DNA from: Acetomicrobium hydrogeniformans ATCC BAA-1850 | GTDB lineage: Bacteria > Synergistota > Synergistia > Synergistales > Acetomicrobiaceae | Direction: 5' to 3' | NCBI RefSeq assembly: GCF_000160455.2 | Contig: NZ_ACJX03000001.1 | Coordinates: forward strand, 557,501-621,500 | DNA: 64,000 nucleotides | Shown: in pieces, positions 1-64,000 of the stretch | Layout: each line of letters opens with the position of its first letter | How positions within the stretch are numbered: the first letter of the stretch is position 1 | Translations under genes and position numbers: made by a program | Notes under the pieces: model-generated | Told to the model about the DNA's origin: nothing | Database searches by the model: none | The model's input: only the letters and a program-made list of their open reading frames with translations

Positions 1-120
1 ATCCCAATCTCTCTCAAATATGGCCACTTTTTCCGCTCCGGCTTCTTTGGCTCCTACGCCGGCCGCTATCCCGGCAGGACCTGCACCAATAACAGCTACG
101 TCAACGATAATATCGCTCAT
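1..120 (-). CDS. FAD-dependent oxidoreductase, N-terminal 40 residues (cut by window edge)
   Basis: The first 40 codons are visible, beginning with ATG at 118-120. They encode a dinucleotide-binding fold with the motif VAVIGAGPAGIAAG followed by an acidic strand end (IFERD), typical of FAD/NAD(P)-binding oxidoreductases. The ATG overlaps the TGA stop of the GlpA-type gene (ATGA), so the two are translationally coupled. In many anaerobes a GlpA-like protein is followed by a pyridine-nucleotide-disulfide-type oxidoreductase and a small DUF1667 protein. This gene is probably the second member of that set, passing electrons from glycerol-3-phosphate oxidation to a carrier. The rest lies outside the window. 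Confidence 0.75.
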   Translation of the reverse strand, partial: MSDIIVDVAVIGAGPAGIAAGVGAKEAGAEKVAIFERDWD

Positions 121-1598
121 CACATACCCTCCCTAAACCAATACCCCTTGGTCTTGCCTACCAGCATTCGAGAATGACCTCCGTGCCTGGTGACTTCCTC
201 CATGGGAATGTTAAGCTCCCTAGACAAGATTTCGATGACCCTTGGCCCGCAAAATCCTCCCTGACATCTGCCAGCTCCCGCACGCGTCCAAATTTTCACC
301 GCAGCTACTGTTCTGGCACCCCTTCTTATAGCCTCTACTACCTGGCCTTCCGTAACGCTTTCACACCTGCAGACTATTTGTGCATATCTGGGATCTTTTT
401 TTGCCAGGGCAGATCTTTCTTCCATGGAAAGATACGCGAATCGAGGAATATGTTTTCGTTCCGGAACAAAATTTTTGTCAGGTTTGAAATCCACCAAGTC
501 CTTTAGCTCGTCTTTCATTCTCTCGACAATATGCTGGGCAATAGCGGGAGCAGAGGTAAAACCGGGAGATTTGATACCTGCCACGTTAACAAATCCATGG
601 GGCCTTTTTAAGATGTCTATTACAAAATCTCCTGTGTCAGGATCAGCTCTTAGCCCTGCAAATGTCGTTATCGCCATATTCATAGGAATGGACGGTATAA
701 GCCTTCTCGCACCTTCTATGACCTGTTCCAATCCCTCTCTGGTAGTTGCCGTTTTGTCCCGATCGAGTTGAAATATAGATGTGGGCCCCATCAAAAGATT
801 GTGATCAGCGGTAGGTGCCACCGTTATCCCCTTTCCCGCTTGGGAAGGACAGGGGAAGAAAAAACTTTTTACGAGATTCCCCACATATTTGTCGGTGATG
901 AAGTAATCCCCCCTCCTTGGATGGATCACGAAGCTTTCGTCGCCTACCTTTTTTGCTATCTCATCGGAATGAACTCCTGCTGCGTTGATAACAATAGGAG
1001 AAAGGAAAAGCCCTTTATTCGTATTAATTCCAACGACCTGCCCTTTATCCTGAGACAGAAGGACATCCGAAACTTCCGTCTCCAAAAAGAGCTCCACCCC
1101 GTTTTGTTGCGCGTTATCCATAAAAGCTAAAACCGCTTCGAAGTTATTTATGATGCAACCTGTTGGAGCCCACAGGGCAGCGATAATATCTTTTGATGCA
1201 TTCGGCTCACGAGATCTCAATTCGTCCCCGCTTATAATCTCCAGCGAAGGTACGCCGTTTTTTTTGCCCTGCTCTAAAAGCAAATTAAGATGGGATATTT
1301 CATTTTCGGCTAAGGCGCAAACATAGGATCCTACTTTGTTGAGAGTGAAATCGAGCTCTTCATAGAGATTCCTGTACATCTCATTGCCCTTTGGGCAAAA
1401 ATGGGCTTTGACGGTTCCTGGTTTATCGTCGTAGCCCGCATGAACCATACCGCTATTTGCCTTAGAAGCTCCGGATGGCAATTCTGCGGCTTTATCAAGC
1501 ACGGCTACCCTAACATCGTAACGGGACAGTTCCCGTGCGATCGTAGATCCCACTATCCCTCCGCCAATTACAATAATGTCGTAATATCGCGTACTCAC
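120..1598 (-). CDS. glpA: FAD-dependent glycerol-3-phosphate dehydrogenase with C-terminal BFD-like iron-sulfur domain
   Basis: 492 residues. It oxidises glycerol-3-phosphate to dihydroxyacetone phosphate. The N-terminus has the FAD-binding motif DIIVIGGGIVGSTIAREL and the DAO fold fills about residues 1-360. The C-terminal 100 residues carry a BFD-like [2Fe-2S] domain with CRC near the start and GRCQGGFC about 30 residues later, as in GlpA and related anaerobic enzymes. I chose the GTG start at 1598 because AGGAGGTG lies just upstream; the frame is open further upstream but has no such site. It follows glpK after a terminator and overlaps the next oxidoreductase by ATGA. The anaerobic GlpABC role is inferred. 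No GlpC is visible, so the electron acceptor is unknown. Confidence 0.88.
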   Translation of the reverse strand: MSTRYYDIIVIGGGIVGSTIARELSRYDVRVAVLDKAAELPSGASKANSGMVHAGYDDKPGTVKAHFCPKGNEMYRNLYEELDFTLNKVGSYVCALAENEISHLNLLLEQGKKNGVPSLEIISGDELRSREPNASKDIIAALWAPTGCIINNFEAVLAFMDNAQQNGVELFLETEVSDVLLSQDKGQVVGINTNKGLFLSPIVINAAGVHSDEIAKKVGDESFVIHPRRGDYFITDKYVGNLVKSFFFPCPSQAGKGITVAPTADHNLLMGPTSIFQLDRDKTATTREGLEQVIEGARRLIPSIPMNMAITTFAGLRADPDTGDFVIDILKRPHGFVNVAGIKSPGFTSAPAIAQHIVERMKDELKDLVDFKPDKNFVPERKHIPRFAYLSMEERSALAKKDPRYAQIVCRCESVTEGQVVEAIRRGARTVAAVKIWTRAGAGRCQGGFCGPRVIEILSRELNIPMEEVTRHGGHSRMLVGKTKGYWFREGM

Positions 1599-1642
1599 AA
1601 AAACACCTCCTGAGGTTCTAATTACATTCCTCAAAAAATTAA

Positions 1643-1684
1643 AGAGGGAGAAAGGCACATTCTTATGTGCACCTCTCTCCCTCT
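1643..1684 (-). terminator. Intrinsic terminator between glpK and glpA, possible GlpP antitermination site
   Basis: A near-perfect inverted repeat (1643-1660 against 1665-1684, loop TCTT) is followed on the minus strand by TTTAATTTTTT, a Rho-independent terminator. It lies inside the operon, after glpK and 45 bases before the glpA start. Its 3' arm contains TGTGCCTTTCTC, close to TGTGCGCTTTCTC in the hairpin before dhaK. Since glpP heads the operon, this may be a GlpP-controlled attenuator rather than a plain terminator. Confidence 0.8.
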
Positions 1685-1739
1685 CATGCACCATCTCCAA
1701 ATTTACCTAATCATTTCAAGTTGGTCGAAGATAGTTAAA

Positions 1740-3251
1740 TTAGTCAATCCATCCCTTAGCTTTCTCTATCGCCTTTTTCCAGCCTCCGTACATTTCCTCT
1801 CTTTTTTCTGCACTCATAACAGGCTCAAATTTCTTGTCCACCTTCCAGTGTTTTCTAAGCTCATCCAGGCTCGTCCAGAATCCTGTAGCCAGTCCGGCAG
1901 CATAAGCAGCCCCCAATGCTGTCGTTTCATTGACCTTTGGCCTGACGACGGGAACGCCCAAAAGATCTGCTTGCAACTGCATTAAAAGATTGTTACGCAC
2001 AGCACCACCGTCTACCTTAAGTTCCGTTAGAGGAACGCCGGAATCGGCCTCCATCGCCTTTTGCACGTCCAATGTTTGATAGCATATAGATTCTAGGGTT
2101 GCTCTGATTATATGTTCCTTACGAATATATCGGGTCAATCCGACGATACACCCTCTTGCTCTCATATCCCAGTAAGGAGCGAAAAGGCCAGAGAAGGCAG
2201 GAACAAAGTATATACCACCTGTATCCTTAACTTTGCTGGCAAACCATTCGGAGTCCGCTGCATCGTCAAACAGCCTCAAATTATCACGCAACCATTGAAT
2301 GGCAGCTCCGGTAATGGCCATTGAGCCCTCTAAAGCGTAAATCGCTTCTCCTTCCTTGAGGCTATAAGCAACAGTCGTAAGCAATCCGCTTTTAGAAAGA
2401 GTGGGCGTTTTCCCTATGTTCAGCAACATAAAGTTTCCCGTGCCGTAAGTATTCTTTGCTTCCCCGACATCGTAACATACCTGTCCAAAGACAGCTCCCT
2501 GCTGGTCACCTAAATCTCCTGCTACAGGAATGCTCGCATTAAAAGCCCCGTTTGGAGTGGTATTTCCGTATACGCAGCTGCTTGGCTTAATTTGCGGCAA
2601 CATTGATTTGGGAATTCCAAGAAAATCCAGCATTTCGTCGTCCCATTGCAATGTCTTGATATTCATAAGCATAGTCCTTGACGCATTAGTCATATCCGTA
2701 ACGTGGACACCGCCATTAGGACCGCCGGTCAAATTCCATATTAACCAAGTATCGATATTACCAAACAGAAGTTCACCCCTCTGGGCTTTCTCTTTAGCAC
2801 CTGGTACATTGTCCAGAATCCATTTGATCTTCGGTCCGGAGAAATAGGTGCTTATAACAAGACCCGTCTTTTGGTTGACTTTCTCGTTAGCACCTGCCTC
2901 TTTTTCCCACTCTAGACAGAAGTCCTGAGTCCTCATACACTGCCACACTATAGCGTTATAAATGGGCTTGCCGGTGTTTTTGTCCCACACCACAGTTGTT
3001 TCCCTTTGGTTTGTGATGCCGACAGCTGCTATTTCCTTAGGATCGATATTGCCCTTCTCCAAGGCCCCTCTAATAACGTCCTGAGTACGAGACCAAATTT
3101 CCATAGCATCGTGTTCAACCCAGCCGGGTTGCGGATATATCTGCTCGTGCTCCATCTGGCTACTCGATACAGGATTGCCCTCCTGATCGAATATCATACA
3201 CCTCGTGCTGGTAGTCCCCTGATCGATAGCGGCCACATACTTCTTAGTCAT
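1740..3251 (-). CDS. glpK: Glycerol kinase
   Basis: 503 residues, the normal family length. It phosphorylates glycerol to glycerol-3-phosphate with ATP in the cytoplasm. FGGY-family signs are the phosphate-binding start [16 protein letters not shown], the [12 protein letters not shown] motif near residue 245 and [12 protein letters not shown] near 265. The ATG start has AGGAGGAG upstream. It follows dhaM closely, placing glycerol and dihydroxyacetone phosphorylation in one operon. The segment just before GDQQ reads [12 protein letters not shown], where HPr-controlled Firmicutes kinases carry a phosphorylatable His (the YHFYG region). That His is absent here, so direct PTS activation by that site is unlikely. 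Confidence 0.95.
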
Positions 3252-3283
3252 CCCGATCTCCTCCTTTTGTTTTTATTGCTCTT

Positions 3284-3685
3284 TTAAACCCTTAATTTTT
3301 TTAATGAATGGGCCTCTTCGGCAACCTGCTTGACCTTCTCCAAAGAAGAACCTGTACTCGCCTCCACAACAGCCATTACAGCGCCCTCTAAAACAGGGGC
3401 ATCGGCAATCAATACCCTGCCTTTTTGTTCCTCCTCTAAGAAATCTAACGCTGCCTTAGTAGATAAAACGGCGCTCCCCAAATCAGGCAGGACGACAATG
3501 CCATCGCATTCGTTCAAAAGGTCAAGGAGTGCTTCGTATATCCTTCCTGTGGAAGTACCGATACCCCCTTCCTCATTGCCTCCAACTCCCACTACTCTTG
3601 CCTTTTCTCCAGCCATTTGAAGAGCTGTTTCCGCAATCCCGCTAGAGGCTTTAAAGCTATGACAAACGACGAGAATGCCAATCAT
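3284..3685 (-). CDS. dhaM: Dihydroxyacetone kinase phosphotransfer subunit DhaM (EIIA-Man type)
   Basis: 133 residues, a single EIIA-mannose-type domain as in Firmicutes-style DhaM, without the HPr and EI domains fused in E. coli. It passes phosphate from HPr to ADP bound on DhaL. The phosphorylated His is His9 in the start IGILVVCHS. GGNEEGGIGTS and DGIVVLPDLGSAVLS are typical of the family. The ATG follows GGAGGATT and begins 3 bases after the dhaL stop, so dhaKLM are co-transcribed and probably coupled. Its presence implies a PTS EI and HPr elsewhere in the genome. Confidence 0.92.
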   Translation of the reverse strand: MIGILVVCHSFKASSGIAETALQMAGEKARVVGVGGNEEGGIGTSTGRIYEALLDLLNECDGIVVLPDLGSAVLSTKAALDFLEEEQKGRVLIADAPVLEGAVMAVVEASTGSSLEKVKQVAEEAHSLKKLRV

Positions 3686-3688
3686 ATA

Positions 3689-4330
3689 CTAATCCTCCAG
3701 AGCATCGCAAAAGGCCTTTAATATCAAATAACTCGACGTAGCTCCCGGGTCCTGGTGTCCGGCTGACCTTTCGCCCAAATAGCTTGCTCGCCCCTTTCTG
3801 GCGACCATCGGTATCGTGTCCTTCATGCCTTTTTCTGCCATTGCCAGGGCTTTTTCCAATCCCTGTTTTAACGACAATCCGTCCTTCGCAGCGGATTCCA
3901 ACGCTTCTACGGCTGGAGTAAGGGCATCCACCATGGTCTTGTCGGCAAGTTGAGCTTTGCCCAAGGACACTACACCCTGCAAACCCTCTCGAAAGGCCTG
4001 TGCCAACAACGGTAGATCCGCTTCCTTTTGGCCGGCAAGTTTCATCGACGCCTTCATAAAAAATGTGCCATAAAGGGGCCCTGCCGCTCCTCCTACGGTA
4101 CTCATCAGTGTCATGGCCACGTCCTTAAATACCGAGCCTATATCGTTATATTCGTTGCTTTTTACTTTCTCCAGAGCTTTAGCAAAGCCTCTGCTCATGT
4201 TTATACCATGGTCGGCATCACCTATCGCCGAATCAAGTTCTGTCAGGTATTCCTTATTGACGTCTACGATATCTTTTATTCTTTTTACCGTCTCTATAGC
4301 CTTTGTTACGTCAAGTTTCCCGTTATCCAA
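3689..4330 (-). CDS. dhaL: Dihydroxyacetone kinase ADP-binding subunit DhaL
   Basis: 213 residues, standard length. DhaL holds ADP/ATP and phosphorylates dihydroxyacetone carried by DhaK. Visible signatures are the Mg-binding motif IGDADHGINMSRGF near residue 35, STVGGAAGPLYGTFF near 80 and the C-terminal GRASYLGERSAGHQDPGA that closes over the nucleotide. The start is TTG (LDNGKLDV), 4 bases after the dhaK stop, with a G-rich site in the end of dhaK. Its place between dhaK and dhaM matches the usual PTS-dependent kinase operon. Confidence 0.93.
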   Translation of the reverse strand: MDNGKLDVTKAIETVKRIKDIVDVNKEYLTELDSAIGDADHGINMSRGFAKALEKVKSNEYNDIGSVFKDVAMTLMSTVGGAAGPLYGTFFMKASMKLAGQKEADLPLLAQAFREGLQGVVSLGKAQLADKTMVDALTPAVEALESAAKDGLSLKQGLEKALAMAEKGMKDTIPMVARKGRASYLGERSAGHQDPGATSSYLILKAFCDALED

Positions 4331-4334
4331 CTTC

Positions 4335-5333
4335 TTACATCCCCCATCTGAGCCCTGGCGTACAAACGGGAGCGTCCCACAGTCTTTTCATTTCCTCGTC
4401 AAGACGTAATAGGGTTATTGAGCACCCTTGCATTTCAAGGCTTGTTATATAATTTCCCACCAAATTTCTCACTATTTTGATGCCCTTCTTTTCAAGAAAA
4501 TCACTTAAATCGTTATAGACTATATAAAGCTCCGAAAGAGGAGTACCACCCATGCCATTTACAAAGGCTAAAACTTCGTCTCCGGCTTTGAAGGGCAAAT
4601 CCTCAACTACTGTAGTAGCAAGCATTTCCACTATTTCTCTGGCAGTCTTTACTTTCATGCGCTGCCTGCCGGGCTCGCCATGAATGCCAATACCTATTTC
4701 CATCTCGTCCGGACCAAGTTCAAATGTTGGCTTGCCCGCAGCAGGAACTGTACATGATGTCAAAGCCATTCCCATGGAACGTACATTGGCATTGACCCTT
4801 TCGCACAACTTTTTCACTTCTTCCAGAGAAGCACCTTCCTCTGCTTTTGCGCCAACAATTTTCTCGGCCAGAACCGTTCCGCCCACGCCACGTCTGCCAG
4901 CAGTATACAAAGAATCCTCTACGGCTACATCATCGTTAATGATAACCTGCTCTACCGGTATTCCTTCACCGGCAAGCATGTCGGCAGCCATTTGAAAATT
5001 CATTATATCTCCGCTGTAATTTTTGACGATATACAGCACACCCTTTCCTCCATTTACTGCTTTGGCAGCCTCATACATCTGATCTGGAGTCGGAGAAGTA
5101 AAGATCTCTCCCGGACAGGCCGCGTCGAGCATGCCAAATCCTACAAATCCTGTGTGCATCGGCTCATGTCCGCTGCCGCCGCCAGATATTACAGCCACTT
5201 TTTCTTTGGGAGAGTCAACCCTCAAAACCGCCCTGACGGAAGGATGCAGCTTGACCAAATCTGGATGAGCTTTCGCCAAGCCTTGAAGAGATTCCTCTAC
5301 AACTTTCTCAACTTCATTAATTAATTTTTTCAT
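4335..5333 (-). CDS. dhaK: Dihydroxyacetone kinase substrate-binding subunit DhaK
   Basis: 332 residues, standard length. DhaK binds dihydroxyacetone covalently through a histidine (hemiaminal) for phosphorylation by DhaL. The motif [16 protein letters not shown] near residue 50 forms the substrate site, and [12 protein letters not shown] near residue 215 carries the hemiaminal His. The ATG start has GGAGGTG ten bases upstream. It is the first structural gene after glpP and is preceded by a leader with an intrinsic hairpin at 5395-5445, which suggests control by antitermination. The product dihydroxyacetone phosphate is also the product of GlpA. Confidence 0.95.
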
Positions 5334-5394
5334 AAGCTACTACACCTCCTTTATATTTGTAATAATATAAAAAATACCAACACTTGGGCATAAC

Positions 5395-5445
5395 AAAAGA
5401 GAAAGCGCACAATAAAAAATCCATTTTACTGGGGCTTTCTCTTTT
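5395..5445 (-). promoter_or_regulatory. Leader hairpin before dhaK, candidate GlpP-controlled terminator
   Basis: Twelve-base perfect arms (5395-5406 and 5434-5445) pair as AAAAGAGAAAGC with GCTTTCTCTTTT around a 27-base loop. On the minus strand the 3' arm is itself U-rich, which fits an intrinsic terminator in the 158-base gap between glpP and dhaK. The 3' arm region TGTGCGCTTTCTC resembles the hairpin before glpA. The assignment to GlpP is inference from the adjacent gene. Confidence 0.6.
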
Positions 5446-5491
5446 ATCCTCTGGCCCAGGAAATACCGAAGAAATGATTTGTCTGCAAACC

Positions 5492-6070
5492 TCATTGCCA
5501 CAAACTTTTTTCGCTCGTCGAAACCGCCAAAACTCCCCTCGATAATATTTTATTGACCTGCTCCTTCGTCTTTATTAATCCGCCGGCAATTAAAGGAAAG
5601 GGTATTTCCTTTAAAATAGCCTCCTCCACCGAAATGACCGAAATACCCGGAAGAATTTCGACGAAGTCAGGATTCATGCTGTAAGCCAAATGCTTGCCCT
5701 TTTTAAAAGCCTGGGAATCGAGCAAAAATATGCGTAGTATGGTTAAAATATTTAAATCCCTTGCAATTTCCAGAACATTTTTATGTGTGCTTATAATGCC
5801 ATCGGGGCTTATATGACGCACTAAAAATTTAATGCCCGACGGATCGGTTTTCAATCCCTCCACTAAATCGGCGTGAACAAATACAAAATGCCCCTTTGTC
5901 CTCAATCTATCAACTACATCCTTTAACGAATCTATAGAAGATTCGAGGATAAACACACATCTAGGCGATGCGTTTAAAATGACATCGATATCCTGATACG
6001 ACCTCAACGCCGGTATCATGGGATGTTTTTGCATCAAACTTCTCAAGTCGCCAAGCCTTGACATCAACAT
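5492..6070 (-). CDS. glpP: Glycerol-3-phosphate-responsive antiterminator
   Basis: 192 residues. GlpP proteins are TIM-barrel-like RNA-binding regulators that, with glycerol-3-phosphate, prevent termination in the leaders of glp genes. Family segments seen are PMIPALRS near residue 20, VFVHADLVEGL near 85, GIKFLVRHISPDGIISTHKN near 100 and PLIAGGLIKTKEQV near 160. The ATG start (6070) has AAGGGG upstream; a second ATG two codons in is also possible. It heads the glycerol operon and has a good sigma-70-type promoter upstream. The hairpins before dhaK and glpA are natural candidate targets. Confidence 0.92.
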   Translation of the reverse strand: MLMSRLGDLRSLMQKHPMIPALRSYQDIDVILNASPRCVFILESSIDSLKDVVDRLRTKGHFVFVHADLVEGLKTDPSGIKFLVRHISPDGIISTHKNVLEIARDLNILTILRIFLLDSQAFKKGKHLAYSMNPDFVEILPGISVISVEEAILKEIPFPLIAGGLIKTKEQVNKILSRGVLAVSTSEKSLWQ

Positions 6071-6117
6071 ATATAACCCCTTTTTATCTTTTATGGTAAA
6101 CGTATCATGTACAATCT

Positions 6118-6146
6118 ATTCTACCAAGCAAAACAATGGTGTGCAA
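6118..6146 (-). promoter_or_regulatory. Sigma-70-type promoter of the glpP-dha-glp operon
   Basis: On the minus strand TTGCAC (6146-6141) and TAGAAT (6123-6118) are separated by exactly 17 bases, about 48 bases upstream of the glpP start codon. No other good box pair was seen in the 108-base gap. The call rests on sequence match only. Confidence 0.5.
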
Positions 6147-6178
6147 CTAAAAAGCAGGTCAATTTCAGAATTGAATTG

Positions 6179-7126
6179 TCATTGAGTGATTACAATTAAA
6201 TTTCCCATCTCTCGGGCACTTTTGCCATAAAGCATCATTTCATCCGTTGCTTCAACTGCTTCTCGAAATCCCCAGCAAGCCAGGAGGACTTCGGATAACG
6301 AAAGCAGGCATTTAGTTCGAAGATCTTCCCAAAGAGGCATGTTCAGAATAAGCCATGTATACAGAGGTTGAGCTTCAAAGACATCCTTAAAACGATAAAT
6401 ATATCGCAGAAGGTACATATCTGAACCCTTAATGACTGTGGGATTGCTGTCGCTAAGCTCGAAGTGCCTGAGTTGGTCTGCTACGAAGCCGTTCTCTTCC
6501 CATTCGCGCAATACCTGGTCGTCGGGAAGTTTGGAAAGAGAAAACCACATTGGGGGAGGAGACAAAAAAGAAGGGTCTAAAACATCTATAGCTCGGGATA
6601 GCCAGATTTTCATGCGCGTCAACGATTCCGACAAGTTCCAGTGCAAAGCCCATCTTAATCCCCAATAGGCCGTCTCTACCGTCACATCTTTAACGTTTCC
6701 TTCCAGATTATTGCCGTAGGGCCTCAAAAGAACGCTCTTTTTTTCGCTCCCAGCCGTTCGTTTCCGCATGATGCTCTGTAATACAGAAATGGTAGTCTCG
6801 TGATCGCCAATGGGCTCGAGAAGCTCGAGCAGGCCTTTGCGCAATGCATTTACGGATTCCTTGGTCAGAAACACTTTTCCAAGCAACCCTAAATCAAAGA
6901 CCTTTGGTTCATTACGACAAAACGCTACTTCGCTCCATTGAGCACTGCCAATCTTACCCCAACGCCACACTTCATAGCTTTCTCGAAAAGAACTACCGAT
7001 TAAAACTCTGTTGAAAGGCATCAAAAGTGCAACGAGGGGGGAAAACTCCAAAGGAATGCCCGGCAACACATCGCTGTCCGGCAACCTGACTATCTCTCCA
7101 GAAGACATAAGCTCAAATAGGCGCAT
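6179..7126 (-). CDS. Protein of unknown function, 315 residues
   Basis: I do not recognise this protein. It has no signal peptide, no clear membrane segment and no known motif. It is rich in Trp, Leu and charged residues and looks like a soluble, mostly helical protein in its second half, from about residue 150 (repeated W and L pairs such as WGLRWALHW). The ATG start has GGGGGTGAT upstream. It lies between glpP and the acyltransferase gene with about 100-base gaps on each side, so it may be transcribed alone. The coding frame is convincing from length and ribosome site, but no function can be given. Confidence 0.7.
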   Translation of the reverse strand: MRLFELMSSGEIVRLPDSDVLPGIPLEFSPLVALLMPFNRVLIGSSFRESYEVWRWGKIGSAQWSEVAFCRNEPKVFDLGLLGKVFLTKESVNALRKGLLELLEPIGDHETTISVLQSIMRKRTAGSEKKSVLLRPYGNNLEGNVKDVTVETAYWGLRWALHWNLSESLTRMKIWLSRAIDVLDPSFLSPPPMWFSLSKLPDDQVLREWEENGFVADQLRHFELSDSNPTVIKGSDMYLLRYIYRFKDVFEAQPLYTWLILNMPLWEDLRTKCLLSLSEVLLACWGFREAVEATDEMMLYGKSAREMGNLIVITQ

Positions 7127-7227
7127 GGGCTAATCACCCCCTCTATATGCCCAATATAAGTTTACATTTATATTGGCTTTAGAACAAGTCTTGGGGCAAA
7201 ATAAAACAATTTACATTATGAAAAATT

Positions 7228-8079
7228 TCACGCCCTCCAACGCCTGTGAAACCATAACCATTGTTCAGGATGTAATTTTATAAAGCCCTCTAGTATCTCG
7301 TTAAATCTTTGTGTCATTTTCATGATAGCATCATCTCGTGGCATTGTTGCATATGGTTCTATAGGAGGCAAAACCAATACCTCATGTTTGAAGGGGGCCA
7401 CCCTGTAGGAGGTTATGGGCACGACAGGCACTCCGGCAATTAAGCTCAAAGCAGCAGGACCGCCAACAGTGCTCGCCTCTTTTCCCATAAAGGATAGTTT
7501 TAACCCCTCCTTTCCTCCGTCCTGATCGGCTAACACGCCTATAAATTTGCCTTGCCTCAATAATTTAACGCCCTTTAATAAGATCTTTTTTTTTGGTATG
7601 GTATCGACGCCCAATTTCTTTCGGTAACTTGATAGCAATTCGGAAACATGGACATCATTTGGATTCCTAACGCCCGCTACCAACGGATACCCCCTATGGG
7701 CCAACCAAGCTGCCAAAAGCTCCCAATTGCCAATGTGGCCCGTAAGGAGTACGAGGCCCCTCCCCTTTTTTGCTATATCTGTTAAATATTCTTCTCCCTC
7801 CACCCTCGTTACGCACTTTGCTACTAAAGAAGGATTTTTAGTCAAAGAGAGAAATTCTACGATCGATAAGGAAAGATGAAAATATAGTTTTTTTAAAATC
7901 TCCTTTCTCCAACGATCATCCTTGTCCGGATAGGCAATTTTCAAATTCATCAAGGCAACGTTTTTCCGCACCCTAATAGATCGTGCTGTAATATACAGCA
8001 TATAACTTAGGGTATCTGCCACTATGCCCGGATTTACCACAAAATGGACACCCTTTATTACATTAGCCGTTAAACTCAT
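7228..8079 (-). CDS. LpxL/HtrB-family lipid acyltransferase
   Basis: 283 residues, in the range of lipid A late acyltransferases. It should transfer an acyl chain from acyl-ACP to a lipid A precursor or related lipid at the inner membrane. The catalytic H-x4-E site is seen in LTGHIGNWELLAAW near residue 115, followed by DQDGGKEG near 185 and the C-terminal WLWFHRRW typical of the family. The N-terminus has one hydrophobic segment. The ATG start follows GGGAGAAA. Its presence argues for a diderm cell. It might act on another outer-membrane lipid, and the acyl chain is unknown. Confidence 0.85.
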   Translation of the reverse strand: MSLTANVIKGVHFVVNPGIVADTLSYMLYITARSIRVRKNVALMNLKIAYPDKDDRWRKEILKKLYFHLSLSIVEFLSLTKNPSLVAKCVTRVEGEEYLTDIAKKGRGLVLLTGHIGNWELLAAWLAHRGYPLVAGVRNPNDVHVSELLSSYRKKLGVDTIPKKKILLKGVKLLRQGKFIGVLADQDGGKEGLKLSFMGKEASTVGGPAALSLIAGVPVVPITSYRVAPFKHEVLVLPPIEPYATMPRDDAIMKMTQRFNEILEGFIKLHPEQWLWFHRRWRA

Positions 8080-8126
8080 CTATTATTTCTCCCTGCCTAA
8101 GGTTCTTAATATTTTAATATTACTAT

Positions 8127-8160
8127 AAAAATAAGGCGGTATTAATACCGCCTTATTTTT
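8127..8160 (-). terminator. Intrinsic terminator after the mop gene (palindromic, works both ways)
   Basis: A perfect 34-base palindrome with 17-base arms (8127-8143 and 8144-8160) has a GC-rich core (AAGGCGGTATT) and A/T-rich ends. On the minus strand it ends in a U-rich arm 38 bases after the mop stop. It lies between mop and the acyltransferase gene. Confidence 0.85.
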
Positions 8161-8197
8161 ATATTTGAGATCTCGCGAAACATCAATTGTTTATTTT

Positions 8198-8407
8198 TCA
8201 GTCCGTAGCTATCATTACCTCCGATGCCTTGATCACAGCATAGGCATCTACGCCTTCCTTGAGGCCCAACCTTTCGGCTGAAGCTTTAGTGATGATCGAT
8301 ACTATTTGCTGGCCTCCCGGTAACTCCAAAGTAATTTCCGAATTGACGGCTCCATGGATTACTTTGACTACCTTACCCTTTAATACATTTCTTGCGCTTA
8401 TCTTCAT
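8198..8407 (-). CDS. Molybdenum-pterin-binding (Mop/TOBE) protein
   Basis: 69 residues, the size of stand-alone Mop proteins that bind molybdate or tungstate as oligomers in the cytoplasm. The sequence ISARNVLKGKVVKVIHGAVN followed by EITLELPGG and ITKASAERLGLKEG is the classic Mop pattern. The ATG start has GGGGGG nine bases upstream. It lies directly after tyrS and may be read from the same transcript. It fits the molybdenum-hydroxylase genes further right, although it is about 40 kb away from them. Confidence 0.93.
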   Translation of the reverse strand: MKISARNVLKGKVVKVIHGAVNSEITLELPGGQQIVSIITKASAERLGLKEGVDAYAVIKASEVMIATD

Positions 8408-8433
8408 CGCCCATCGCCCCCCTTTATTTAAAT

Positions 8434-9711
8434 TTATCCGCGCTCAACCAAATAATATCTCTTCTTCCCAAGTTTTAACAACATGTATTTTCCATACAAG
8501 AAGTTGTCGCTGTCAACTTCGTAATTTTCCTCATCCACTCTCTCGCCATTCAGCGACACGCCGCCACTGCGAATCAGTCGACGAGCCTCGCTTTTACTAG
8601 CACAGGCTCCGACGTGGACTAAGACATCCACCAAGCTCGAAGGTATCACCTTTGCATTGCCGCTTGGCACTTCCTGGCGTATTTCTTCAAGCAACTCAAG
8701 GGTAAGATCTTCGAGGGTATAGGCCTCTCCAAATAGAATCTCGCTAACTTTTTTTACTCTCTTCGCAGCATTATCGCCATGAACTACCCTTGTAATTTCG
8801 CCAGCCAAGATCTTCTGCGCCTCCCGACGCTCCGGATGCCTGGCGTGATTTGACATGACTTCCTTGATATCATCGATGGGAAGGAAGGTAAAGAGCTTCA
8901 GGAACTTCTCCACATCTCTGTCATCGGCGTTTATCCAAAATTGATAAAATTTATATGGCGTTGTGCGCACAGGCGACAACCAAACCGTTCCCTCTTCAGT
9001 CTTGCCAAACTTTTGTCCCGATGCCGTCAAAAGCAATGGATAGGTCAAGCCATATGCCTTTGCTCCCAATTTCTTACGGATTAGATCTATGCCTGCTATT
9101 ATATTAACCTGTTGGTCATTTCCTCCCATTTGCAGGGCGCAGTTCTCGTGCTGATATAGGTGATAAAAATCATAGGCTTGAAGAAGTATGTAAGAAAACT
9201 CCGTATATGTAATGGACTTTTCAGGATCTTCTATCCTACTTCTTACATAATCGCGAGCTATCATGAAATTTACGGTAAAATATTTTCCAAAATCCCTCAA
9301 AAACTCAATAAGCCCTAATTTAGAGAGCCAAGAATAATTATTTACTATTTTAGCTGAAGAAGCACCACAATCGAAATCCAAAAAATGCTCTATCTGTTTC
9401 TTTATTTCAGACAAATTGCGTTCTACCTGCTCCAATGTTAGAAGCTGTCTTTCCTTAGTTTTGCCTGAAGGGTCTCCAATTAGCCCTGTGCCTCCTCCGG
9501 CTACAGCAATTGGCTGATGTCCGGCACGTTGCAACCATGCCAACCCCATAATGGGGACAAGATGCCCAACGTGAAGGCTGTCGGCTGTTGGATCAAAACC
9601 TATATATCCTGAGGTAACTCTGGATTGAAAAACTTGGGATAACTCATCAGGATCACTGCACCACTCTACAAATCCTCGTTCTTGAAGTATCTTTAAAACA
9701 TTCTCCGGCAT
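8434..9711 (-). CDS. tyrS: Tyrosyl-tRNA synthetase
   Basis: 425 residues, the bacterial TyrRS length. It charges tRNA-Tyr. The class I HIGH motif appears as HVGH within GFDPTADSLHVGHLVP near residue 45, and the KMSKS-type loop as KFGKTEEG near 235. An S4-like RNA-binding domain fills about residues 360-420. The ATG start follows GGGAGGAAG. The upstream gap of 57 bases is too short for a T-box leader, and none is seen. Confidence 0.97.
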   Translation of the reverse strand: MPENVLKILQERGFVEWCSDPDELSQVFQSRVTSGYIGFDPTADSLHVGHLVPIMGLAWLQRAGHQPIAVAGGGTGLIGDPSGKTKERQLLTLEQVERNLSEIKKQIEHFLDFDCGASSAKIVNNYSWLSKLGLIEFLRDFGKYFTVNFMIARDYVRSRIEDPEKSITYTEFSYILLQAYDFYHLYQHENCALQMGGNDQQVNIIAGIDLIRKKLGAKAYGLTYPLLLTASGQKFGKTEEGTVWLSPVRTTPYKFYQFWINADDRDVEKFLKLFTFLPIDDIKEVMSNHARHPERREAQKILAGEITRVVHGDNAAKRVKKVSEILFGEAYTLEDLTLELLEEIRQEVPSGNAKVIPSSLVDVLVHVGACASKSEARRLIRSGGVSLNGERVDEENYEVDSDNFLYGKYMLLKLGKKRYYLVERG

Positions 9712-9768
9712 CGATCTTCCTCCCGAAATGTATTTGATATTTTATCATAGTAGCATAATGTAATAATG

Positions 9769-11271
9769 TTATTGTGAAATATAATTCTCAAGCTCCCAAA
9801 TTAGTTCTCCATGGTATATATCATTAAGTCCCACGAACAATCGCCCGGCATTTCTCAAATTATTTACAAATTCGTATAATTTGTCGTATTTTTGCTTAAA
9901 AGCCTCCTCGGTAGGAACGCTTACGTCGAAGAAATGTTCCATCGACAAAACTTGTTTAAGATCATCAAAAGTAGAAGCAAAGTTTATATCGACCCACATA
10001 AGATACTCGCGATCCACAACATTTGGAAAGGCATCTTTTAAAGAAATCCCGCTAAGAAGGCTGTCGGAAGAAATGAATCCCACAATGGCCATTTGATCAT
10101 TGGCCACCGCGATAATTGTCGCCGGAATATTTATCGCTCCTCCGCTCTCGTAGCCTGCGACAGAATTGCTGTTGATCCTCAAACTTGCTAATTTATTTTG
10201 CCAAATTCCGCTTATTATAGTTTTTCCCATATCCCCTCTATCCGGAAATTGAAAGAGCACTCCAGGCATAGGGATGGAAAATATATTTGCCCTGCCGCCA
10301 ACAGTTAAAACCATCTGCCCCTTTAAAAACTCCAATATACTCTCCGAACTTTGACCAAGCGCATCTGCCAACATCGAAACTCCCCTGGCCAATTCCGGGG
10401 TATCTAGAATCGTCATACCCAACGTGATAGAACGTTGTTCTGGCAAAAGATAGTTACCGCTCCACTTTTGAGGAGTCAGCAAGGCCAATTCCTCATCCGA
10501 AAAGACCCTTTCTATTCCTTCCAATCTCCATTTGGCCTGCAATTTGCCACTCTCAAACAACCAAGCCAACTCTACATCGAAAGGCACATCGCCAAAGCTG
10601 TCAAAGGGTATAAGATTTGTCGGTATATGACACCACAGGTGTCCGGGCCATTCTTCATACATAGACCACTTAATGCTAAAGGAATCGTCTTTAACTTTAT
10701 CTCTTTTATCGAAGTTTTGTTCCATGAGGATTAAATCTTCTTCCGATGAGGAAACAAGCAAGACCTTTCCCCGCAGAGACATCCACATACTCCTTTTATC
10801 GCTGGGATATATAACCATACGATCGCCATTTAACTCAAACTTTAAATCGGGATAATCCTCTTTCCATTTCAAAGGCAATCTATTCAGTTCAATAGAAGAC
10901 GCAACCACTTCATCGGGTTCTATAGCCAGGTAGAGCTTTCCCTCCGCAGGGTACATCATTAATGCGGCGCTATTCGAATCTTTCAAGAGGGTTAATGCCA
11001 GTGTTGCTAGTTTAACATCTGCTTCCCTGAGATTTAGATTTGAAAGAAAGCTTTTACCGAAGGCAACGTAATCTGCAAGATGCGACAGAGTAGAATTTTG
11101 ATCTATGTATACTATATACAACGAATTTTTGTCCGGGCTTGGAAGGGCGGAGGTGAGGTCCACCTTTGCTACGGGTTTGCCCAAAAAAACCAAACCGGAT
11201 ATCAATATTCCTAAAGCGACAAAACAAGAGAGCCAAAAAACTATCGCGCGTTTTACTCTAGAACCACCCAA
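9769..11271 (-). CDS. Membrane-anchored exported protein of unknown function
   Basis: 500 residues. Positively charged N-terminal residues (SRVKR) are followed by a hydrophobic stretch at about residues 9-31, consistent with a signal anchor or uncleaved signal peptide. The remainder is a soluble extracytoplasmic domain rich in beta-type segments. The start is TTG at 11271 with GGAGGG upstream. I do not recognise the family. It lies upstream of tyrS on the same strand with a 57-base gap, so they may be co-transcribed. No catalytic motif is apparent. Confidence 0.7.
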   Translation of the reverse strand: MGGSRVKRAIVFWLSCFVALGILISGLVFLGKPVAKVDLTSALPSPDKNSLYIVYIDQNSTLSHLADYVAFGKSFLSNLNLREADVKLATLALTLLKDSNSAALMMYPAEGKLYLAIEPDEVVASSIELNRLPLKWKEDYPDLKFELNGDRMVIYPSDKRSMWMSLRGKVLLVSSSEEDLILMEQNFDKRDKVKDDSFSIKWSMYEEWPGHLWCHIPTNLIPFDSFGDVPFDVELAWLFESGKLQAKWRLEGIERVFSDEELALLTPQKWSGNYLLPEQRSITLGMTILDTPELARGVSMLADALGQSSESILEFLKGQMVLTVGGRANIFSIPMPGVLFQFPDRGDMGKTIISGIWQNKLASLRINSNSVAGYESGGAINIPATIIAVANDQMAIVGFISSDSLLSGISLKDAFPNVVDREYLMWVDINFASTFDDLKQVLSMEHFFDVSVPTEEAFKQKYDKLYEFVNNLRNAGRLFVGLNDIYHGELIWELENYISQ

Positions 11272-11492
11272 GGAAATCCCTCCAGATTAACTAAGTTTGT
11301 TATGATACAACCTGTTCAAGCAGAAACAATAAGGAATACAATAAATTAGAAAAAATTATGCTTGCTAGAGTTAACGAAATTTACAATAATAAATACAGCA
11401 AGACGCAAAATCCCTTACAATAACTTAATATAATATATCATCTTGCCTGCATTATAACTACCATATCTTTAAAACATAGGGAGCGATAAATT

Positions 11493-12011
11493 GTGACTAC
11501 CATCTTGGGTCTATTTTTCATCTTTTTCGCACGGATAGCCGATGTCTCGATAGGAACTATGCGCATTCTGTTGTTAGTCCGCGGCATGAGGTTAAAAGCG
11601 GCTATGATTGGTTTCTGCGAAGTGTGCATATATATGATTGCCCTGTCGATAGTTCTGGGAGGCGGACAATTGAGCATGATCGAGCTCGTCTTCTATGCTG
11701 GGGGTTTTGCCGCCGGTAACTATATAGGATCTATGTTGGAAGAGAAAATGCTCTCCGGATATGCACTGGTCGAAGTTATAGCTGAAAGCAGTCCCCTGAT
11801 TGCCGAGAAGGTAGAAAACCTGAGGGAGGCCGGATATGGAACAACAGTGCTTCAGGGGGAAGGAAAATACGGTAAAAGAATGATTCTTAAAATAGTCTGC
11901 GAGAGAAAAAAAATCAACATCGTCTTGAATATGGTCAAAGGGTTGGGTTTCATATACATATCAGACGTCAAAAGCGTCACTGGAGGCTTCTTCGCCAACA
12001 AAGGGAAGTGA
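11493..12011 (+). CDS. UPF0316-type membrane protein (DUF5698 with DUF2179)
   Basis: 172 residues. Three hydrophobic segments lie at about residues 3-22, 40-57 and 62-80, followed by a soluble C-terminal domain of roughly 90 residues. The order FFARIADVSIGTMRILLLVRG then GYTTVLQGEGKYG-like segments matches the UPF0316 family of unknown function. The GTG start at 11493 has GGGAG upstream. Its last 51 bases overlap the 3' end of the convergent histidine-kinase gene, and both stops are clear. Regulatory binding of a small molecule by DUF2179 is only a family-level guess. Confidence 0.8.
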   Translation: MTTILGLFFIFFARIADVSIGTMRILLLVRGMRLKAAMIGFCEVCIYMIALSIVLGGGQLSMIELVFYAGGFAAGNYIGSMLEEKMLSGYALVEVIAESSPLIAEKVENLREAGYGTTVLQGEGKYGKRMILKIVCERKKINIVLNMVKGLGFIYISDVKSVTGGFFANKGK

Positions 12012-13343
12012 GACCGTACAAACTACCTTCGTGCCCTTGCCGCGCGAGGTAGTGATATCTATACTGCCTCCAACCAGGCGCATTCTCTCTATCATATTCG
12101 CAATCCCTCTGTGCCCTTTCACCCTTAAGGCTTCTGTATCCCCTTCAAAATCAAAACCGCATCCGTCGTCTTCAATACAAAGAATTAAGGATTTACCCTC
12201 ATAAAAGAGCTTTATCCAGACATTATCTGCATGACCGTGTTTGACTGCATTGTTGATTGCCTCTTGAGTTATCCTGAAGAAAGCAAGAATTGTATCTGTA
12301 TCCACTTCCGGAAGCTCAGAAGTCTCTATATGTATCTTAACTCCGTAAACTCGCTCTAGTCGATCGGTAAGCTCCGTCAATGCCTGCGACAATCCCAAGT
12401 CCAACCACGGAGGCGAGAGACTATCGCATAATCCCCTCAACTCTTTAACTGCCTCTGTCGCACTCTCCTCGGCTATTTCTATGTACTTTTTAGCCTTATC
12501 ACTCCAATTTTCACGCTTCAAAAGCAATATCCTTTGTAATAATGCTGTGACATCCTGGAGTGGACCGTCATGTATTTCCCTCGCAAGCTTGGTCCTTTCC
12601 TCCTCCTGAACCCTTACCAAATCAGATACATATCTTTGAGTAAGCTCTTCCCTTTCCCTTGCCGTCTGGGCCAGCTGATACAACACTTTTCTGAGCCTTC
12701 GGATCTCCTTGACTGCAACTGGATCGTCTTTTTTGGGAAGGTCCTTCCCCCATTTCAAGGAACTAACCTCGGATTCGAGAGAAAGCAAAGGCATTATCAA
12801 CCATCTCCAGAAAGCCCATGCCGCACACACCCCAGCAATAGCCAGCAATCCCACGGCTACCGGCCAGAGGTGAGAAAAGCGAACCATTGGCCCTAAAAGC
12901 TGAGACCATGCCACAGCTGCAATCACATACCACCCCTGAGAAGTGGGAATGGCTGCTATAGTGTAATTATCTCCAAAAGGTCCCTTGACAAGTATTGCCC
13001 TGCCAACTGGTATCCCCCCCTGCCACAGCTGAGGCAGCACATCCTGCGCCCGAGAAGATGCCGCCAATAAATTGCCGTTTTCATCCACTAAGGCTACCCA
13101 ACCGGGCAAAGATATATCCAACGCAAAGGATTCAAGAGATCGCGATATCATTAAATTACGGCGCATGAAGCGGGGCCTGTCCACCTGCACAGCGACCGAT
13201 TGTGCTAAATCCAAAACATATGACTCGGCAATGTTTTTCATTGCCTTTTCATGCTCAACAACACCCCAACCGGTTACGACTAAGATGGCTACAGAGGGAA
13301 TTAATATCAACAAAGTTAGGATCAAGAGCAGGTGCTTTTTCAT
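11961..13343 (-). CDS. Sensor histidine kinase, NarL/DegS type
   Basis: 460 residues. A transmembrane segment at about 4-26, an extracytoplasmic sensing part to about 150, a second transmembrane segment near 155-180, and then a cytoplasmic coiled linker. The HisKA_3 phosphorylation site is REIHDGPLQDVTALL near residue 255. The ATPase domain shows ITQEAINNAVKHGHADNV and DDGCGFDF. Its ATG overlaps the stop of the response-regulator gene by one base (TAATG), so the two form a coupled pair. The signal sensed cannot be read from the sequence. The 3' end overlaps the convergent UPF0316 gene by 51 bases. Confidence 0.92.
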   Translation of the reverse strand: MKKHLLLILTLLILIPSVAILVVTGWGVVEHEKAMKNIAESYVLDLAQSVAVQVDRPRFMRRNLMISRSLESFALDISLPGWVALVDENGNLLAASSRAQDVLPQLWQGGIPVGRAILVKGPFGDNYTIAAIPTSQGWYVIAAVAWSQLLGPMVRFSHLWPVAVGLLAIAGVCAAWAFWRWLIMPLLSLESEVSSLKWGKDLPKKDDPVAVKEIRRLRKVLYQLAQTAREREELTQRYVSDLVRVQEEERTKLAREIHDGPLQDVTALLQRILLLKRENWSDKAKKYIEIAEESATEAVKELRGLCDSLSPPWLDLGLSQALTELTDRLERVYGVKIHIETSELPEVDTDTILAFFRITQEAINNAVKHGHADNVWIKLFYEGKSLILCIEDDGCGFDFEGDTEALRVKGHRGIANMIERMRLVGGSIDITTSRGKGTKVVCTVSLPFVGEEASSDAFDV

Positions 13344-13978
13344 TATTCCAACAGTTCCTCCAAGGTAACAACGCCATATTTCAAGGCCAACAACAAAGCT
13401 TCGGTTTTATTACGCGCACCAAGTTTGTCGTATATTGAGGCCAAGTGGGTCTGAACCGTTCGTTCACTTATATATAGTTTTGAGGCTATTTCTTTACTGG
13501 ATTCACCTCTGCCAGCCAGCAGCAAAACTTCCCTCTCCCTGGGAGAAAGCGATTCCGGAGTAAAACCGGGTTCTTCGACGGCAGCAGCCACCTCTTTATC
13601 CAGATAAACCCCTTGAGATGCCACGATCTCGATAGCTCTCAGAAGCTCTTCGGGTGACGCCGTTTTCAAAATGTACCCCTTTGCACCAGCCCTCAAGGAC
13701 GCCAGCACGTATTGCTGGGCATCGTAGGAAGTGAGCATTAAGCAGGCAACCTTCAGCTCTTCCTGTCTTATTTGTCTGACCAAAGTAACTCCGTCGATCC
13801 CGGGCATCCGTATGTCTATGAGAGCAACATCTGGAAGTTGGTCTTTTATCACGTTCAAGGCGCTTTCACCATCGGAAGCTTCTCCTACAAGTTTTATATT
13901 CTCTCTGTTCTCCAAATAAGATTTAAAACCCTCTCTTGTTAACGGGTGATCATCTGCCAATACAACTTTTATGACCAC
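13343..13978 (-). CDS. NarL/FixJ-family response regulator
   Basis: 211 residues. The receiver domain spans about residues 1-120 with the acidic pair ADDHPLTREG, the phosphoacceptor Asp in VALIDIRMPGIDG near residue 55 and the Lys in KGYILKTASPEELLRA near 105. The LuxR-type helix-turn-helix is at about 145-205 (LSPREREVLLLAGRGESSKE, ISERTVQTHLASIYDKL). The ATG start follows a GGAGGTG site. It precedes its partner kinase and probably activates or represses genes in answer to it. Targets are unknown. Confidence 0.95.
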   Translation of the reverse strand: MVIKVVLADDHPLTREGFKSYLENRENIKLVGEASDGESALNVIKDQLPDVALIDIRMPGIDGVTLVRQIRQEELKVACLMLTSYDAQQYVLASLRAGAKGYILKTASPEELLRAIEIVASQGVYLDKEVAAAVEEPGFTPESLSPREREVLLLAGRGESSKEIASKLYISERTVQTHLASIYDKLGARNKTEALLLALKYGVVTLEELLE

Positions 13979-14008
13979 TCTGTTTCACCTCCATTTAGAC
14001 TTTCGTAA

Positions 14009-14037
14009 TATATAACCTACATGTTTATTTTATACAA
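14009..14037 (-). promoter_or_regulatory. Possible promoter of the two-component operon
   Basis: On the minus strand TTGTAT (14037-14032) and TATATA (14014-14009) have a 17-base spacer and stand about 30 bases before the response-regulator start codon. The gap is AT-rich, so the match could be chance. Confidence 0.35.
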
Positions 14038-14121
14038 CTATAACCACATGGGATTACGTAAAGATGCTTATCGTTGTCTCCATGTAATTTTCTGGTGTAT
14101 CATACGAAGGGGGTGAATTTG

Positions 14122-14520
14122 TTGAATTCAAAAAAACTGTTGGCATGTCTTTTAATGGTAATGGTGGTTTTAACTGTCTATTTGGGAGTGGAACTTCATC
14201 GAACGAAACAAAACCTCGCAACTTTAGAGAAAAGCTACAATATAATGATTGCCATGGTCCCTCCTGCCGCCTCGTGGCCTGAGGGCATCTCCAAAGAGGC
14301 AGTAATAGACGAACTGGCTAAAAGAAAGGAACTTTTCCCATGGCAGGGCGTGCTGGGAGGAACATTTGGACTTTATGACAAAAGTCGGGTTTGGTTTGTC
14401 GGGCCAAAGTGGTGTTTAGCCTACATCGAAGATGGGCATATCGGCGGTTATATATTGCTGCGCTACCATATTACTCCCAAGGGCATTGAGTGGCAGTTAC
14501 TGGATAGCGAAGAGATTTAA
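14122..14520 (+). CDS. Small membrane-anchored protein of unknown function
   Basis: About 132 residues. An N-terminal Lys-Lys pair is followed by a hydrophobic helix at about residues 5-24 and a short heptad-like stretch (ELHRTKQNLATLEKSYN), then a globular part with several Trp and Gly residues. I chose the TTG at 14122 because AAGGGGGTG lies 6 bases upstream; the frame is open to 14074 but without a site there. It stands alone between two minus-strand genes and ends 50 bases before the convergent sbcC. I do not recognise the family. Confidence 0.6.
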   Translation: MNSKKLLACLLMVMVVLTVYLGVELHRTKQNLATLEKSYNIMIAMVPPAASWPEGISKEAVIDELAKRKELFPWQGVLGGTFGLYDKSRVWFVGPKWCLAYIEDGHIGGYILLRYHITPKGIEWQLLDSEEI

Positions 14521-14571
14521 TTTTCGAATTCTTTAACTTCTAATTCTTTGGGAGATGTCTTCAGTTAGACG

Positions 14572-17256
14572 TTAGCGCTTTATCATAGAAACAACCCCTT
14601 TTTCCACCTCAATGCGCCTTGAAAAGAGGGAGGCAAAATCCATATCGTGAGTTATTACACCGACAAAGGCTTCTTTGCCTAAATTGTCGAAGAGTTCCAT
14701 CATCATCTCTAAATTCCCATCATCTAACATAGCAAGGCCTTCGTCTATGAATAAGATTTGTTTGAAACCTACCCTGTTCGCAAGATGTCTCAACATCATC
14801 AATGAGACCATGGCCCTTTCCCCGCCGGACAAACTGGCGGCATCGCGCCTGTAACCTCCGCTTGTTACGTAAAGGTTCCCCCTTTCTGCGACTAAAGAAA
14901 ATCCTTTAAAAGAAAGGTTTTTGTTTACAGCGCTGAGTAATTCCTCAAGTATGGTGTCGCTCAAAAAACGCACAAAATTTCTGCCATCTGTATATTTTTG
15001 CAGTTTGATGGCAACATCGAAAGCTTGGCTTATTACATTGTATTTTTCCTTCATCTGCCCTTTTTCTTTTTCGAGTCCTTCTTTCTGTCTGAGATTGTAT
15101 TGCAGTTCGTTCAAAACGCTCTTCAGCCTTTCTTCCTCTTCTTCCAGCTCCTGCTTACGATTTGTTAACGTTTCCAACGCCGGAAGGGTCGTTTCGAATT
15201 TAAGCTTAAAGTCTCGAAATTCAACTTTAGCACGGGACAGGAGATCGCGCGATAAATCTAGGCGGCGTCTGGCGTCTTCCACTTCTTCTTTACTACAATG
15301 AGTCATACCGTCGCGGTACATTAACTTAGTTTTGTCTTTTTGAGTCAATCCGTGTTTACGGCATAACTCTCTGAAGTTCTCAGCAGCATCCCGCAGTGCA
15401 TTTTTCGCATTCTCCCGTAGCCATTCTGCTTGTGCCAATTCTCCTTCTAATTTTCTTTTTTTCTCTTTTAATTCCTCGATCTCCGAGTTGAGAGAATCGC
15501 CTTTGTTGCGGATTTCTTCCAACTCCTTTAAAAACCTTTCCCTCTCTTTTGCAGCTTTTACTACATCTTCCGGCAAAAGTCCGCCAAGAACTTCCTCGAG
15601 GTTTTTTGCAACTTGGCACATTTTCTTCATGTCCTTCAAATTTTTCTCCAGGGATCCCATGAGCTGGTGTTTTTTTAACTCTTGCTTTCTAATATTGTCT
15701 TCCAATTCACCAAGAAGGGCATCTATTTCTCTAACGGACAATTCAGATCGAGGCGCCTCGAAACCGAGAGACCTGATCTCTTCCCTCAACCTCCTGCCCT
15801 CTTGTAAAAGAGTCAAAGTTCGATTCTTGGCCTTTCCCCACTCAGACAAAGCCTCTCCCAGATCGGAAAAAACCAGCGACCTGGCAACCTCGATAGCTCC
15901 AACACCCTTAAAGCGCTCGAAATCTACAGCTCCATCCGGCGCTAGCTGCTTTACCCAATCTATTAACCGGCTTCTAATCGCCTCGAGAGTACGCACCATA
16001 GTATGGGCTATATTTTTATGTTCTTGAATAACGTCGCACAGGCTTCTCTCAAGCTTTTGTCTATATAATTTTCGCCTTCTTTTCGAAAGTTCGTCCAGGC
16101 TTTTATTGTTCTTTGCGATATCCGCTTCGATAAGCTCAATTTCTGTCTTGCAAAATTTTATACCTTCGGCCAAATCCAATAATTTTAACGCTTCATCTTT
16201 ATGTTGTGCATACTTATTGATATTTTGCATCTTTGAATAAATATTTTTATAGGCAACTCTTAGTTTGTTTACTTCCGTGATTTTAGGCTCAATTTTTTTA
16301 TTGATGTATTGAATATTAGATTCCAAAGAATTAATTTTTTCATATAACTCTCTATAGTGCTTTGACACTGAAATCAAGCCTTTCAAAGCTTGATTAGCCT
16401 CATAAAGTCTGTATTCATCGTAAATATTTTTATACAGAGCAGATGCCTCTTCATGTTCGGATGAAAGGCGTTTTATTTGCTCTTCAAGCTCAACTAATTT
16501 ATTTTTTATATCGATAGACTTTTTAATGGCAACCAACCTGTCTTGCACACTTTTCAGATTTCGACCCACGCTCTTTAAATCGCGACGTATCTCTTCCTCG
16601 GGTGGCAGCTTATTTAAAAAATCTTCGACCTTTTGAAGAGACCCTTTTACATTTTCAATTTCGGCCGTAGCAATCTGAACGATTCTTCTAACCTTTTCCT
16701 GTAGCTTGCTTTCGCTCTCCAATCCCAAAGAGGCAGTTAAAATCTGCCACCTCTCGCCTGGCGATACATCCACGAATTTTGTAACCATCCCTTGAGGCAC
16801 AAATACGGTGGATATAAAGGCATCGCGCAATTTACTTAAATTGGCATCACCCATGCTATCAGCAAAGGGCGATAGGACTTTTGCAATACATCCATTAACT
16901 TCTTTAACGTTAGATGCTATAACATCCCACTTTCCACCATCATCGCCACCTTTTTCCAGCAGCGCCTCTTGTTGTCCCTTTGGGCCTTTAAACTTCCTCG
17001 TTATCCTGTAAACATCCCCATTTTTAACAAAAGTACAGATAACGCGACCTTCAGAGGAGCCCATCCTGATGACATTAAGGTTGTTTACCACTCTAACCGG
17101 AGTAGGAGAACCAAATAAAGCCAAAACAAGGGAATCCAATATTGAACTTTTGCCCGCTCCATTTGGCCCGACTATTGCAACCGCTCCCGGGTCGAAGTTA
17201 ATGCCGGCTTCCCTCAACCCCAAGATGTTTCTTACTTTCAACTCCAAAAGTCTCAA
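14572..17256 (-). CDS. sbcC: SbcC/Rad50-type DNA repair ATPase
   Basis: 894 residues. With SbcD it forms an SMC-like nuclease complex that opens hairpins and processes double-strand ends. The N-terminal Walker A is VGPNGAGKSSILDS near residue 30, and the C-terminal lobe has the signature SLSGGERAMVSLMMLRH and Walker B QILFIDEGLAMLDD near 835. Long charged coiled coils fill about residues 180-780. I found no CxxC zinc-hook pair at the coiled-coil apex; the cysteines there are isolated. The TTG start overlaps the SbcD stop (TTGA), giving tight coupling. Confidence 0.93.
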   Translation of the reverse strand: MRLLELKVRNILGLREAGINFDPGAVAIVGPNGAGKSSILDSLVLALFGSPTPVRVVNNLNVIRMGSSEGRVICTFVKNGDVYRITRKFKGPKGQQEALLEKGGDDGGKWDVIASNVKEVNGCIAKVLSPFADSMGDANLSKLRDAFISTVFVPQGMVTKFVDVSPGERWQILTASLGLESESKLQEKVRRIVQIATAEIENVKGSLQKVEDFLNKLPPEEEIRRDLKSVGRNLKSVQDRLVAIKKSIDIKNKLVELEEQIKRLSSEHEEASALYKNIYDEYRLYEANQALKGLISVSKHYRELYEKINSLESNIQYINKKIEPKITEVNKLRVAYKNIYSKMQNINKYAQHKDEALKLLDLAEGIKFCKTEIELIEADIAKNNKSLDELSKRRRKLYRQKLERSLCDVIQEHKNIAHTMVRTLEAIRSRLIDWVKQLAPDGAVDFERFKGVGAIEVARSLVFSDLGEALSEWGKAKNRTLTLLQEGRRLREEIRSLGFEAPRSELSVREIDALLGELEDNIRKQELKKHQLMGSLEKNLKDMKKMCQVAKNLEEVLGGLLPEDVVKAAKERERFLKELEEIRNKGDSLNSEIEELKEKKRKLEGELAQAEWLRENAKNALRDAAENFRELCRKHGLTQKDKTKLMYRDGMTHCSKEEVEDARRRLDLSRDLLSRAKVEFRDFKLKFETTLPALETLTNRKQELEEEEERLKSVLNELQYNLRQKEGLEKEKGQMKEKYNVISQAFDVAIKLQKYTDGRNFVRFLSDTILEELLSAVNKNLSFKGFSLVAERGNLYVTSGGYRRDAASLSGGERAMVSLMMLRHLANRVGFKQILFIDEGLAMLDDGNLEMMMELFDNLGKEAFVGVITHDMDFASLFSRRIEVEKGVVSMIKR

Positions 17257-18368
17257 TACTTTTCACCCGCTTCAAAATAGGACTTGATCTCACTCCACAT
17301 CGTCGAAGGATCTTTGCCCGAAAGAAGTTTTTCTCCAAGTTTTTTTAAAATCAACAAAGTCGATTCATTTTCTTCTTGGCTCTCGATGTAATGTTTCCAT
17401 AACCGAATTATATCGAAGGGGTCTTGAGGCGAGCTGATTTCAGAAATCATGCCCTCATTTACGGCGACCACGACTATCTGTTCTCCTCCCAGGTTTCTAC
17501 ATTTATCCAGAAGTTGCGATATAGGCAAAGAGGATCTATTAACGATAACCCTGACATAGGCATCACGCGGGATCAATCGCGATGAAGTCGATAGGGATTT
17601 AAAGGCTTCTTCTTCGTCGTCGTAGCGCAAAGTTATTAGTTCTTTGCTGTTTATCGGAATATCTTCGATATTTCCTTTCTCGTCAATGATGTAAAGGCCC
17701 GTACAATGCCCTTCCTCAGAAAAGTCCAACCGCAAGGGAGAGCCCGCATAATAGATCGGAGGGGTGTCTTCAGAAACCTTTCCGTGACGATGTATATGTC
17801 CGCATATTGTCAAATCTATTTCCAGGTCTTTTAAGACATCTTTTGGAAGGGTTAACTCGGAGAGGTTTGGAACAGTATCTTCTACGGCCATATGGGCAAA
17901 ACATATACGCATATTTGCCTTTGGTGCACCTTTCCAACGGGACTTTAAGAACTCATCCAATTCTTCCTCTTTGGGACAATCATGTTTTCGTAAATAAGGC
18001 AATAAAAATATAAGGAAATCACCTATATTCGCATAAGTCACCTCATCGACAAAAACAAACCGCCCATCGCCTTGAAAGAGCTCCCATATTTTGATTCCGC
18101 TCCAATCGTGATTTCCCTTCAATAAATAAATCGTGGGTTTCCACGGAAGCGACAAAACGCTGGAGAAAAAATTGGCAACAGGCATTACCACTTCTTCTCC
18201 CGGATATCTGAAGCTATGAAAGATATCGCCAAGCACAAATAAGGCGTCTACTTTGAAATCCCGGGCTGCTTCATACATTTGAGATAGGGCAGATATGGTT
18301 TCTTCCAGCCTGTCAACGCCCCAAGTGCGAGCGCCGGCATGCCAGTCGGCACAAACCAAAATTCTCAA
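17253..18368 (-). CDS. sbcD: SbcD/Mre11-type exonuclease
   Basis: 371 residues. It is the metallo-phosphoesterase nuclease partner of SbcC. The metal-binding motifs are in order: CADWHAG (residues 6-12), VLGDIFHSF near 46, LLKGNHDWSG near 85, AHMAVED near 160 and CGHIHRHGK near 195. The start is TTG, 1 base after the stop of the HD-domain gene, and the stop overlaps the sbcC start. The last 110 residues form the capping and SbcC-binding part and are less conserved. Confidence 0.93.
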   Translation of the reverse strand: MRILVCADWHAGARTWGVDRLEETISALSQMYEAARDFKVDALFVLGDIFHSFRYPGEEVVMPVANFFSSVLSLPWKPTIYLLKGNHDWSGIKIWELFQGDGRFVFVDEVTYANIGDFLIFLLPYLRKHDCPKEEELDEFLKSRWKGAPKANMRICFAHMAVEDTVPNLSELTLPKDVLKDLEIDLTICGHIHRHGKVSEDTPPIYYAGSPLRLDFSEEGHCTGLYIIDEKGNIEDIPINSKELITLRYDDEEEAFKSLSTSSRLIPRDAYVRVIVNRSSLPISQLLDKCRNLGGEQIVVVAVNEGMISEISSPQDPFDIIRLWKHYIESQEENESTLLILKKLGEKLLSGKDPSTMWSEIKSYFEAGEKY

Positions 18369-18369
18369 A

Positions 18370-18930
18370 CTAGCCCAACCCCAGTTCCCTTCCGATCGGG
18401 CGCAATGCCTTTATGACATGATCTATTAACTCGTTCAATGGCATATCGAGGAGATCGGCCCCTTTTTGAATAACTTCTCTGTTTACCCCCTTAGCAAAAG
18501 CCTTATCTTTCCATTTTTTCATAACCGACTTGGTCGTCAAATCCGAAAGGGAACGGCTCGGCCTGACCAATGCAACGGCAATAACGAACCCCGTAAGCTC
18601 GTCGACGGCATAGATGACCTTTTCCATCAGATTGTTAGGTTCAACTCCCGTTATCTCCCATGCATGGGCCAACACGCCTCGCACGACATAATCGGGATAT
18701 CCGGCTTCCCTGAGCCATTCTGCTCCCCTTTTTGGATGTTCTTCGGGACATTCCTCCCAATCCAAATCGTGAAGCAGTCCAATAATACCCCATAAATTTT
18801 CGTCTTCTCCGAAAAGCCTTGCAAAATATTTCATAGCTGCCTCAACCGCTATGGCATGCTTAATATGGCTTTCGTCCCGATTGTGCATTGCGAGAAGATC
18901 GTATGCCGCCTCTCTCGTCAATTCAACCAT
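18370..18930 (-). CDS. HD-domain hydrolase
   Basis: 186 residues. The HD metal site is visible as IKHAIAVEAAMKYFARLF then GLLHDLDWEECPEEHPKRG near residue 55, followed by VLAHAWE and a conserved Asp in VIYAVDELTGFV near 110. This pattern fits the small HDIG/HDIG-like phosphohydrolases of unknown substrate. I chose the ATG at 18930 because AAAGGAGAG lies just upstream; an upstream in-frame start lacks one. It is placed 1 base before sbcD, so it is the first gene of an HD-sbcD-sbcC operon. Confidence 0.85.
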   Translation of the reverse strand: MVELTREAAYDLLAMHNRDESHIKHAIAVEAAMKYFARLFGEDENLWGIIGLLHDLDWEECPEEHPKRGAEWLREAGYPDYVVRGVLAHAWEITGVEPNNLMEKVIYAVDELTGFVIAVALVRPSRSLSDLTTKSVMKKWKDKAFAKGVNREVIQKGADLLDMPLNELIDHVIKALRPIGRELGLG

Positions 18931-18981
18931 AGCAAACTCTCCTTTCCAAATTAAGCTTAGCATGCAATAAACTTCGCCCTT

Positions 18982-19632
18982 TTAACGGAATTGCCGATGG
19001 TCAACAGAACCTAACATGGACTCAGTCTCTGCTATTTCGAAATTGTTAAATATGCCGGATATGGCAAGATCAGTGATATTATCCGTCTCGTAGGGAATGA
19101 AAAACCTTCTATAGCCGAACTTTTCTGCAAAGAACGTCATTGATGAAGGAGTCTTGTTCTCGACACCCTTAGACAGCTCCCGGACAAAGTTCTCCAAAAA
19201 TTCCCCATCGTCAAAAAAGGGATTGTTGCTCATTATGGCAATTGCCTTATATCCTCCCAAACGCATCTGTCTATCCAATAGATCGCAAAAACATATGCCT
19301 GCTTCAATATCTTCGTCGTCCTTCAGGAAAGAGGAAATTAATTTTTCCATCGCCCTGGAATAAGAAAAAATCATAATAAACCCGAGGGGAGGAAAGACCA
19401 TATCTCTACCGGGATCTATGGTTTTATCGTATGTAACAACCCCGGCTTCTCCAAATCTGATTCCTTTCAAATATATAAATTCGCTCTCAAGTTCCATGGC
19501 GAAAAAAGCTATGTCCTTCAAAAAACGGTCTGCACCACCAATAAAGGACACCGGCCTGTAATCGAGCCCGTAGGGGGTCCACATGGGCACTTCAAAGCTG
19601 ACAATTTTATCCCATTGAGGCAACAACTTCAT
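18982..19632 (-). CDS. Unknown protein coupled to cheV
   Basis: 216 residues, soluble, without signal peptide or clear membrane segment. I do not recognise the family. Its ATG overlaps the cheV stop by four bases (ATGA), so it is translated together with CheV. The sequence has mixed strand and helix character (FEVPMWTPYGLDYRPVSFIG at the start) and no DNA-binding or catalytic motif I can name. From position, a role in signalling or chemotaxis is possible but unproven. Confidence 0.7.
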   Translation of the reverse strand: MKLLPQWDKIVSFEVPMWTPYGLDYRPVSFIGGADRFLKDIAFFAMELESEFIYLKGIRFGEAGVVTYDKTIDPGRDMVFPPLGFIMIFSYSRAMEKLISSFLKDDEDIEAGICFCDLLDRQMRLGGYKAIAIMSNNPFFDDGEFLENFVRELSKGVENKTPSSMTFFAEKFGYRRFFIPYETDNITDLAISGIFNNFEIAETESMLGSVDHRQFR

Positions 19633-20552
19633 GCTCTCTCCGTTTTAACCTCCCTTCTTTTCAATAACTTACCGACACTGACTATTAATTGGTCGATCTC
19701 GGGTTTCGTGATTTGACCGTCTGCTCCTACGCTTTGAGCTTTCCTTTTAATGTCTTCGGCCATGATAGAAGAGAAAACAATTACAGGTATATGTCGCAAA
19801 CGCTCGTCTTCTTTAATTTTTTTCGTCAACGTCAAACCATCCATCTTTGGCATCTCTATATCGGTTATGACTAGATCGAAGTTCTCTCCTTCATCGGACA
19901 GTCTGTCCCAAGCAGCTTTGCCGTGAGATACGGCCTCAACGTTATGAAAACCGCCTTTAGCTAATACATCCTGGATCATTCTTCTAATTAGAGGCGAATC
20001 CTCTACTACCAAAATTTTGAATTTATCCAAATCCCCCAATTCGGAAACCATGTTATGCATTTTAGAAGAATCCACAGCATATTGTCCCGCAAGCTCCGGA
20101 TTTACAACTTGTACTATTCTTTCATAATCCAACAGAAGTATATTTCTGTCCTCCCTTTTAATGACGTACAATACGTTTTCTCCTAAAAAGGTCCCAGTTA
20201 AAGTTGAATCCAACTCTTCGGAATGGATCCTATAGATTCTCTCCACTCCGTCTACAACAAACCCAAGCTTCATCAGATTAAATTCCGTCACTATGACCTT
20301 GCTCTGCTCTTGAGAAACTGCGGGCGTAATGTTTAAATAAATCCTCAAGTCGATCAGGGGAATTACCTCGCCTCTGACAGTTGTAATTCCAAGCATTGCA
20401 GGGTGCGACTTGGGGACTGGCCGAACACCTGTCCATCGCAAAATTTCCCTGGTCTTGTCGACATTTATCGCGAAACTTTGATCACCTAAAGAAAACACCA
20501 CCACCTGCCATTCGTTGGTTCCTACATCGGTCATGATGCGATCCTCTCGCAT
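19629..20552 (-). CDS. cheV: CheV chemotaxis coupling protein (CheW domain plus receiver)
   Basis: 307 residues. A CheW domain fills about residues 12-150 (WQVVVFSLGDQSFAINVDKT, MLGITTVRGEVIPLIDLR) and links receptors to CheA. A receiver domain follows at about 175-300 with KILVVEDSPLIRRM, the phosphoacceptor Asp in LVITDIEMPKMDG and the Lys in GQITKPEI. The ATG at 20552 has GGAGGTGA directly upstream; an upstream in-frame start has none. It lies 25 bases after malQ and overlaps the next gene. No cheA, cheW or receptor gene is in the window. Confidence 0.93.
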   Translation of the reverse strand: MREDRIMTDVGTNEWQVVVFSLGDQSFAINVDKTREILRWTGVRPVPKSHPAMLGITTVRGEVIPLIDLRIYLNITPAVSQEQSKVIVTEFNLMKLGFVVDGVERIYRIHSEELDSTLTGTFLGENVLYVIKREDRNILLLDYERIVQVVNPELAGQYAVDSSKMHNMVSELGDLDKFKILVVEDSPLIRRMIQDVLAKGGFHNVEAVSHGKAAWDRLSDEGENFDLVITDIEMPKMDGLTLTKKIKEDERLRHIPVIVFSSIMAEDIKRKAQSVGADGQITKPEIDQLIVSVGKLLKRREVKTERA

Positions 20553-20577
20553 TATCTCACCTCCATTTGTCAATTGG

Positions 20578-22062
20578 CTAATGCCTGCCAGCAAACTCCG
20601 TGATCTCTTTAAACCATTTTAACACCGGAAGACTCATCATTTTTTCATTCATTCGCCATTGCCAATTTCCATCGCTGCTTGCAGGCTTATTTATTCGAGC
20701 AAAAGAACCTAAACCCAGTATATCTTGATAGGGAATTATAACCAACTCTGCTACTGAGAGTTCAATCAACCTGATCAGGTCCCGGGCAACCGAACCGGCG
20801 CCGGTCTTACGCCCCAAAAGCAGGATCAAATTCCTAATTTCCCGGTTAGACGCTTCTTCTAAATACCACCCCAAAGATGTATTGTTATCCTGAGTTCCCG
20901 TATAGGCAACACAACGTTTTACATAATGATATGGAGTATGAATGTTCTCTTGCGGATTGTCTAATCCAAAAAGCAAAACCCTCATGCCGGGTATGTCGTG
21001 AGCCGCCATAAAATCTCGAACGTCATCAGTTATATCTCCAAGATCCTCTGCAATTATTGGGAGCTCCCCCAGACTATTGCCCAAGGCAGATATAAGTTTC
21101 TCCGCAGGCCCTTTAAGCCACTTCCCGTTGACTGCGTTAGGCTGACCAAAGGGAATTGCCCAATAGCTTATCAATCCCCTGAAATGATCGATTCTTACTA
21201 TATCGTATAAATCCAAAGCATGTTTGACTCTCTTTATCCACCAGTCAAATCCATTGCTTTCGATGACGTTCCACCTATAAAGAGGGTTCCCCCAATACTG
21301 GCCTGTCGAACTGAAATAATCGGGGGGAACGCCTGCAACTTCAATGGGCATCCCGTCTTCTCCCAGGCAAAATATATCCTGATTGGCCCACACGTCTGCG
21401 CTGTCGTGAGCTACGTACAAAGGCATGTCGCCAAATATCTCAATGCCTTTGGAGTTGGCATATTCATGAAGCCTCTTCCATTGTTTGAAAAATATATATT
21501 GAACGAACTTTTCTCTGTATATCTTTTCGGCTAATTCTTTTTTTGATTTTTCAATCTCCTCAGGCTCCCGTCTCTTTAATTGTTCTGGCCAGAAATACCA
21601 TGGTAGTCTAAATTTGGATTTAATGGCCTTGTATAAACTAAAGTCTTCGAGCCACCATACATTGTCATCGCAAAATTTTTGAAAATCGTCGTCCGGAAGA
21701 AACTTCTCCAATGCCTTGTCAAACATATTATCACGAACGGCAAAAGCTTCTTCGAATTTTGCCCCCGAGTCCGCAAATTTATGGGAAAGCTCCCACTCGT
21801 CCAAAAATTTATCCTGAACTAACATCTCTGGACTTACAAGCATGGGGTTACCCGCAAAGGCCGAAATGGAGCTGTAGGGCGAATAACCGTAAATACCGTC
21901 TGTGGGATTCAATGGTAAAATTTGCCAAAGGGATTGGCCAAGTTTTTCAAGCAAATCTACGAAGCTATACGCCATTGGCCCCATATCGCCAGTTCCCCAA
22001 CCGGAGGGCAGAGATGTCAAATGAAGCAATATTCCGCTTTTCCTGCGATCAAAAAGAATCAC
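20578..22062 (-). CDS. malQ: 4-alpha-glucanotransferase (amylomaltase, GH77)
   Basis: 494 residues, normal for bacterial MalQ. It transfers 1,4-glucan segments between maltodextrins and glucose. Family markers are SGILLHLTSLPSGWGTGDMG at the start, SPYSSISAFAGNP near 62, the nucleophile region VRIDHFRGLISYW near 285, the acid/base region PIIAEDLGDITDDV near 335 and YTGTQDNNTSLGWY near 390. The start is GTG with GAGGAGTG upstream. It lies divergent from the PFOR gene. Glycogen or maltodextrin use is implied. Confidence 0.96.
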   Translation of the reverse strand: MILFDRRKSGILLHLTSLPSGWGTGDMGPMAYSFVDLLEKLGQSLWQILPLNPTDGIYGYSPYSSISAFAGNPMLVSPEMLVQDKFLDEWELSHKFADSGAKFEEAFAVRDNMFDKALEKFLPDDDFQKFCDDNVWWLEDFSLYKAIKSKFRLPWYFWPEQLKRREPEEIEKSKKELAEKIYREKFVQYIFFKQWKRLHEYANSKGIEIFGDMPLYVAHDSADVWANQDIFCLGEDGMPIEVAGVPPDYFSSTGQYWGNPLYRWNVIESNGFDWWIKRVKHALDLYDIVRIDHFRGLISYWAIPFGQPNAVNGKWLKGPAEKLISALGNSLGELPIIAEDLGDITDDVRDFMAAHDIPGMRVLLFGLDNPQENIHTPYHYVKRCVAYTGTQDNNTSLGWYLEEASNREIRNLILLLGRKTGAGSVARDLIRLIELSVAELVIIPYQDILGLGSFARINKPASSDGNWQWRMNEKMMSLPVLKWFKEITEFAGRH

Positions 22063-22241
22063 ATTTCACTCCTCTTCCAAAATATATATTTGCGGTCATT
22101 TTTGGTTTGCGACATTTCATGTCGTTTGGTAAAATGATATATCAAAATGACTGAATTGTGTGTATAATATTTTTGAGATAAAAATATCAATTTGATCTAT
22201 ACTCTAGGGCAATTTACTTCATAATCAAGGAGGTTCATGTA

Positions 22242-25200
22242 ATGTCTGTAAAGTATGTTACTATCGATGGTAACGAAGCAGCCGCATCAACAGCTTACAG
22301 GCTGTCCGAAATTGCCGCCATATATCCCATTACGCCCTCTTCTCCAATGGGCGAACATGCCGATGAATGGGCGGCCAAGGGAGAGCCTAACGTATGGGGC
22401 TTCGTTCCCAGGGTTATTGAGTTGCAAAGCGAGGGCGGCGCTTCGGGTTCACTCCACGGAGCGCTTCAAGGGGGAGCCTTATCCACGACCTTCACGGCTT
22501 CCCAGGGATTGTTACTCATGATCCCTAATATGTACAAAATTGCCGGAGAACTGACATCGGCAACCATGCACGTCTCAGCAAGGACTATAGCCACCCACGC
22601 TTTATCCATATTCGGGGATCATAGCGATGTTATGGCAGTCAGACAAACGGGATGGGCTCTTTTGGCTTCAAATTCGGTACAGGAGGCTCACGATTTCGCT
22701 GCTATCGCTACCGCATCAACCCTAAAAAGCAGGGTACCCTTTCTTCATTTCTTCGACGGCTTCAGAACTTCACACGAGGTAAACAAAATCGAATATCTAA
22801 GCGACGATACTTTGCGACAAATGGTAGATTACGATATGGTTCTTGAGCACAGAAAACGTGCACTCTCTCCAGACAATCCTTTTATTCGCGGAACTGCACA
22901 AAATCCCGACGCCTTCTTCCAGTCAAGAGAGGGATGTAATCCCTATTACTCCGCCTGCCCCAAGATAGTGCAAGAAACGATGGACGAATTCGCTAAGCTG
23001 ACGGGAAGGCAGTATCACCTCTTCGATTACGTGGGCGATCCTGACGCCGAACGCGTGATAATATTGATGGGTTCCGGTGCCGAAACGGCTCACGAAACAG
23101 TAGAATACTTGATTAAACGTGGAGAGAAAGTGGGTATCATCAAAGTTCACCTCTACAGACCTTTCTCGATAGAACACTTCGTAAAAGCATTACCTGAAAC
23201 GGTGAAAGCGATTGCGGTACTCGACAGGACTAAAGAATCCGGTAGCGCAGGAGAACCGCTATATCTTGACATAGTAAATGGCATATATGAAGCAAAACGT
23301 GGCGGTCTTTTGGACTCCGATTTCAATCCTACCGTTATCGGAGGACGATACGGCCTATCCTCAAAGGAGTTTACTCCAGCCATGGTCAAAGCGGTCTTCG
23401 ACGAACTAAAAAAAACCGATCCCAAAAACCATTTCACCGTTGGCATTGAAGATGACGTTGCCAATACCAGCTTAAAAGTAGACGAAGGCTTTTCGATAGC
23501 AGACCCGCAATCGACTCGTGCCGTATTTTTTGGTCTCGGTTCCGATGGCACGGTAGGAGCCAACAAAAATTCGATAAAAATAATAGGCGAAGAAACCGAG
23601 CTTTACGCTCAAGGCTACTTCGTTTACGATTCGAAAAAGGCAGGAGGATATACCATCTCCCACTTGCGCTTTGGACCCAATCCAATTCGGTCCACTTATC
23701 AAATTGACAAGGCAAACTTTGTAGCATGTCACCAATTTGCTTTCACGGAAAAATTAAACGTTCTTGATATAGCCGAGGAAGGTGCCATCTTCCTTCTAAA
23801 CAGCCCCCACCCGGCTGAAGAAGTTTGGAACTATTTGCCGCGGACAGTGCAACGACAAATAATTGATAAAAAATTGCGCTTCTATGTAATAGATGCCTAC
23901 AGCGTCGCAAAGGAAAAAGGACTTGGCCCGCGCATAAACACGATAATGCAAACCTGTTTCTTCTATTTGAGCAAGGTCATCCCATTCGATCTTGCAGTGG
24001 AAAAGATAAAGAACGCTATCGTACAAACATATGGCAAGCGCGGCGAAGCAGTTGTAAACAAAAATATTGCTGCCGTCGATGCTGCTTTAGAACACCTGCA
24101 GGAAGTAAAGGTTCCCGGAGAGGTAACAAGCGATTTCGATGTGAAACCGGCTGTATCCGACAAGGCGCCGGAATTCGTAAAAGAGGTGCTTGGTCCCATG
24201 TTGGTCCTACAAGGGGACAAACTACCCGTTAGCAAGCTGCCGAACGATGGAACCTTCCCCTCCGGTACCTCTAAGTGGGAAAAACGCAATATAGCCGTCG
24301 AAATACCCAAGTGGAATCCGAGTGCATGTATCCAGTGCGGTCGATGCACCTTCATATGCCCCCATGCCACGATAAGGGCAAAAGTATACGACAAGTCCTA
24401 TCTGAAGGACGCACCGGAAGGATGGCAATATGCTGAAGCGAAATGGCCTCAATATAAGGAGCAGGCCTTTACCATCCAAATAGCTCCGGAAGATTGCACC
24501 GGGTGCGGCAGTTGCGTCGCAAATTGCCCTGTAAGCAAAAACGAAGACCCCACTAAAAACGCTCTTTCCATGGTCAGTCAGATCGACGTTCGCGAGGAAG
24601 AAATTCCAAAATGGGATTATTTCCTCTCCTTGCCGGAGATCGAGAAGGAAAAATTAAACACTCAATCTCTAAAGGATTTGATGTTGGTTCAGCCTCTCTT
24701 CGAATTTTGTGGAGCCTGCGCCGGTTGCGGAGAAGCTCCTTACCTTAAGCTGCTCAGCCAACTTTACGGAGACAGAATTACGATAGCAAACGCAACTGGT
24801 TGCTCATCAATTTATTGTGGTAATTTGCCTACCACTCCCTGGACAACTAACAGTGAAAACAGAGGTCCGGCTTGGTCCAATTCGTTGTTCGAAGATAACG
24901 CCGAGTTTGGACTCGGCATGAGGCTGGCTCTAAATGCACGAAACGCGAGGGCAAAACAACTTCTAACCGAATTAGCGGGAGAAATTGGAGACAGGCTCGT
25001 AAGCGAGATTTTAAACGCTGATCAAAGCACCGAAGAAGGAATCAAAAAGCAACGCGCCAGAATCGATGAACTCAAGAAGACTTTGCGAAATATATCCGAC
25101 ATTAAAGCGAAAGAGCTTCTCCAAATTGCCGACGATCTCGTCAAAAAGAGCATTTGGATAGTTGGCGGAGACGGATGGGCATATGACATAGGTTACGGCG

Positions 25201-25796
25201 GACTGGATCATGTGCTCGCAACCGGCGAAAATGTCAATGTCCTCGTGCTGGACACCGAGGTCTACTCTAATACAGGAGGCCAGGCTTCCAAAGCTACGCC
25301 TTTGGGAGCTGCCGCCAGATTTGCAGCTGCCGGCAAACCGACAGGCAAGAAGGATCTTGCCCTGATGGCCGTTACATATGGGAACATCTATGTAGCCAGA
25401 ATCGCAATGGGCGCCAATCCGACTCAAGCAATAAAGGCTTTCCATGAAGCAGAATCCTATGAAGGAGCTTCTCTGATCATCGCTTACTCCCATTGCATAT
25501 CCCATGGATTCGATCTCAAGCGAGGAGCAGAGCACCAAAAAATGGCTGTCGATTCCGGGCAATGGATACTGTTTAGATATGACCCAAGGTTAAAAGGCGA
25601 AGGAAAGGCTTTCCAACTGGATTGCAAGGAACCTTCTCTACCGTTAAAAGACTACCTGTTGTCAGAAACCAGATTCGCCATGCTCCACAGGGACTTCCCC
25701 GAGAGAGCAGAAGAACTTCTGAAAGAGGCCGAGGCGTTCAATAAGGAACGTTGGGCTCTTTACAAGGGCTTGGCCGAGGTCTTAAACAGAAAGTAG
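22242..25796 (+). CDS. nifJ: Pyruvate:ferredoxin (flavodoxin) oxidoreductase
   Basis: 1184 residues, the single-chain homodimeric type. It converts pyruvate and CoA to acetyl-CoA, CO2 and reduced ferredoxin. The order is the N-terminal POR domain (AAYRLSEIAAIYPITPSSPM near residue 20), the gamma-like and EKR regions, two ferredoxin-type 4Fe-4S sites (CIQCGRCTFICPH near 695, CTGCGSCVANCPV near 752), then the thiamine-diphosphate domain with the fourth-cluster cysteines (CGACAGCGEAPY near 828) and the GDGWAYDIGYGG Mg site near 973. AAGGAGG precedes the ATG. It is followed by a strong terminator. Confidence 0.97.
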   Translation: MSVKYVTIDGNEAAASTAYRLSEIAAIYPITPSSPMGEHADEWAAKGEPNVWGFVPRVIELQSEGGASGSLHGALQGGALSTTFTASQGLLLMIPNMYKIAGELTSATMHVSARTIATHALSIFGDHSDVMAVRQTGWALLASNSVQEAHDFAAIATASTLKSRVPFLHFFDGFRTSHEVNKIEYLSDDTLRQMVDYDMVLEHRKRALSPDNPFIRGTAQNPDAFFQSREGCNPYYSACPKIVQETMDEFAKLTGRQYHLFDYVGDPDAERVIILMGSGAETAHETVEYLIKRGEKVGIIKVHLYRPFSIEHFVKALPETVKAIAVLDRTKESGSAGEPLYLDIVNGIYEAKRGGLLDSDFNPTVIGGRYGLSSKEFTPAMVKAVFDELKKTDPKNHFTVGIEDDVANTSLKVDEGFSIADPQSTRAVFFGLGSDGTVGANKNSIKIIGEETELYAQGYFVYDSKKAGGYTISHLRFGPNPIRSTYQIDKANFVACHQFAFTEKLNVLDIAEEGAIFLLNSPHPAEEVWNYLPRTVQRQIIDKKLRFYVIDAYSVAKEKGLGPRINTIMQTCFFYLSKVIPFDLAVEKIKNAIVQTYGKRGEAVVNKNIAAVDAALEHLQEVKVPGEVTSDFDVKPAVSDKAPEFVKEVLGPMLVLQGDKLPVSKLPNDGTFPSGTSKWEKRNIAVEIPKWNPSACIQCGRCTFICPHATIRAKVYDKSYLKDAPEGWQYAEAKWPQYKEQAFTIQIAPEDCTGCGSCVANCPVSKNEDPTKNALSMVSQIDVREEEIPKWDYFLSLPEIEKEKLNTQSLKDLMLVQPLFEFCGACAGCGEAPYLKLLSQLYGDRITIANATGCSSIYCGNLPTTPWTTNSENRGPAWSNSLFEDNAEFGLGMRLALNARNARAKQLLTELAGEIGDRLVSEILNADQSTEEGIKKQRARIDELKKTLRNISDIKAKELLQIADDLVKKSIWIVGGDGWAYDIGYGGLDHVLATGENVNVLVLDTEVYSNTGGQASKATPLGAAARFAAAGKPTGKKDLALMAVTYGNIYVARIAMGANPTQAIKAFHEAESYEGASLIIAYSHCISHGFDLKRGAEHQKMAVDSGQWILFRYDPRLKGEGKAFQLDCKEPSLPLKDYLLSETRFAMLHRDFPERAEELLKEAEAFNKERWALYKGLAEVLNRK

Positions 25797-25816
25797 CCGC
25801 TCCTTTGCACTGACGC

Positions 25817-25856
25817 ACATAAAAAAAGAGGGGGGTCACCCCCCTCTTTTTTTATG
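25817..25856 (+). terminator. Intrinsic terminator after the PFOR gene
   Basis: A long hairpin (arms 25817-25835 and 25839-25856, loop TCA) has a six-G/six-C core and a run of seven T on the 3' side, 20 bases after the PFOR stop. The arms are symmetrical, so it may also work in reverse. Confidence 0.9.
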
Positions 25857-25952
25857 TCTTAATTCAATAGACACGCCTTTATAATTCATTCCACAATATG
25901 GTATATTAATACTCGAGACAAAAAGAGATCTGCAAAGGGGAGTGACGAAGAT

Positions 25953-28337
25953 ATGGCAAAGGGCACCTTTAGCTACATAAAATGGTTTGACGAACTTACA
26001 AAGGAAGACATACCCCTGGTGGGCGGCAAAGGAGCAAACCTGGGGGAAATGACAAATCACAGCATCCCTGTACCGCCCGGTTTTTGCATAGTGTCAAAAG
26101 CATATAAGGACTTTGTAACATTATCAAACATCAATAAAGTAATTCAAGACATACTCTCAAAAATTAATTTCGACGATGCAGGAGATTTAGAAGAAAAGAC
26201 CGCAAAAATAAGGAATTTAATGATTGAGACTGATATTCCTCTACAAGTTGAACGTGATATACTGCGGGCATACGCTGTCTTAGCAGAGCAAATCAACTTA
26301 AATGAACCGGAGGTAGCGGTACGAAGCTCAGCCACTGCAGAGGACCTTCCAGATGCATCCTTTGCGGGTCAACAAGATACTTACCTTCACATTAAAGGCA
26401 AAGATGAACTTCTTAAACACGTCAAAAAATGCTGGGCATCTCTATGGACCTCCAGAGCCACTTATTATCGTCACATAAAGGGTTTCGATCATATGAGCGT
26501 GCTTTTGAGCGTAGTTGTACAAAAGATGGTAAACGCTTCTAAATCAGGGGTAATGTTCACAATAAACCCCATTAGCAACAATTCCGACGAAATTATGATA
26601 AACGCAAGTTGGGGCCTGGGCGAAGCTATCGTGTCAGGATCGGTCACCCCCGATGAATATATCATAGACAAGAAAACACTTGACATCAAAGAAGAAAGGA
26701 TTTCCCAAAAGACCGTCATGGTTATAAGAGAAGCATCGGGAGGAGGCACCACCACCGTAAATGTGAAAGACATTCTCGGACCGGGTGCCATTTCCCAACC
26801 CTGCCTAAGCGAAGACGAGGTAAAAAAAATAGCATCCATGGGAAAGCGAATTGAAAACGTTTATGGATTCCCCCAGGATATAGAGTGGGCTATCGATAGA
26901 GATACAGGAGAGCTTTACATCCTTCAGTCAAGACCTGTAACCACCTTTAAACCCCAAAAATCGGAAGAGCCGATCCAATTTGACACAAAAACAGAGCCAG
27001 AAGTTCTGGTAAAAGGTCTTGCCGCTTCTCCGGGCATCGCCGTCGGCAAGGTAAAAAAGATACAAAGTATCGATGAGATAGGCAAAATCCAAGAAGGCGA
27101 CATATTGGTCACTGCCATGACAAATCCCGACATGGTTCCTGCAATGAAAAAAGCAGTAGCAGTCGTGACCGATGAAGGAGGAAGGACTTGTCATGCAGCA
27201 ATCGTTTCAAGGGAATTTGGAATTCCCTGCATCGTCGGCACACAAAATGCGACCGAAGTCCTGGAAGATGGGATGACAGTCACGGTAGATGCAACAAGAG
27301 GTGTAGTATATAAAGGCGATAGACTGCTCCAGCTGCAAGGGGAAAAACCAAAGACTTCAACCCCAACCGTAGGAATATCGGAACAAAAGGTCAAAGAAAT
27401 CGTCGAACAATGGGCCCCGATAACCGGCACAAAGATATACATGAACCTTGGCGAGCCTGGTTTAATTGACAAATACAAAGAATTGCCTTTTGACGGAATT
27501 GGCTTGATGAGGACGGAGTTTATCTTCACAGATATGGTTGGCATACACCCCATGTACTTGGTAAAGCAAAATAAAGGAGACATATTGATCAGCAGAATGG
27601 CAGAGGGAATAGCTGCAGTAGCCCAAGCCATATACCCAAGACCAGTAGTTGTTCGATTTAGCGATTTTAGGACCAACGAATTCAGGGGCTTAGAGGGCGG
27701 AGATGAGGTCGAACCGATCGAAAACAACCCAATGATAGGTTGGAGAGGGGTTTCAAGATATATTTCGCCCGAATACGAAGAAGGGTTTAGGTTGGAATGC
27801 AGGGCCATTCGTAAGGTTAGGGAAGAATACGGACTTACAAACGCATGGGTAATGCTCCCCTTCGTCAGAAACCTTTGGGAGCTGGACAAGGTGAAGGCCA
27901 TCATGGCCTCTGAAGGATTAGAACAAGGCGGATCGCTCAAAGTTTGGATAATGGCTGAAGTTCCTTCCGTGGTGATGCTTGCCGAAGAATTTGCTAAAAA
28001 AGTGGACGGCATAAGCATCGGCAGCAATGACTTAACGCAGTTGACCCTTGGCGTCGACAGGGACTCGGGAATACTTAATCGCATGGGCTACTTCGACGAG
28101 CAAGATCCGGCAGTACTAAAAGCGATTGAAATACTCATTGACGCAGCTCACAAATACGGCAAGACCTGTTCCATTTGCGGACAGGCACCATCGCTTTATC
28201 CAGGATTTGCGGAATTCCTTGTTCGGAAGGGCATCGACAGCATGTCCGTAAATCCTGATACCGTAGCCTACACTAAAAGGCTCGTAGCCTCCGTAGAGCA
28301 AAGACTGCTGCTTGAAAGAGCTTTTGGCAAACAATAG
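25953..28337 (+). CDS. ppsA: Phosphoenolpyruvate synthase
   Basis: 794 residues, PpsA length. It makes PEP, AMP and phosphate from pyruvate and ATP. The N-terminal ATP-grasp domain (to about residue 340) includes GGKGANLGEMT and VRSSATAEDLPDASFAGQQD. The phospho-His domain has GGRTCHAAIVSREFGIPC near 410. The C-terminal PEP-binding barrel has GLMRTEFIF near 520, IGSNDLTQLTLGVDRDSG near 690 and SICGQAPS near 735 with the catalytic Cys. AAAGGGGAG precedes the ATG. With PFOR upstream it feeds gluconeogenesis from pyruvate or acetyl-CoA; it could also generate pyruvate in reverse in anaerobes. Confidence 0.95.
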   Translation: MAKGTFSYIKWFDELTKEDIPLVGGKGANLGEMTNHSIPVPPGFCIVSKAYKDFVTLSNINKVIQDILSKINFDDAGDLEEKTAKIRNLMIETDIPLQVERDILRAYAVLAEQINLNEPEVAVRSSATAEDLPDASFAGQQDTYLHIKGKDELLKHVKKCWASLWTSRATYYRHIKGFDHMSVLLSVVVQKMVNASKSGVMFTINPISNNSDEIMINASWGLGEAIVSGSVTPDEYIIDKKTLDIKEERISQKTVMVIREASGGGTTTVNVKDILGPGAISQPCLSEDEVKKIASMGKRIENVYGFPQDIEWAIDRDTGELYILQSRPVTTFKPQKSEEPIQFDTKTEPEVLVKGLAASPGIAVGKVKKIQSIDEIGKIQEGDILVTAMTNPDMVPAMKKAVAVVTDEGGRTCHAAIVSREFGIPCIVGTQNATEVLEDGMTVTVDATRGVVYKGDRLLQLQGEKPKTSTPTVGISEQKVKEIVEQWAPITGTKIYMNLGEPGLIDKYKELPFDGIGLMRTEFIFTDMVGIHPMYLVKQNKGDILISRMAEGIAAVAQAIYPRPVVVRFSDFRTNEFRGLEGGDEVEPIENNPMIGWRGVSRYISPEYEEGFRLECRAIRKVREEYGLTNAWVMLPFVRNLWELDKVKAIMASEGLEQGGSLKVWIMAEVPSVVMLAEEFAKKVDGISIGSNDLTQLTLGVDRDSGILNRMGYFDEQDPAVLKAIEILIDAAHKYGKTCSICGQAPSLYPGFAEFLVRKGIDSMSVNPDTVAYTKRLVASVEQRLLLERAFGKQ

Positions 28338-28349
28338 GGAGTGAAAATG

Positions 28350-28700
28350 ATGGCGATATTAAAACAGTCTAATGAAGTTGTGGTACGCGAGAATATGAGG
28401 GGCGGATCGGGCAAAGCGTCTTTCTATTACGTTCCGATTCCGGACGATGAAGGAGCTGTAAAAATGGCATCGCGGATCGAATTAGAACCCGGAGCTTCAA
28501 TAGGGTTTCATCAGCATGTCGACGATGAGGAAGTCTACGCGATATTATCGGGTAGAGGCATATTTACAGACGGCACAACTGAGGTCGAAGCCAATCCGGG
28601 CGATGTTTTCCTCACTCGCAAAGGAGAATCCCACAGCATTAAAAATAACAGCGACGTACCTTTGATTTTTTTCGCTGTGATAGCAAAGAAACAACAATAA
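28350..28700 (+). CDS. Small cupin-domain protein
   Basis: About 116 residues, a single cupin barrel. The metal site is seen as GFHQHVDDEEVYAILSGRG (first motif, two His and a Glu) and a second motif around GDVFLTRKGESHSI with a His. It follows ppsA after 12 bases and is probably co-transcribed. AGGGAG at 28336 gives best spacing to the ATG at 28350, though the ATG at 28347 and GTG at 28341 are possible. The function is unknown; the context suggests metabolite sensing or a small isomerase-like role near pyruvate metabolism. Confidence 0.85.
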   Translation: MAILKQSNEVVVRENMRGGSGKASFYYVPIPDDEGAVKMASRIELEPGASIGFHQHVDDEEVYAILSGRGIFTDGTTEVEANPGDVFLTRKGESHSIKNNSDVPLIFFAVIAKKQQ

Positions 28701-28708
28701 TAAATCTA

Positions 28709-28746
28709 TTAAAAGGGACCAAACTTGAAGTTTTGGTCCCTTTTAA
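28709..28746. terminator. Bidirectional intrinsic terminator between the cupin gene and the convergent lyase gene
   Basis: Fifteen-base arms (28709-28723 and 28732-28746) pair perfectly (TTAAAAGGGACCAAA with its complement) with an 8-base loop. A/T-rich ends allow termination from both sides, between genes that end at 28700 and 28759 in opposite directions. Confidence 0.88.
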
Positions 28747-28758
28747 TTTGCCTTTCTA

Positions 28759-29640
28759 TCAATTGGAGCGATATTTCTCAGACAAAGCGTTACATTTCGG
28801 AACCCCGATAAAATCAGTAAATTGCTTAAATGTCCACATGTGATCAAAAGCATCTCTATTGGTCCCTTTTTCTTTAATCTCTTGAGATAACCTGTACATT
28901 GCTTGAGAGGCAGCAAACAGAAGGCCTACAGGAAATATTACGATCTTATACCCCATTTGTTGTAGCTCGTTGGCGGATAGCATTGGAGATTTCCCACCCT
29001 CCGCCATGTTGGCTAATAACGGAATGCCGTGAAGTTCTTTTGCGATGTATTTGAATTCATCTACTGTATAGGGGGATTCTACAAATATGATGTCAGCACC
29101 AGCCTTATAATATTTTCTAGCTCTTGCAATTGCATCATCTAATCCCATGACAGCCCTAGCATCAGTTCTCGCTATTATTTTAAAGTCATCATCTGTCCTG
29201 GCATCACAAGCAGCTTTAATTTTTTGAACCATTTCCTCTGGATCGACCACTTCTTTTCCCTCTAAGTGGCCACAGCGCTTTGGGAAAGTCTGGTCTTCGA
29301 TATGTATGGCTGCTACCCCGCTTCGTTCGTACTCCTTTACCGTTCTATATACGTTCAAAGGATTGCCATACCCTGTATCTGCATCTGCTATAACGGGGAT
29401 ATTAACCGCTCCAGCTATACGCCTTGCGTTGTCAATGATTTCGGGCATGGTAATAAAACCCATATCAGGAAGGCCCAACAGACTCGCAGAAGTTCCAAAA
29501 CCCGTCATATACACACAATTATGTCCCGTTGCCTCAACTATGCGCGCAGATAACGCGTCATAACAACCAGGGGCTATGATTATATCTTCCTTTTTCAACA
29601 TAGCAGAAAATTGTTTTCTAATAGCCGATATCCTATCCAT
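28759..29640 (-). CDS. Isocitrate lyase/PEP mutase superfamily lyase (2,3-dimethylmalate or methylisocitrate lyase type)
   Basis: 293 residues. These enzymes split the carbon chain of alkyl-malates or methylisocitrate to give pyruvate or a related keto acid. The fold signs are IAPGCYDALSARI near residue 23, the metal site VIADADTGYGNPLNV near 85 and the lyase loop PKRCGHLEGKEV near 120, whose Cys marks true lyases as opposed to phosphomutases. The ATG start follows GGAAGTG. It is the last gene of a six-enzyme/transport cluster and lies 4 bases after the hydratase small subunit. Dimethylmalate lyase fits the hydratase neighbour best; methylisocitrate lyase is the main alternative. Confidence 0.82.
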   Translation of the reverse strand: MDRISAIRKQFSAMLKKEDIIIAPGCYDALSARIVEATGHNCVYMTGFGTSASLLGLPDMGFITMPEIIDNARRIAGAVNIPVIADADTGYGNPLNVYRTVKEYERSGVAAIHIEDQTFPKRCGHLEGKEVVDPEEMVQKIKAACDARTDDDFKIIARTDARAVMGLDDAIARARKYYKAGADIIFVESPYTVDEFKYIAKELHGIPLLANMAEGGKSPMLSANELQQMGYKIVIFPVGLLFAASQAMYRLSQEIKEKGTNRDAFDHMWTFKQFTDFIGVPKCNALSEKYRSN

Positions 29641-29643
29641 TGC

Positions 29644-30141
29644 TTATTCACTTCCTTTAACGCTTTTAACATATTCTATTAAACCGCCTAAATCCAGTAT
29701 GTTTTTAATTGACTCCGGAAGGGGGGTAATTTTATATCTTTTACCCTTGGTTATGTTTTTAAGCTCTCCAAGCTCCATGTCGATCTCTATTTCGTCATTT
29801 TCGTCTATTTCGTCAACGGCATCCGAACACTCTACAAGGGGCAATCCAATGTTTATAGCATTGCGATAAAATATGGCAGCGAAGGTCTTTGCTACTACTG
29901 CTCCAACACCACACTCCTTTAGAGCTATGGGAGCGTGCTCTCGAGACGATCCGCATCCAAAGTTAATTCCCGCAACTAATATATCGCCCTTTTTGACTTT
30001 TTTCGGAAAATCGGGGTCTACACCCTCCATGCAGTGCTTAGCCAATTCTCTGGGATCGGTTATACTCAAATAAACTCCAGGGATAATTACATCGGTATCA
30101 ACGTGATCTCCGTATTTCAATGCTTTACCTCTTATAAGCAT
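29644..30141 (-). CDS. Aconitase-family hydratase, small subunit (LeuD/DmdB-like)
   Basis: 165 residues, the size of LeuD-type swivel subunits. The start KALKYGDHVDTDVIIPGVYL and the catalytic-Ser loop FGCGSSREHAPIAL near residue 58 are typical. The specificity segment after IPG reads YLSIT, unlike the YLRT-type of isopropylmalate isomerases as I recall it. It directly follows the large subunit (stop and start adjacent) and precedes a lyase gene. No leuA or leuB is near, so leucine synthesis is unlikely; hydration of a maleate derivative such as dimethylmaleate or citraconate is the better guess. Confidence 0.82.
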   Translation of the reverse strand: MLIRGKALKYGDHVDTDVIIPGVYLSITDPRELAKHCMEGVDPDFPKKVKKGDILVAGINFGCGSSREHAPIALKECGVGAVVAKTFAAIFYRNAINIGLPLVECSDAVDEIDENDEIEIDMELGELKNITKGKRYKITPLPESIKNILDLGGLIEYVKSVKGSE

Positions 30142-31401
30142 TTAAATCACCTCCGAAGGATGGGACAGCTTCCCTGTTATCGCCGATGCTGCTGCCACAG
30201 CCGGATTTGCCAGATAGACTTCACTGCCTTTATCACCCATACGACCGATAAAATTCCTGTTGGTTGTCGAGACGCACCGCTCTCCCTTGGCGAGTATGCC
30301 CATATGTCCGCCAAAACAAGGCCCACAACCTGGCGGCAAAATCGTAAACCCGCTTTCAGTGAAAATTTCTATTAACCCCTCCTTTAAAGCTTGAGCAAAG
30401 ACCTTTCTGCTGCCTGGCGCAATTAAACCTCTGACGCGAGGATGTATTTTTTTTCCCTTGACAATTTCTGATGCAATGCGCAAGTCGGTAATGCGCCCAT
30501 TGGTGCAGGAGCCGATGAAGGACTGGTCGATTTCAATATCCTTTACCTCCGATACAGGTACACCCCTGGAAGGCAAATGCGGCATAGCTACAATCGGTTC
30601 AAGTTCGCCCAAATCTACGTCTATAACTTTTTTGTAAACAGCATCGGAATCGCTTCTATACTCACAGAAATCCTTCAGACCCAGACTTTCTATATATTCT
30701 TTTGTTACATCGTCAAAGTTAAATATCCCATTGATCGCACCGCACTCTACGGCCATATTGCAAATCGAAAAACGCGAATCCATATTTAAATGTTTAGCGC
30801 CGGGACCATCAAATTCCAGAGATTTCCCCAATGCTCCGTCGGTACCCAGCAGGGATATTACGTACAATATTACATCTTTACCCGAAACCCATTTATTGGG
30901 TAGGCCCACCAACAAGACCTTAATTTGCTCTGGCACCTTAAGCCAAGTTTTGCCTAAAGCCATAATTCCCGCGACATCTGTACTTCCCATTCCCGTAGAA
31001 AAGGCACCCAGAGCACCGTAGGTAACCGTATGAGAGTCCCCTCCTATGATCAAATCGCCTGGCTTTACTATTCCATCTTCCGGCAAGACGACATGTTCAA
31101 TTCCATAACCTGCATCGTAAAAGTGCTTGATCCCTTTTACAGCAGCAAAATCGCGCATTGTTTTGCACTGTTTAGCAGACGTCACGTCTTTATTGGGAGT
31201 AAAATGGTCTAAAACTATAGCTATCTTGTTCTTATCGAAAACCTCTCCATCGCCCATTTTATCAAAGACCTCAACCGCCACCGGTCCGGTAATATCGTTC
31301 ATCAGTAACATATCCACAGTTACATCAATGATATCCCCCGGTTTAAAGTCTCCTTGCTCGCTATGAGCGGCAAGTATTTTTTCGGTGATGCTATGACCCA
31401 T
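30142..31401 (-). CDS. Aconitase-family hydratase, large 4Fe-4S subunit (LeuC/DmdA-like)
   Basis: 419 residues, LeuC length of the archaeal/clostridial type. The iron-sulfur ligands are in GSCTNGRITDLRIA near residue 297 and the C-x2-C of PPGCGPCFGGHMG near 357. VLDHFTPNKD and GGDSHTVTYGALGAFSTGMG are further family motifs. The ATG start has GGAGGTAAT upstream. With the small subunit it should add water across a double bond of a dicarboxylate. In Eubacterium barkeri nicotinate breakdown a homologous pair (DmdAB) hydrates dimethylmaleate before lyase cleavage, the same gene pairing seen here. Confidence 0.85.
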   Translation of the reverse strand: MGHSITEKILAAHSEQGDFKPGDIIDVTVDMLLMNDITGPVAVEVFDKMGDGEVFDKNKIAIVLDHFTPNKDVTSAKQCKTMRDFAAVKGIKHFYDAGYGIEHVVLPEDGIVKPGDLIIGGDSHTVTYGALGAFSTGMGSTDVAGIMALGKTWLKVPEQIKVLLVGLPNKWVSGKDVILYVISLLGTDGALGKSLEFDGPGAKHLNMDSRFSICNMAVECGAINGIFNFDDVTKEYIESLGLKDFCEYRSDSDAVYKKVIDVDLGELEPIVAMPHLPSRGVPVSEVKDIEIDQSFIGSCTNGRITDLRIASEIVKGKKIHPRVRGLIAPGSRKVFAQALKEGLIEIFTESGFTILPPGCGPCFGGHMGILAKGERCVSTTNRNFIGRMGDKGSEVYLANPAVAAASAITGKLSHPSEVI

Positions 31402-31503
31402 TAGTTATTACCTCCTTATTAAACGTTAAAATCCATATATACTCTTATTTAATCTTAATTTTATATAAAGTATTATAATATTAAAAGAAATATATTTTGA
31501 ATA

Positions 31504-32997
31504 TTATTGGTTCAGTTTAAATAAATTAACAAATTTTTCGCCGAATGATTGTATTTCATCTTCCTTGGACGAAGTCATTAAGCTAATTGTAATTGCAACA
31601 AAGAAGTTTAAAAGCATGCCCAAAACACCACCATGTATACCTAGGAATCTAGGATTACCCGACAAACTCATACCTACAGCCACAACTCCACCTACAAGCA
31701 TACCGGTAATTATTGCAGGTTTAGTTGCTCGAGACCAATATAGACCCAACAGGACTGCAGGAACTGCTTGTAAAAGTCCTTCAAACTTAATCTCCGTTAG
31801 TCGCCATATAGTAGTCTTTGGTTCCAAAACCAATATCATACTTACGATTAGTATTACAAAGTTAAACCAACGAGCAACCCTTGTTGCTTTTAGGTCCGTA
31901 ACATTAGGATTGATAAACCGTCGATAGAAATCTCTAATGATTATGGTGGTTAATGAAATCAGAACTCCGCTTGCGGTTGAAAGTGTAGCCATAAGAATAG
32001 CAGTAAACACTATAGACATAGCCCAATAAGCAAATGTCGACCTTTGCATAATTTGTGTCAACATCATTGGTATTACTTTTTCTGTGTCCATTCCCGAAAG
32101 TCCCAATATATTTGCCGCGGCTATAATACCGATGAAAACAAGTATTGTAGGAGTTACAAAAGTTAAGACGGCCATTCTAGCTAATGAATGCTTCAAAACG
32201 TTTTCATTACGTGACGCAAAAAGCTGTTGGATAGAATGTGCATACATTGCACCACCTAAACCAACCAGCGCCATGGTACTTGCCCAATTCAGTATTCCTC
32301 CCGACGATTGGGGCGGAAGAACCTTCGATGGAGAAATTTCCAGCAACTTCTGAACCGATGAGCCGAGCCCACCAAAATGAATCCAACTGTATATAATTAA
32401 AAACAAAATTCCCAAAAACATTATTCCACCCTGAATCGCTTGAGCTAGCATCGCCCCCCTCATTCCACCTATTGCAACATATACGGCAATAATCGATCCT
32501 AAAACCACTACTCCACTCCAATAAGGTATATGGGAACCCAAACCAGCAAAAAGGGTGCCGCTAGCCTGAAGTTGCTCGATAAATTGTACATATATTCCCC
32601 AGAATAGAAAAATACCAGCTATAAAACAAAGAGTTTTTGATCTAAACCTATCCTCCAAGAAATCGAGTAACGTTATATATTTTCTTCTATGGGCTAGCAC
32701 ATATAATTTAGGTATAAACAGCATATAAGCAACGGGAATCATGACCATAAAAACAGGAAAAACGAGTTGCTGAAAGCCAATCCTGTAAGCTCTTGCCGTA
32801 TATCCGATCATGCTGTTACCGCTATACTGTGTGGCAAATAGGCTTAAGGCCACAACCAATGTGCCTACGGTACGACTAGCAAGGAAATAATCCTCCATTG
32901 ACTCAGCCTGTCTCTTTTTAAATGAATACCAACCAATGTAAAGCATTACAATCAGAGAAATAATCAATGTAACAATTGGACCAACCATGCTAACCAT
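31504..32997 (-). CDS. Sodium:solute symporter (SSS family)
   Basis: 497 residues with about 12-13 hydrophobic helices throughout, matching the SSS family. Seen are LIVMLYIGWYSFKKRQAESM at the first loop, FLASRTVGTLVVALSLFATQ near 42 and the GGMRGAMLAQAIQGGIMF helix near 180. It should import an organic solute with sodium, probably the carboxylate handled by the adjacent hydratase and lyases. AGGAGGGG precedes the ATG. It follows a small membrane gene by 22 bases, a common pairing in this family. Confidence 0.9.
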   Translation of the reverse strand: MVSMVGPIVTLIISLIVMLYIGWYSFKKRQAESMEDYFLASRTVGTLVVALSLFATQYSGNSMIGYTARAYRIGFQQLVFPVFMVMIPVAYMLFIPKLYVLAHRRKYITLLDFLEDRFRSKTLCFIAGIFLFWGIYVQFIEQLQASGTLFAGLGSHIPYWSGVVVLGSIIAVYVAIGGMRGAMLAQAIQGGIMFLGILFLIIYSWIHFGGLGSSVQKLLEISPSKVLPPQSSGGILNWASTMALVGLGGAMYAHSIQQLFASRNENVLKHSLARMAVLTFVTPTILVFIGIIAAANILGLSGMDTEKVIPMMLTQIMQRSTFAYWAMSIVFTAILMATLSTASGVLISLTTIIIRDFYRRFINPNVTDLKATRVARWFNFVILIVSMILVLEPKTTIWRLTEIKFEGLLQAVPAVLLGLYWSRATKPAIITGMLVGGVVAVGMSLSGNPRFLGIHGGVLGMLLNFFVAITISLMTSSKEDEIQSFGEKFVNLFKLNQ

Positions 32998-33019
32998 TTA
33001 TCTTCCCCTCCTTAACTCT

Positions 33020-33256
33020 CTAACTCTTATCTTCATTAGAAATAAAAGCTTCCAAATTCCAATGATTCCTTGTAACGTCAATGATTGATAACACCAAACA
33101 TACGAGAAAGACGATAATTAATAGAGCCCAAAGAGGTATGCCGAGGACCAATTTTTCTCCCATGCCCTTCGGGAAATACCACGGTACAAGTAAGATGTAT
33201 AGCAATATAAACCTACCCCATACCTTCCAATTCATAGGATCTTTAATCTGCTCCAT
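33020..33256 (-). CDS. Small membrane protein, SSS-transporter partner (DUF3311-like)
   Basis: 78 residues with two hydrophobic helices (about 15-31 and 40-60) separated by a short loop containing WYFPKGMGEKLVLGIPLWA. Such small two-helix proteins often precede SSS transporters of the PanF type. I took the ATG at 33256 because AGGAGGT lies 9 bases upstream. It is 22 bases before the symporter gene. Whether it is a true subunit is inference. Confidence 0.75.
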   Translation of the reverse strand: MEQIKDPMNWKVWGRFILLYILLVPWYFPKGMGEKLVLGIPLWALLIIVFLVCLVLSIIDVTRNHWNLEAFISNEDKS

Positions 33257-33304
33257 TATCAATATACCTCCTTCACTATATATTGTTAGTGCTTAAATGC
33301 TACA

Positions 33305-34180
33305 TTAATCCCTTCCTGTAGCATATTCCTTTTCTTTCTCTCTAATAATATTCAACCCAACAAGCTCATTAAATTCGTTAAAGGGAATCATTTCGTCGAT
33401 CATGCCAGCAGTGGTCCCCGTAGTTTTAAGTTCCTTCATCAATTTAGTAACCGCCTTTGCGATAACGTATGTAGAGGCTACACAGAAGATCACTAAGTCA
33501 TACCCCAGGTCCTCGAGTTCTTTTGCCGTTAATAACGGAGTCCTCCCATGTTCAAGCATATTGGCCAACACGGGCACATTAAAACTTGATGTTACTTTCT
33601 GCATTTCTTCAATAGATTCTGGAGATTCTATAAAAATAATATCTGCACCTGCTGCTTCGTAAGCTAAGCCTCTTTCTATGGCCGCATCTATTCCAAAATT
33701 AGTGCGGGCATCTGTTCTTGCCATTATCATAAGGTCGTCATCAACTCTGGCATCACAGGCCGCTTTAATCTTTCCAACCATCTCTTCCTGCGAAATGATT
33801 TCCCTGCCCAGCATGTGACCACACTTTTTTGGAGCTACTTGATCCTCAAGTTGAATACAGGCAACCCCAGCTTTTTCGTATAAGCGTACGGTCCGTTGAA
33901 CATTAATGGCATTTCCATATCCAGTATCTGCATCGGCAATTACAGGGATACTTACGGCCTCAACTAAGTTTGCAGCTCTAATTGCCATTTCTGTTTGCGT
34001 CAAGAGTCCTACATCTGGTTGCCCTAACACACTTGCCGAGGTCCCATAACCAGTCATATACACTGCCTCAAAACCTTCCTTTTCGATTATCCTCGCCACA
34101 AGAGGATCGTGAGCTCCTGGCGCAACAAGTATTTGGTCCCTAGAAAGAAGTTTACGTAATCTGCTCGTCATTTTATCCAT
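33305..34180 (-). CDS. Second isocitrate lyase/PEP mutase superfamily lyase
   Basis: 291 residues, close in design to the lyase at 28759 but clearly diverged. It has LVAPGAHDPLVARII near residue 17, the metal site VIADADTGYGNAINV near 82 and the lyase loop PKKCGHMLGREI near 117, again with the catalytic Cys. It is the first structural gene after the GntR regulator (15-base gap). Two paralogues in one operon suggest two related substrates or stereoisomers, or a hetero-oligomer. Confidence 0.83.
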   Translation of the reverse strand: MDKMTSRLRKLLSRDQILVAPGAHDPLVARIIEKEGFEAVYMTGYGTSASVLGQPDVGLLTQTEMAIRAANLVEAVSIPVIADADTGYGNAINVQRTVRLYEKAGVACIQLEDQVAPKKCGHMLGREIISQEEMVGKIKAACDARVDDDLMIMARTDARTNFGIDAAIERGLAYEAAGADIIFIESPESIEEMQKVTSSFNVPVLANMLEHGRTPLLTAKELEDLGYDLVIFCVASTYVIAKAVTKLMKELKTTGTTAGMIDEMIPFNEFNELVGLNIIREKEKEYATGRD

Positions 34181-34194
34181 TTAATAAACCCCCT

Positions 34195-34902
34195 TTAATC
34201 ACTAGTGCATCTTCTTAAAGCATAATAGCTTTCTGACCTATCTTTCTTGAATTTTTCAATATCCTTGGCCTTTATGTAATCTATAATCCTAAAGTGATAT
34301 TCTGCTGTTTCAGTTAAGTTAGCATCCAGTAAAAATTTATATATTCCCAAAATGAGCAAAAGATATATATCTAAAAGCATTTTTATTGTCCATTTGAGGT
34401 CCGCTTTAAGCCAAAGATATTTGTGAAATTCAAGGTCTTTCTCGAGAAAATTACCCAATATTAACTCCTTAGGCTTATCACTCATAGCGATCATCTTCAT
34501 CTTTTGAGCAATCCCATTAAGGTGATTAATATCATCCTCTGTTACTGCATCCCGAACGATAATATCCTTAAAAATGCATTCCTCTAACATATATCTAATG
34601 GTATAGATTTCTTCCATGTCTCGTTTTGTAAATTCTGTTACACGAGCTCCCTTGTGAGGTACTATCTGCACTAATCCAATAGCTGCTAACTCCCTTAAGG
34701 CTTCCCTAATAGGCGCTTTGCTTATGTTTAGTTCATTGACTATAACCGATTCATTAATCCATTCGCCCGGCTCATATTTGTTAGAAAACAAAAGCTCCAT
34801 CATCAAGCGTTCTCGTACTGCCATAGTAATGTTTTTATATGGCAGTCTATTTGGTAATGAGAACCGCTCTTGCATACTCCTTGCATTATCCAACGTTTTC
34901 AC
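34195..34902 (-). CDS. GntR-family regulator (FCD/VanR subfamily)
   Basis: 235 residues. An N-terminal winged helix (AVRERLMMELLFSNKYEPGE, ISKAPIREALRELAAIGLV) is followed by an all-helical FCD ligand-binding domain from about residue 95. These proteins usually repress catabolic operons until the substrate acid binds. The start is GTG with GGGGG upstream. It heads the symporter/hydratase/lyase cluster and probably controls it and itself. A promoter with an inverted repeat over the -10 region lies upstream. Confidence 0.9.
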   Translation of the reverse strand: MKTLDNARSMQERFSLPNRLPYKNITMAVRERLMMELLFSNKYEPGEWINESVIVNELNISKAPIREALRELAAIGLVQIVPHKGARVTEFTKRDMEEIYTIRYMLEECIFKDIIVRDAVTEDDINHLNGIAQKMKMIAMSDKPKELILGNFLEKDLEFHKYLWLKADLKWTIKMLLDIYLLLILGIYKFLLDANLTETAEYHFRIIDYIKAKDIEKFKKDRSESYYALRRCTSD

Positions 34903-34967
34903 TTAACCCCCTTTTTCATAAGAGCATACTTTTTATAATCGAAGGTCGAATTCGGATGTATTCAATT

Positions 34968-35006
34968 ATTGACACTCAATTTATCATCGCTGCATTGTTT
35001 TTGCAA
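34968..35006 (-). promoter_or_regulatory. Promoter with overlapping inverted repeat, head of the GntR cluster
   Basis: On the minus strand TTGCAA (35006-35001) and TAAATT (34983-34978) stand 17 bases apart. An inverted repeat ATTGA-N3-TCAAT (34968-34980) overlaps the -10 region and is a plausible GntR operator. The 288-base gap 34903-35190 holds no gene; besides this and the hcp terminator I see only an ATACATGTAT palindrome near 35033-35042. Confidence 0.45.
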
Positions 35007-35127
35007 TAGGCATTAATAAAAAAATACAAAATACATGTATGTAACTTTTGCCACTAGTATTGATATAATTCTTCTCGTAATTGACGACGGTAAAAATCCG
35101 AACACACTAATCGATGCCTGTTTAAAA

Positions 35128-35168
35128 ATACAAAAAGAGGCAAGTTAGCAACTTGCCTCTTTTTGTAT
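35128..35168 (-). terminator. Intrinsic terminator after hcp
   Basis: Nineteen-base perfect arms (35128-35146 and 35150-35168) with loop AGC and a GAGGCAAGTT core end in a T-rich arm on the minus strand, 23 bases after the hcp stop. Confidence 0.88.
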
Positions 35169-35190
35169 AGAAACAGCAGTTGACTTGTAT

Positions 35191-36837
35191 TTAGCCCAGT
35201 ATGGCTTTTAAATCCTCTGCCGGAGTGGTGATAGGTTTGAGACCCAAATTTTCGCTCAAGTAGGAAATCACTTTGGGCTTTAAAAAGGCAGGAAGGGTTG
35301 GGCCAAGGCGCATATTTTTGATTCCAAGGGCAATAAGGGACAACAAAATACAAACGGCCTTTTGCTCGTACCACGATAAGATAAGCGATAAAGGAAGGCT
35401 GTTGACATCCGTCTCAAAGGCATCGGCTAGGGCTTTTGCAACGACGATCGCAGAGTAAGCATCGTTACACTGCCCCATGTCGAGCAACCTCGGGATGCCC
35501 TCAATATCGCCAAACTCCAACTTATTGAAGCGATATTTGCCGCATGCTAAGGTCAAGATAAGACAGTCTTTTGGTACGCTAGTTGCAAATTCAGTGTAAT
35601 AATTACGCCCCGGCTTTGCCCCATCGCAACCACCTATGAGAAAGAAGTGTCGGATCTTCCCCTGCTTGACCAAATCAATGACCTTATCAGCTACGGAGAG
35701 CACGGTATTTCTGGCAAAACCTATGGTAATGTAATGTTCTGGTCCATCTTCGGAGAAACCGGACTGGGCAAGCGCCGCCTCAATAAGGGGAGAAAAGTCC
35801 TTATCGGGACCAATGTGGCGTACCCCCGGCCAAGCCACTAGACCTGTGGTAAAAATTCGATCCTTGTAAGAATCCTTTGGTTTTTGAATGCAGTTGGTCG
35901 TCATCAAAATTGCACCCGGAAATTCATCGAATTCACTTCGCTGATTCTGCCAGGCACTTCCATAGTTTCCTACAAGATGGGAATATTTTTTAAGTTTCGG
36001 ATAGGCTAAGCAAGGAAGCATCTCTCCGTGAGTATATACGCTTATGCCCTTGCCCTCCGTTTGTTTTAAGAGAAGATCCAAATCCCTCAAGTCATGACCG
36101 GAAACAAGTATTGCCTTTCCCTTTACAGGGGTTACCCTTACTTTGGTAGGTTCGGGATGGCCATAAGCTTCGGTATTGGCCTCATCCAGAAGCTCCATTA
36201 CCTTTAAATTAAAGTTCCCAAATTCGATAGCCTTTTGCAATAATTCCTCTTCCGTAAAACTATCTTTGGAGAGGTAGTCCATGAAAGCATGAAATCCCCC
36301 ATAAATCTCATTGCTTTTTTTGCCCAAAATCTGGGCATGATCTGCATAGGCTGCGCTCCCCTTTAGGCCAAACAAGATAAGGTCGTGTAGTCCCCCTATC
36401 ACATCTCCCCATCGCTGAGCTCGCGATTCGGGATTGACCTTTTCTCCTTGAGTTAATAGTCCCGATCGGTCTTTTGCCAGCTCAAATGTCGCCGGCCCGT
36501 TTAGCTCATCTGGCGTTATTCCCTTTTCCTTTGCTGCATTGAGGTAAAGATTTCGAGCCTTTTCCCTTATCTTTTCCGCCTTACGGATCATTTGTTCCAT
36601 GCTATCCTCGTCGAAGTTAACATTTGTCACCGTAGTAAATAAAGATTCTATTACGAATGAATCGATTTCTTCGTCGGACGCACCTAAAGCTCGCGCCCTG
36701 TGAGCGTACATGGAAATACCTTTAGCGACGTGTATGAGCAGGTCCTGAAGATCCGCTACCTCGGGACTTTTGCCACATACGCCAAAATTAGTACAACCAC
36801 TCCCTTGAGCTGTCTGTTCGCATTGATAACAAAACAT
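35191..36837 (-). CDS. hcp: Hybrid-cluster protein (hydroxylamine reductase / NO reductase)
   Basis: 548 residues. Hcp carries a cubane and a hybrid Fe-S-O cluster and removes hydroxylamine or nitric oxide. The N-terminal cubane site is C-x2-C-x8-C-x5-C (MFCYQCEQTAQGSGC onward), the pattern of strict anaerobes. Hybrid-cluster ligands are visible in MTTNCIQKPKD near 315, IGGCDGAKPGRNYY near 400, LACGKYRFNKLEFG near 430 and DMGQCNDAYSA near 455. It is the last gene of an Rrf2-ferredoxin-hcp operon and ends at a terminator. Confidence 0.96.
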   Translation of the reverse strand: MFCYQCEQTAQGSGCTNFGVCGKSPEVADLQDLLIHVAKGISMYAHRARALGASDEEIDSFVIESLFTTVTNVNFDEDSMEQMIRKAEKIREKARNLYLNAAKEKGITPDELNGPATFELAKDRSGLLTQGEKVNPESRAQRWGDVIGGLHDLILFGLKGSAAYADHAQILGKKSNEIYGGFHAFMDYLSKDSFTEEELLQKAIEFGNFNLKVMELLDEANTEAYGHPEPTKVRVTPVKGKAILVSGHDLRDLDLLLKQTEGKGISVYTHGEMLPCLAYPKLKKYSHLVGNYGSAWQNQRSEFDEFPGAILMTTNCIQKPKDSYKDRIFTTGLVAWPGVRHIGPDKDFSPLIEAALAQSGFSEDGPEHYITIGFARNTVLSVADKVIDLVKQGKIRHFFLIGGCDGAKPGRNYYTEFATSVPKDCLILTLACGKYRFNKLEFGDIEGIPRLLDMGQCNDAYSAIVVAKALADAFETDVNSLPLSLILSWYEQKAVCILLSLIALGIKNMRLGPTLPAFLKPKVISYLSENLGLKPITTPAEDLKAILG

Positions 36838-36852
36838 GCCTACTCCCCCTTT

Positions 36853-37611
36853 TTAATTTGCTTTATATCTATATTTAATTGTTTCTTTATCTTTAATGTT
36901 ACCATCGATTCCAATCACTATTTTATTTAAAACTATATCCCGATTAACTTCGCTTGCAACGGATTCCGCTATTCTCCATAATCCCCCACAGCAAGGCACT
37001 TCCATGATTATTACAGTTATTTCGGGCGTCTGATTTACCTTAAAAATTTGAGCTAATTTCTGCCTATAAAGCTCGGCATCATCAAGTTTGGGACAACCTA
37101 TGAGCAAAACTCTTTCATCGTCTTTCAATATCGTCTTTTGAAAACTGTATAACGAAAATCCCGTGCAATCCGCAGCCAACACGATAGAAGATCCTTTCAA
37201 ATACGGTGCATTTACCGGTAACAACTTAAGCTGAATTGGCCAGTTCAAAAGCCTAGAATTGTCATCGGCGACGCCCTGTTCCAAGCTTTCTGACATTCCT
37301 TTATTGCTATTATGACGAATATCCATAACCTTGCTTCCTGGGCACCCGCAGGGAAGGAGGTTTTCTCCATGGCTCGGTTCTTCTGCAGCTCTTGTGTATT
37401 CTTCAGCTTCCCTCAACTCAAAGGATATGGCCCCCTTCGGGCACTCACCGATACAGTCTCCCAAGCCATCGCAGTAAGACTCGTTTCTGAGCTTGGCCTT
37501 CCCCTCTTCTATGACTATTGCGCCCTCATGACAGGCTTCGGCACATAGGCCACATCCGTCACACTTATCCTCGTCAATTTTTATTACTCGTCGCAATACC
37601 CTTTGTTTCAT
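36853..37611 (-). CDS. 4Fe-4S ferredoxin-type protein, likely Hcp partner
   Basis: 252 residues. Two ferredoxin motifs near the start, CDGCGLCAEACHEGA and CDGLGDCIGECPKGA, hold clusters. The remaining 170 residues have further cysteines (LLPCGCPGSKV, AADCTGFSL, LLIGCPKLDD, EVPCCGGLW). This layout is common in anaerobes next to hcp and fits an electron donor. The ATG at 37611 has AGGAGTG upstream and sits inside the end of the Rrf2 gene (38-base overlap). A redox sensing role is the alternative. Confidence 0.88.
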   Translation of the reverse strand: MKQRVLRRVIKIDEDKCDGCGLCAEACHEGAIVIEEGKAKLRNESYCDGLGDCIGECPKGAISFELREAEEYTRAAEEPSHGENLLPCGCPGSKVMDIRHNSNKGMSESLEQGVADDNSRLLNWPIQLKLLPVNAPYLKGSSIVLAADCTGFSLYSFQKTILKDDERVLLIGCPKLDDAELYRQKLAQIFKVNQTPEITVIIMEVPCCGGLWRIAESVASEVNRDIVLNKIVIGIDGNIKDKETIKYRYKAN

Positions 37612-38026
37612 CGAAAAGATCACTCCTTACTAAGTCAGCTAAAGTCCTGCTGGATAGATATTTTATAAACTCTTCGTTAATTCTTTTGAGCATTCCTCCA
37701 AAAATACAGCTCCCAAAGGGACAATGCTGTTTGTTTATCAAGCAGTAGTCTGACGAAGGCTTCCCCTCTATGGCTTCATAAACTTCGTAGAGGGTTATTT
37801 TTGAAGCGGGAACAGCGAGTTCGACACCCCCGCTTGGACCACGCAGGGAATTTACCAGTCCAGCCTTGGTCAACCTTTGAAAGACCTTCGCTGCATGTTG
37901 TTCGGATACGGATATCATCTCCGAAAGCTTTCTTACGCTTATTCTTCTTTCATGTAGTGCAAGTATTCCCATTCCGTGCAGTGCAATCGATGCAGCTTGT
38001 GAGATTTGTACAACTCCACCCTTCAT
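37574..38026 (-). CDS. Rrf2-family regulator with cysteine cluster
   Basis: 150 residues. A winged helix occupies about residues 8-75 (VRKLSEMISVSEQHAAKVFQ, GLVNSLRGPSGGVELA). Three cysteines follow at about 105-120 (YCLINKQHCPFGSC), the place where NsrR/IscR-type members hold an Fe-S cluster. It likely senses nitric oxide or redox state and controls the ferredoxin-hcp genes. The ATG has GGGAGGT upstream. It overlaps the ferredoxin gene by 38 bases. Confidence 0.92.
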   Translation of the reverse strand: MKGGVVQISQAASIALHGMGILALHERRISVRKLSEMISVSEQHAAKVFQRLTKAGLVNSLRGPSGGVELAVPASKITLYEVYEAIEGKPSSDYCLINKQHCPFGSCIFGGMLKRINEEFIKYLSSRTLADLVRSDLFDETKGIATSNKN

Positions 38027-38052
38027 CCTTCGACCTCCCTTCCTATTTAAGG

Positions 38053-38081
38053 ATTATGGTACTTCAATTCCTATTTGTCAA
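38053..38081 (-). promoter_or_regulatory. Promoter of the Rrf2-ferredoxin-hcp operon
   Basis: On the minus strand a perfect -35 TTGACA (38081-38076) and CATAAT (38058-38053) are 17 bases apart, about 27 bases before the Rrf2 start codon. The regulator's own site probably overlaps it. Confidence 0.6.
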
Positions 38082-38120
38082 GAAAAAAAATTTGGTCTTT
38101 CAAAACTCCATCTGAGATCA

Positions 38121-39953
38121 TCAGAGATACGTCAGCTTCGATAAAAATTTTTCGTTAAAATTTTCTTTTTCTATATCGATGAATTCAATTTTAGATAAGA
38201 TACGATCCAATACCTTGAAAGACTCTCTGCCACCCAATACAAACCTGACTCCCCCGCTCAATGCAGCGTTTCCGAGACACTTGACCTCACCCGTAAGATC
38301 CTTTGGCAACAGGCCTATACCAATAACATCTTCGGGGTTTAGGTAGTTTCCAAAGGCCCCCGCTAGGTAAACAGCGCTTAATGATTCGCTGCTCAAGCAG
38401 GCCTTTTCCAATATCAAATCTATGGCGGCAGAGATCGCCCCCTTCGCCAGCTGAACCTGTCTAATATCAGATTGGGTCAGGGCTATGCCATCGGCGATCA
38501 TTATTTTTCGCCTGCCTTCTTCTCTCACTATCAGCGAGGCTATCGCTTTTTCTCCTATCTCGTCTGGGTCTTTGATCCTTCCTGTATCATCTATCAATCC
38601 CATTCTTTTAAATAGGGCAACTGCGCTTATAACTCCGCTCCCACATAGTCCTTTGGCAATCCCTTCTCCTATTGTCAGTGCCTTTATGCCATGTTCGCCA
38701 TCTTCCTCGAGAGAATAAATCGCTCCATCGGTTGCAACCATTCCACAGGAGATCGCACCACCCTCAAAGGCAGGCCCGGCCGCTGCGGAAGTGATAAATA
38801 TTTTCTCATCCAAAATCAGCCCTATTTCCCCATTCGTTCCAAGGTCTATCACGAGGCATGGAATTTTTGGACCTAGGGAAAGCAACTCAAAAAGCACGGA
38901 GATCATATCTCCGCCCACGAACTTATCGACTATAGGCATCGACCAAATCCGACCTGAAGGATGCATTGGCAGTGCCGAAAACTTGAAACCTTCGGAGCTT
39001 AAAATGTTCTTAAAGACCGGCACATAGGGAGTCCTGGACAGAGGTTTAGGGGATATCCCCCAAAAGAGATGTTCCATAACAGTGTTGCCCAAAATCAGAA
39101 TCTCAAATACCCTTTCCTTAGATATATTTGTCTCTTCTAAACACTGTCGCATCGACATTGCGATGGAGTCGATCAACATTGTTTGCATCTTTAATAAATC
39201 TTTTGGGTTTGTCGCTTTAGAGATGCGAGAAATAACATCCGCTCCAAAACTCCTCTGAGGATTCGCAATAGTGCGACGCGAAAGCATCTTACCGATCTTC
39301 AAATCTAACAGAACGATAGAAATAGCCGTAGTGCCGACATCACAGACGAAGGCACAAAGGGGTTTTTCCTCATGCCCAGAAAAAATCGCCACATACTCTT
39401 CGTCAATTTTAACAATACTGCCCCTCCAGCTCTCCCCTTCCTCCCAATATATTGACAGCTCCTGCAATGCTTCCGGCCTTATCTTCAATTCGTCCTTTCC
39501 CAATGCTTTAGCAAGGGCTTCACTCACACTCCCTGCCACTAGATCATCCCAGCGAAGGTTCACTTTTTCTTCCATTACGGAAGGATGTTGTAAAATGAAA
39601 TTTTTCTCGAAAAAGGCGGAATCGATGAGTTTGCTACGTGAGTCAGTTTTAAAATCGTCTACAATAACCTCAACATTGCCTTTAACAAAAGCCTGGCAGG
39701 CAAGACGCCAGCCCAGACCCAAGATCTCGGGCCCTAATTTATCAACCTCTTCATCAGACGGCTCTGTCAAAGCCCCTCTGACCAAGACGCGACATTGCCC
39801 GCATTTTCCCTGCCCTCCGCAAGCTGCGTCTAAAACGATGCCGGCGGAGATCAAAGCATCGAGCAGTGACGTATCCGGTTTTACAGTAACCTTTCTAGTG
39901 ATTCCTTGATATGCATATATGACATCGCACAACTTGGGAAACTTTTTGTCCAT
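38121..39953 (-). CDS. ASKHA-family corrinoid activation protein (RACo-like) with 2Fe-2S domain
   Basis: 610 residues. A plant-type 2Fe-2S domain lies at about 10-90 with C-x5-C-x2-C in AACGGQGKCGQC and the fourth Cys in RLACQAF. The remainder is a DUF4445/ASKHA ATPase region with CDVGTTAISIVLLDL near 210, VIDLGTNGEIGLIL near 365 and AGAFGNYLNPEDVIGIG near 535. Such proteins reductively reactivate corrinoid proteins of methyltransferase systems. No corrinoid protein or methyltransferase is in the window, so its partner is elsewhere. The ATG is taken at 39953. It lies between the Rrf2 gene and the TIGR02757 gene. Confidence 0.9.
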   Translation of the reverse strand: MDKKFPKLCDVIYAYQGITRKVTVKPDTSLLDALISAGIVLDAACGGQGKCGQCRVLVRGALTEPSDEEVDKLGPEILGLGWRLACQAFVKGNVEVIVDDFKTDSRSKLIDSAFFEKNFILQHPSVMEEKVNLRWDDLVAGSVSEALAKALGKDELKIRPEALQELSIYWEEGESWRGSIVKIDEEYVAIFSGHEEKPLCAFVCDVGTTAISIVLLDLKIGKMLSRRTIANPQRSFGADVISRISKATNPKDLLKMQTMLIDSIAMSMRQCLEETNISKERVFEILILGNTVMEHLFWGISPKPLSRTPYVPVFKNILSSEGFKFSALPMHPSGRIWSMPIVDKFVGGDMISVLFELLSLGPKIPCLVIDLGTNGEIGLILDEKIFITSAAAGPAFEGGAISCGMVATDGAIYSLEEDGEHGIKALTIGEGIAKGLCGSGVISAVALFKRMGLIDDTGRIKDPDEIGEKAIASLIVREEGRRKIMIADGIALTQSDIRQVQLAKGAISAAIDLILEKACLSSESLSAVYLAGAFGNYLNPEDVIGIGLLPKDLTGEVKCLGNAALSGGVRFVLGGRESFKVLDRILSKIEFIDIEKENFNEKFLSKLTYL

Positions 39954-39990
39954 TTCGTTAAAGACCCCTTTGCAGCTTATAATTTAACGA

Positions 39991-40803
39991 CTAGTTCTTG
40001 CCTTCGCAATCGTAGGTCTTACTCAATTTCTTAACGGCAGAAATGACTTTACGATAATCCTTGGCCTCCATTCCCAGATGGGATAGGGCAAAATCATACC
40101 TCAAGGGATCATCGGGACGAAAAAGCCTGAAGGCTTGCGTAAGTTCTATTGCAGCTTTTGCATCAGGAGAAGCCCTCTTGATCCATCCCAATTCCTTTCC
40201 GAATTTCCACATGTGCACATCTAAAGGAACTACCAAGTTGGCAGGTGTCTCGACTGTCCAACCCCCCGGATCTACATTATCCTTTCTAACCATCCACTTT
40301 AAAAAAAGCCTAAGCCTCTTACACGGGCTATTTTTCCATGGATCGGGGATTAGAACGCTTATATCCTCAGGCGATGCATTTCTAAGGGCAACAGCAAAAC
40401 CAACAGCAGGGTCCGAATCCCCAGCTTTGCAATGCTCATAGAGAGACTCTAGCGAGTCATATCGTGCAATCAAAATTTTGCAGGCATACAAAAGGCTAAC
40501 AATATCGCTTCCCTTGACCCACCTATGTTTAAATCCCTTGAGCTTCGCCATTAAATAATCCACAGGCACTTTCAAAAGGAAATCTCTAGGATTATCTTCC
40601 ATTATAGCGACGACTTTCTCAATAGATTTTATGATCTGAGAAACTCGCCCGAAAGCCAAGGAGGCAGCAACAATCCCAATTATCTCCCTTGCACGAATAT
40701 CATCGAAACTATGCAAAAAATAGACCGGGTCTTCTCTTGCCTTCTCTTTATCGTTATATTTGGCGTAAAGCATTTCCAAAAACTCGACCAAAGACAAACT
40801 CAT
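39991..40803 (-). CDS. TIGR02757/DUF2400 family protein
   Basis: 270 residues. It resembles the DUF2400/TIGR02757 family, which is related to helix-hairpin-helix DNA glycosylase-like proteins but has no confirmed activity. Recognisable parts are EDPVYFLHSFDDIRAREIIG, ALAFGRVSQIIKSIE, LRLFLKWMVRKDNVDPGGW and the LVVPLDVHMWKFG segment near 210. I took the ATG at 40803 because AAGGGTG lies just before it; the frame upstream runs through a terminator hairpin. The function is unknown. Confidence 0.85.
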   Translation of the reverse strand: MSLSLVEFLEMLYAKYNDKEKAREDPVYFLHSFDDIRAREIIGIVAASLAFGRVSQIIKSIEKVVAIMEDNPRDFLLKVPVDYLMAKLKGFKHRWVKGSDIVSLLYACKILIARYDSLESLYEHCKAGDSDPAVGFAVALRNASPEDISVLIPDPWKNSPCKRLRLFLKWMVRKDNVDPGGWTVETPANLVVPLDVHMWKFGKELGWIKRASPDAKAAIELTQAFRLFRPDDPLRYDFALSHLGMEAKDYRKVISAVKKLSKTYDCEGKN

Positions 40804-40820
40804 TTCACCCTTAAGCAAAA

Positions 40821-40839
40821 GGGCGCTCTTCGAGCGCCC
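40821..40839 (-). terminator. Intrinsic terminator after the flavin-reductase-like gene
   Basis: An eight-base GC-rich stem (GGGCGCTC, 40821-40828 with 40832-40839) with a three-base loop is followed on the minus strand by TTTTGCTT, 15 bases after the stop of the gene at 40854. Confidence 0.75.
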
Positions 40840-40853
40840 CACTTATTTCATAA

Positions 40854-41381
40854 TTAAGCTTTGTTGAAGACAAAGGTCGGCGCATTCTTGGGTGACTTTC
40901 CGCCCTTTATCAAACGATAATTGGCATACGTTAGGGGCGTACCGCTTTTTATGGTCTCAGCTAAAACAACCTCTGCAACGAACAGCTTATGAGTATATAC
41001 TGGAATTATATCTATGACCTTTGCCTCAATAACGGCAAGGGCGTGGTCCAATACCAAGGGCGCGCCTGTTTCGCCAATCTTGTATTGACATTGAGTCATT
41101 TTATTTATATCTCTCCCGCATTTAAACCCAAAAGTCCCTATGAATGGCATTGGCGTATCCTCTTCCAGAACCGACACTCCAAAGGCCTTGTTCTTTTCGA
41201 CCAGCTCTGTAGTCAAGTTATCTTTGTGCAAAGCTACAACCACACATATGGGATCTGCAGTAACCTGCATCAACGCATTTGCTATCTGACCGTTCAACCT
41301 TCCTTCGCTGGCCCCCGTCACTATATATAGCCCGTAACTTAGGGTAAAGAGAGCCTGCAAATCCACCTTATCGACACCCAT
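40854..41381 (-). CDS. Flavin reductase-like FMN-binding protein (flavoredoxin type)
   Basis: 175 residues, one split-barrel FMN-binding domain. The start ALFTLSYGLYIVTGASEGRLNG, the segment ANALMQVTADPICVVVALHK and the loop FGFKCGRDINKM are typical of flavoredoxin and of the N-terminal part of high-molecular-weight rubredoxins in anaerobes. It may pass electrons between NADH or ferredoxin and oxygen-protection proteins. The ATG has GGAGGCAG upstream. It lies 26 bases after the ferritin gene, which suggests an oxidative-stress or iron operon. Confidence 0.85.
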   Translation of the reverse strand: MGVDKVDLQALFTLSYGLYIVTGASEGRLNGQIANALMQVTADPICVVVALHKDNLTTELVEKNKAFGVSVLEEDTPMPFIGTFGFKCGRDINKMTQCQYKIGETGAPLVLDHALAVIEAKVIDIIPVYTHKLFVAEVVLAETIKSGTPLTYANYRLIKGGKSPKNAPTFVFNKA

Positions 41382-41407
41382 AGACCTGCCTCCTTTAGAA
41401 GACTCAG

Positions 41408-41899
41408 CTAATCCTCACGAGATCCGAGCGCCTGATCCAACATTAATATAACGCTTGGGGAATCTCCGGCGAAGCGCAGCTTTTGGACTATCTCTTCGGC
41501 ATTGGCCTCTTCTTCGACCTGTTCCTTGACAAACCATTGAAGGAATTCGAAAGTTGCATGGTCGTTAGCTTCCCTCGCTGCATCTACCAAACTGTTGATC
41601 ATTTCAGTTACTTTTTGTTCGTGGGCGAAGGTGTCTTCAAAGACCTCCAAAGGCGAACTCCACGAGGACTTTGGAGCTTCAACAGGCAACATCTCGACCT
41701 TTTCACGCCTGTCGTTTATATATTCATAGAATTTCTTTGCATGATCTATCTCTTCCTCGGCCTGTTTTTTCATCCAGTGGGCAAAACCCTTTAAATTGTT
41801 GGCATCAAACCAGGAAGCCATTGACCAGTACAAATAACCTGAATATATCTCTCTGTTTAGTTGTTCGTTAAGCATTTTGAGCAATTTGCGATCCAACAT
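41408..41899 (-). CDS. Ferritin
   Basis: 163 residues, a non-haem ferritin. Ferroxidase residues appear in LNREIYSGYLYWSMASWFD (Glu, Tyr), EEIDHAKKFYEYI (Glu, His near 50) and QWFVKEQVEEEANAEEI (Glu and Gln near 125). It stores iron and limits Fenton chemistry. The ATG at 41899 has GGGGTG upstream; the upstream in-frame ATG lacks one. It stands before the flavin reductase-like gene on the same strand. Confidence 0.95.
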   Translation of the reverse strand: MLDRKLLKMLNEQLNREIYSGYLYWSMASWFDANNLKGFAHWMKKQAEEEIDHAKKFYEYINDRREKVEMLPVEAPKSSWSSPLEVFEDTFAHEQKVTEMINSLVDAAREANDHATFEFLQWFVKEQVEEEANAEEIVQKLRFAGDSPSVILMLDQALGSRED

Positions 41900-41951
41900 A
41901 ATTATCACCCCTGTATTCATATTTAACATATATTATTATACAGCAATTTCG

Positions 41952-43367
41952 CTAGTTTTTTGAAATCGTTTCATGAATCTCTTCAAGCATACTCCTGGCG
42001 GAGATCAAACCGCTGGCCGCAGCCTGTATGACCCCCCTGGTAACACCCGCTCCGTCCCCAGCCGCATACAAGCCTTTTATCGAGGTTTGCAATTTCTCGT
42101 TTAAGGAAAGCTTCAAACTATAGAATTTGACCTCAATACCGTATAACAAGGTATATTTATCGTTCACATGGGGTATGATCGACTCCAAAGCCTCAAGCAT
42201 TTCTAAAATGTCCTTTAGATGTCTGTATGGAAGGGCAAAGGATAAATCACCCGGCTCGGCTTCCGCTAATGTCGGTTTCACCAAGCCCCGTTCAATTCTC
42301 GAACGAGTCGATCGTCTGCCTAGTTTAAGATCGCCCAATCGCTGCACCAACACAGAACCGCCAAGCATGTTCGCCAGTCTTGCAATATGAACACCATAAC
42401 CGTTGGGATCGTGGAAGGGTTCTGTGAAATTAGTGCTCACAAGTATGGCAAAGTTAGTGTTGTCTGTGCTTTTGCTTCTGAAGCTGTGGCCATTCACGGT
42501 AACGACGCCGCCATCGGACTGAAACTCCGTAACGACTTCTCCGTGGGGACACATACAAAAGGTCCTAACCTGATCATCAAAAGTCGGGGAATTGTAGATT
42601 GCCTTAACTTCGTAGAACTGTTCCGTCAACTCCTCGGCCAACTCGGCAGGAATTTCTACCCTCACGCCTACGTCGACGGGAAGGGAGTCTACTTGAAGGC
42701 CAAGCTCTTTGCTCGTCCGTTCCATCCAGGGAGCTCCCTCCCTTCCGGGGGCCAGCAAGACGAGTTTTGCGTTCAGCTTTTCGCCGCTTGAAAGTTCAAC
42801 GCCAGCTACTCCTCCGTCAGCAATCAGTACCCTCTTTACTTCGGTGTTCATCAATATGTGAACTTTATCGCACAATTTGCAATATATATTGCGCAACACT
42901 TCCTTCGTGCGATCTGTGCCTATGTGCCGTATCTTCGCAGGAATGACATGCAAACCAGCTACACGGGCTTTTTTGATAACCTTAGAAGCAAATTCCGGAT
43001 CCGGTTCGAACAAAGGTGCGGAATCTGCTCCATATTCCCTCCAAATGGAATCCACTTCGTCGAGCAAGGCAAGAAGCCTTTCCTTACCGATGTATTTCTC
43101 TAAATTTCCTCCAAAGTGAGGGGTCAACGTTAATTTACCATCGCTAAAGGCTCCTGCGCCTCCCCACCCGCACATCAGGCTACAGGAATTGCAATGAGCA
43201 CAGGTTCGAACTATGCCCATTTTCAACGGACACGTTCTCTCGTCAAGCGTCTTTCCTTTGTCTATTAAAGCCACACTTATTCCTCTGTTCGCCAACTCAA
43301 GGGCAGCAAAAAGTCCGGCCGGACCTGCTCCCACCACAATAACATCGTAATAATTTCCCACACTCAT
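41952..43367 (-). CDS. FAD-dependent dehydrogenase (COG2509 type)
   Basis: 471 residues. The FAD-binding start YYDVIVVGAGPAGLFAALEL, the Cys-rich segment CPLKMGIVRTCAHCNSCSLM followed by GWGGAGAFSDGKLTL near 60, and the end LYAAGDGAGVTRGVIQAAASG are typical of this uncharacterised FAD family. The substrate and electron partner are unknown. The ATG has GGAGGG upstream. It is divergent from the sirtuin gene and ends 52 bases before ferritin. Confidence 0.88.
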   Translation of the reverse strand: MSVGNYYDVIVVGAGPAGLFAALELANRGISVALIDKGKTLDERTCPLKMGIVRTCAHCNSCSLMCGWGGAGAFSDGKLTLTPHFGGNLEKYIGKERLLALLDEVDSIWREYGADSAPLFEPDPEFASKVIKKARVAGLHVIPAKIRHIGTDRTKEVLRNIYCKLCDKVHILMNTEVKRVLIADGGVAGVELSSGEKLNAKLVLLAPGREGAPWMERTSKELGLQVDSLPVDVGVRVEIPAELAEELTEQFYEVKAIYNSPTFDDQVRTFCMCPHGEVVTEFQSDGGVVTVNGHSFRSKSTDNTNFAILVSTNFTEPFHDPNGYGVHIARLANMLGGSVLVQRLGDLKLGRRSTRSRIERGLVKPTLAEAEPGDLSFALPYRHLKDILEMLEALESIIPHVNDKYTLLYGIEVKFYSLKLSLNEKLQTSIKGLYAAGDGAGVTRGVIQAAASGLISARSMLEEIHETISKN

Positions 43368-43503
43368 CCCTCCATCATAACTTTAAGACGGCTATTTGAT
43401 ATTTTAAAAAACTTACCAGAAGTGGAGGATGAAAATATCCTCTGATAATGATAAAGTATATAAGGGATTTATGCGAGTCAAAAAGTTACAGGAGGTGAAG
43501 TTG

Positions 43504-44259
43504 ATGCATGACCTGACAGCAAAGTGCGCAGACATGATAAAAAAGGCACAAAAAATATGTCTGCTTAGCGGAGCAGGCATATCCACAAATGCCGGAATCC
43601 CCGATTTCCGTGGGCCAAAGGGGTTGTATCGCACGGCCGGTGTAGATAACCCGGAGAGGATATTTGACATATCCTATTTTTATCGTGACCCCTCGCTTTT
43701 TTATAAATTTCACAAGGAGTTCTTGAAAGCCCTTCAACAGATAAAACCGACTTTCTCGCATTATTTCTTCGCAAAGTTAGAGGAAAAAGGGAAATTAATA
43801 GGCATAATTACCCAAAACATCGATTCCCTCCATCAAAGGGCCGGGGCAAAAAAAGTTTACGAAATACACGGAGGCGTATGGGAAAGTTATTGTCTCAAAT
43901 GTGGTAAAAAATTTAATTACGAAGAAAGTTTTAAGAAAACCATGGAAGAAGAAACCCCCCACTGTGATAGTTGTGGAGGAGTAATAAAACCGGACATCGT
44001 CTTTTTCGGCGAGCCCGTTAAATACCTTGACAAATGCATTGAGCTCGCGAGGGAAAGCGACCTATTCTTCGTTGTCGGCTCGTCCCTTGTGGTTACCCCC
44101 GCGGCTCTGATTCCAGCCGAATGCAAGGGGACTATAGTAATAGTAAACAAGGGTGATTTTTCCACCACCTATCTTCCAATGGACAGGGTAGACCTGGTAG
44201 CCGACGAGGACATTGATGCATTCTTCAAATCTATTGACGAACATCTAAAACACGATTAG
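43504..44259 (+). CDS. Sir2-family NAD-dependent protein deacylase
   Basis: 251 residues. The NAD site GAGISTNAGIPDFRG near residue 25, TQNIDSLHQRAG near 105, catalytic His in YEIHGGVW near 125 and the zinc pair C-x2-C twice (CLKCGKKF, CDSCGG) are all present. It removes acyl groups from lysines using NAD+. I used the ATG at 43504 with AGGAGGTG at 43490-43497. The downstream gene begins 12 bases after its stop. Confidence 0.93.
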   Translation: MHDLTAKCADMIKKAQKICLLSGAGISTNAGIPDFRGPKGLYRTAGVDNPERIFDISYFYRDPSLFYKFHKEFLKALQQIKPTFSHYFFAKLEEKGKLIGIITQNIDSLHQRAGAKKVYEIHGGVWESYCLKCGKKFNYEESFKKTMEEETPHCDSCGGVIKPDIVFFGEPVKYLDKCIELARESDLFFVVGSSLVVTPAALIPAECKGTIVIVNKGDFSTTYLPMDRVDLVADEDIDAFFKSIDEHLKHD

Positions 44260-44271
44260 GAAGTGTCTAAC

Positions 44272-45090
44272 ATGACGAAAGTGCAAATTATGTCACTGTT
44301 TACGGTTCTCCTTTTCTTTCTTTCTCCTAGCCATATCGAAGCAAACGTTCTTCCCGTCAAGATATATGTCGATGAAGTCAAAAATGAAACAGAGCTTAAA
44401 ATATATGAGAATCGGTTTGCAATAGCCCAAGACATTCTTCCGGAAAAAATTAAAAACGAATTTATCAGATTACTCAAGCATTCGCCCTTAATCGATGTCG
44501 TACCTGTTGATTCATCCGACTCAACAATGGCAAAACTTTCTCTAAGCAGTTTTGTGCCCAAACGAAGTAATAATTTGGGCACCACTACAAAGGCCAAAAT
44601 ACACCTAAGAGCTGAATATTACGAACCGGGAAGTACCCAACCTAGAAGATGCGAATACTTCGTTACAGATTCAAGATGGAAACCACTTTATGAGGAGGAT
44701 GTTTTCAAAACACCCTGGTGGGATCGTTTTGAAAAAACCGTCTACTGGCAAGGGATCAAAAAGGCGCTCAGGGAAGCAAAAGATGACCTTTATGCCGCTC
44801 TTGCAGGTCAAGGTGTTAGGGGACGAATAATAGAAGCATCCGACCAGAGAGGACAATTTGGTCAAAAGAGGTTCTTTTGCAATTTGGGCTTTAGGGATTC
44901 TATCGGCAAAGGCGATACTTTATTGGTAATCAATCAGCGCAGATTAAATTCAGGATACGACTATTACGAAATAAAAGGAAGATTAAAGGTCATCACTGCA
45001 TATGAAAATTTATCACTCGTAGAAGCGATCGAGGAAAACCCCAAAGACCCCATCTTGTCGGGAGACGCTGTGTTGCTTTCTATCAATTAA
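44272..45090 (+). CDS. Exported protein of unknown function
   Basis: 272 residues. An N-terminal hydrophobic stretch (IMSLFTVLLFFLSPSHIEA) looks like a signal peptide, with cleavage likely after the EA. The mature part has a segment resembling FlgT/CsgG-type curli or lipoprotein-like folds (PVKIYVDEVKNETELKIYEN), but I cannot name the family. The ATG at 44272 follows AGGAAGTG. It is read after the sirtuin gene and its last 8 bases overlap the convergent Fur-type gene. Confidence 0.7.
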   Translation: MTKVQIMSLFTVLLFFLSPSHIEANVLPVKIYVDEVKNETELKIYENRFAIAQDILPEKIKNEFIRLLKHSPLIDVVPVDSSDSTMAKLSLSSFVPKRSNNLGTTTKAKIHLRAEYYEPGSTQPRRCEYFVTDSRWKPLYEEDVFKTPWWDRFEKTVYWQGIKKALREAKDDLYAALAGQGVRGRIIEASDQRGQFGQKRFFCNLGFRDSIGKGDTLLVINQRRLNSGYDYYEIKGRLKVITAYENLSLVEAIEENPKDPILSGDAVLLSIN

Positions 45091-45523
45091 ACTCTTTAGT
45101 TTCCTTAAAACATTTCTCACATATCCCGTAAACTAAAAGTTGCTTTCCTTCGACATGACACCCCGGAGGAACTTCCACAAAGGGAAGCTTGTCTCCTCGT
45201 AAACATTTCATGTTCCCGCACTTTAGGCAATAAAAATGGGGGTGGCCTCCTGGGCACCCCGGTTCGTCAAGTTCGTGAATGCAAAAGTACCATCGACCAT
45301 CTATGCCAAGCACCTTATGCACTATACCCGCTTCAACCAAAATGTATAAAGATCTGTACAATGTAACCCTGTTAATCTCACTTAAAAGAACGTTTGTCTG
45401 TAGATCACCATGCGATACGGGTTGCCCTGCCATCATTAGCGCTTCGCAAATGAGAATTCTCGCTTTTGTGGGCCTTATGCCAAAAGTTTTTAACGTTTTC
45501 TTTACATATTCTCGATTCAACAT
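45083..45523 (-). CDS. Fur-family transcriptional regulator
   Basis: 146 residues. An N-terminal winged helix (FGIRPTKARILICEALMMA, INRVTLYRSLYILVEAGIV) is followed by the metal and dimer domain with HPHFYCLKCGNMKC and a second C-x2-C near the end (YGICEKCFKE), forming structural zinc. It is most like Zur/PerR-type members, but the metal sensed cannot be told. The start ATG at 45523 is right after the previous gene's stop, so it may be coupled to it. Confidence 0.9.
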   Translation of the reverse strand: MLNREYVKKTLKTFGIRPTKARILICEALMMAGQPVSHGDLQTNVLLSEINRVTLYRSLYILVEAGIVHKVLGIDGRWYFCIHELDEPGCPGGHPHFYCLKCGNMKCLRGDKLPFVEVPPGCHVEGKQLLVYGICEKCFKETKEFN

Positions 45524-45524
45524 T

Positions 45525-46547
45525 TCAACATTTGACCCCAAAAGAACAGTTAGGAAAAGAACATGTCGAGCAACGCCTGCACAGGCCACCTATGCCAAAC
45601 CTCGAGATCTCCTCGAAGGTTGGAATCAGTCCGGCAAATATCCTAGGCAAAACCAGGTCTAGACTGGTCCATTCATCGTGGACGACACACGCAGGCGCTC
45701 CAATGATGACCTTTTCTCCCTTCATTCCCACCATAAGCATTGAGCCTGGCAATACAGGTATACCCTTGAATTTTACCTCGTCGCAGGTCTGTGCAATGGC
45801 TCGCGGAGTATTATCATCGGCATCGACGCTCATTCCCCCTGTGCAGATGATCAAATCTGCTCCACTATTTAAAAAGTTGCGTATTGCTTCTGAAATCTCG
45901 TATTGGTCATCCCCTGCGATGTTTTGTCCCAGTAAACTCCCTCCGAAATAAGCTACTTTTCTTTCAAGCTTAGACCTGAAGGCATCCTTTATTATTCCGC
46001 TTTTTATTTCCCCTCCAGTCGTTACCAATCCGACCTTGAGAGGGTTGTAGGCCCTAACCTCAAATGTAGCCCCTACACGCAGAGCCCTTTCAAGCTGCGC
46101 TCTCTTAACGGCAAGTGGCAAAATCCTAAAACCCGCCACCATGTCTCCCGGTTCCACCATCGTGTAGGGATATAAAGTGACTACCACCCAGTCGGGATCG
46201 CTATTTATCATATTTACTTTATCGGGATCGAAGTAAAGAAGCCCTCTGAAGTCGGCTATTAAATTACACCTTCCCTCACTTGGGGCTGTTAATTTCAATC
46301 CTTTTCCACATATTGCCGACCCTAAAGCTAAAGCAGCATCGTCTTCATGCACTTCATCTTCTTCTAATTCCAGAATAGTTAAATGTTCTCTGCCCATAGA
46401 CCTTAAAATCTCTATGTCCTCTTCTTTGATGACATGTCCTTTCTTGAAACGAGGCCCCTTATAACCCATCTCCACATCTATTTTTGTCAAGTCATGAGAT
46501 AAAATATGATTTATTGCCTGGTTCAAATCTACAATTTTTTTGCGCAC
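45525..46547 (-). CDS. MoeA-like molybdopterin-binding protein with Cys-rich tail
   Basis: 340 residues. The central MoeA/MogA-like domain has VGLVTTGGEIKSG near 180, LICTGGMSVDADDNTPRAI near 245 and LPGSMLMVG near 275. The C-terminus carries C-x2-C-x2-C-x4-C-x5-C (GLCRRCSTCSFPNCSFG), which I associate with a subgroup near molybdenum-hydroxylase genes. I chose the GTG at 46547 because GGGAGG lies 9 bases upstream; a much longer reading is possible but lacks such a site. It likely helps make or insert cofactor for the hydroxylase to the right. The exact step is unknown. Confidence 0.85.
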   Translation of the reverse strand: MRKKIVDLNQAINHILSHDLTKIDVEMGYKGPRFKKGHVIKEEDIEILRSMGREHLTILELEEDEVHEDDAALALGSAICGKGLKLTAPSEGRCNLIADFRGLLYFDPDKVNMINSDPDWVVVTLYPYTMVEPGDMVAGFRILPLAVKRAQLERALRVGATFEVRAYNPLKVGLVTTGGEIKSGIIKDAFRSKLERKVAYFGGSLLGQNIAGDDQYEISEAIRNFLNSGADLIICTGGMSVDADDNTPRAIAQTCDEVKFKGIPVLPGSMLMVGMKGEKVIIGAPACVVHDEWTSLDLVLPRIFAGLIPTFEEISRFGIGGLCRRCSTCSFPNCSFGVKC

Positions 46548-46660
46548 TTTCAAAATCCTCCCTATCGACCGTTTTCCCTTCACAATCCCGCCTTTGCCTA
46601 TAGTCAGACTATGTGTATATTTTATAATAAAACGAAACACAACTGGAGGAGGTAATCAAA

Positions 46661-47473
46661 ATGGATCTGACAATCATCGAATCTCTTAAGAAATCCCTTG
46701 AAACGGGGGAAAAATGTGTATTATGCACAATAATAGACGAAGAAGGTTCGACGCCAAGAAGCGTCGGATCAAAGATGCTGATATGGGAAAACGGGTCGAT
46801 AGTTGGGACAATAGGCGGAGGCGTATTGGAATATCACGTTATACAGGAAGCATTGAGGTTGTTCCGTGAGGACAAAACAACTGCTCTTTACAGCGAAGAA
46901 TTTACGGCCACAGAGGTAGATGACCCAAAAGCCGCCTGTGGCGGTAAAACGACAGTATTTCTTGAACTTATCGGGAGAAAAAAAGAACTCATTATTTTTG
47001 GAGCCGGACATGTAGGAAAAGCCATAGCCCGGGTAGCTAGCTTTCTAAATTATTCAGTAACCTTGTGGGACGAAAGAGAGGAATTCGCAAATCCAAATAA
47101 CGTCCCTTGGGCACAAACAATTGCCTGCCCGCTCGATGATGCTTTCGAAAGATATCTGTCATTTCACAAACTAACACATGTCGTCGTTGTAACCAGAGGG
47201 CACTCTCTTGACACAGAGGTCGTCCGCAAACTCGACGGAAAGACCGCTTGCTACATAGGAGTGATAGGCTCCAAGCGCAAGATAGCCGTGATGAAAGAAA
47301 ACCTGCTAAAAATGGGGGTTTCCAAAGAGCTGGTTGACAGATTATATGCACCCATTGGACTTCCCATCAAGGCAGAAACGCCTGAAGAAATCGCTATATC
47401 TGTTATGGCTGAAATCATTGCTGTCGATAACGGAGCAAACGTTAAGGGTCTGCGTCAGCCTCTTGATGTCTGA
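46661..47473 (+). CDS. xdhC: XdhC/CoxI-family molybdenum-hydroxylase maturation protein
   Basis: 270 residues. The N-terminal CoxI-like part has the loop DEEGSTPRSVGSKMLI and TIGGGVLEYHVI, and the Rossmann part begins at about residue 108 (LIIFGAGHVGKAIARVASFL) with CYIGVIGSKRKIAVMKE near 200. XdhC binds molybdopterin cofactor, aids its sulfuration and inserts it into xanthine dehydrogenase. GGAGGAGG precedes the ATG. It is the one plus-strand gene in this block, divergent from the MoeA-like gene, and overlaps the MobA-like gene by 32 bases at the 3' end. Confidence 0.92.
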   Translation: MDLTIIESLKKSLETGEKCVLCTIIDEEGSTPRSVGSKMLIWENGSIVGTIGGGVLEYHVIQEALRLFREDKTTALYSEEFTATEVDDPKAACGGKTTVFLELIGRKKELIIFGAGHVGKAIARVASFLNYSVTLWDEREEFANPNNVPWAQTIACPLDDAFERYLSFHKLTHVVVVTRGHSLDTEVVRKLDGKTACYIGVIGSKRKIAVMKENLLKMGVSKELVDRLYAPIGLPIKAETPEEIAISVMAEIIAVDNGANVKGLRQPLDV

Positions 47474-48062
47474 TCTTTAAGATGCTCTCCGCCAATTTAA
47501 GGTCCTCGAAGGTGTCTATGTCAATGCATACTCCCTCGTCATCCACGGGCACTAAGATTCTTTCTTCCGGCGGCGGCATGAGATCCTTTAATGTGTGATC
47601 AAAAGAGGCTGAGTGTATTGTTTCAACTATGGGCTTTGGGATCAGAATCGGATGACTCCTTTTTCCGTTAAAAACAGGCTGAACCACCTTTAAGGGGTGC
47701 CTTTCGGATAAAATGGCCTTTATCGTAGCGGGCTTGACTAAAGGTTGATCGCCTAAGACTATCAGGACATTTTCTATATCTTTTGACAAAGACAATATGC
47801 CGGTTTTTATCGAAGAGAACATCTCTTTTCTGAAATCGGGATTTTCGACAATATTCAATCGAACGCCATACTTCGATAATTCCTTCTTCAGCTTATCTCC
47901 GTCATAGCCTATTACGACCACTATATCTTTTGGATCAAAACCAGAGGCGCGGATTAAATCTAATGTCCAAAATATGATTGGTTTGCCCAAAATAGGTCTT
48001 GACATCTTCTCGTAACCCAAACGCCGTCCTTCGCCGGCAGCCAAAAGGATTGCCTTGATCAA
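47442..48062 (-). CDS. MobA/MocA-like nucleotidyltransferase
   Basis: 206 residues. The nucleotide-binding start AILLAAGEGRRLGYEKM, with a Lys close by, and the metal segment ENVLIVLGDQPLVKPATIKA near 100 match MocA-type enzymes that attach CMP or GMP to molybdopterin. Cytosine dinucleotide cofactor is usual for hydroxylases of this class, so CTP is likely. The TTG start follows GAGGTG. It comes right after a terminator and the permease gene and tail-overlaps XdhC. Confidence 0.87.
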   Translation of the reverse strand: MIKAILLAAGEGRRLGYEKMSRPILGKPIIFWTLDLIRASGFDPKDIVVVIGYDGDKLKKELSKYGVRLNIVENPDFRKEMFSSIKTGILSLSKDIENVLIVLGDQPLVKPATIKAILSERHPLKVVQPVFNGKRSHPILIPKPIVETIHSASFDHTLKDLMPPPEERILVPVDDEGVCIDIDTFEDLKLAESILKIRHQEADADP

Positions 48063-48080
48063 ATAAATTACACCTCACAT

Positions 48081-48114
48081 ACAAAAGAGGCGGGTTATAA
48101 CCCGCCTCTTTTGT
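48081..48114 (-). terminator. Intrinsic terminator after the NCS2 permease gene
   Basis: Perfect 16-base arms (48081-48096 and 48099-48114) with core GAGGCGGGTT and a two-base centre end in a T-rich arm 7 bases after the permease stop on the minus strand. It is symmetrical and could work both ways. Confidence 0.88.
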
Positions 48115-48120
48115 CATTTA

Positions 48121-49494
48121 TCATATTTTTACGCCTATGCCCCGCTCCTCGTCGGTACCGGGAATCAAGCTATCGCATACGGCTGCACAAATGCCCGCTA
48201 CAGCCATCGGTGTCTTCAATATAGCCCATATTACTTCTCCAAGAACTCCTATGGTCGAAAAAATAGCGTGGTTTTGCTCTATCCATCCAGGAAGTCCAAG
48301 GGCCATTAAGAAGGCAAAACCAACTATTAAAACATTCCTCTGGCTTCCCATATCAGCCCTCATCAAAACCTGGATTCCAAGAGCACCTATTACGCCAAAA
48401 AGCGATATATAAGCTCCACCAATTATCGGACTGGGAATGGTGGCAACAAGAGCACCGAGCTTTCCTATTGTGCTCATCAATATTAATATAACGGCTCCTG
48501 TCCTTACAACCCAGCGAGAGGCAACGCCCGTCAAACCGATTAGTCCGATATTTTCCGTATATGATGTCGTTGCAACACCACCCAGCATTCCCGAAATTGC
48601 ACAGTTTACCCCTTCGGCACCAATACCTCTGCTAATGGTCTCAGAGGATGGATCGTCCAGCCCTGCAGCATAGGAACAGGAGTGATAATCTCCGATTGAC
48701 TCGATCATAACCGCGAAGAAACCGGCCAAAGCTGTACCAAATGTTACAACGCTAAACTTTGGCGCACCCCAGGGCATAATTCCAGTAAACCTAAACCACG
48801 GAGCCTTGATAACTTCAGTGAGATCTATATATGCCGGATGCCCCGCAGCGAATAAACCGGTCACTGACAGGATTAAACAAATAAGATAAGTAATTACTAT
48901 TGAAGTCAACACAGAAAATATATTGAGGTATTGTTTTTTCGTCACGAGGCTGAAAAAAAAGATCAAAAACACAACCAATAACGACACCGGCCAATAGTTG
49001 GCAGCATTGAACTGTACAGCAGTGGGAGCAAGGGAAAAGCCTATAGCCATAATTGTGGGTCCGATAACTACGGGAGTTATAACTTTCCTAATATATCCAA
49101 CTATTTTGCTGTATCCCAAAAAAGACAGGAGCAATCCGCCGCTTATCAGGGCACCGCCAATATATTGCATGATCACGTTAGGCCCCATTGCCTTATAAAT
49201 GCCAATTATAGTCATTATGGGAGGGATAAAGCTAAAACTTGACCCCTGAACGATCGGAAGGCCGGAGCCAAGCTTTGGATGCGTTTGGATCAGCGTAGCT
49301 ATCCCCATGGCCAGATATACGCACGAAATAAAAAATCCTATCTCCGCTCTTGTCATTCCCATCTCAGGACCAAAAATGAGCGGAACGAGCGTAGTGGCTC
49401 CAAAAAGTGTCAAAACATGCTGAGCACCCGCCAGTACCAATATAGCTGGCGGAGGAACATCGTTTATGCCATAAACAACTTTCTTTCTAGCCAT
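48121..49494 (-). CDS. NCS2-family nucleobase (xanthine/uracil) permease
   Basis: 457 residues with about 12-14 hydrophobic helices. The start PPPAILVLAGAQHVLTLFGA and the loop near 100-110, plus FFAVMIESIGDYHSCSYAAG near 255 and GVATTSYTENIGLIGLTGVA near 300, are the family signatures. It imports a nucleobase such as uracil, xanthine or urate with protons or sodium. AGGAGGTAAT precedes the ATG, and an inverted repeat and a possible leader peptide lie just upstream. Its position next to the xanthine-dehydrogenase genes fits substrate import. Confidence 0.92.
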   Translation of the reverse strand: MARKKVVYGINDVPPPAILVLAGAQHVLTLFGATTLVPLIFGPEMGMTRAEIGFFISCVYLAMGIATLIQTHPKLGSGLPIVQGSSFSFIPPIMTIIGIYKAMGPNVIMQYIGGALISGGLLLSFLGYSKIVGYIRKVITPVVIGPTIMAIGFSLAPTAVQFNAANYWPVSLLVVFLIFFFSLVTKKQYLNIFSVLTSIVITYLICLILSVTGLFAAGHPAYIDLTEVIKAPWFRFTGIMPWGAPKFSVVTFGTALAGFFAVMIESIGDYHSCSYAAGLDDPSSETISRGIGAEGVNCAISGMLGGVATTSYTENIGLIGLTGVASRWVVRTGAVILILMSTIGKLGALVATIPSPIIGGAYISLFGVIGALGIQVLMRADMGSQRNVLIVGFAFLMALGLPGWIEQNHAIFSTIGVLGEVIWAILKTPMAVAGICAAVCDSLIPGTDEERGIGVKI

Positions 49495-49507
49495 AAAAAT
49501 TACCTCC

Positions 49508-49533
49508 TTCTAAGTTTTATTTTTAACTTAGAA
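49508..49533 (-). promoter_or_regulatory. Inverted repeat over the ribosome site of the permease gene
   Basis: Nine-base perfect arms (TTCTAAGTT at 49508-49516 and its complement at 49525-49533) surround an 8-base spacer. The left arm touches the AGGAGG site on the minus strand, so pairing could hide it. Just upstream, ATG at 49573-49575 opens a 15-codon frame ending inside this repeat. It may be a translational or attenuation control, or an operator. Confidence 0.4.
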
Positions 49534-49614
49534 AACATTTCGAATTGTACACAATAATTTTAAAAGACGCTGCATTACCCCCTTTTATCTTTTGCTGATT
49601 TTAATTGCTTCTAT

Positions 49615-49651
49615 CCCCCGCAAGGCCGCTTCTGCAGCTGCCCTACGGGGG
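49615..49651 (-). other. Hairpin 3' of the molybdenum-subunit gene
   Basis: A six-base CCCCCG/CGGGGG stem (49615-49620 with 49646-49651) with partial inner pairing AGGC/GCC lies 10 bases past the molybdenum-subunit stop. It has no T-run on the minus strand, so it may stabilise the mRNA 3' end or act as a weak terminator. Confidence 0.4.
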
Positions 49652-49661
49652 TAAATAAAGG

Positions 49662-52082
49662 TTAATCCCAGGATTTAATTGCTTGCTTGTAATCCTGTTC
49701 CCTGGCAAAGGGATATTCCCAAAAATCTACATTGCCTTTTTCATCGAATTGCTTTATTGCCTTGTATACTCTTTCTCTCGTAAAAGGATAGCTGTGTATG
49801 CGGACCTTTAAGGCGTTAAATAAAGCATTTCCAATTGCTGGTGCCGGTGAGATCATGGAGTGCTCCCCAACCCCCCTGTTGCCATAGGGAGATATCTCCT
49901 CAGGGGTCTCTTCCCAGAAATATTGAATTTCATCGGGTATGTCCTTTATTGTAGCTATCTTGTAATCAGTGAACGAAGGAGTGAGCAGTAAGCCTTTATC
50001 GTCGTAATACATTCCTTCCATTATGCCAGCAGATATGCCTTGGACGGTTCCACCTTCTATTTGTCCTCTTACGTTCAATGGCGAAATAGCCTTGCCGAGA
50101 TCATAGCCGCATACAACTTTATTGACAACTATTTCTCCGGTATGAGGATCAACTTCAAGGTCAACTCCAACAGCACCTACTGTAAAATGAACAACGCTTT
50201 TGGGAGACTGCCCTGTTTCGATATCAGGATATATTACATCAGGTGGTACAAAATGTCCTCTTCCTATTATGGGTCCACCTTTATATTTACCGTCGGGCAT
50301 CTTGAAGCCGTTTTGAATCTTCGTATCAATCGGCTCAGCCTTGCCAAGCTTTCTGCACTTGACCACTCCGTGTTCAATGGTTATTTCCGACTGGTCACAC
50401 TGCCAATATTCACTATAAAGCTGAATCAATTGATTCCTTGCATCCTCGCACGCAAGTTTCAGAGCCATACCCATGGACCAACAAGAACGGCTTGCCACAG
50501 TCTGCCAATCGTAAGGATGGCTTTGCGTGTCTGGATAATAACATTTTATCTTTTCAATAGGAATGCCCAATTCCTCTGAGGCGATTTGGGCAAATGATGT
50601 GTAAACTCCTTGCCCCATATCCATCGAGGCAGCCAAGACCTTAACGCTCCCATCCCCCAAAATTTCTACTGTAGCTGAAGACGCAGCATCGGCTGGCATG
50701 GCAGGTGCTTTTATGGCAAGGGCAATGCCCTTCCCTCTTTTCCAACCATTACGCTTGGCCGGTTCCTCTTTATTAATGCTTATACCTTCGGCCACCTTTT
50801 TGACTATAGTTTCCAAGGCATGGTTATGCATAGGCATTCCGGTACAGGTCGGCAAACCAGGCTTTAGCAAGTTTTTGAGCCTAAATTCCACGGGATCCAT
50901 ACCCATTTTATGCGCCACTATATCCATGGCCATCTCAAGAGCGCTCATGAACTCTGGCATCCCAAAACCCCTATAAGCTCCACCAAAGGGTTTATTGGTA
51001 TAAACTGCATAGCTATCAGTCCAAACATTAGGTATGTAGTAGCACCCCGTCGATGTATATCCAGCACTTCTTACCGGGTTTGCACCATATTCAGCCGAAA
51101 TCCCTGTATCGAAGTAAAAGGTATTTTTAATTCCCAGTATTTTCCCTTCTTTGTTGACTGCCATCCTTATCCGGGCCACATAACCTTGTCTAACCCACGA
51201 AGAAAGCATTACCTCTTCCCTAGATATAAATAACTTGATGGGCCGCCCCTTTAAGTTTGGGTGCGTCGCCGCAGCAAGACACAAGGCCTCTATGGTCATC
51301 CCTGCCTTACCGCCGAAACCCCCTCCAATGGGCGGGGCTATTACCCTTATCTTGCTTAGCGGCAATCCCAATGCATCAGCTATGATATCTCTGGTTGTGA
51401 AGACGGACTGTCCTGCCGTCCATATAGTTATTTCCTGAGATACAGGATCTTGAACGCACACGCAACAATGAGGCTCGAGAAAGCCGTGCGCTATCTGCGG
51501 ATACGTTACTGCTTCCTCGAAAATGTAATCTGCCTCCTTGAAGGCCTTATCGATATCGCCTCGTCTAACTCTAAACCAGTTAGCTATATTAGTACCTGGT
51601 TGAGGAGTAATGAAATCTACGTGCTCGTAACTTCCCAATTCAGGATGCACCAGCACCGAGTTATCGGTGGCAGCTTTGACTGGATCAAAGACAGCCTCTA
51701 GCTCCTTATACTTAACAGACACCTTGAGAGCCCCTTCTTCAGCAGCTTCCTCGCTTTCTGCAACGACCAACGCCACTGGCTCACCGATATATCTGACCTT
51801 TTTTATGGCCATTGGGCTTCTATCCTTCAGATAGAGGCCGAACCTATATGGGAAGTCCTCGCCAACGATGACCTCTTTAACTCCGGACACCTTCAAGGCC
51901 TCAGCTTTATCGATGGAAATAATTTCACCATGAGGAACAGCGGAACGCACAGCCTTTGCATAGAGCAGAGAAGGCCCAAACTCAAGGTCATCCACAAATT
52001 TCAAGGTGCCAGCAGCTTTTTCGGCGTCGTACATTCTCGTTACCCATTTACCTACGCCACTATTAGTCACAGTCTGCTTCAT
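49662..52082 (-). CDS. Xanthine-dehydrogenase-family molybdenum-binding subunit
   Basis: 806 residues, the length of CoxL/XdhA-type subunits. It hydroxylates an N-heterocycle at the molybdenum site. Visible are the first-domain start YDAEKAAGTLKFVDDLEFG, cofactor loop PPIGGGFGGKAGMTIEA near 265, PFGGAYRGFGMPEFM near 365, MGQGVYTSFAQIASEELGIP near 515, QIEGGTVQGISAGIMEG near 690 and the catalytic-Glu motif RGVGEHSMISPAPAIGN near 740. No Sec codon is seen. AGGAGGAG precedes the ATG. It closes the operon with the 2Fe-2S and FAD subunits. Whether xanthine, uracil or another base is the substrate cannot be read from sequence. Confidence 0.92.
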   Translation of the reverse strand: MKQTVTNSGVGKWVTRMYDAEKAAGTLKFVDDLEFGPSLLYAKAVRSAVPHGEIISIDKAEALKVSGVKEVIVGEDFPYRFGLYLKDRSPMAIKKVRYIGEPVALVVAESEEAAEEGALKVSVKYKELEAVFDPVKAATDNSVLVHPELGSYEHVDFITPQPGTNIANWFRVRRGDIDKAFKEADYIFEEAVTYPQIAHGFLEPHCCVCVQDPVSQEITIWTAGQSVFTTRDIIADALGLPLSKIRVIAPPIGGGFGGKAGMTIEALCLAAATHPNLKGRPIKLFISREEVMLSSWVRQGYVARIRMAVNKEGKILGIKNTFYFDTGISAEYGANPVRSAGYTSTGCYYIPNVWTDSYAVYTNKPFGGAYRGFGMPEFMSALEMAMDIVAHKMGMDPVEFRLKNLLKPGLPTCTGMPMHNHALETIVKKVAEGISINKEEPAKRNGWKRGKGIALAIKAPAMPADAASSATVEILGDGSVKVLAASMDMGQGVYTSFAQIASEELGIPIEKIKCYYPDTQSHPYDWQTVASRSCWSMGMALKLACEDARNQLIQLYSEYWQCDQSEITIEHGVVKCRKLGKAEPIDTKIQNGFKMPDGKYKGGPIIGRGHFVPPDVIYPDIETGQSPKSVVHFTVGAVGVDLEVDPHTGEIVVNKVVCGYDLGKAISPLNVRGQIEGGTVQGISAGIMEGMYYDDKGLLLTPSFTDYKIATIKDIPDEIQYFWEETPEEISPYGNRGVGEHSMISPAPAIGNALFNALKVRIHSYPFTRERVYKAIKQFDEKGNVDFWEYPFAREQDYKQAIKSWD

Positions 52083-52097
52083 ATGTACTCCTCCTCA

Positions 52098-52571
52098 CTA
52101 TTCCCTCATCATGGCTGCTGCCTTTTTAACAGCCCTGATGATAGAAACATAGCCAGTGCACCGACATAAGTTACCGCTTAAGGCTTCCTTAATGTCTTCA
52201 TCCGAAGGGTCTGGATTTTCATTTAAAAGGGCATAAACGCTCATGATCATGCCTGGAGTACAAAAACCACATTGGATGGCCCCTTCCTCAATAAAAGCCT
52301 TTTGTATCGGATGCAGCTCCCCATTGGGGCCTACTAATCCTTCGGAGGTAATAACCGATTTACCCTCTACTTCCGGCAATAACATCATACACGACTTCAT
52401 GGGAACGCCGTCGACTAAAACAGTACACGTGCCACACTCGCCTTCTTCGCAGCCTCTTTTGACGCTTGTTACGCCATGAGCTCTTAAAGCCCTAAGAAGC
52501 GTGGTCCTAGGCTCGCCAACGTATGTGGTTGCTCTTCCGTTTAATATGAAGTTTACCTTTATCTCGCTCAT
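52098..52571 (-). CDS. Molybdenum-hydroxylase 2Fe-2S subunit (CoxS-like)
   Basis: 157 residues. The plant-type cluster motif is C-x4-C-x2-C (GCEEGECGTC near residue 40), and the second 2Fe-2S domain has CGFCTPGMIMSVYALL and CRCTGYVSII near 100-140, the typical pattern. It carries electrons from molybdenum to FAD. The ATG overlaps the stop of the FAD-subunit gene (ATGA, with GGGAGG before it) and the molybdenum-subunit gene follows after 15 bases. Confidence 0.95.
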   Translation of the reverse strand: MSEIKVNFILNGRATTYVGEPRTTLLRALRAHGVTSVKRGCEEGECGTCTVLVDGVPMKSCMMLLPEVEGKSVITSEGLVGPNGELHPIQKAFIEEGAIQCGFCTPGMIMSVYALLNENPDPSDEDIKEALSGNLCRCTGYVSIIRAVKKAAAMMRE

Positions 52572-53449
52572 GACATCCTACCTCCCCGAAGCCCTTCGAT
52601 GCACGTCGCTAAGGCCTTGATGGTCAACTCTCTGATCATATCGAGCCTGTATTCCCTAGTGGCACGAACATCGGTGATGGGGTTTACGCTCTCTGCTACC
52701 TTGTCAGCTGCATTACGTATAGCTGTTTCATCTAAAGTCTTTGTTCCTTTCAAGTACTTCTCTGCCTCTAAAGCACGTATAGGTTTGGGTGCAACGGCCC
52801 CGCAAGAGATTCTGAAATCCTTGCCATTTTGTTTATCGACTACAACACAGGCAACGCTAGCTTGTGCCAGGTCCAACGCATTGCGCCTAGCAAGTTTCAC
52901 ATAACAGCCAGCGGCTTGTGCCTCGATGTGAGGAACGTAAATATGGGTAACTAGCTCTTCCTTTGATAGTACAGTACGCCTAGGACCAGTTATAAATTCT
53001 AAAATTGGAACATCTCTTTCTCCATCGGGACCAGCAATATGCACCACCGCATCGTAACAACATAGCGATGGCACTAAATCGGCTGACGGAACTCCACCGG
53101 TGACGTTGCCTACAAAAGTAGCTTTATTCCTTATTAATCGATCCGAATGGGAAAGGCAAGCCTCGTAGATAGCAGGAAAAGATCTTTTTACCTCGCGATT
53201 TGCCAATACCTGATTGATAGTTGCATTGGCACCTATTCGAAGGCCCTTATGCGGGTAAAAGGAAACGCCGCTCAACTCAGCAATTCCCGTGATATCGATC
53301 ACTATTTCAGGTTTTATCAAATGCTTTTTCATCCAAACTATCAAATCTGTGCCCCCAGCTTTAATGACACTACTCGAGCCATATTGAACGAGGAGTCCTA
53401 TTGTCTCTGCTATGCTTTTGGGTTTAACGTAATCAAACTGAAGCAACAT
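52568..53449 (-). CDS. Molybdenum-hydroxylase FAD-binding subunit (CoxM-like)
   Basis: 293 residues. The FAD site is seen in VIKAGGTDLIVWMKKH near residue 32 and AGTNATINQ-like GANATINQVLANREV near 75, with the loop SDRLIRNKATFVGNVTGGVP near 105 and the C-terminal CO_deh_flav_C part from about 180. It completes the three-subunit enzyme. I used the ATG at 53449 because GAGGGGGTG lies just upstream; an upstream frame start lacks one. Confidence 0.93.
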   Translation of the reverse strand: MLLQFDYVKPKSIAETIGLLVQYGSSSVIKAGGTDLIVWMKKHLIKPEIVIDITGIAELSGVSFYPHKGLRIGANATINQVLANREVKRSFPAIYEACLSHSDRLIRNKATFVGNVTGGVPSADLVPSLCCYDAVVHIAGPDGERDVPILEFITGPRRTVLSKEELVTHIYVPHIEAQAAGCYVKLARRNALDLAQASVACVVVDKQNGKDFRISCGAVAPKPIRALEAEKYLKGTKTLDETAIRNAADKVAESVNPITDVRATREYRLDMIRELTIKALATCIEGLRGGRMS

Positions 53450-53471
53450 TACACACCCCCTCACATTTACA

Positions 53472-53504
53472 CTAATAGGGCGCAGATGCTTTGCGCCCTA
53501 TTAG
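53472..53504 (-). terminator. Hairpin between the cyclase gene and the hydroxylase genes
   Basis: Thirteen-base perfect arms (53472-53484 and 53492-53504, core AGGGCGCA) form a strong hairpin 9 bases after the cyclase stop and about 20 bases before the FAD-subunit start. No T-run follows on the minus strand, so it may only reduce read-through or stabilise mRNA. Confidence 0.55.
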
Positions 53505-53513
53505 ATGCAAGAC

Positions 53514-54320
53514 CTATTCTTCGGTAAAGGCTACAATTCGACTGATACAAGACTCTCCGCCCTGAAACTTCCATGGGAAGCAGCCCACAATAACCCTCTT
53601 TCCTAAAAGCTTATCGATATCTCCGCCCAAGCATTCGGCATGAATTATATTATCTGGGAATAAAGCAATGTGCATTATCTGATAGTCCTCGGCAGGAAAC
53701 ATTTCGTCCAGGGTCTTGTTGTATTTCTTTCGCATATACTCGTCAGCTAATTTTGCGTACTGCGGCATCCACTCTCTTATCTTGGTGTTCATTGGATGAT
53801 CAGCGGATCCGCAATCTACACCGATCCATTTGATCTTCTTCTTCTTGCACCACTCAGCAAACTCCTTGGTTGGGCCCGGATGCATGACCATGTAACGCAC
53901 TTCGTCCGCTTCAGGCTGATCGAAGCCATAGCGATGATATCCTGTATTGATTATCAATATGTCGCCTTCATGGACATCCGCTCTTTCCTCTATATCCTTA
54001 GATGTATAGACGCCAAAGTCCTCAGCAATATCGGAAAGATCTACCACTACGCCGGGCCCCACCAAGAACCCCTGCAGGGGAAGGCTGGCTATATCGTCAC
54101 CATGGGTGCAAAAATGAAGTGGTCCATCCAAGTGGGTACCGACATGATTTGAATGGGTAAGCAGCTGCCCGTTGGCACCATTAGGAGCGAGGCGCTTGAA
54201 GAACTTTACCTGAAGCGGTTCATAGGTCGGCCATGGTGGAGTGAGCTGACTGATGGGTATTGAAAGATCATAAATTTTAACCCTATCCCAATTCTTGGGT
54301 ATTAAGTTTTGAGACAACAT
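53514..54320 (-). CDS. Cyclase-family metal-dependent hydrolase (kynurenine formamidase/isatin hydrolase-like)
   Basis: 268 residues. The metal site H-x-G-T-H-x-D is seen in NHVGTHLDGPLHF near residue 60, with DLSIPISQLTPPWPTYEP near 20 and the internal-strand motif ILIINTGYHRYG near 142. Members open amide rings or formamides (formamidase, isatin hydrolase) and bind Mn or Zn. The ATG follows GGAGGGATT. It lies between DUF1116 and the hydroxylase genes, so it may open the ring made by the hydroxylase. The substrate is inferred, not shown. Confidence 0.87.
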   Translation of the reverse strand: MLSQNLIPKNWDRVKIYDLSIPISQLTPPWPTYEPLQVKFFKRLAPNGANGQLLTHSNHVGTHLDGPLHFCTHGDDIASLPLQGFLVGPGVVVDLSDIAEDFGVYTSKDIEERADVHEGDILIINTGYHRYGFDQPEADEVRYMVMHPGPTKEFAEWCKKKKIKWIGVDCGSADHPMNTKIREWMPQYAKLADEYMRKKYNKTLDEMFPAEDYQIMHIALFPDNIIHAECLGGDIDKLLGKRVIVGCFPWKFQGGESCISRIVAFTEE

Positions 54321-54342
54321 CTAAATCCCTCCTTCTTGTATT

Positions 54343-55602
54343 TTACTCTGCTAAATATTTTTCAACATAATTTTCCGCTGCTTTAACGAAAGCTTCAATG
54401 GGAGTCCTAACTATACCAGCCCCAACCTGGCCCACACCAGGTTGCTTGTGAGCAACGCCAGTGTCCAAGACAGGGGATATACCAGTTTCCGCAACCTTCA
54501 AAACATCGATTCCCGTGGGTGTGCCGCGAAAGTTGAGATAGGGGATATTAAACATGTTATTTTCGCTTACAGTGATCTCGTACATCTCCAGCGTGTAGTT
54601 AACGGCATCCTGCGGGGTACCTCCTATAAACTGTACTATTGCAGGCGCCGCCGCTAAGGCAAAGGCTCCAACCCCCAGGGTCTCCATTATTGCGCTATCC
54701 CCTATATCAGGGTTCACGTCCTCCGGCTTGAAGCCCGGAAATAGCAACACCTTAGGCACCGCTGCAGGGGCAGTAAACCATTTATCCCCCAGGCCTGATA
54801 CCTTTATCCCGAAGTCAGTTCCGTTTCGTGCCATAATCGTTACGTAGCTTGATCCTTCTATCCCATGAGCCGGTTCAACTGAGGCCTTAGCTGCTGCCAT
54901 CCCTAGGTTAAGGAAGAAATGATCGTTGCTATCCAAGAATCTGACAACTTCGGCTAGAGCCTTGTTGTCGATGCTGCTCTCAACCAAGTATGGAAAAAGG
55001 GTGCGCAAAAACAGCGATGTGGCTGCCTTGTTACGATTGTGCAGCTCATCCCCCATGTGCAGTGCTTGAGCTATCAAATTTTTCAGGTCTATGGTATTGT
55101 CAGAATCGTACGCCCTCTTGATACCTGCATTTAGGATAGGATACAATACCTTTTCCATCCAGCGTAGGCGATCTATTACCTCCTGAGAATAAGCTCCATA
55201 CCTAAGCACTTTTCCTAGGCCTTCGTTTTGCGTGACGTAAGCCTCATTATTGAATGTCTTATTCTCCACAATAAATACAGGCATGCTTGGGGAAATGACT
55301 CCAGCCATCGGGCCTACAGCGTGATGGTGATGGCACGGATCAAATTCTACCTCTCCCTTAGAAGCTATTTTTTCTGCCTCTTCCGGGGTGCTTGCCCATC
55401 CTTCATACAACATGGCACCGATAATTGCGCCCTTTAACGGGCCTGACATGCGCTCCCATTCTATGGGAGGTCCAGCATGCAACAGCATTCTTTCACCCAT
55501 TTCGGGAATAACCTCTCCTGCCAGGCCCATACCCACAAGCATGGGCCTGGCTGATAGCACACGTTCCAGCGCTTCTTTATTAGCTTTATTAACATCGACC
55601 AT
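54343..55602 (-). CDS. DUF1116 protein (YlbE/AllG-like, oxamate carbamoyltransferase subunit type)
   Basis: 419 residues, full-length DUF1116. Recognisable parts are HAGPPIEWERMSGPLKGAII near 40, DPCHHHHAVGPMAGVIS near 90 (a His cluster), HGIEGSSYVTIMARNGTDFG near 255 and LNFRGTPTGIDVLKV near 355. In E. coli the corresponding YlbE with FdrA and YlbF forms the oxamate carbamoyltransferase of anaerobic allantoin use. AAGGAGGTG precedes the ATG. It follows a small protein by 2 bases and keeps the order seen with FdrA. Confidence 0.88.
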   Translation of the reverse strand: MVDVNKANKEALERVLSARPMLVGMGLAGEVIPEMGERMLLHAGPPIEWERMSGPLKGAIIGAMLYEGWASTPEEAEKIASKGEVEFDPCHHHHAVGPMAGVISPSMPVFIVENKTFNNEAYVTQNEGLGKVLRYGAYSQEVIDRLRWMEKVLYPILNAGIKRAYDSDNTIDLKNLIAQALHMGDELHNRNKAATSLFLRTLFPYLVESSIDNKALAEVVRFLDSNDHFFLNLGMAAAKASVEPAHGIEGSSYVTIMARNGTDFGIKVSGLGDKWFTAPAAVPKVLLFPGFKPEDVNPDIGDSAIMETLGVGAFALAAAPAIVQFIGGTPQDAVNYTLEMYEITVSENNMFNIPYLNFRGTPTGIDVLKVAETGISPVLDTGVAHKQPGVGQVGAGIVRTPIEAFVKAAENYVEKYLAE

Positions 55603-55604
55603 AA

Positions 55605-55790
55605 CTAATTTGCACCTCCTTCACGCAATTTTCTGAGCTTCGACAAAAGATCTGATTTCAAAGCCGATGGCCGCCAATCCACGTGAACGACCTTCGCATC
55701 CTGCTTTTTCAAGTCGTGATAAAATTGCTCAATTCCTATGTTAACAACTATAGGCCCATTTGCTAGCAAATCCTTCATTGCCAATCCCAT
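55605..55790 (-). CDS. Small protein between fdrA and DUF1116 gene, possible detached FdrA C-terminal domain
   Basis: About 61 residues. The sequence GPIVVNIGIEQFYHDLKKQD followed by VVHVDWRPSA is a compact alpha-beta unit of the kind found at the C-terminus of longer FdrA proteins or at the start of some DUF1116 proteins. The fdrA stop lies 8 bases before it and AAAGGAG precedes two ATG codons (55793 and 55790) with a TTG soon after, so the exact start is unsure. FdrA here (508 residues) plus this piece is near the length of single-chain FdrA (about 555). I take it as a split domain, but it is not proven. Confidence 0.75.
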   Translation of the reverse strand: MGLAMKDLLANGPIVVNIGIEQFYHDLKKQDAKVVHVDWRPSALKSDLLSKLRKLREGGAN

Positions 55791-55798
55791 CATCTCCT

Positions 55799-57325
55799 TT
55801 ACTGCAATAGCATACAAGCAAGGCGCGCAGCTTGAGCGTTGCTGTCGGCTAGGACGACTCCTACGTCTTCTAATATCTTTCTTTGACTTGAAGCGATTTG
55901 CGGATCAGCTTCCACTCCGCAGACATACCCGACAAAAATAACTCTATCGCCAACTTCCCTTTTCACTTGCGATATAGCAGAGGCCAGTTGCTCAGCTGGA
56001 CTTTCATGACATCCATAGCCAAGCACACAATCAAACAAGATAACACCAACCTCATTTTCTTTCGCCTCTTCAATCATCCTCTTAGCCCTAAAACTACTGT
56101 CCATCATCGGATGAAGGCGTCCTTGAGTAAATTCATCTTCGCCGTAATCAACCATGCAGTTGCCGATGCTTTTCAGGCTATCTGGCAACTTGTATCGTTC
56201 GTCCAGAGGGGCGTTGCTATATATGGGACCTAACAACTTACTTGCGACCAGCTGAGCCTCATAGCATAAAGTCCCTCCAGAGTACAGGCCACGCAAATAC
56301 CCTTTTCTTTTGCCAAAATGCGATGCCAATTCTTTCAAATGTTCATACTTCAGATTTAAATCCTTCCTTGCAAGATCAGGATCTGTGCCATTGACTACGG
56401 CAGCAGTCACAGCAGCGGTCTCTTCAAGTTCCTTGCAGAAATATATAGGAGGACGGTCACCTTCTAGTTCTCCTCCAATATAACCCAAAACGGCAGGCTT
56501 ATTTCCTGAAGCTAATCGTTGGAATATCTTTTTTTCCACTTCGGCCGCTGGTGGCTTACCAACCATCACTATGACCTTGACATCATCGCTTTCCAAAAGA
56601 GCTTCAATGCCCATAAGCGATGTTATGCCACCTACCGCTTCTTTTACATCTCTTCCGCCAGTTCCGATAGCATGCAACACCCCAATACCGCGATGAGCCA
56701 GCTGAACATGCACCTCCTGCAAACCAGTACCTGCAGCCGCAACCATACCCACAGGCCCAACGGGGCAGGCATTGGCAAAACCCAATCCAATGCCTTTGAT
56801 AACAGCCGTACCACAATCAGGCCCCATGACCAATAAGCCCTTCTCCTTGGCTATATTCTTTAGTTCGATTTCCTTTTCCAACGACACGTTATCAGAATAC
56901 AACATCACGTGCAAACCCTTGTTGAGGCATTCCATTGCTTCATCGCCGGCATACTGACCAGCGATCGATATCAAGGCAAGGTTTGCTTCCGGTAACATCG
57001 AAAGGGCACCGTTTAAGCTCTTTGGGAAATATTGCTGACTTATCTCAGTGGTCTTCCATGGCGGATTGCTCAAATATTCCTTAGCTTTTGCGATAATCTC
57101 ATCGATAATTTCTTCGTTCGCTTTCACAGCAATCACTAAATCTGACGGGCGTAAATCCAGCCCTGATAGGTCAAAACCGGCAGCAGACATTATTTTTATA
57201 TTAGCCTCTGTGGCCATGTTCAGAGTAGCATCAATAACGCCATCGATCTTCGTCAATTCCTGAGCCACGCGCATTAAACTGACGCTATCATAATATACAC
57301 CGCGCACTACTTCCACCCGTTGCAT
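55799..57325 (-). CDS. fdrA: FdrA-type carbamoyltransferase/acyl-CoA-synthetase-like protein
   Basis: 508 residues. It has a succinyl-CoA-synthetase-alpha-like CoA-binding core (MGPDCGTAVIKGIGLGFANA near 170, VAAAGTGLQEVHVQLAHRG near 195, IGTGGRDVKEAVGG near 220) and a C-terminal ligase-like part with FDCVLGYGCHESPAEQLASA near 430. In E. coli FdrA (AllF) works with YlbE and YlbF to move a carbamoyl group to or from oxamate. AGGAGG precedes the ATG. It lies between the DUF2877 gene and the small protein gene, in the usual order. The acceptor in this organism is unknown. Confidence 0.93.
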   Translation of the reverse strand: MQRVEVVRGVYYDSVSLMRVAQELTKIDGVIDATLNMATEANIKIMSAAGFDLSGLDLRPSDLVIAVKANEEIIDEIIAKAKEYLSNPPWKTTEISQQYFPKSLNGALSMLPEANLALISIAGQYAGDEAMECLNKGLHVMLYSDNVSLEKEIELKNIAKEKGLLVMGPDCGTAVIKGIGLGFANACPVGPVGMVAAAGTGLQEVHVQLAHRGIGVLHAIGTGGRDVKEAVGGITSLMGIEALLESDDVKVIVMVGKPPAAEVEKKIFQRLASGNKPAVLGYIGGELEGDRPPIYFCKELEETAAVTAAVVNGTDPDLARKDLNLKYEHLKELASHFGKRKGYLRGLYSGGTLCYEAQLVASKLLGPIYSNAPLDERYKLPDSLKSIGNCMVDYGEDEFTQGRLHPMMDSSFRAKRMIEEAKENEVGVILFDCVLGYGCHESPAEQLASAISQVKREVGDRVIFVGYVCGVEADPQIASSQRKILEDVGVVLADSNAQAARLACMLLQ

Positions 57326-57339
57326 CTATTTTTCGCCTC

Positions 57340-57993
57340 CTAAGAAAAGCTGTTACATATTGAAACAGCATGAAAAAAACCAGATATCCAAGCTCTGCCA
57401 GACGTATGCCCCGTGGACATAAGTTCATTCAAAGCATCCTCTACTTCGCCATCAGCCCCCCTTGACAATGCCTCCAGCAATTTCCTCGACCTATACCAGG
57501 TGAGACCACAGGCCGCATCGTACAACATACAACTTGAAAACCAAGTTGTCCTGCTTTCGAGGTTTCGGAATGATATAACATTCTCAAAATTATGCCCCAT
57601 CCACCTCAATGCTATATGCATTCCTGTCAAAAAATCATCCCCTGCCGGAGTGCTGCCGGGCCCAAGGCCCACTAGGGCATCATAACCATCGTTATCAAGA
57701 GTAAACAACAAAACTTCGAGTTCGTCATCCAACAACATATACCATTCTCTAAACAATGCATCCCATCTCCTGGGTATGCTGCTAGCTTGTGGTATATTGG
57801 GGTCATATATGACTGGCACTTTCAAGTTTTCACTGTCAATTAACAAATTATCGGCAACGTCATCAAGGGAATCAACTAGCAAACTGCGTGGCCCCATATC
57901 ATTGTAATCCAACACCAAAGAAAATCGCCAGCCATCTAATATCAGGTTGCATGTCTTTTTGTAACGTTCCTTAAGGTGAAAATCTCCTCGCAA
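57340..57993 (-). CDS. DUF2877 protein (YlbF/AllH-like)
   Basis: 217 residues from the TTG at 57993. The family motif VGLGPGSTPAGDDFLTGMHI near residue 115 is clear. Members are usually about 270-300 residues. The frame stays open upstream, and a CTG at 58021-58023 overlaps the CoA-transferase stop (CTGA) with AAGGAG 4 bases before it, giving 227 residues. That would be a rare but well-placed start. It is the third part of the E. coli-type oxamate carbamoyltransferase set and precedes fdrA by 14 bases. Confidence 0.85.
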   Translation of the reverse strand: MRGDFHLKERYKKTCNLILDGWRFSLVLDYNDMGPRSLLVDSLDDVADNLLIDSENLKVPVIYDPNIPQASSIPRRWDALFREWYMLLDDELEVLLFTLDNDGYDALVGLGPGSTPAGDDFLTGMHIALRWMGHNFENVISFRNLESRTTWFSSCMLYDAACGLTWYRSRKLLEALSRGADGEVEDALNELMSTGHTSGRAWISGFFHAVSICNSFS

Positions 57994-58019
57994 CTCCCAA
58001 TCAGAGCTTTTGCCTAAGA

Positions 58020-59210
58020 TCAGATTACTCCTTCCTCCTCCAATGCATTAACATCATCTGGCGTCATGCCAAGGTACTCTGTCAGCACCTCTTCATTGTG
58101 TTGGCCAAGTACCGGAGCCGGAGACTTAATCTTCCCGGGAGTCATGGAGAGCTTAATGGGGATCCCGGGCAATGTAAAGTTGCCGGCTACGGGATGAACC
58201 ACGTTAACAATCATGTCCCTGGCAAGCACATGGGGATCTTTGACCACATCAGCTATATTGCTTATCTTTCCGGCGGGTATGCCTGCATCGTCAAACTCCT
58301 TCAACCACTTTTCAGTAGGACATTCGATGAATGCTTCTTGAAGCAGAGGCTCGAGATCCGCCCAATTGGCCACCCTGTCGGCATTGGTCTTAAAACGAGC
58401 ATCTTCGTAAAGGTGAGGCCTATTTAAGGCCACGCATAACCTTCTCCAAAGCTCATTGTTTCCACAAGCTATATTGATATGCCCATCCTGCGTCTTAAAC
58501 GTAGCAAAGGGTGCGATGGAAGGGTGCCTATTGCCTATTGGTTCTGGGGTAACGCCTGTGGCCACATATCTTGCTATGGCATTCTCCAATATCGCCACCA
58601 TACAATCTAGCATAGCTACATCTACGTATTGTCCCTTTCCGCTAGATTCTCTGTGATGCAACGCAGCAAGTATGCCTATGGCGGTGAACACCCCAGCAAA
58701 TATATCGGCAATTGAACTTCCAACCTTGGTAGGGGTGTTTTTATCCGGTCCCGTAATGCTCATTATGCCCCCTAATCCTTGGACGATCAGGTCGTAAGCC
58801 GGTTTTTCGCTCAAAGGACCGTACTGTCCGAAACCAGAACATGACGCATATATGATACGCGGATTTCGAGCTGCAAATTCCTCGTAAGAAAGGCCAAGCT
58901 TTTCCATTACACCTGGCTTGAAATTCTCGATCAATATATCTGCTTTTTCCCCCATCCTTAAAGCTATCTCCCTGCCCTTGGGGTTCTTTAGATCCAACGT
59001 CACGCTCTTTTTCCCCCTGTTTATGCTCATGAAGTAGGCACTCTCACCCTTTACGATGGGAGTAAAGGCTCTAGAGTCATCACCTGTTTTGGGTCGCTCT
59101 ATCTTGATAACCTCTGCTCCCAGGTCAGCCAAGATCATGGCGCAGAAGGGGCCAGCCAAGACGCGTGTAAAATCTAAAACTATTACACCTTCCAATGGGC
59201 CTGACAACAT
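58020..59210 (-). CDS. Class III CoA-transferase (CaiB/BaiF family)
   Basis: 396 residues, normal for the family. The start VIVLDFTRVLAGPFCAMILADLG with IERP, the nucleophile Asp in VDVAMLDCMVAIL near 185, GNRHPSIAPFATFKT near 225 and GIPAGKISNIADVV near 320 match formyl-CoA:oxalate-type transferases. It moves CoA between carboxylic acids. GGAGGTG precedes the ATG. It lies 13 bases after the nitrilase-type gene and just before the DUF2877 gene, so it may activate the acid made by the pathway (for example oxamate, oxalate or malonate). This is inference. Confidence 0.88.
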   Translation of the reverse strand: MLSGPLEGVIVLDFTRVLAGPFCAMILADLGAEVIKIERPKTGDDSRAFTPIVKGESAYFMSINRGKKSVTLDLKNPKGREIALRMGEKADILIENFKPGVMEKLGLSYEEFAARNPRIIYASCSGFGQYGPLSEKPAYDLIVQGLGGIMSITGPDKNTPTKVGSSIADIFAGVFTAIGILAALHHRESSGKGQYVDVAMLDCMVAILENAIARYVATGVTPEPIGNRHPSIAPFATFKTQDGHINIACGNNELWRRLCVALNRPHLYEDARFKTNADRVANWADLEPLLQEAFIECPTEKWLKEFDDAGIPAGKISNIADVVKDPHVLARDMIVNVVHPVAGNFTLPGIPIKLSMTPGKIKSPAPVLGQHNEEVLTEYLGMTPDDVNALEEEGVI

Positions 59211-59223
59211 TTACACCTCCTGT

Positions 59224-60114
59224 TTACCTATAGCTGTAAGGAATCCTCTTTGCAGGTTCAAAGGCACATTTGCCCTTTTGCAAAATGCCCTTGTATGCCT
59301 CAAGATTTCTATCTTCGATATGATCAAAATACTGTGGCGAGGAACTGTTGGGCGTTATGGTAGATATGGGGTTCGGATCTAACGTCGCCCATATGAACTC
59401 ATCAGAACACCTGGCCTGGGCAAGTTTCATGCCACTTGGATGGACTATCATAGAGCCCCCAAAATATTGAGCACCGGACGCATCAAAACCTACGCTGTTC
59501 GTGGCAATTACATAAACGTGATTATCGTAGGCTCTCGCCTTGTTCGTCAGCTCCCACTGGTCGAAGGTGCGCAGGAAAGCAGAGGGCCTGCAGATTACTT
59601 CGGCCCCCATTAGAGCAGTAGCTCTAGACAGCTCGGGGAAATCGCCGTCGTAGCATATTATTATCCCAATCTTTCCAAGGGGAGTCTCAACACAACATGG
59701 CTCATTCCCTGGGGTAGTCCAACCGCCCCCTTCCAATCTTTCTGAAGGAAAGGGATGGGTCTTTCTATAAACTCCCATAACACCACCAGGACCTATCAAA
59801 GCTGCACTGTTATATATAACTCCCTCTTTGTCTCCGCGTTCATAAGTAGGGAAAACTATATATGTGCCAAGCTCCTGTGCCCACCTTGTTACCTCATCCG
59901 TAAATTTCCCAGGTATAGCATCTACAACATTCCAAAGGGCTTCAACACCTCCAGCAGGGGAAAAACCCGTGGTAACCGATTCAGGTAATACAATAAGATC
60001 GGCAAGCGAACTCTCATGACACCTATACACCCAATCTTTGGCTATCTTCATGTTCTCTTCTGCATCCATAGGTTTAACAGCAAACTGTACCGAAGCAGCA
60101 ACAAAACGCTTCAT
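59224..60114 (-). CDS. Carbon-nitrogen hydrolase (nitrilase superfamily amidase)
   Basis: 296 residues. The catalytic Glu-Lys-Cys triad is seen in LPESVTTGFSP near residue 45, YRKTHPFPSERL near 120 and IGIIICYDGDFPELSRA near 157. Members hydrolyse amides or ureido groups (N-carbamoyl amino acids, omega-amides). I used the ATG at 60114 since AGGAGAG lies before it. It is the first gene of the long minus operon, 60 bases after a strong promoter. An amidase acting on a ureido or oxamate-type intermediate is the likely role. Confidence 0.87.
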   Translation of the reverse strand: MKRFVAASVQFAVKPMDAEENMKIAKDWVYRCHESSLADLIVLPESVTTGFSPAGGVEALWNVVDAIPGKFTDEVTRWAQELGTYIVFPTYERGDKEGVIYNSAALIGPGGVMGVYRKTHPFPSERLEGGGWTTPGNEPCCVETPLGKIGIIICYDGDFPELSRATALMGAEVICRPSAFLRTFDQWELTNKARAYDNHVYVIATNSVGFDASGAQYFGGSMIVHPSGMKLAQARCSDEFIWATLDPNPISTITPNSSSPQYFDHIEDRNLEAYKGILQKGKCAFEPAKRIPYSYR

Positions 60115-60174
60115 CGCAACTACCTCTCTCCTTGGCATTCCTGATAAATTATGGAAGATTGATTAATATAGTAC

Positions 60175-60222
60175 AATATAATCCTCATTTATGACATGTC
60201 AACTAGTAACATATGTTATAAT
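60175..60222. promoter_or_regulatory. Divergent promoter region with two palindromes between the amidase gene and pucR
   Basis: On the minus strand TTGACA (60202-60197) and TATATT (60180-60175) are 16 bases apart, a strong promoter for the long operon. On the plus strand TATAAT (60217-60222) probably is the -10 box of pucR. A palindrome TGACATGTCA (60192-60201) covers the first -35 box and TAACATATGTTA (60207-60218) covers the pucR -10 box. Both contain ACAT facing ATGT, so they are candidate PucR sites. Confidence 0.6.
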
Positions 60223-60264
60223 TAATTTTAATTACTATATGACACCATCATAGAAGGCGGTGAT

Positions 60265-61818
60265 ATGTTGCAGGTTGCCGATTTACTTAATAAAAATATG
60301 TTTCCGGACTTTAGAGTCGCCGCCGGCAGCAAAGGGTTGATCAGGGAGATCACCTCAGTATCCGTGCTTGATGCCCCAGATGTCGACAGGTGGATGAGAG
60401 GTGGAGAGTTTCTCATTGGCAGCGGCTATATCTTTAAGGACGATCCAACGGAGTTTACGCACTTTTTGGATAGGGTAGCAACAAAGGACATTGCTGCCGT
60501 CGGAATAAAGCTTGACAGGTTTTATCACACCTTGCCATCTGGAATCATCGATCAGGCGAACAGTTTAAATTTACCACTTATAGAAATTCCGATAGACTAT
60601 AGGTGGACTGACATCATCGAAACCGTCACATTATATATTTTAAACGAAAAAAACAAGGACGTCTTGCGTCAAGATATAGAGGTCGCCCAGTCATTACAAA
60701 TGTTAAATAATGAAGAGGACATTAAAAACCTTATAGCACTGATTGCCAAAGACCTGGAGAGGGATATGGTGGTAAAAGCACCGCGTATTCATATCTTCAA
60801 TCACTTTGCAAACAACGACAAAGAGAGCGACAACGGAGCATATTTAAATGTCTTCGATACGCCTTCCTTAGAAGAGAAGCCTCTTCCCAAAAAAGGAATA
60901 ATATTGGCCAATCTTTCGCTTAAAATGCTAGACAAGCCAAGGTGGGTTGCTTGTTACCGTATCGATGGAGAACCAAATGTAGAGGTTGCACTGATTCTAA
61001 AAGACAACGAACACTATCCATCCATCAGGCAAAACAACTCGATGTGGCGTATAGTATCTTTGCTAAGGCTTGCCCAATTGGATGCTGTCCTTACTTTAAA
61101 CCAACATGATATAGAAAAAGAACGCTTCTTAGAAAGTTTATGTTTGGGTTTATATAATGATTTGGATATTATAATGCATAAAGCAAACGAAATGAAACTT
61201 ATATTACCAAGTAAAGCTTTTGTCATGATGGCTACCCCAATAAATGATAAGTCTACTACTAAAGAGCAATGGAAACCTCAAAGTTCCTTGAGTTACAGGT
61301 TGGGAAACATATGGGTAACTATACATTCACACAAAGATAGAACTTTTGACTGGACTACAACAGCAAAGATCAATAACTATTGGATATCTCTAGGACAGAA
61401 TGTTGAATCGTTGTTAAATTTGAACAAATCTTACCTCCAAGCCAAACAAACGTTAAACTGGATCAAAGAGTTTAAATGTGAGCCAGGGGCATACCAACAT
61501 GGAGATTTATCGCTTCATGCATTGCTTGCAAATTTGGACAGCATTCCCGAGGCAAAAGAGCTACATCAAAGATACTGGATGCCTTTGATGGAAGTTAAGG
61601 CACGCTCAAAAAATACCATATCACTGGATATAGTTGCAAAAACGTTGATACAGGTGGATTTTAATGTAAAGGAAATGGCAAAAATATTACATATTCACTA
61701 TAATACTGCTCGTAAATACGTAAAAGAAATAGAACATGTACTAAACATAAAGATGGATAGCAGGGAGCATAAAATCGGACTAGAACTTGCCTATTATATT
61801 GACAGCCATAAGAAATAA
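60265..61818 (+). CDS. pucR: PucR-family transcriptional regulator
   Basis: 517 residues. The N-terminal purine-catabolism regulatory domain (about 1-120) has LIREITSVSVLDAPDVDRWM and GEFLIGSGYIFKDD. The middle is GGDEF-like/PucR linker, and a C-terminal helix-turn-helix (about 450-510) reads VDFNVKEMAKILHIHYNTAR. These proteins control purine and amine use. The ATG follows GGCGGTG. It is divergent from the amidase-to-hydroxylase operon and likely controls it through the palindromes in the shared region. Confidence 0.92.
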   Translation: MLQVADLLNKNMFPDFRVAAGSKGLIREITSVSVLDAPDVDRWMRGGEFLIGSGYIFKDDPTEFTHFLDRVATKDIAAVGIKLDRFYHTLPSGIIDQANSLNLPLIEIPIDYRWTDIIETVTLYILNEKNKDVLRQDIEVAQSLQMLNNEEDIKNLIALIAKDLERDMVVKAPRIHIFNHFANNDKESDNGAYLNVFDTPSLEEKPLPKKGIILANLSLKMLDKPRWVACYRIDGEPNVEVALILKDNEHYPSIRQNNSMWRIVSLLRLAQLDAVLTLNQHDIEKERFLESLCLGLYNDLDIIMHKANEMKLILPSKAFVMMATPINDKSTTKEQWKPQSSLSYRLGNIWVTIHSHKDRTFDWTTTAKINNYWISLGQNVESLLNLNKSYLQAKQTLNWIKEFKCEPGAYQHGDLSLHALLANLDSIPEAKELHQRYWMPLMEVKARSKNTISLDIVAKTLIQVDFNVKEMAKILHIHYNTARKYVKEIEHVLNIKMDSREHKIGLELAYYIDSHKK

Positions 61819-61829
61819 TATATTAAAAC

Positions 61830-61892
61830 AACAATAATACCGACATCTACTCAAATATTACGAATCGAAGCAATGATGTCGGTATTATTGTT
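61830..61892. terminator. Bidirectional intrinsic terminator between pucR and the deaminase gene
   Basis: Eighteen-base perfect arms (61830-61847 and 61875-61892) around a 27-base loop end in A/T runs on both sides, between genes that converge on 61818 and 61913. Confidence 0.8.
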
Positions 61893-61912
61893 TATAGTTA
61901 TATCGTAACAGC

Positions 61913-63133
61913 TTACGCCCTTTTAGAACACGCAGATAGCGTGACATTTTTGCCATCTTTAATTACATAGCGCGGTCTTTCGTGTTCCCATATGGCTTCC
62001 CAAACTGTCCCTGCATTCAGGACAACCAGGTGGGCGGTCTTACCCTCCTCTAATCCATAATCGTCGATCCCAAGCGCCTTAGCTGCTCGAGTAGTGATCA
62101 TATCGTAAAGGACATTCATGTCATCAAAGGTAGTCATCCACAATAGATGGGCAGCCAAAAAGGCAACCTCAAGCATGTTATTTCTCCCGAAGGGATAGTA
62201 AGCATCCGCAATGTCGTCTTGTCCTAAGGCTACATTAACCCCCATTTGATATAATTCTTTAACTCTAGCATGGAGTGGCCCTGTATGTGGATCGCTCACA
62301 ACTCCAAGATCGGCCTTCCTTATCAAAGCTGAAACTTTTCTAAAATATGGTTCTGGATAAAGACACATCGCCCTTGCGTGTTGAGCGGTAACGCGTCCAC
62401 TCCACCCCTCTTTAATAGTCTTGACGCATAACATCTCAAGCGTTTTCAAGGTTGGATCTCCAGCATCGTCAATCAACATTGATATATCTTTATTATAACG
62501 CTTAGCTAACTCAAACATCTTATTGATATGCTCTATAGAATCTTTATCAGTATACTCTATCCAGGGTATGCCGCCCACAACGTCAGCTCCGAGTTCCAAA
62601 GATTGCCTTACGTACTCTTCTGCGCCCGGGTCACGTATAACACCATCCTGCGGAAAGGCAACTACCTGAAGATCCAATGAATTTTGGAATTCTTCTTTTG
62701 CTTTTAAAAGGGCTTTTACGCCTTCAAGTTTGGCCTTCGTGTCTGTGTCGGCAAATGCCCTTATATGGGTATTTCCGTATTGGATTGCCCTCATACAAGC
62801 CTTTCTCACGTTATCGATAATCCACTTCTCATCGTATTTTTCCTTAACTCTGGCAGCCAACTCAATGGCTGTCATGGCTCCGCCCATAGAGCTTCCTTGA
62901 TATTGCTTTAAGGCTTCATCGCCTATCATTGAAAGCGTATATACTTTACATAGATGCAGATGTCCGTTTACGAAGGATTCCGTCACCAGCCCGCCGTCTG
63001 CATTCAGCATCTCAACCGCATCGTTACCCAGGTTAGAACCTATTTTAACGATCTTACCGTTTTGTATGCCTATATCAACGATATCGCTATAATTGCGGGT
63101 TCGTGCATTTTTAATTAAAATATCGTACCTCAT
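61913..63133 (-). CDS. Cytosine-deaminase-family amidohydrolase
   Basis: 406 residues. Metal ligands are the H-x-H of NGHLHLCKVY near residue 60, the His in TAQHARAMC near 250 and the Asp in LGQDDIADAYYPFGRNNMLE near 315, the CodA-like pattern. It probably deaminates a nucleobase or related ring (cytosine, isocytosine, creatinine-like). The ATG has AAAAGGAGC upstream. It follows the 2Fe-2S gene by 20 bases on the minus strand. The true substrate is unknown; the pairing with hydroxylase parts fits a deaminate-then-oxidise route. Confidence 0.88.
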   Translation of the reverse strand: MRYDILIKNARTRNYSDIVDIGIQNGKIVKIGSNLGNDAVEMLNADGGLVTESFVNGHLHLCKVYTLSMIGDEALKQYQGSSMGGAMTAIELAARVKEKYDEKWIIDNVRKACMRAIQYGNTHIRAFADTDTKAKLEGVKALLKAKEEFQNSLDLQVVAFPQDGVIRDPGAEEYVRQSLELGADVVGGIPWIEYTDKDSIEHINKMFELAKRYNKDISMLIDDAGDPTLKTLEMLCVKTIKEGWSGRVTAQHARAMCLYPEPYFRKVSALIRKADLGVVSDPHTGPLHARVKELYQMGVNVALGQDDIADAYYPFGRNNMLEVAFLAAHLLWMTTFDDMNVLYDMITTRAAKALGIDDYGLEEGKTAHLVVLNAGTVWEAIWEHERPRYVIKDGKNVTLSACSKRA

Positions 63134-63153
63134 CTAATCATGCTCCTTTTTAG

Positions 63154-63609
63154 TTAAACTAATGTCTTTAATTCTTTCTGCGCGAGCAGCGCAGCTTCCA
63201 ATATGCTTTCATAACCAGTGCATCGACAGATGTGTTTTCCCAGTGCGTCTTTTATGGAGGTTTCATCGGCATCAGGATTTTTAGAGAACAGCGCATACAA
63301 CCGCATTATTAAGCCCGGGGTACAGAAACCGCACTGAACTGCCCCAGCTTTTATAAAGGCTTCCTGAATAGGATGCAGTTGGCCTCTCTTTGCCAATCCC
63401 TCTATAGTTAAGACCTCACTACCCTCAGCCTTCTCAGCAAGCACAGTACAACTGGTTACAGGTTCTCCATTCATTATTACAGTACACGCACCGCATTGAC
63501 CGACTCCACATCCAACTTTTGTTCCCGTCAGCCCAAACTGGTCTCTTAAAACATCTACGAGCATTACCCGACCATCTGGTATATCGATCTTACCGGTAGC
63601 TTTTAGCAA
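63154..63609 (-). CDS. Molybdenum-hydroxylase 2Fe-2S subunit, second copy, N-terminus missing
   Basis: 151 residues as read. Both cluster motifs are intact (GCGVGQCGACTVIMNG, CGFCTPGLIMRLYALF, CRCTGYESILEA). The usual first strand and loop before IDIPDGRVMLVDVLRD are absent: about 10 residues shorter than the copy at 52098. The putative TTG start at 63609 has no ribosome site and sits in the end of a molybdenum-subunit fragment. The sequence just before (ATGKIDI) matches large-subunit sequence, so the gene seems joined to a broken large subunit. Confidence 0.8.
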   Translation of the reverse strand: MLKATGKIDIPDGRVMLVDVLRDQFGLTGTKVGCGVGQCGACTVIMNGEPVTSCTVLAEKAEGSEVLTIEGLAKRGQLHPIQEAFIKAGAVQCGFCTPGLIMRLYALFSKNPDADETSIKDALGKHICRCTGYESILEAALLAQKELKTLV

Positions 63610-64000
63610 TGCGGATCAAAGCAGCCTGGCACCCGAAAGTCCAGGATCCTGCAGCATTGCCCATTCCGGTCTCTGGGTCAGGTTCCGTAAGATCGACAAC
63701 TCTGTAATATCCAGTCGTTTGAACTGGAATCCCTACGGTTAGACAATTTTCATAGGAGTAGCCTCTAGCTAGGGAGCTAATGGGAATTCTTTCTCATGTT
63801 AACTTATGAATGCAATATTGGCCATCGTAATCAACATGACTTACATCACTATGAAATACCAAAGAGGCATTATACTTGAGAAGCTCAACAGCCTTACGAC
63901 ATGCATCCTGTATCGCTCTCCCACTTCTATATGTTTGCATCGATGCAACAGTTTGCCACTCCCAAGGGCTAAACTGAGTATCTACATCCTTATATACATT
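63590..64000 (-). pseudogene. Decayed molybdenum-subunit fragment with in-frame TGA and frameshift
   Basis: Reading on the minus strand from 64000 gives a hydroxylase large-subunit segment with QFSPWEWQTVASMQTYRSGR near the edge. A TGA at 63796-63794 interrupts it where an Arg or similar would stand, and the frame then continues with RIPISSLARGYSYENCL and DLTEPDPETGMG to WTFGCQAALIRIA. It ends at TAA (63592-63590). Removing one A from the AAAA run at 63602-63605 would let it read on as KATGKIDI into the 2Fe-2S frame. The C-terminal half of the subunit, with cofactor and catalytic Glu motifs, is missing. Confidence 0.8.

Follow-up and report, generated by a model that had tools for sequence, protein, structure and literature searches.

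An inverted repeat conserved between pucR and an AllFGH/xanthine-dehydrogenase operon in Synergistota is a predicted PucR operator beside a candidate shared -10 element

The window analyzed here, a 64-kb stretch of DNA that is part of a 2.12-Mb Acetomicrobium genome, carries a gene for a PucR-family regulator and, divergent from it on the minus strand, a long gene cluster that includes AllF, AllG and AllH homologs and subunits of the xanthine-dehydrogenase type (Table 1). The window PucR contains the N-terminal PF07905 domain of its family (107.8 bits, cut-off 33.5) and the C-terminal HTH_30 domain PF13556 (33 bits, cut-off 27). Approximately half of PucR family members are said also to have a GGDEF-like middle domain; for this domain there were no matches in the window protein at E≤1e-3, and the relative in genome G172 scored 22.5 bits against a cut-off of 24.5. 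The genes on the minus strand between 60138 and 48121 are presumably co-transcribed, and the FeS and FAD subunits of xanthine-dehydrogenase type among them were named from blast and tblastn labels together with their sequences. AllFGH was demonstrated to be the oxamic transcarbamylase in E. coli, as reported in PMC11326118. Immediately 3' of the NCS2 permease stop codon is a 34-bp perfect palindrome (48081–48114), a likely operon terminator; another perfect palindrome in the window, of 40 bp, is found at 8124–8163. A carbamate kinase (TIGR00746, above cut-off; L182, G000:C1:214583–215512) is encoded ~400 kb away from the AllFGH operon. When we compared the Acetomicrobium genomes, i.e., our own (G000), its close relative Acetomicrobium sp. 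UBA3949 (Synergistota; G002, L031), G046, G004, G003 and G001, AllG was present in two of the six and PucR (E≤1e-60) in the same two. The pucR/AllG locus looks accessory, as even G046, a 99% complete genome of the same species, has neither AllG (54343–55602 in the window) nor, at E≤1e-60, PucR (60265–61818).

Table 1. Genes, repeats and candidate promoter elements around the pucR intergenic region (window positions)
Feature	Position	Strand	Remarks
Operon remainder: CoA-transferase (class III), AllH, FdrA/AllF, AllG, cyclase, three xanthine-dehydrogenase-type subunits, NCS2 permease	48121–59210	-	
First operon gene, carbon-nitrogen hydrolase	59224–60138	-	PF00795; alternative start 60114
Candidate shared -10, symmetric heptamer TATAGTA (TATAATA in G002)	60167–60173	.	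TANNNTA at fixed operator distance in 14/15 loci
Candidate pucR -10, TATAGT	60167–60172	+	TANNNT at -32; predicted start near 60179
Candidate operon -10, TACTAT	60168–60173	-	TANNNT at +36; predicted start near 60161
Alternative operon promoter, TTGACA-16-TATATT	60175–60202	-	11/12 sigma-70 match; not at conserved distance
Palindrome 1, TGACATGTCA	60192–60201	.	Outer half-site plus left operator half-site; in 2/15 divergent loci
Predicted PucR operator, inverted repeat ATGTCA-ACTAG-TAACAT	60196–60212	.	Centre 60204; consensus in 15/15 divergent loci
Palindrome 2, TAACATATGTTA	60207–60218	.	Right operator half-site plus outer half-site; in 2/15 divergent loci
Alternative pucR promoter, extended -10 TGTTATAAT	60214–60222	+	Not at conserved distance
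pucR, PucR-family regulator, 517 aa	60265–61818	+	PF07905 and PF13556 matches

A search of 185 Synergistota genomes for PucR (E≤1e-60) identified 26 places in 22 genomes, and all 26 were examined. At 15 of these pucR is divergent from an operon (AllFGH, xanthine dehydrogenase and other genes), the fifteenth, in G149, having been established from its second contig, and at 11 it is non-divergent. All 15 divergent regions, which come from families f1, f2, f3 and f5, contain the inverted repeat ATGKCA-N5-TR(A/C)CA, located ~68–98 bp upstream of the pucR start as set by blast. When the tested cluster was left out of the matrix, the repeat came top in all 15 intergenic regions and in all 13 fetched loci, and a matrix built without Acetomicrobium placed the repeat at the top of the 64-kb window, with a score of 19.98, the next separate place reaching 13.51. 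Judged on its score only, the window site is not overwhelming, the best score among 200 shuffled windows being 20.77 and the 95% point 17.35; the weight of the predicted operator comes from its homologous position rather than from its score. An unbiased dyad count recovered the motif dyads in six of nine representatives, compared to a maximum of three to four in 30 shuffled sets. Based on these comparisons, we consider it highly probable that the operator part of our explanation is correct.

The strict pattern ATGKCANNNNNTRACA matched once in our whole genome and three times in its reversed control, and, as at least 141 of the 185 genomes contain it one or more times, the presence of the pattern alone is not diagnostic; phylum-wide pattern counts are noisy, ATGGCA being frequent at gene starts. 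Two related patterns were discarded: as a genome-wide motif TRACANNTGTYA was found at six places per strand, the same as in the reversed control, and TGNCANNNNNTRACA was too loose (13 and 7 places in our genome, 2 and 7 in the control). Among the matches listed, ATGTCA-N5-TGACAT with two mismatches occurred 66 times in our genome versus 30 times in the control. Pattern places were considered in nine genomes; away from the pucR and operon neighbourhoods L139, L154 and L159 were scored and the contigs L139 and L154 were read. Because L139 (17.6) falls within a coding frame, it is clear that the matrix also gives false places. On several contigs of G077 ATGKCANNNNNTRACA is present 12 and 16 times with none in the control, many of the copies being near ATGTCACGCAGTGACA; these are probably an unrelated repeated element.

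The original prediction had described this region as containing twin palindromes, one covering the -35 box of the operon and the other the -10 box of pucR, both with ACAT facing ATGT, in an arrangement suited to a regulator of both directions. Both TGACATGTCA and TAACATATGTTA are indeed present where they were placed and both are perfect, and neither has a second exact copy in the 64-kb window. As palindromes they are hardly more than chance would give: perfect palindromes in the window number 89 at 10 bp or longer and 25 at 12 bp or longer, with four pairs having centres no more than 20 bp apart. We think it very unlikely that the two are separate operators, or that their outer halves provide extra affinity half-sites in this lineage. 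Such a reading is favored by their exactness and by both being kept in G002, as well as by the fact that GabR, a PucR-type regulator of Corynebacterium glutamicum, is described as binding best with two neighboring sites (PMC7652997); however, when the 150-bp intergenic DNA was shuffled by dinucleotides, 102 of 2000 sequences had two or more palindromes of at least 10 bp, the half-site spacing is unequal between the two palindromes, and both are found only in G000 and G002, being missing from the other 13 of the 15 divergent loci. The intergenic regions of G000 and G002 differ at 6 of 150 positions, too few for G002 to be informative on palindrome conservation. As a lack of conservation was what the original prediction had itself named as refuting it, the twin-palindrome idea fails in these 13 loci, and, together with the shuffle frequency, this led us to reject twin palindromic operators as a conserved unit. 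Nor was an exact copy found before the NCS2 permease gene, where one had been suggested; the best operator score there (49480–49680) was 1.33, as against the top score at the true site. What does go beyond chance is the conserved 17-letter inverted repeat, to which each palindrome contributes its inner half; both palindromes are mostly by-products of it.

We sought to relate the site to the operon and to PucR. AllG was identified (E≤1e-120) in 18 of the 185 genomes, of which 17 have PucR, and the site lies upstream of the operon in 16 of the 18, among which are a few draft genomes with AllG on a different contig from the operon start; in G182 the contig begins inside the cluster. The remaining genome, G043, has an AllFG-type operon and is without PucR at E≤1e-60, and no site was found in the 13 kb around this operon (best 11.7). 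In G172 pucR is non-divergent and the operon is in two pieces, and the site is found upstream of both (19.8 and 19.4); the 400 bp upstream of this pucR are without it. The operator and its flanks look duplicated before the two pieces (L163 1030–1046 and L071 9862–9878), with similarity that extends past the site, and this duplication offers a natural test of whether the site travels with the operon promoter. In G022 and G013, where pucR is also non-divergent and AllG was not found at E≤1e-120, the best place in the locus (15.6 and 14.7, respectively) precedes a gene for a transporter (SCFA_trans in G022, its G013 counterpart being 94% identical), followed by a CN-hydrolase gene, beside pucR, which suggests another set of targets bearing the same kind of site. 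The PucR relatives of these two genomes (L035 5409 and L036 14086) are encoded beside the short-chain fatty acid transporter, the CN-hydrolase and a CoA-transferase. For 8 of the 11 non-divergent PucR loci there was no convincing site, the best scoring 12.9 or less with a matrix that gives only 11.5 to the accepted operator of G047. The divergent PucRs could not be supported as a single clade, as the label requires three changes in the tree, which carries long-branch warnings.

These associations bear on whether a regulator other than PucR, encoded elsewhere, might read the repeat. The site belongs to a general type of inverted repeat and PucR is its predicted binder, which would leave room for such a protein; however, the single strict-pattern match in our genome suggests a local regulator, the near-complete co-occurrence of AllG with PucR and the site-free operon of the PucR-less G043 point to PucR, and G022 and G013 have sites beside pucR with different targets. 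We therefore regard a non-PucR reader as quite improbable. Of the two-way control by PucR originally proposed, what stands is a site between the two directions that is most likely read by PucR and in which the ACAT/ATGT half-sites appear to matter; the site would be one inverted repeat and not two palindromic operators.

We then took TANNNT as a minimal -10 element and counted it in nine clusters at all distances from the centre of the operator. In the operon direction there was a peak at +36 (8/9 clusters, next best offset four), and all four sites outside the offset count also have TANNNT there, while in the pucR direction the peak was at -32 (9/9 clusters, next best four). In 14 of 15 sequences (8/9 clusters, with 2.5 clusters or fewer in 500 shuffles) the two hexamers merge into TANNNTA at one and the same distance from the operator, so that in sequence these loci have the reciprocal -7T and -11A of a shared -10 element. 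The conserved -10 candidates of both directions are thus at 60167–60173 and not at 60175–60180 or 60217–60222. In G022 and G013, with their non-divergent pucR, the operon-side -10 (TAGAAT) is kept and the seventh base is G. All 6/6 f3 loci have a TTTACA spaced 17 bp upstream of the pucR -10, and 2/2 f2 loci have one with the same spacing upstream of the operon -10; in the window the candidate -35 of the operon is a 4/6 match (ATGTCA, at 18 bp) and the best for pucR matches at only 2/6. The divergent starts of bidirectional promoters are 7–25 bp apart, commonly 18, and the starts that we predict for the window operon and pucR would be 18 bp apart. With respect to the preference for A at +1 and T at -18, the bases at the inferred starts differ between lineages with no consistent pattern. 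As a second -10 requires just one further base once the first is given, the bidirectional claim is weaker than that for the operator, and for the window we rate a shared -10 as an even chance.

An alternative is that PucR has the same operator but that in Acetomicrobium the operon uses TTGACA-16-TATATT and pucR its extended -10, so that PucR would overlap both promoters and repress them until released by an effector, with no shared -10 in use. This is suggested by the 11/12 sigma-70 match of TTGACA-16-TATATT, the strongest in the window, by the extended -10 TGTTATAAT on the pucR side, and by the weak -35s of the conserved -10s in Acetomicrobium. However, neither of these -10s is at the distance kept in other lineages, and TTGACA belongs to an operator half-site, TTGACA or TTGCCA occupying this position in 10 of the 15 divergent loci. 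Furthermore, PucR-type regulators to date are described as activators, and that of Bacillus subtilis as both activator and repressor (PMC7652997), so we consider such dual repression unlikely, if still the leading competitor of the shared -10 for the promoters of this lineage. The TTGACA (60202–60197, minus strand) originally assigned as the operon -35 does share 5 of its 6 bases with palindrome 1, yet it is the operator half-site, although it could still act as a -35 in the Acetomicrobium lineage. Palindrome 2 was inexactly said to cover the pucR -10 box; as the TATAAT in question is at 60217–60222, the palindrome meets only its first two bases.

Comparison between genomes gives a predicted operator that is conserved, is associated with the operon and PucR, and has a fixed spacing to the -10 candidates; from this we infer PucR as the binder, the direction of regulation and the promoters used in our own lineage. 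We propose that PucR binds the 17-bp inverted repeat as a symmetric oligomer, and that the symmetric -10 heptamer to the left of the operator could be used by RNA polymerase either way, with starts ~18 bp apart. The operator centre would be at ~-43 for the operon, abutting its -35 region, which is an activator position, and effector-bound PucR would here activate an otherwise weak promoter, the effector probably being a purine, allantoin or oxalurate-type metabolite. For pucR the operator would be at ~+25 and would hinder transcription; as the two -10 elements overlap, a polymerase recruited in the operon direction would in addition keep others from engaging in the pucR direction. We take the GabR layout (PMC7652997) and the activation from a CRP site at -40.5 (PMC12825309) as reported precedents that support this mechanism; however, as gabR mRNA is reported to rise 4-fold on GABA in C. 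glutamicum (PMC7652997), simple autorepression of pucR may not hold. Taken as a whole, the statement that one PucR operator and a shared -10 serve to activate the operon and restrain pucR seems to us evenly balanced. We are more tentative, and slightly on the side of doubt, about its broadest form, in which this would be a natural regulator-controlled bidirectional promoter found across four Synergistota families, the PucR operator setting the direction of the polymerase and pucR being switched off by polymerase exclusion and not by a roadblock alone.

Among the matches listed, the open-access literature contained nothing on this operator, nor on control by PucR in Synergistota. The component parts are of known kinds, and what is new is their conserved combination. 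It provides a precise, testable candidate operator for the PucR-type regulators of Synergistota, ties this regulator to operons encoding AllFGH and xanthine dehydrogenase, and may represent a case, conserved in evolution, of a bidirectional promoter under the control of an activator; according to a 2026 abstract (PMC12825309), nothing was known of how promoters of this class are controlled.

The E. coli allFGHK operon, as presented in PMC11326118, likewise keeps the AllF, AllG and AllH homologs together; it retains allK, whereas we saw no carbamate kinase in the operon here. Unlike in E. coli, the homologs here are accompanied by a CN-hydrolase, a CoA-transferase, xanthine dehydrogenase and PucR. 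The name PucR does not appear in the available text of that paper. Within the PucR family, the B. subtilis members PucR, PutR and AdeR can also be compared: PMC7652997 cites a 17-bp inverted repeat as the binding site of PutR and a PucR box that is non-palindromic, in contrast to the window site, while PutR and AdeR are described as controlling proline and alanine use. The B. subtilis PucR is described as activating when its site is upstream of the -35 and as repressing when the site is downstream of the -35 or over it (PMC10242094, citing Beier 2002). GabR, the activator of gabTDP in C. glutamicum, is likewise divergent from its operon and has its inverted-repeat site just upstream of the operon -35 and downstream of the regulator -10 (PMC7652997), and in all 15 divergent PucR places we found the regulator divergent with an inverted repeat between. 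According to the same source the GABA operon controlled by GabR has two 21-bp repeats; the loci studied here have one conserved 17-bp repeat, extra half-sites being lineage-specific, and a purine/oxamate-type operon, as well as the candidate shared -10, which the available text of PMC7652997 does not describe for GabR. In symmetric -10 elements, the -7T of one direction is reported to pair with the -11A of the other, which places the two starts 18 bp from each other, and activating one direction can silence the other (PMC10268837, PMC12825309), as when a CRP site at -40.5 in a semi-synthetic bidirectional promoter activated one direction and silenced the other (PMC12825309). Compared to that semi-synthetic case, the Synergistota loci would be natural, with a PucR-type operator whose position is fixed across four families and with starts that are predicted from sequence.
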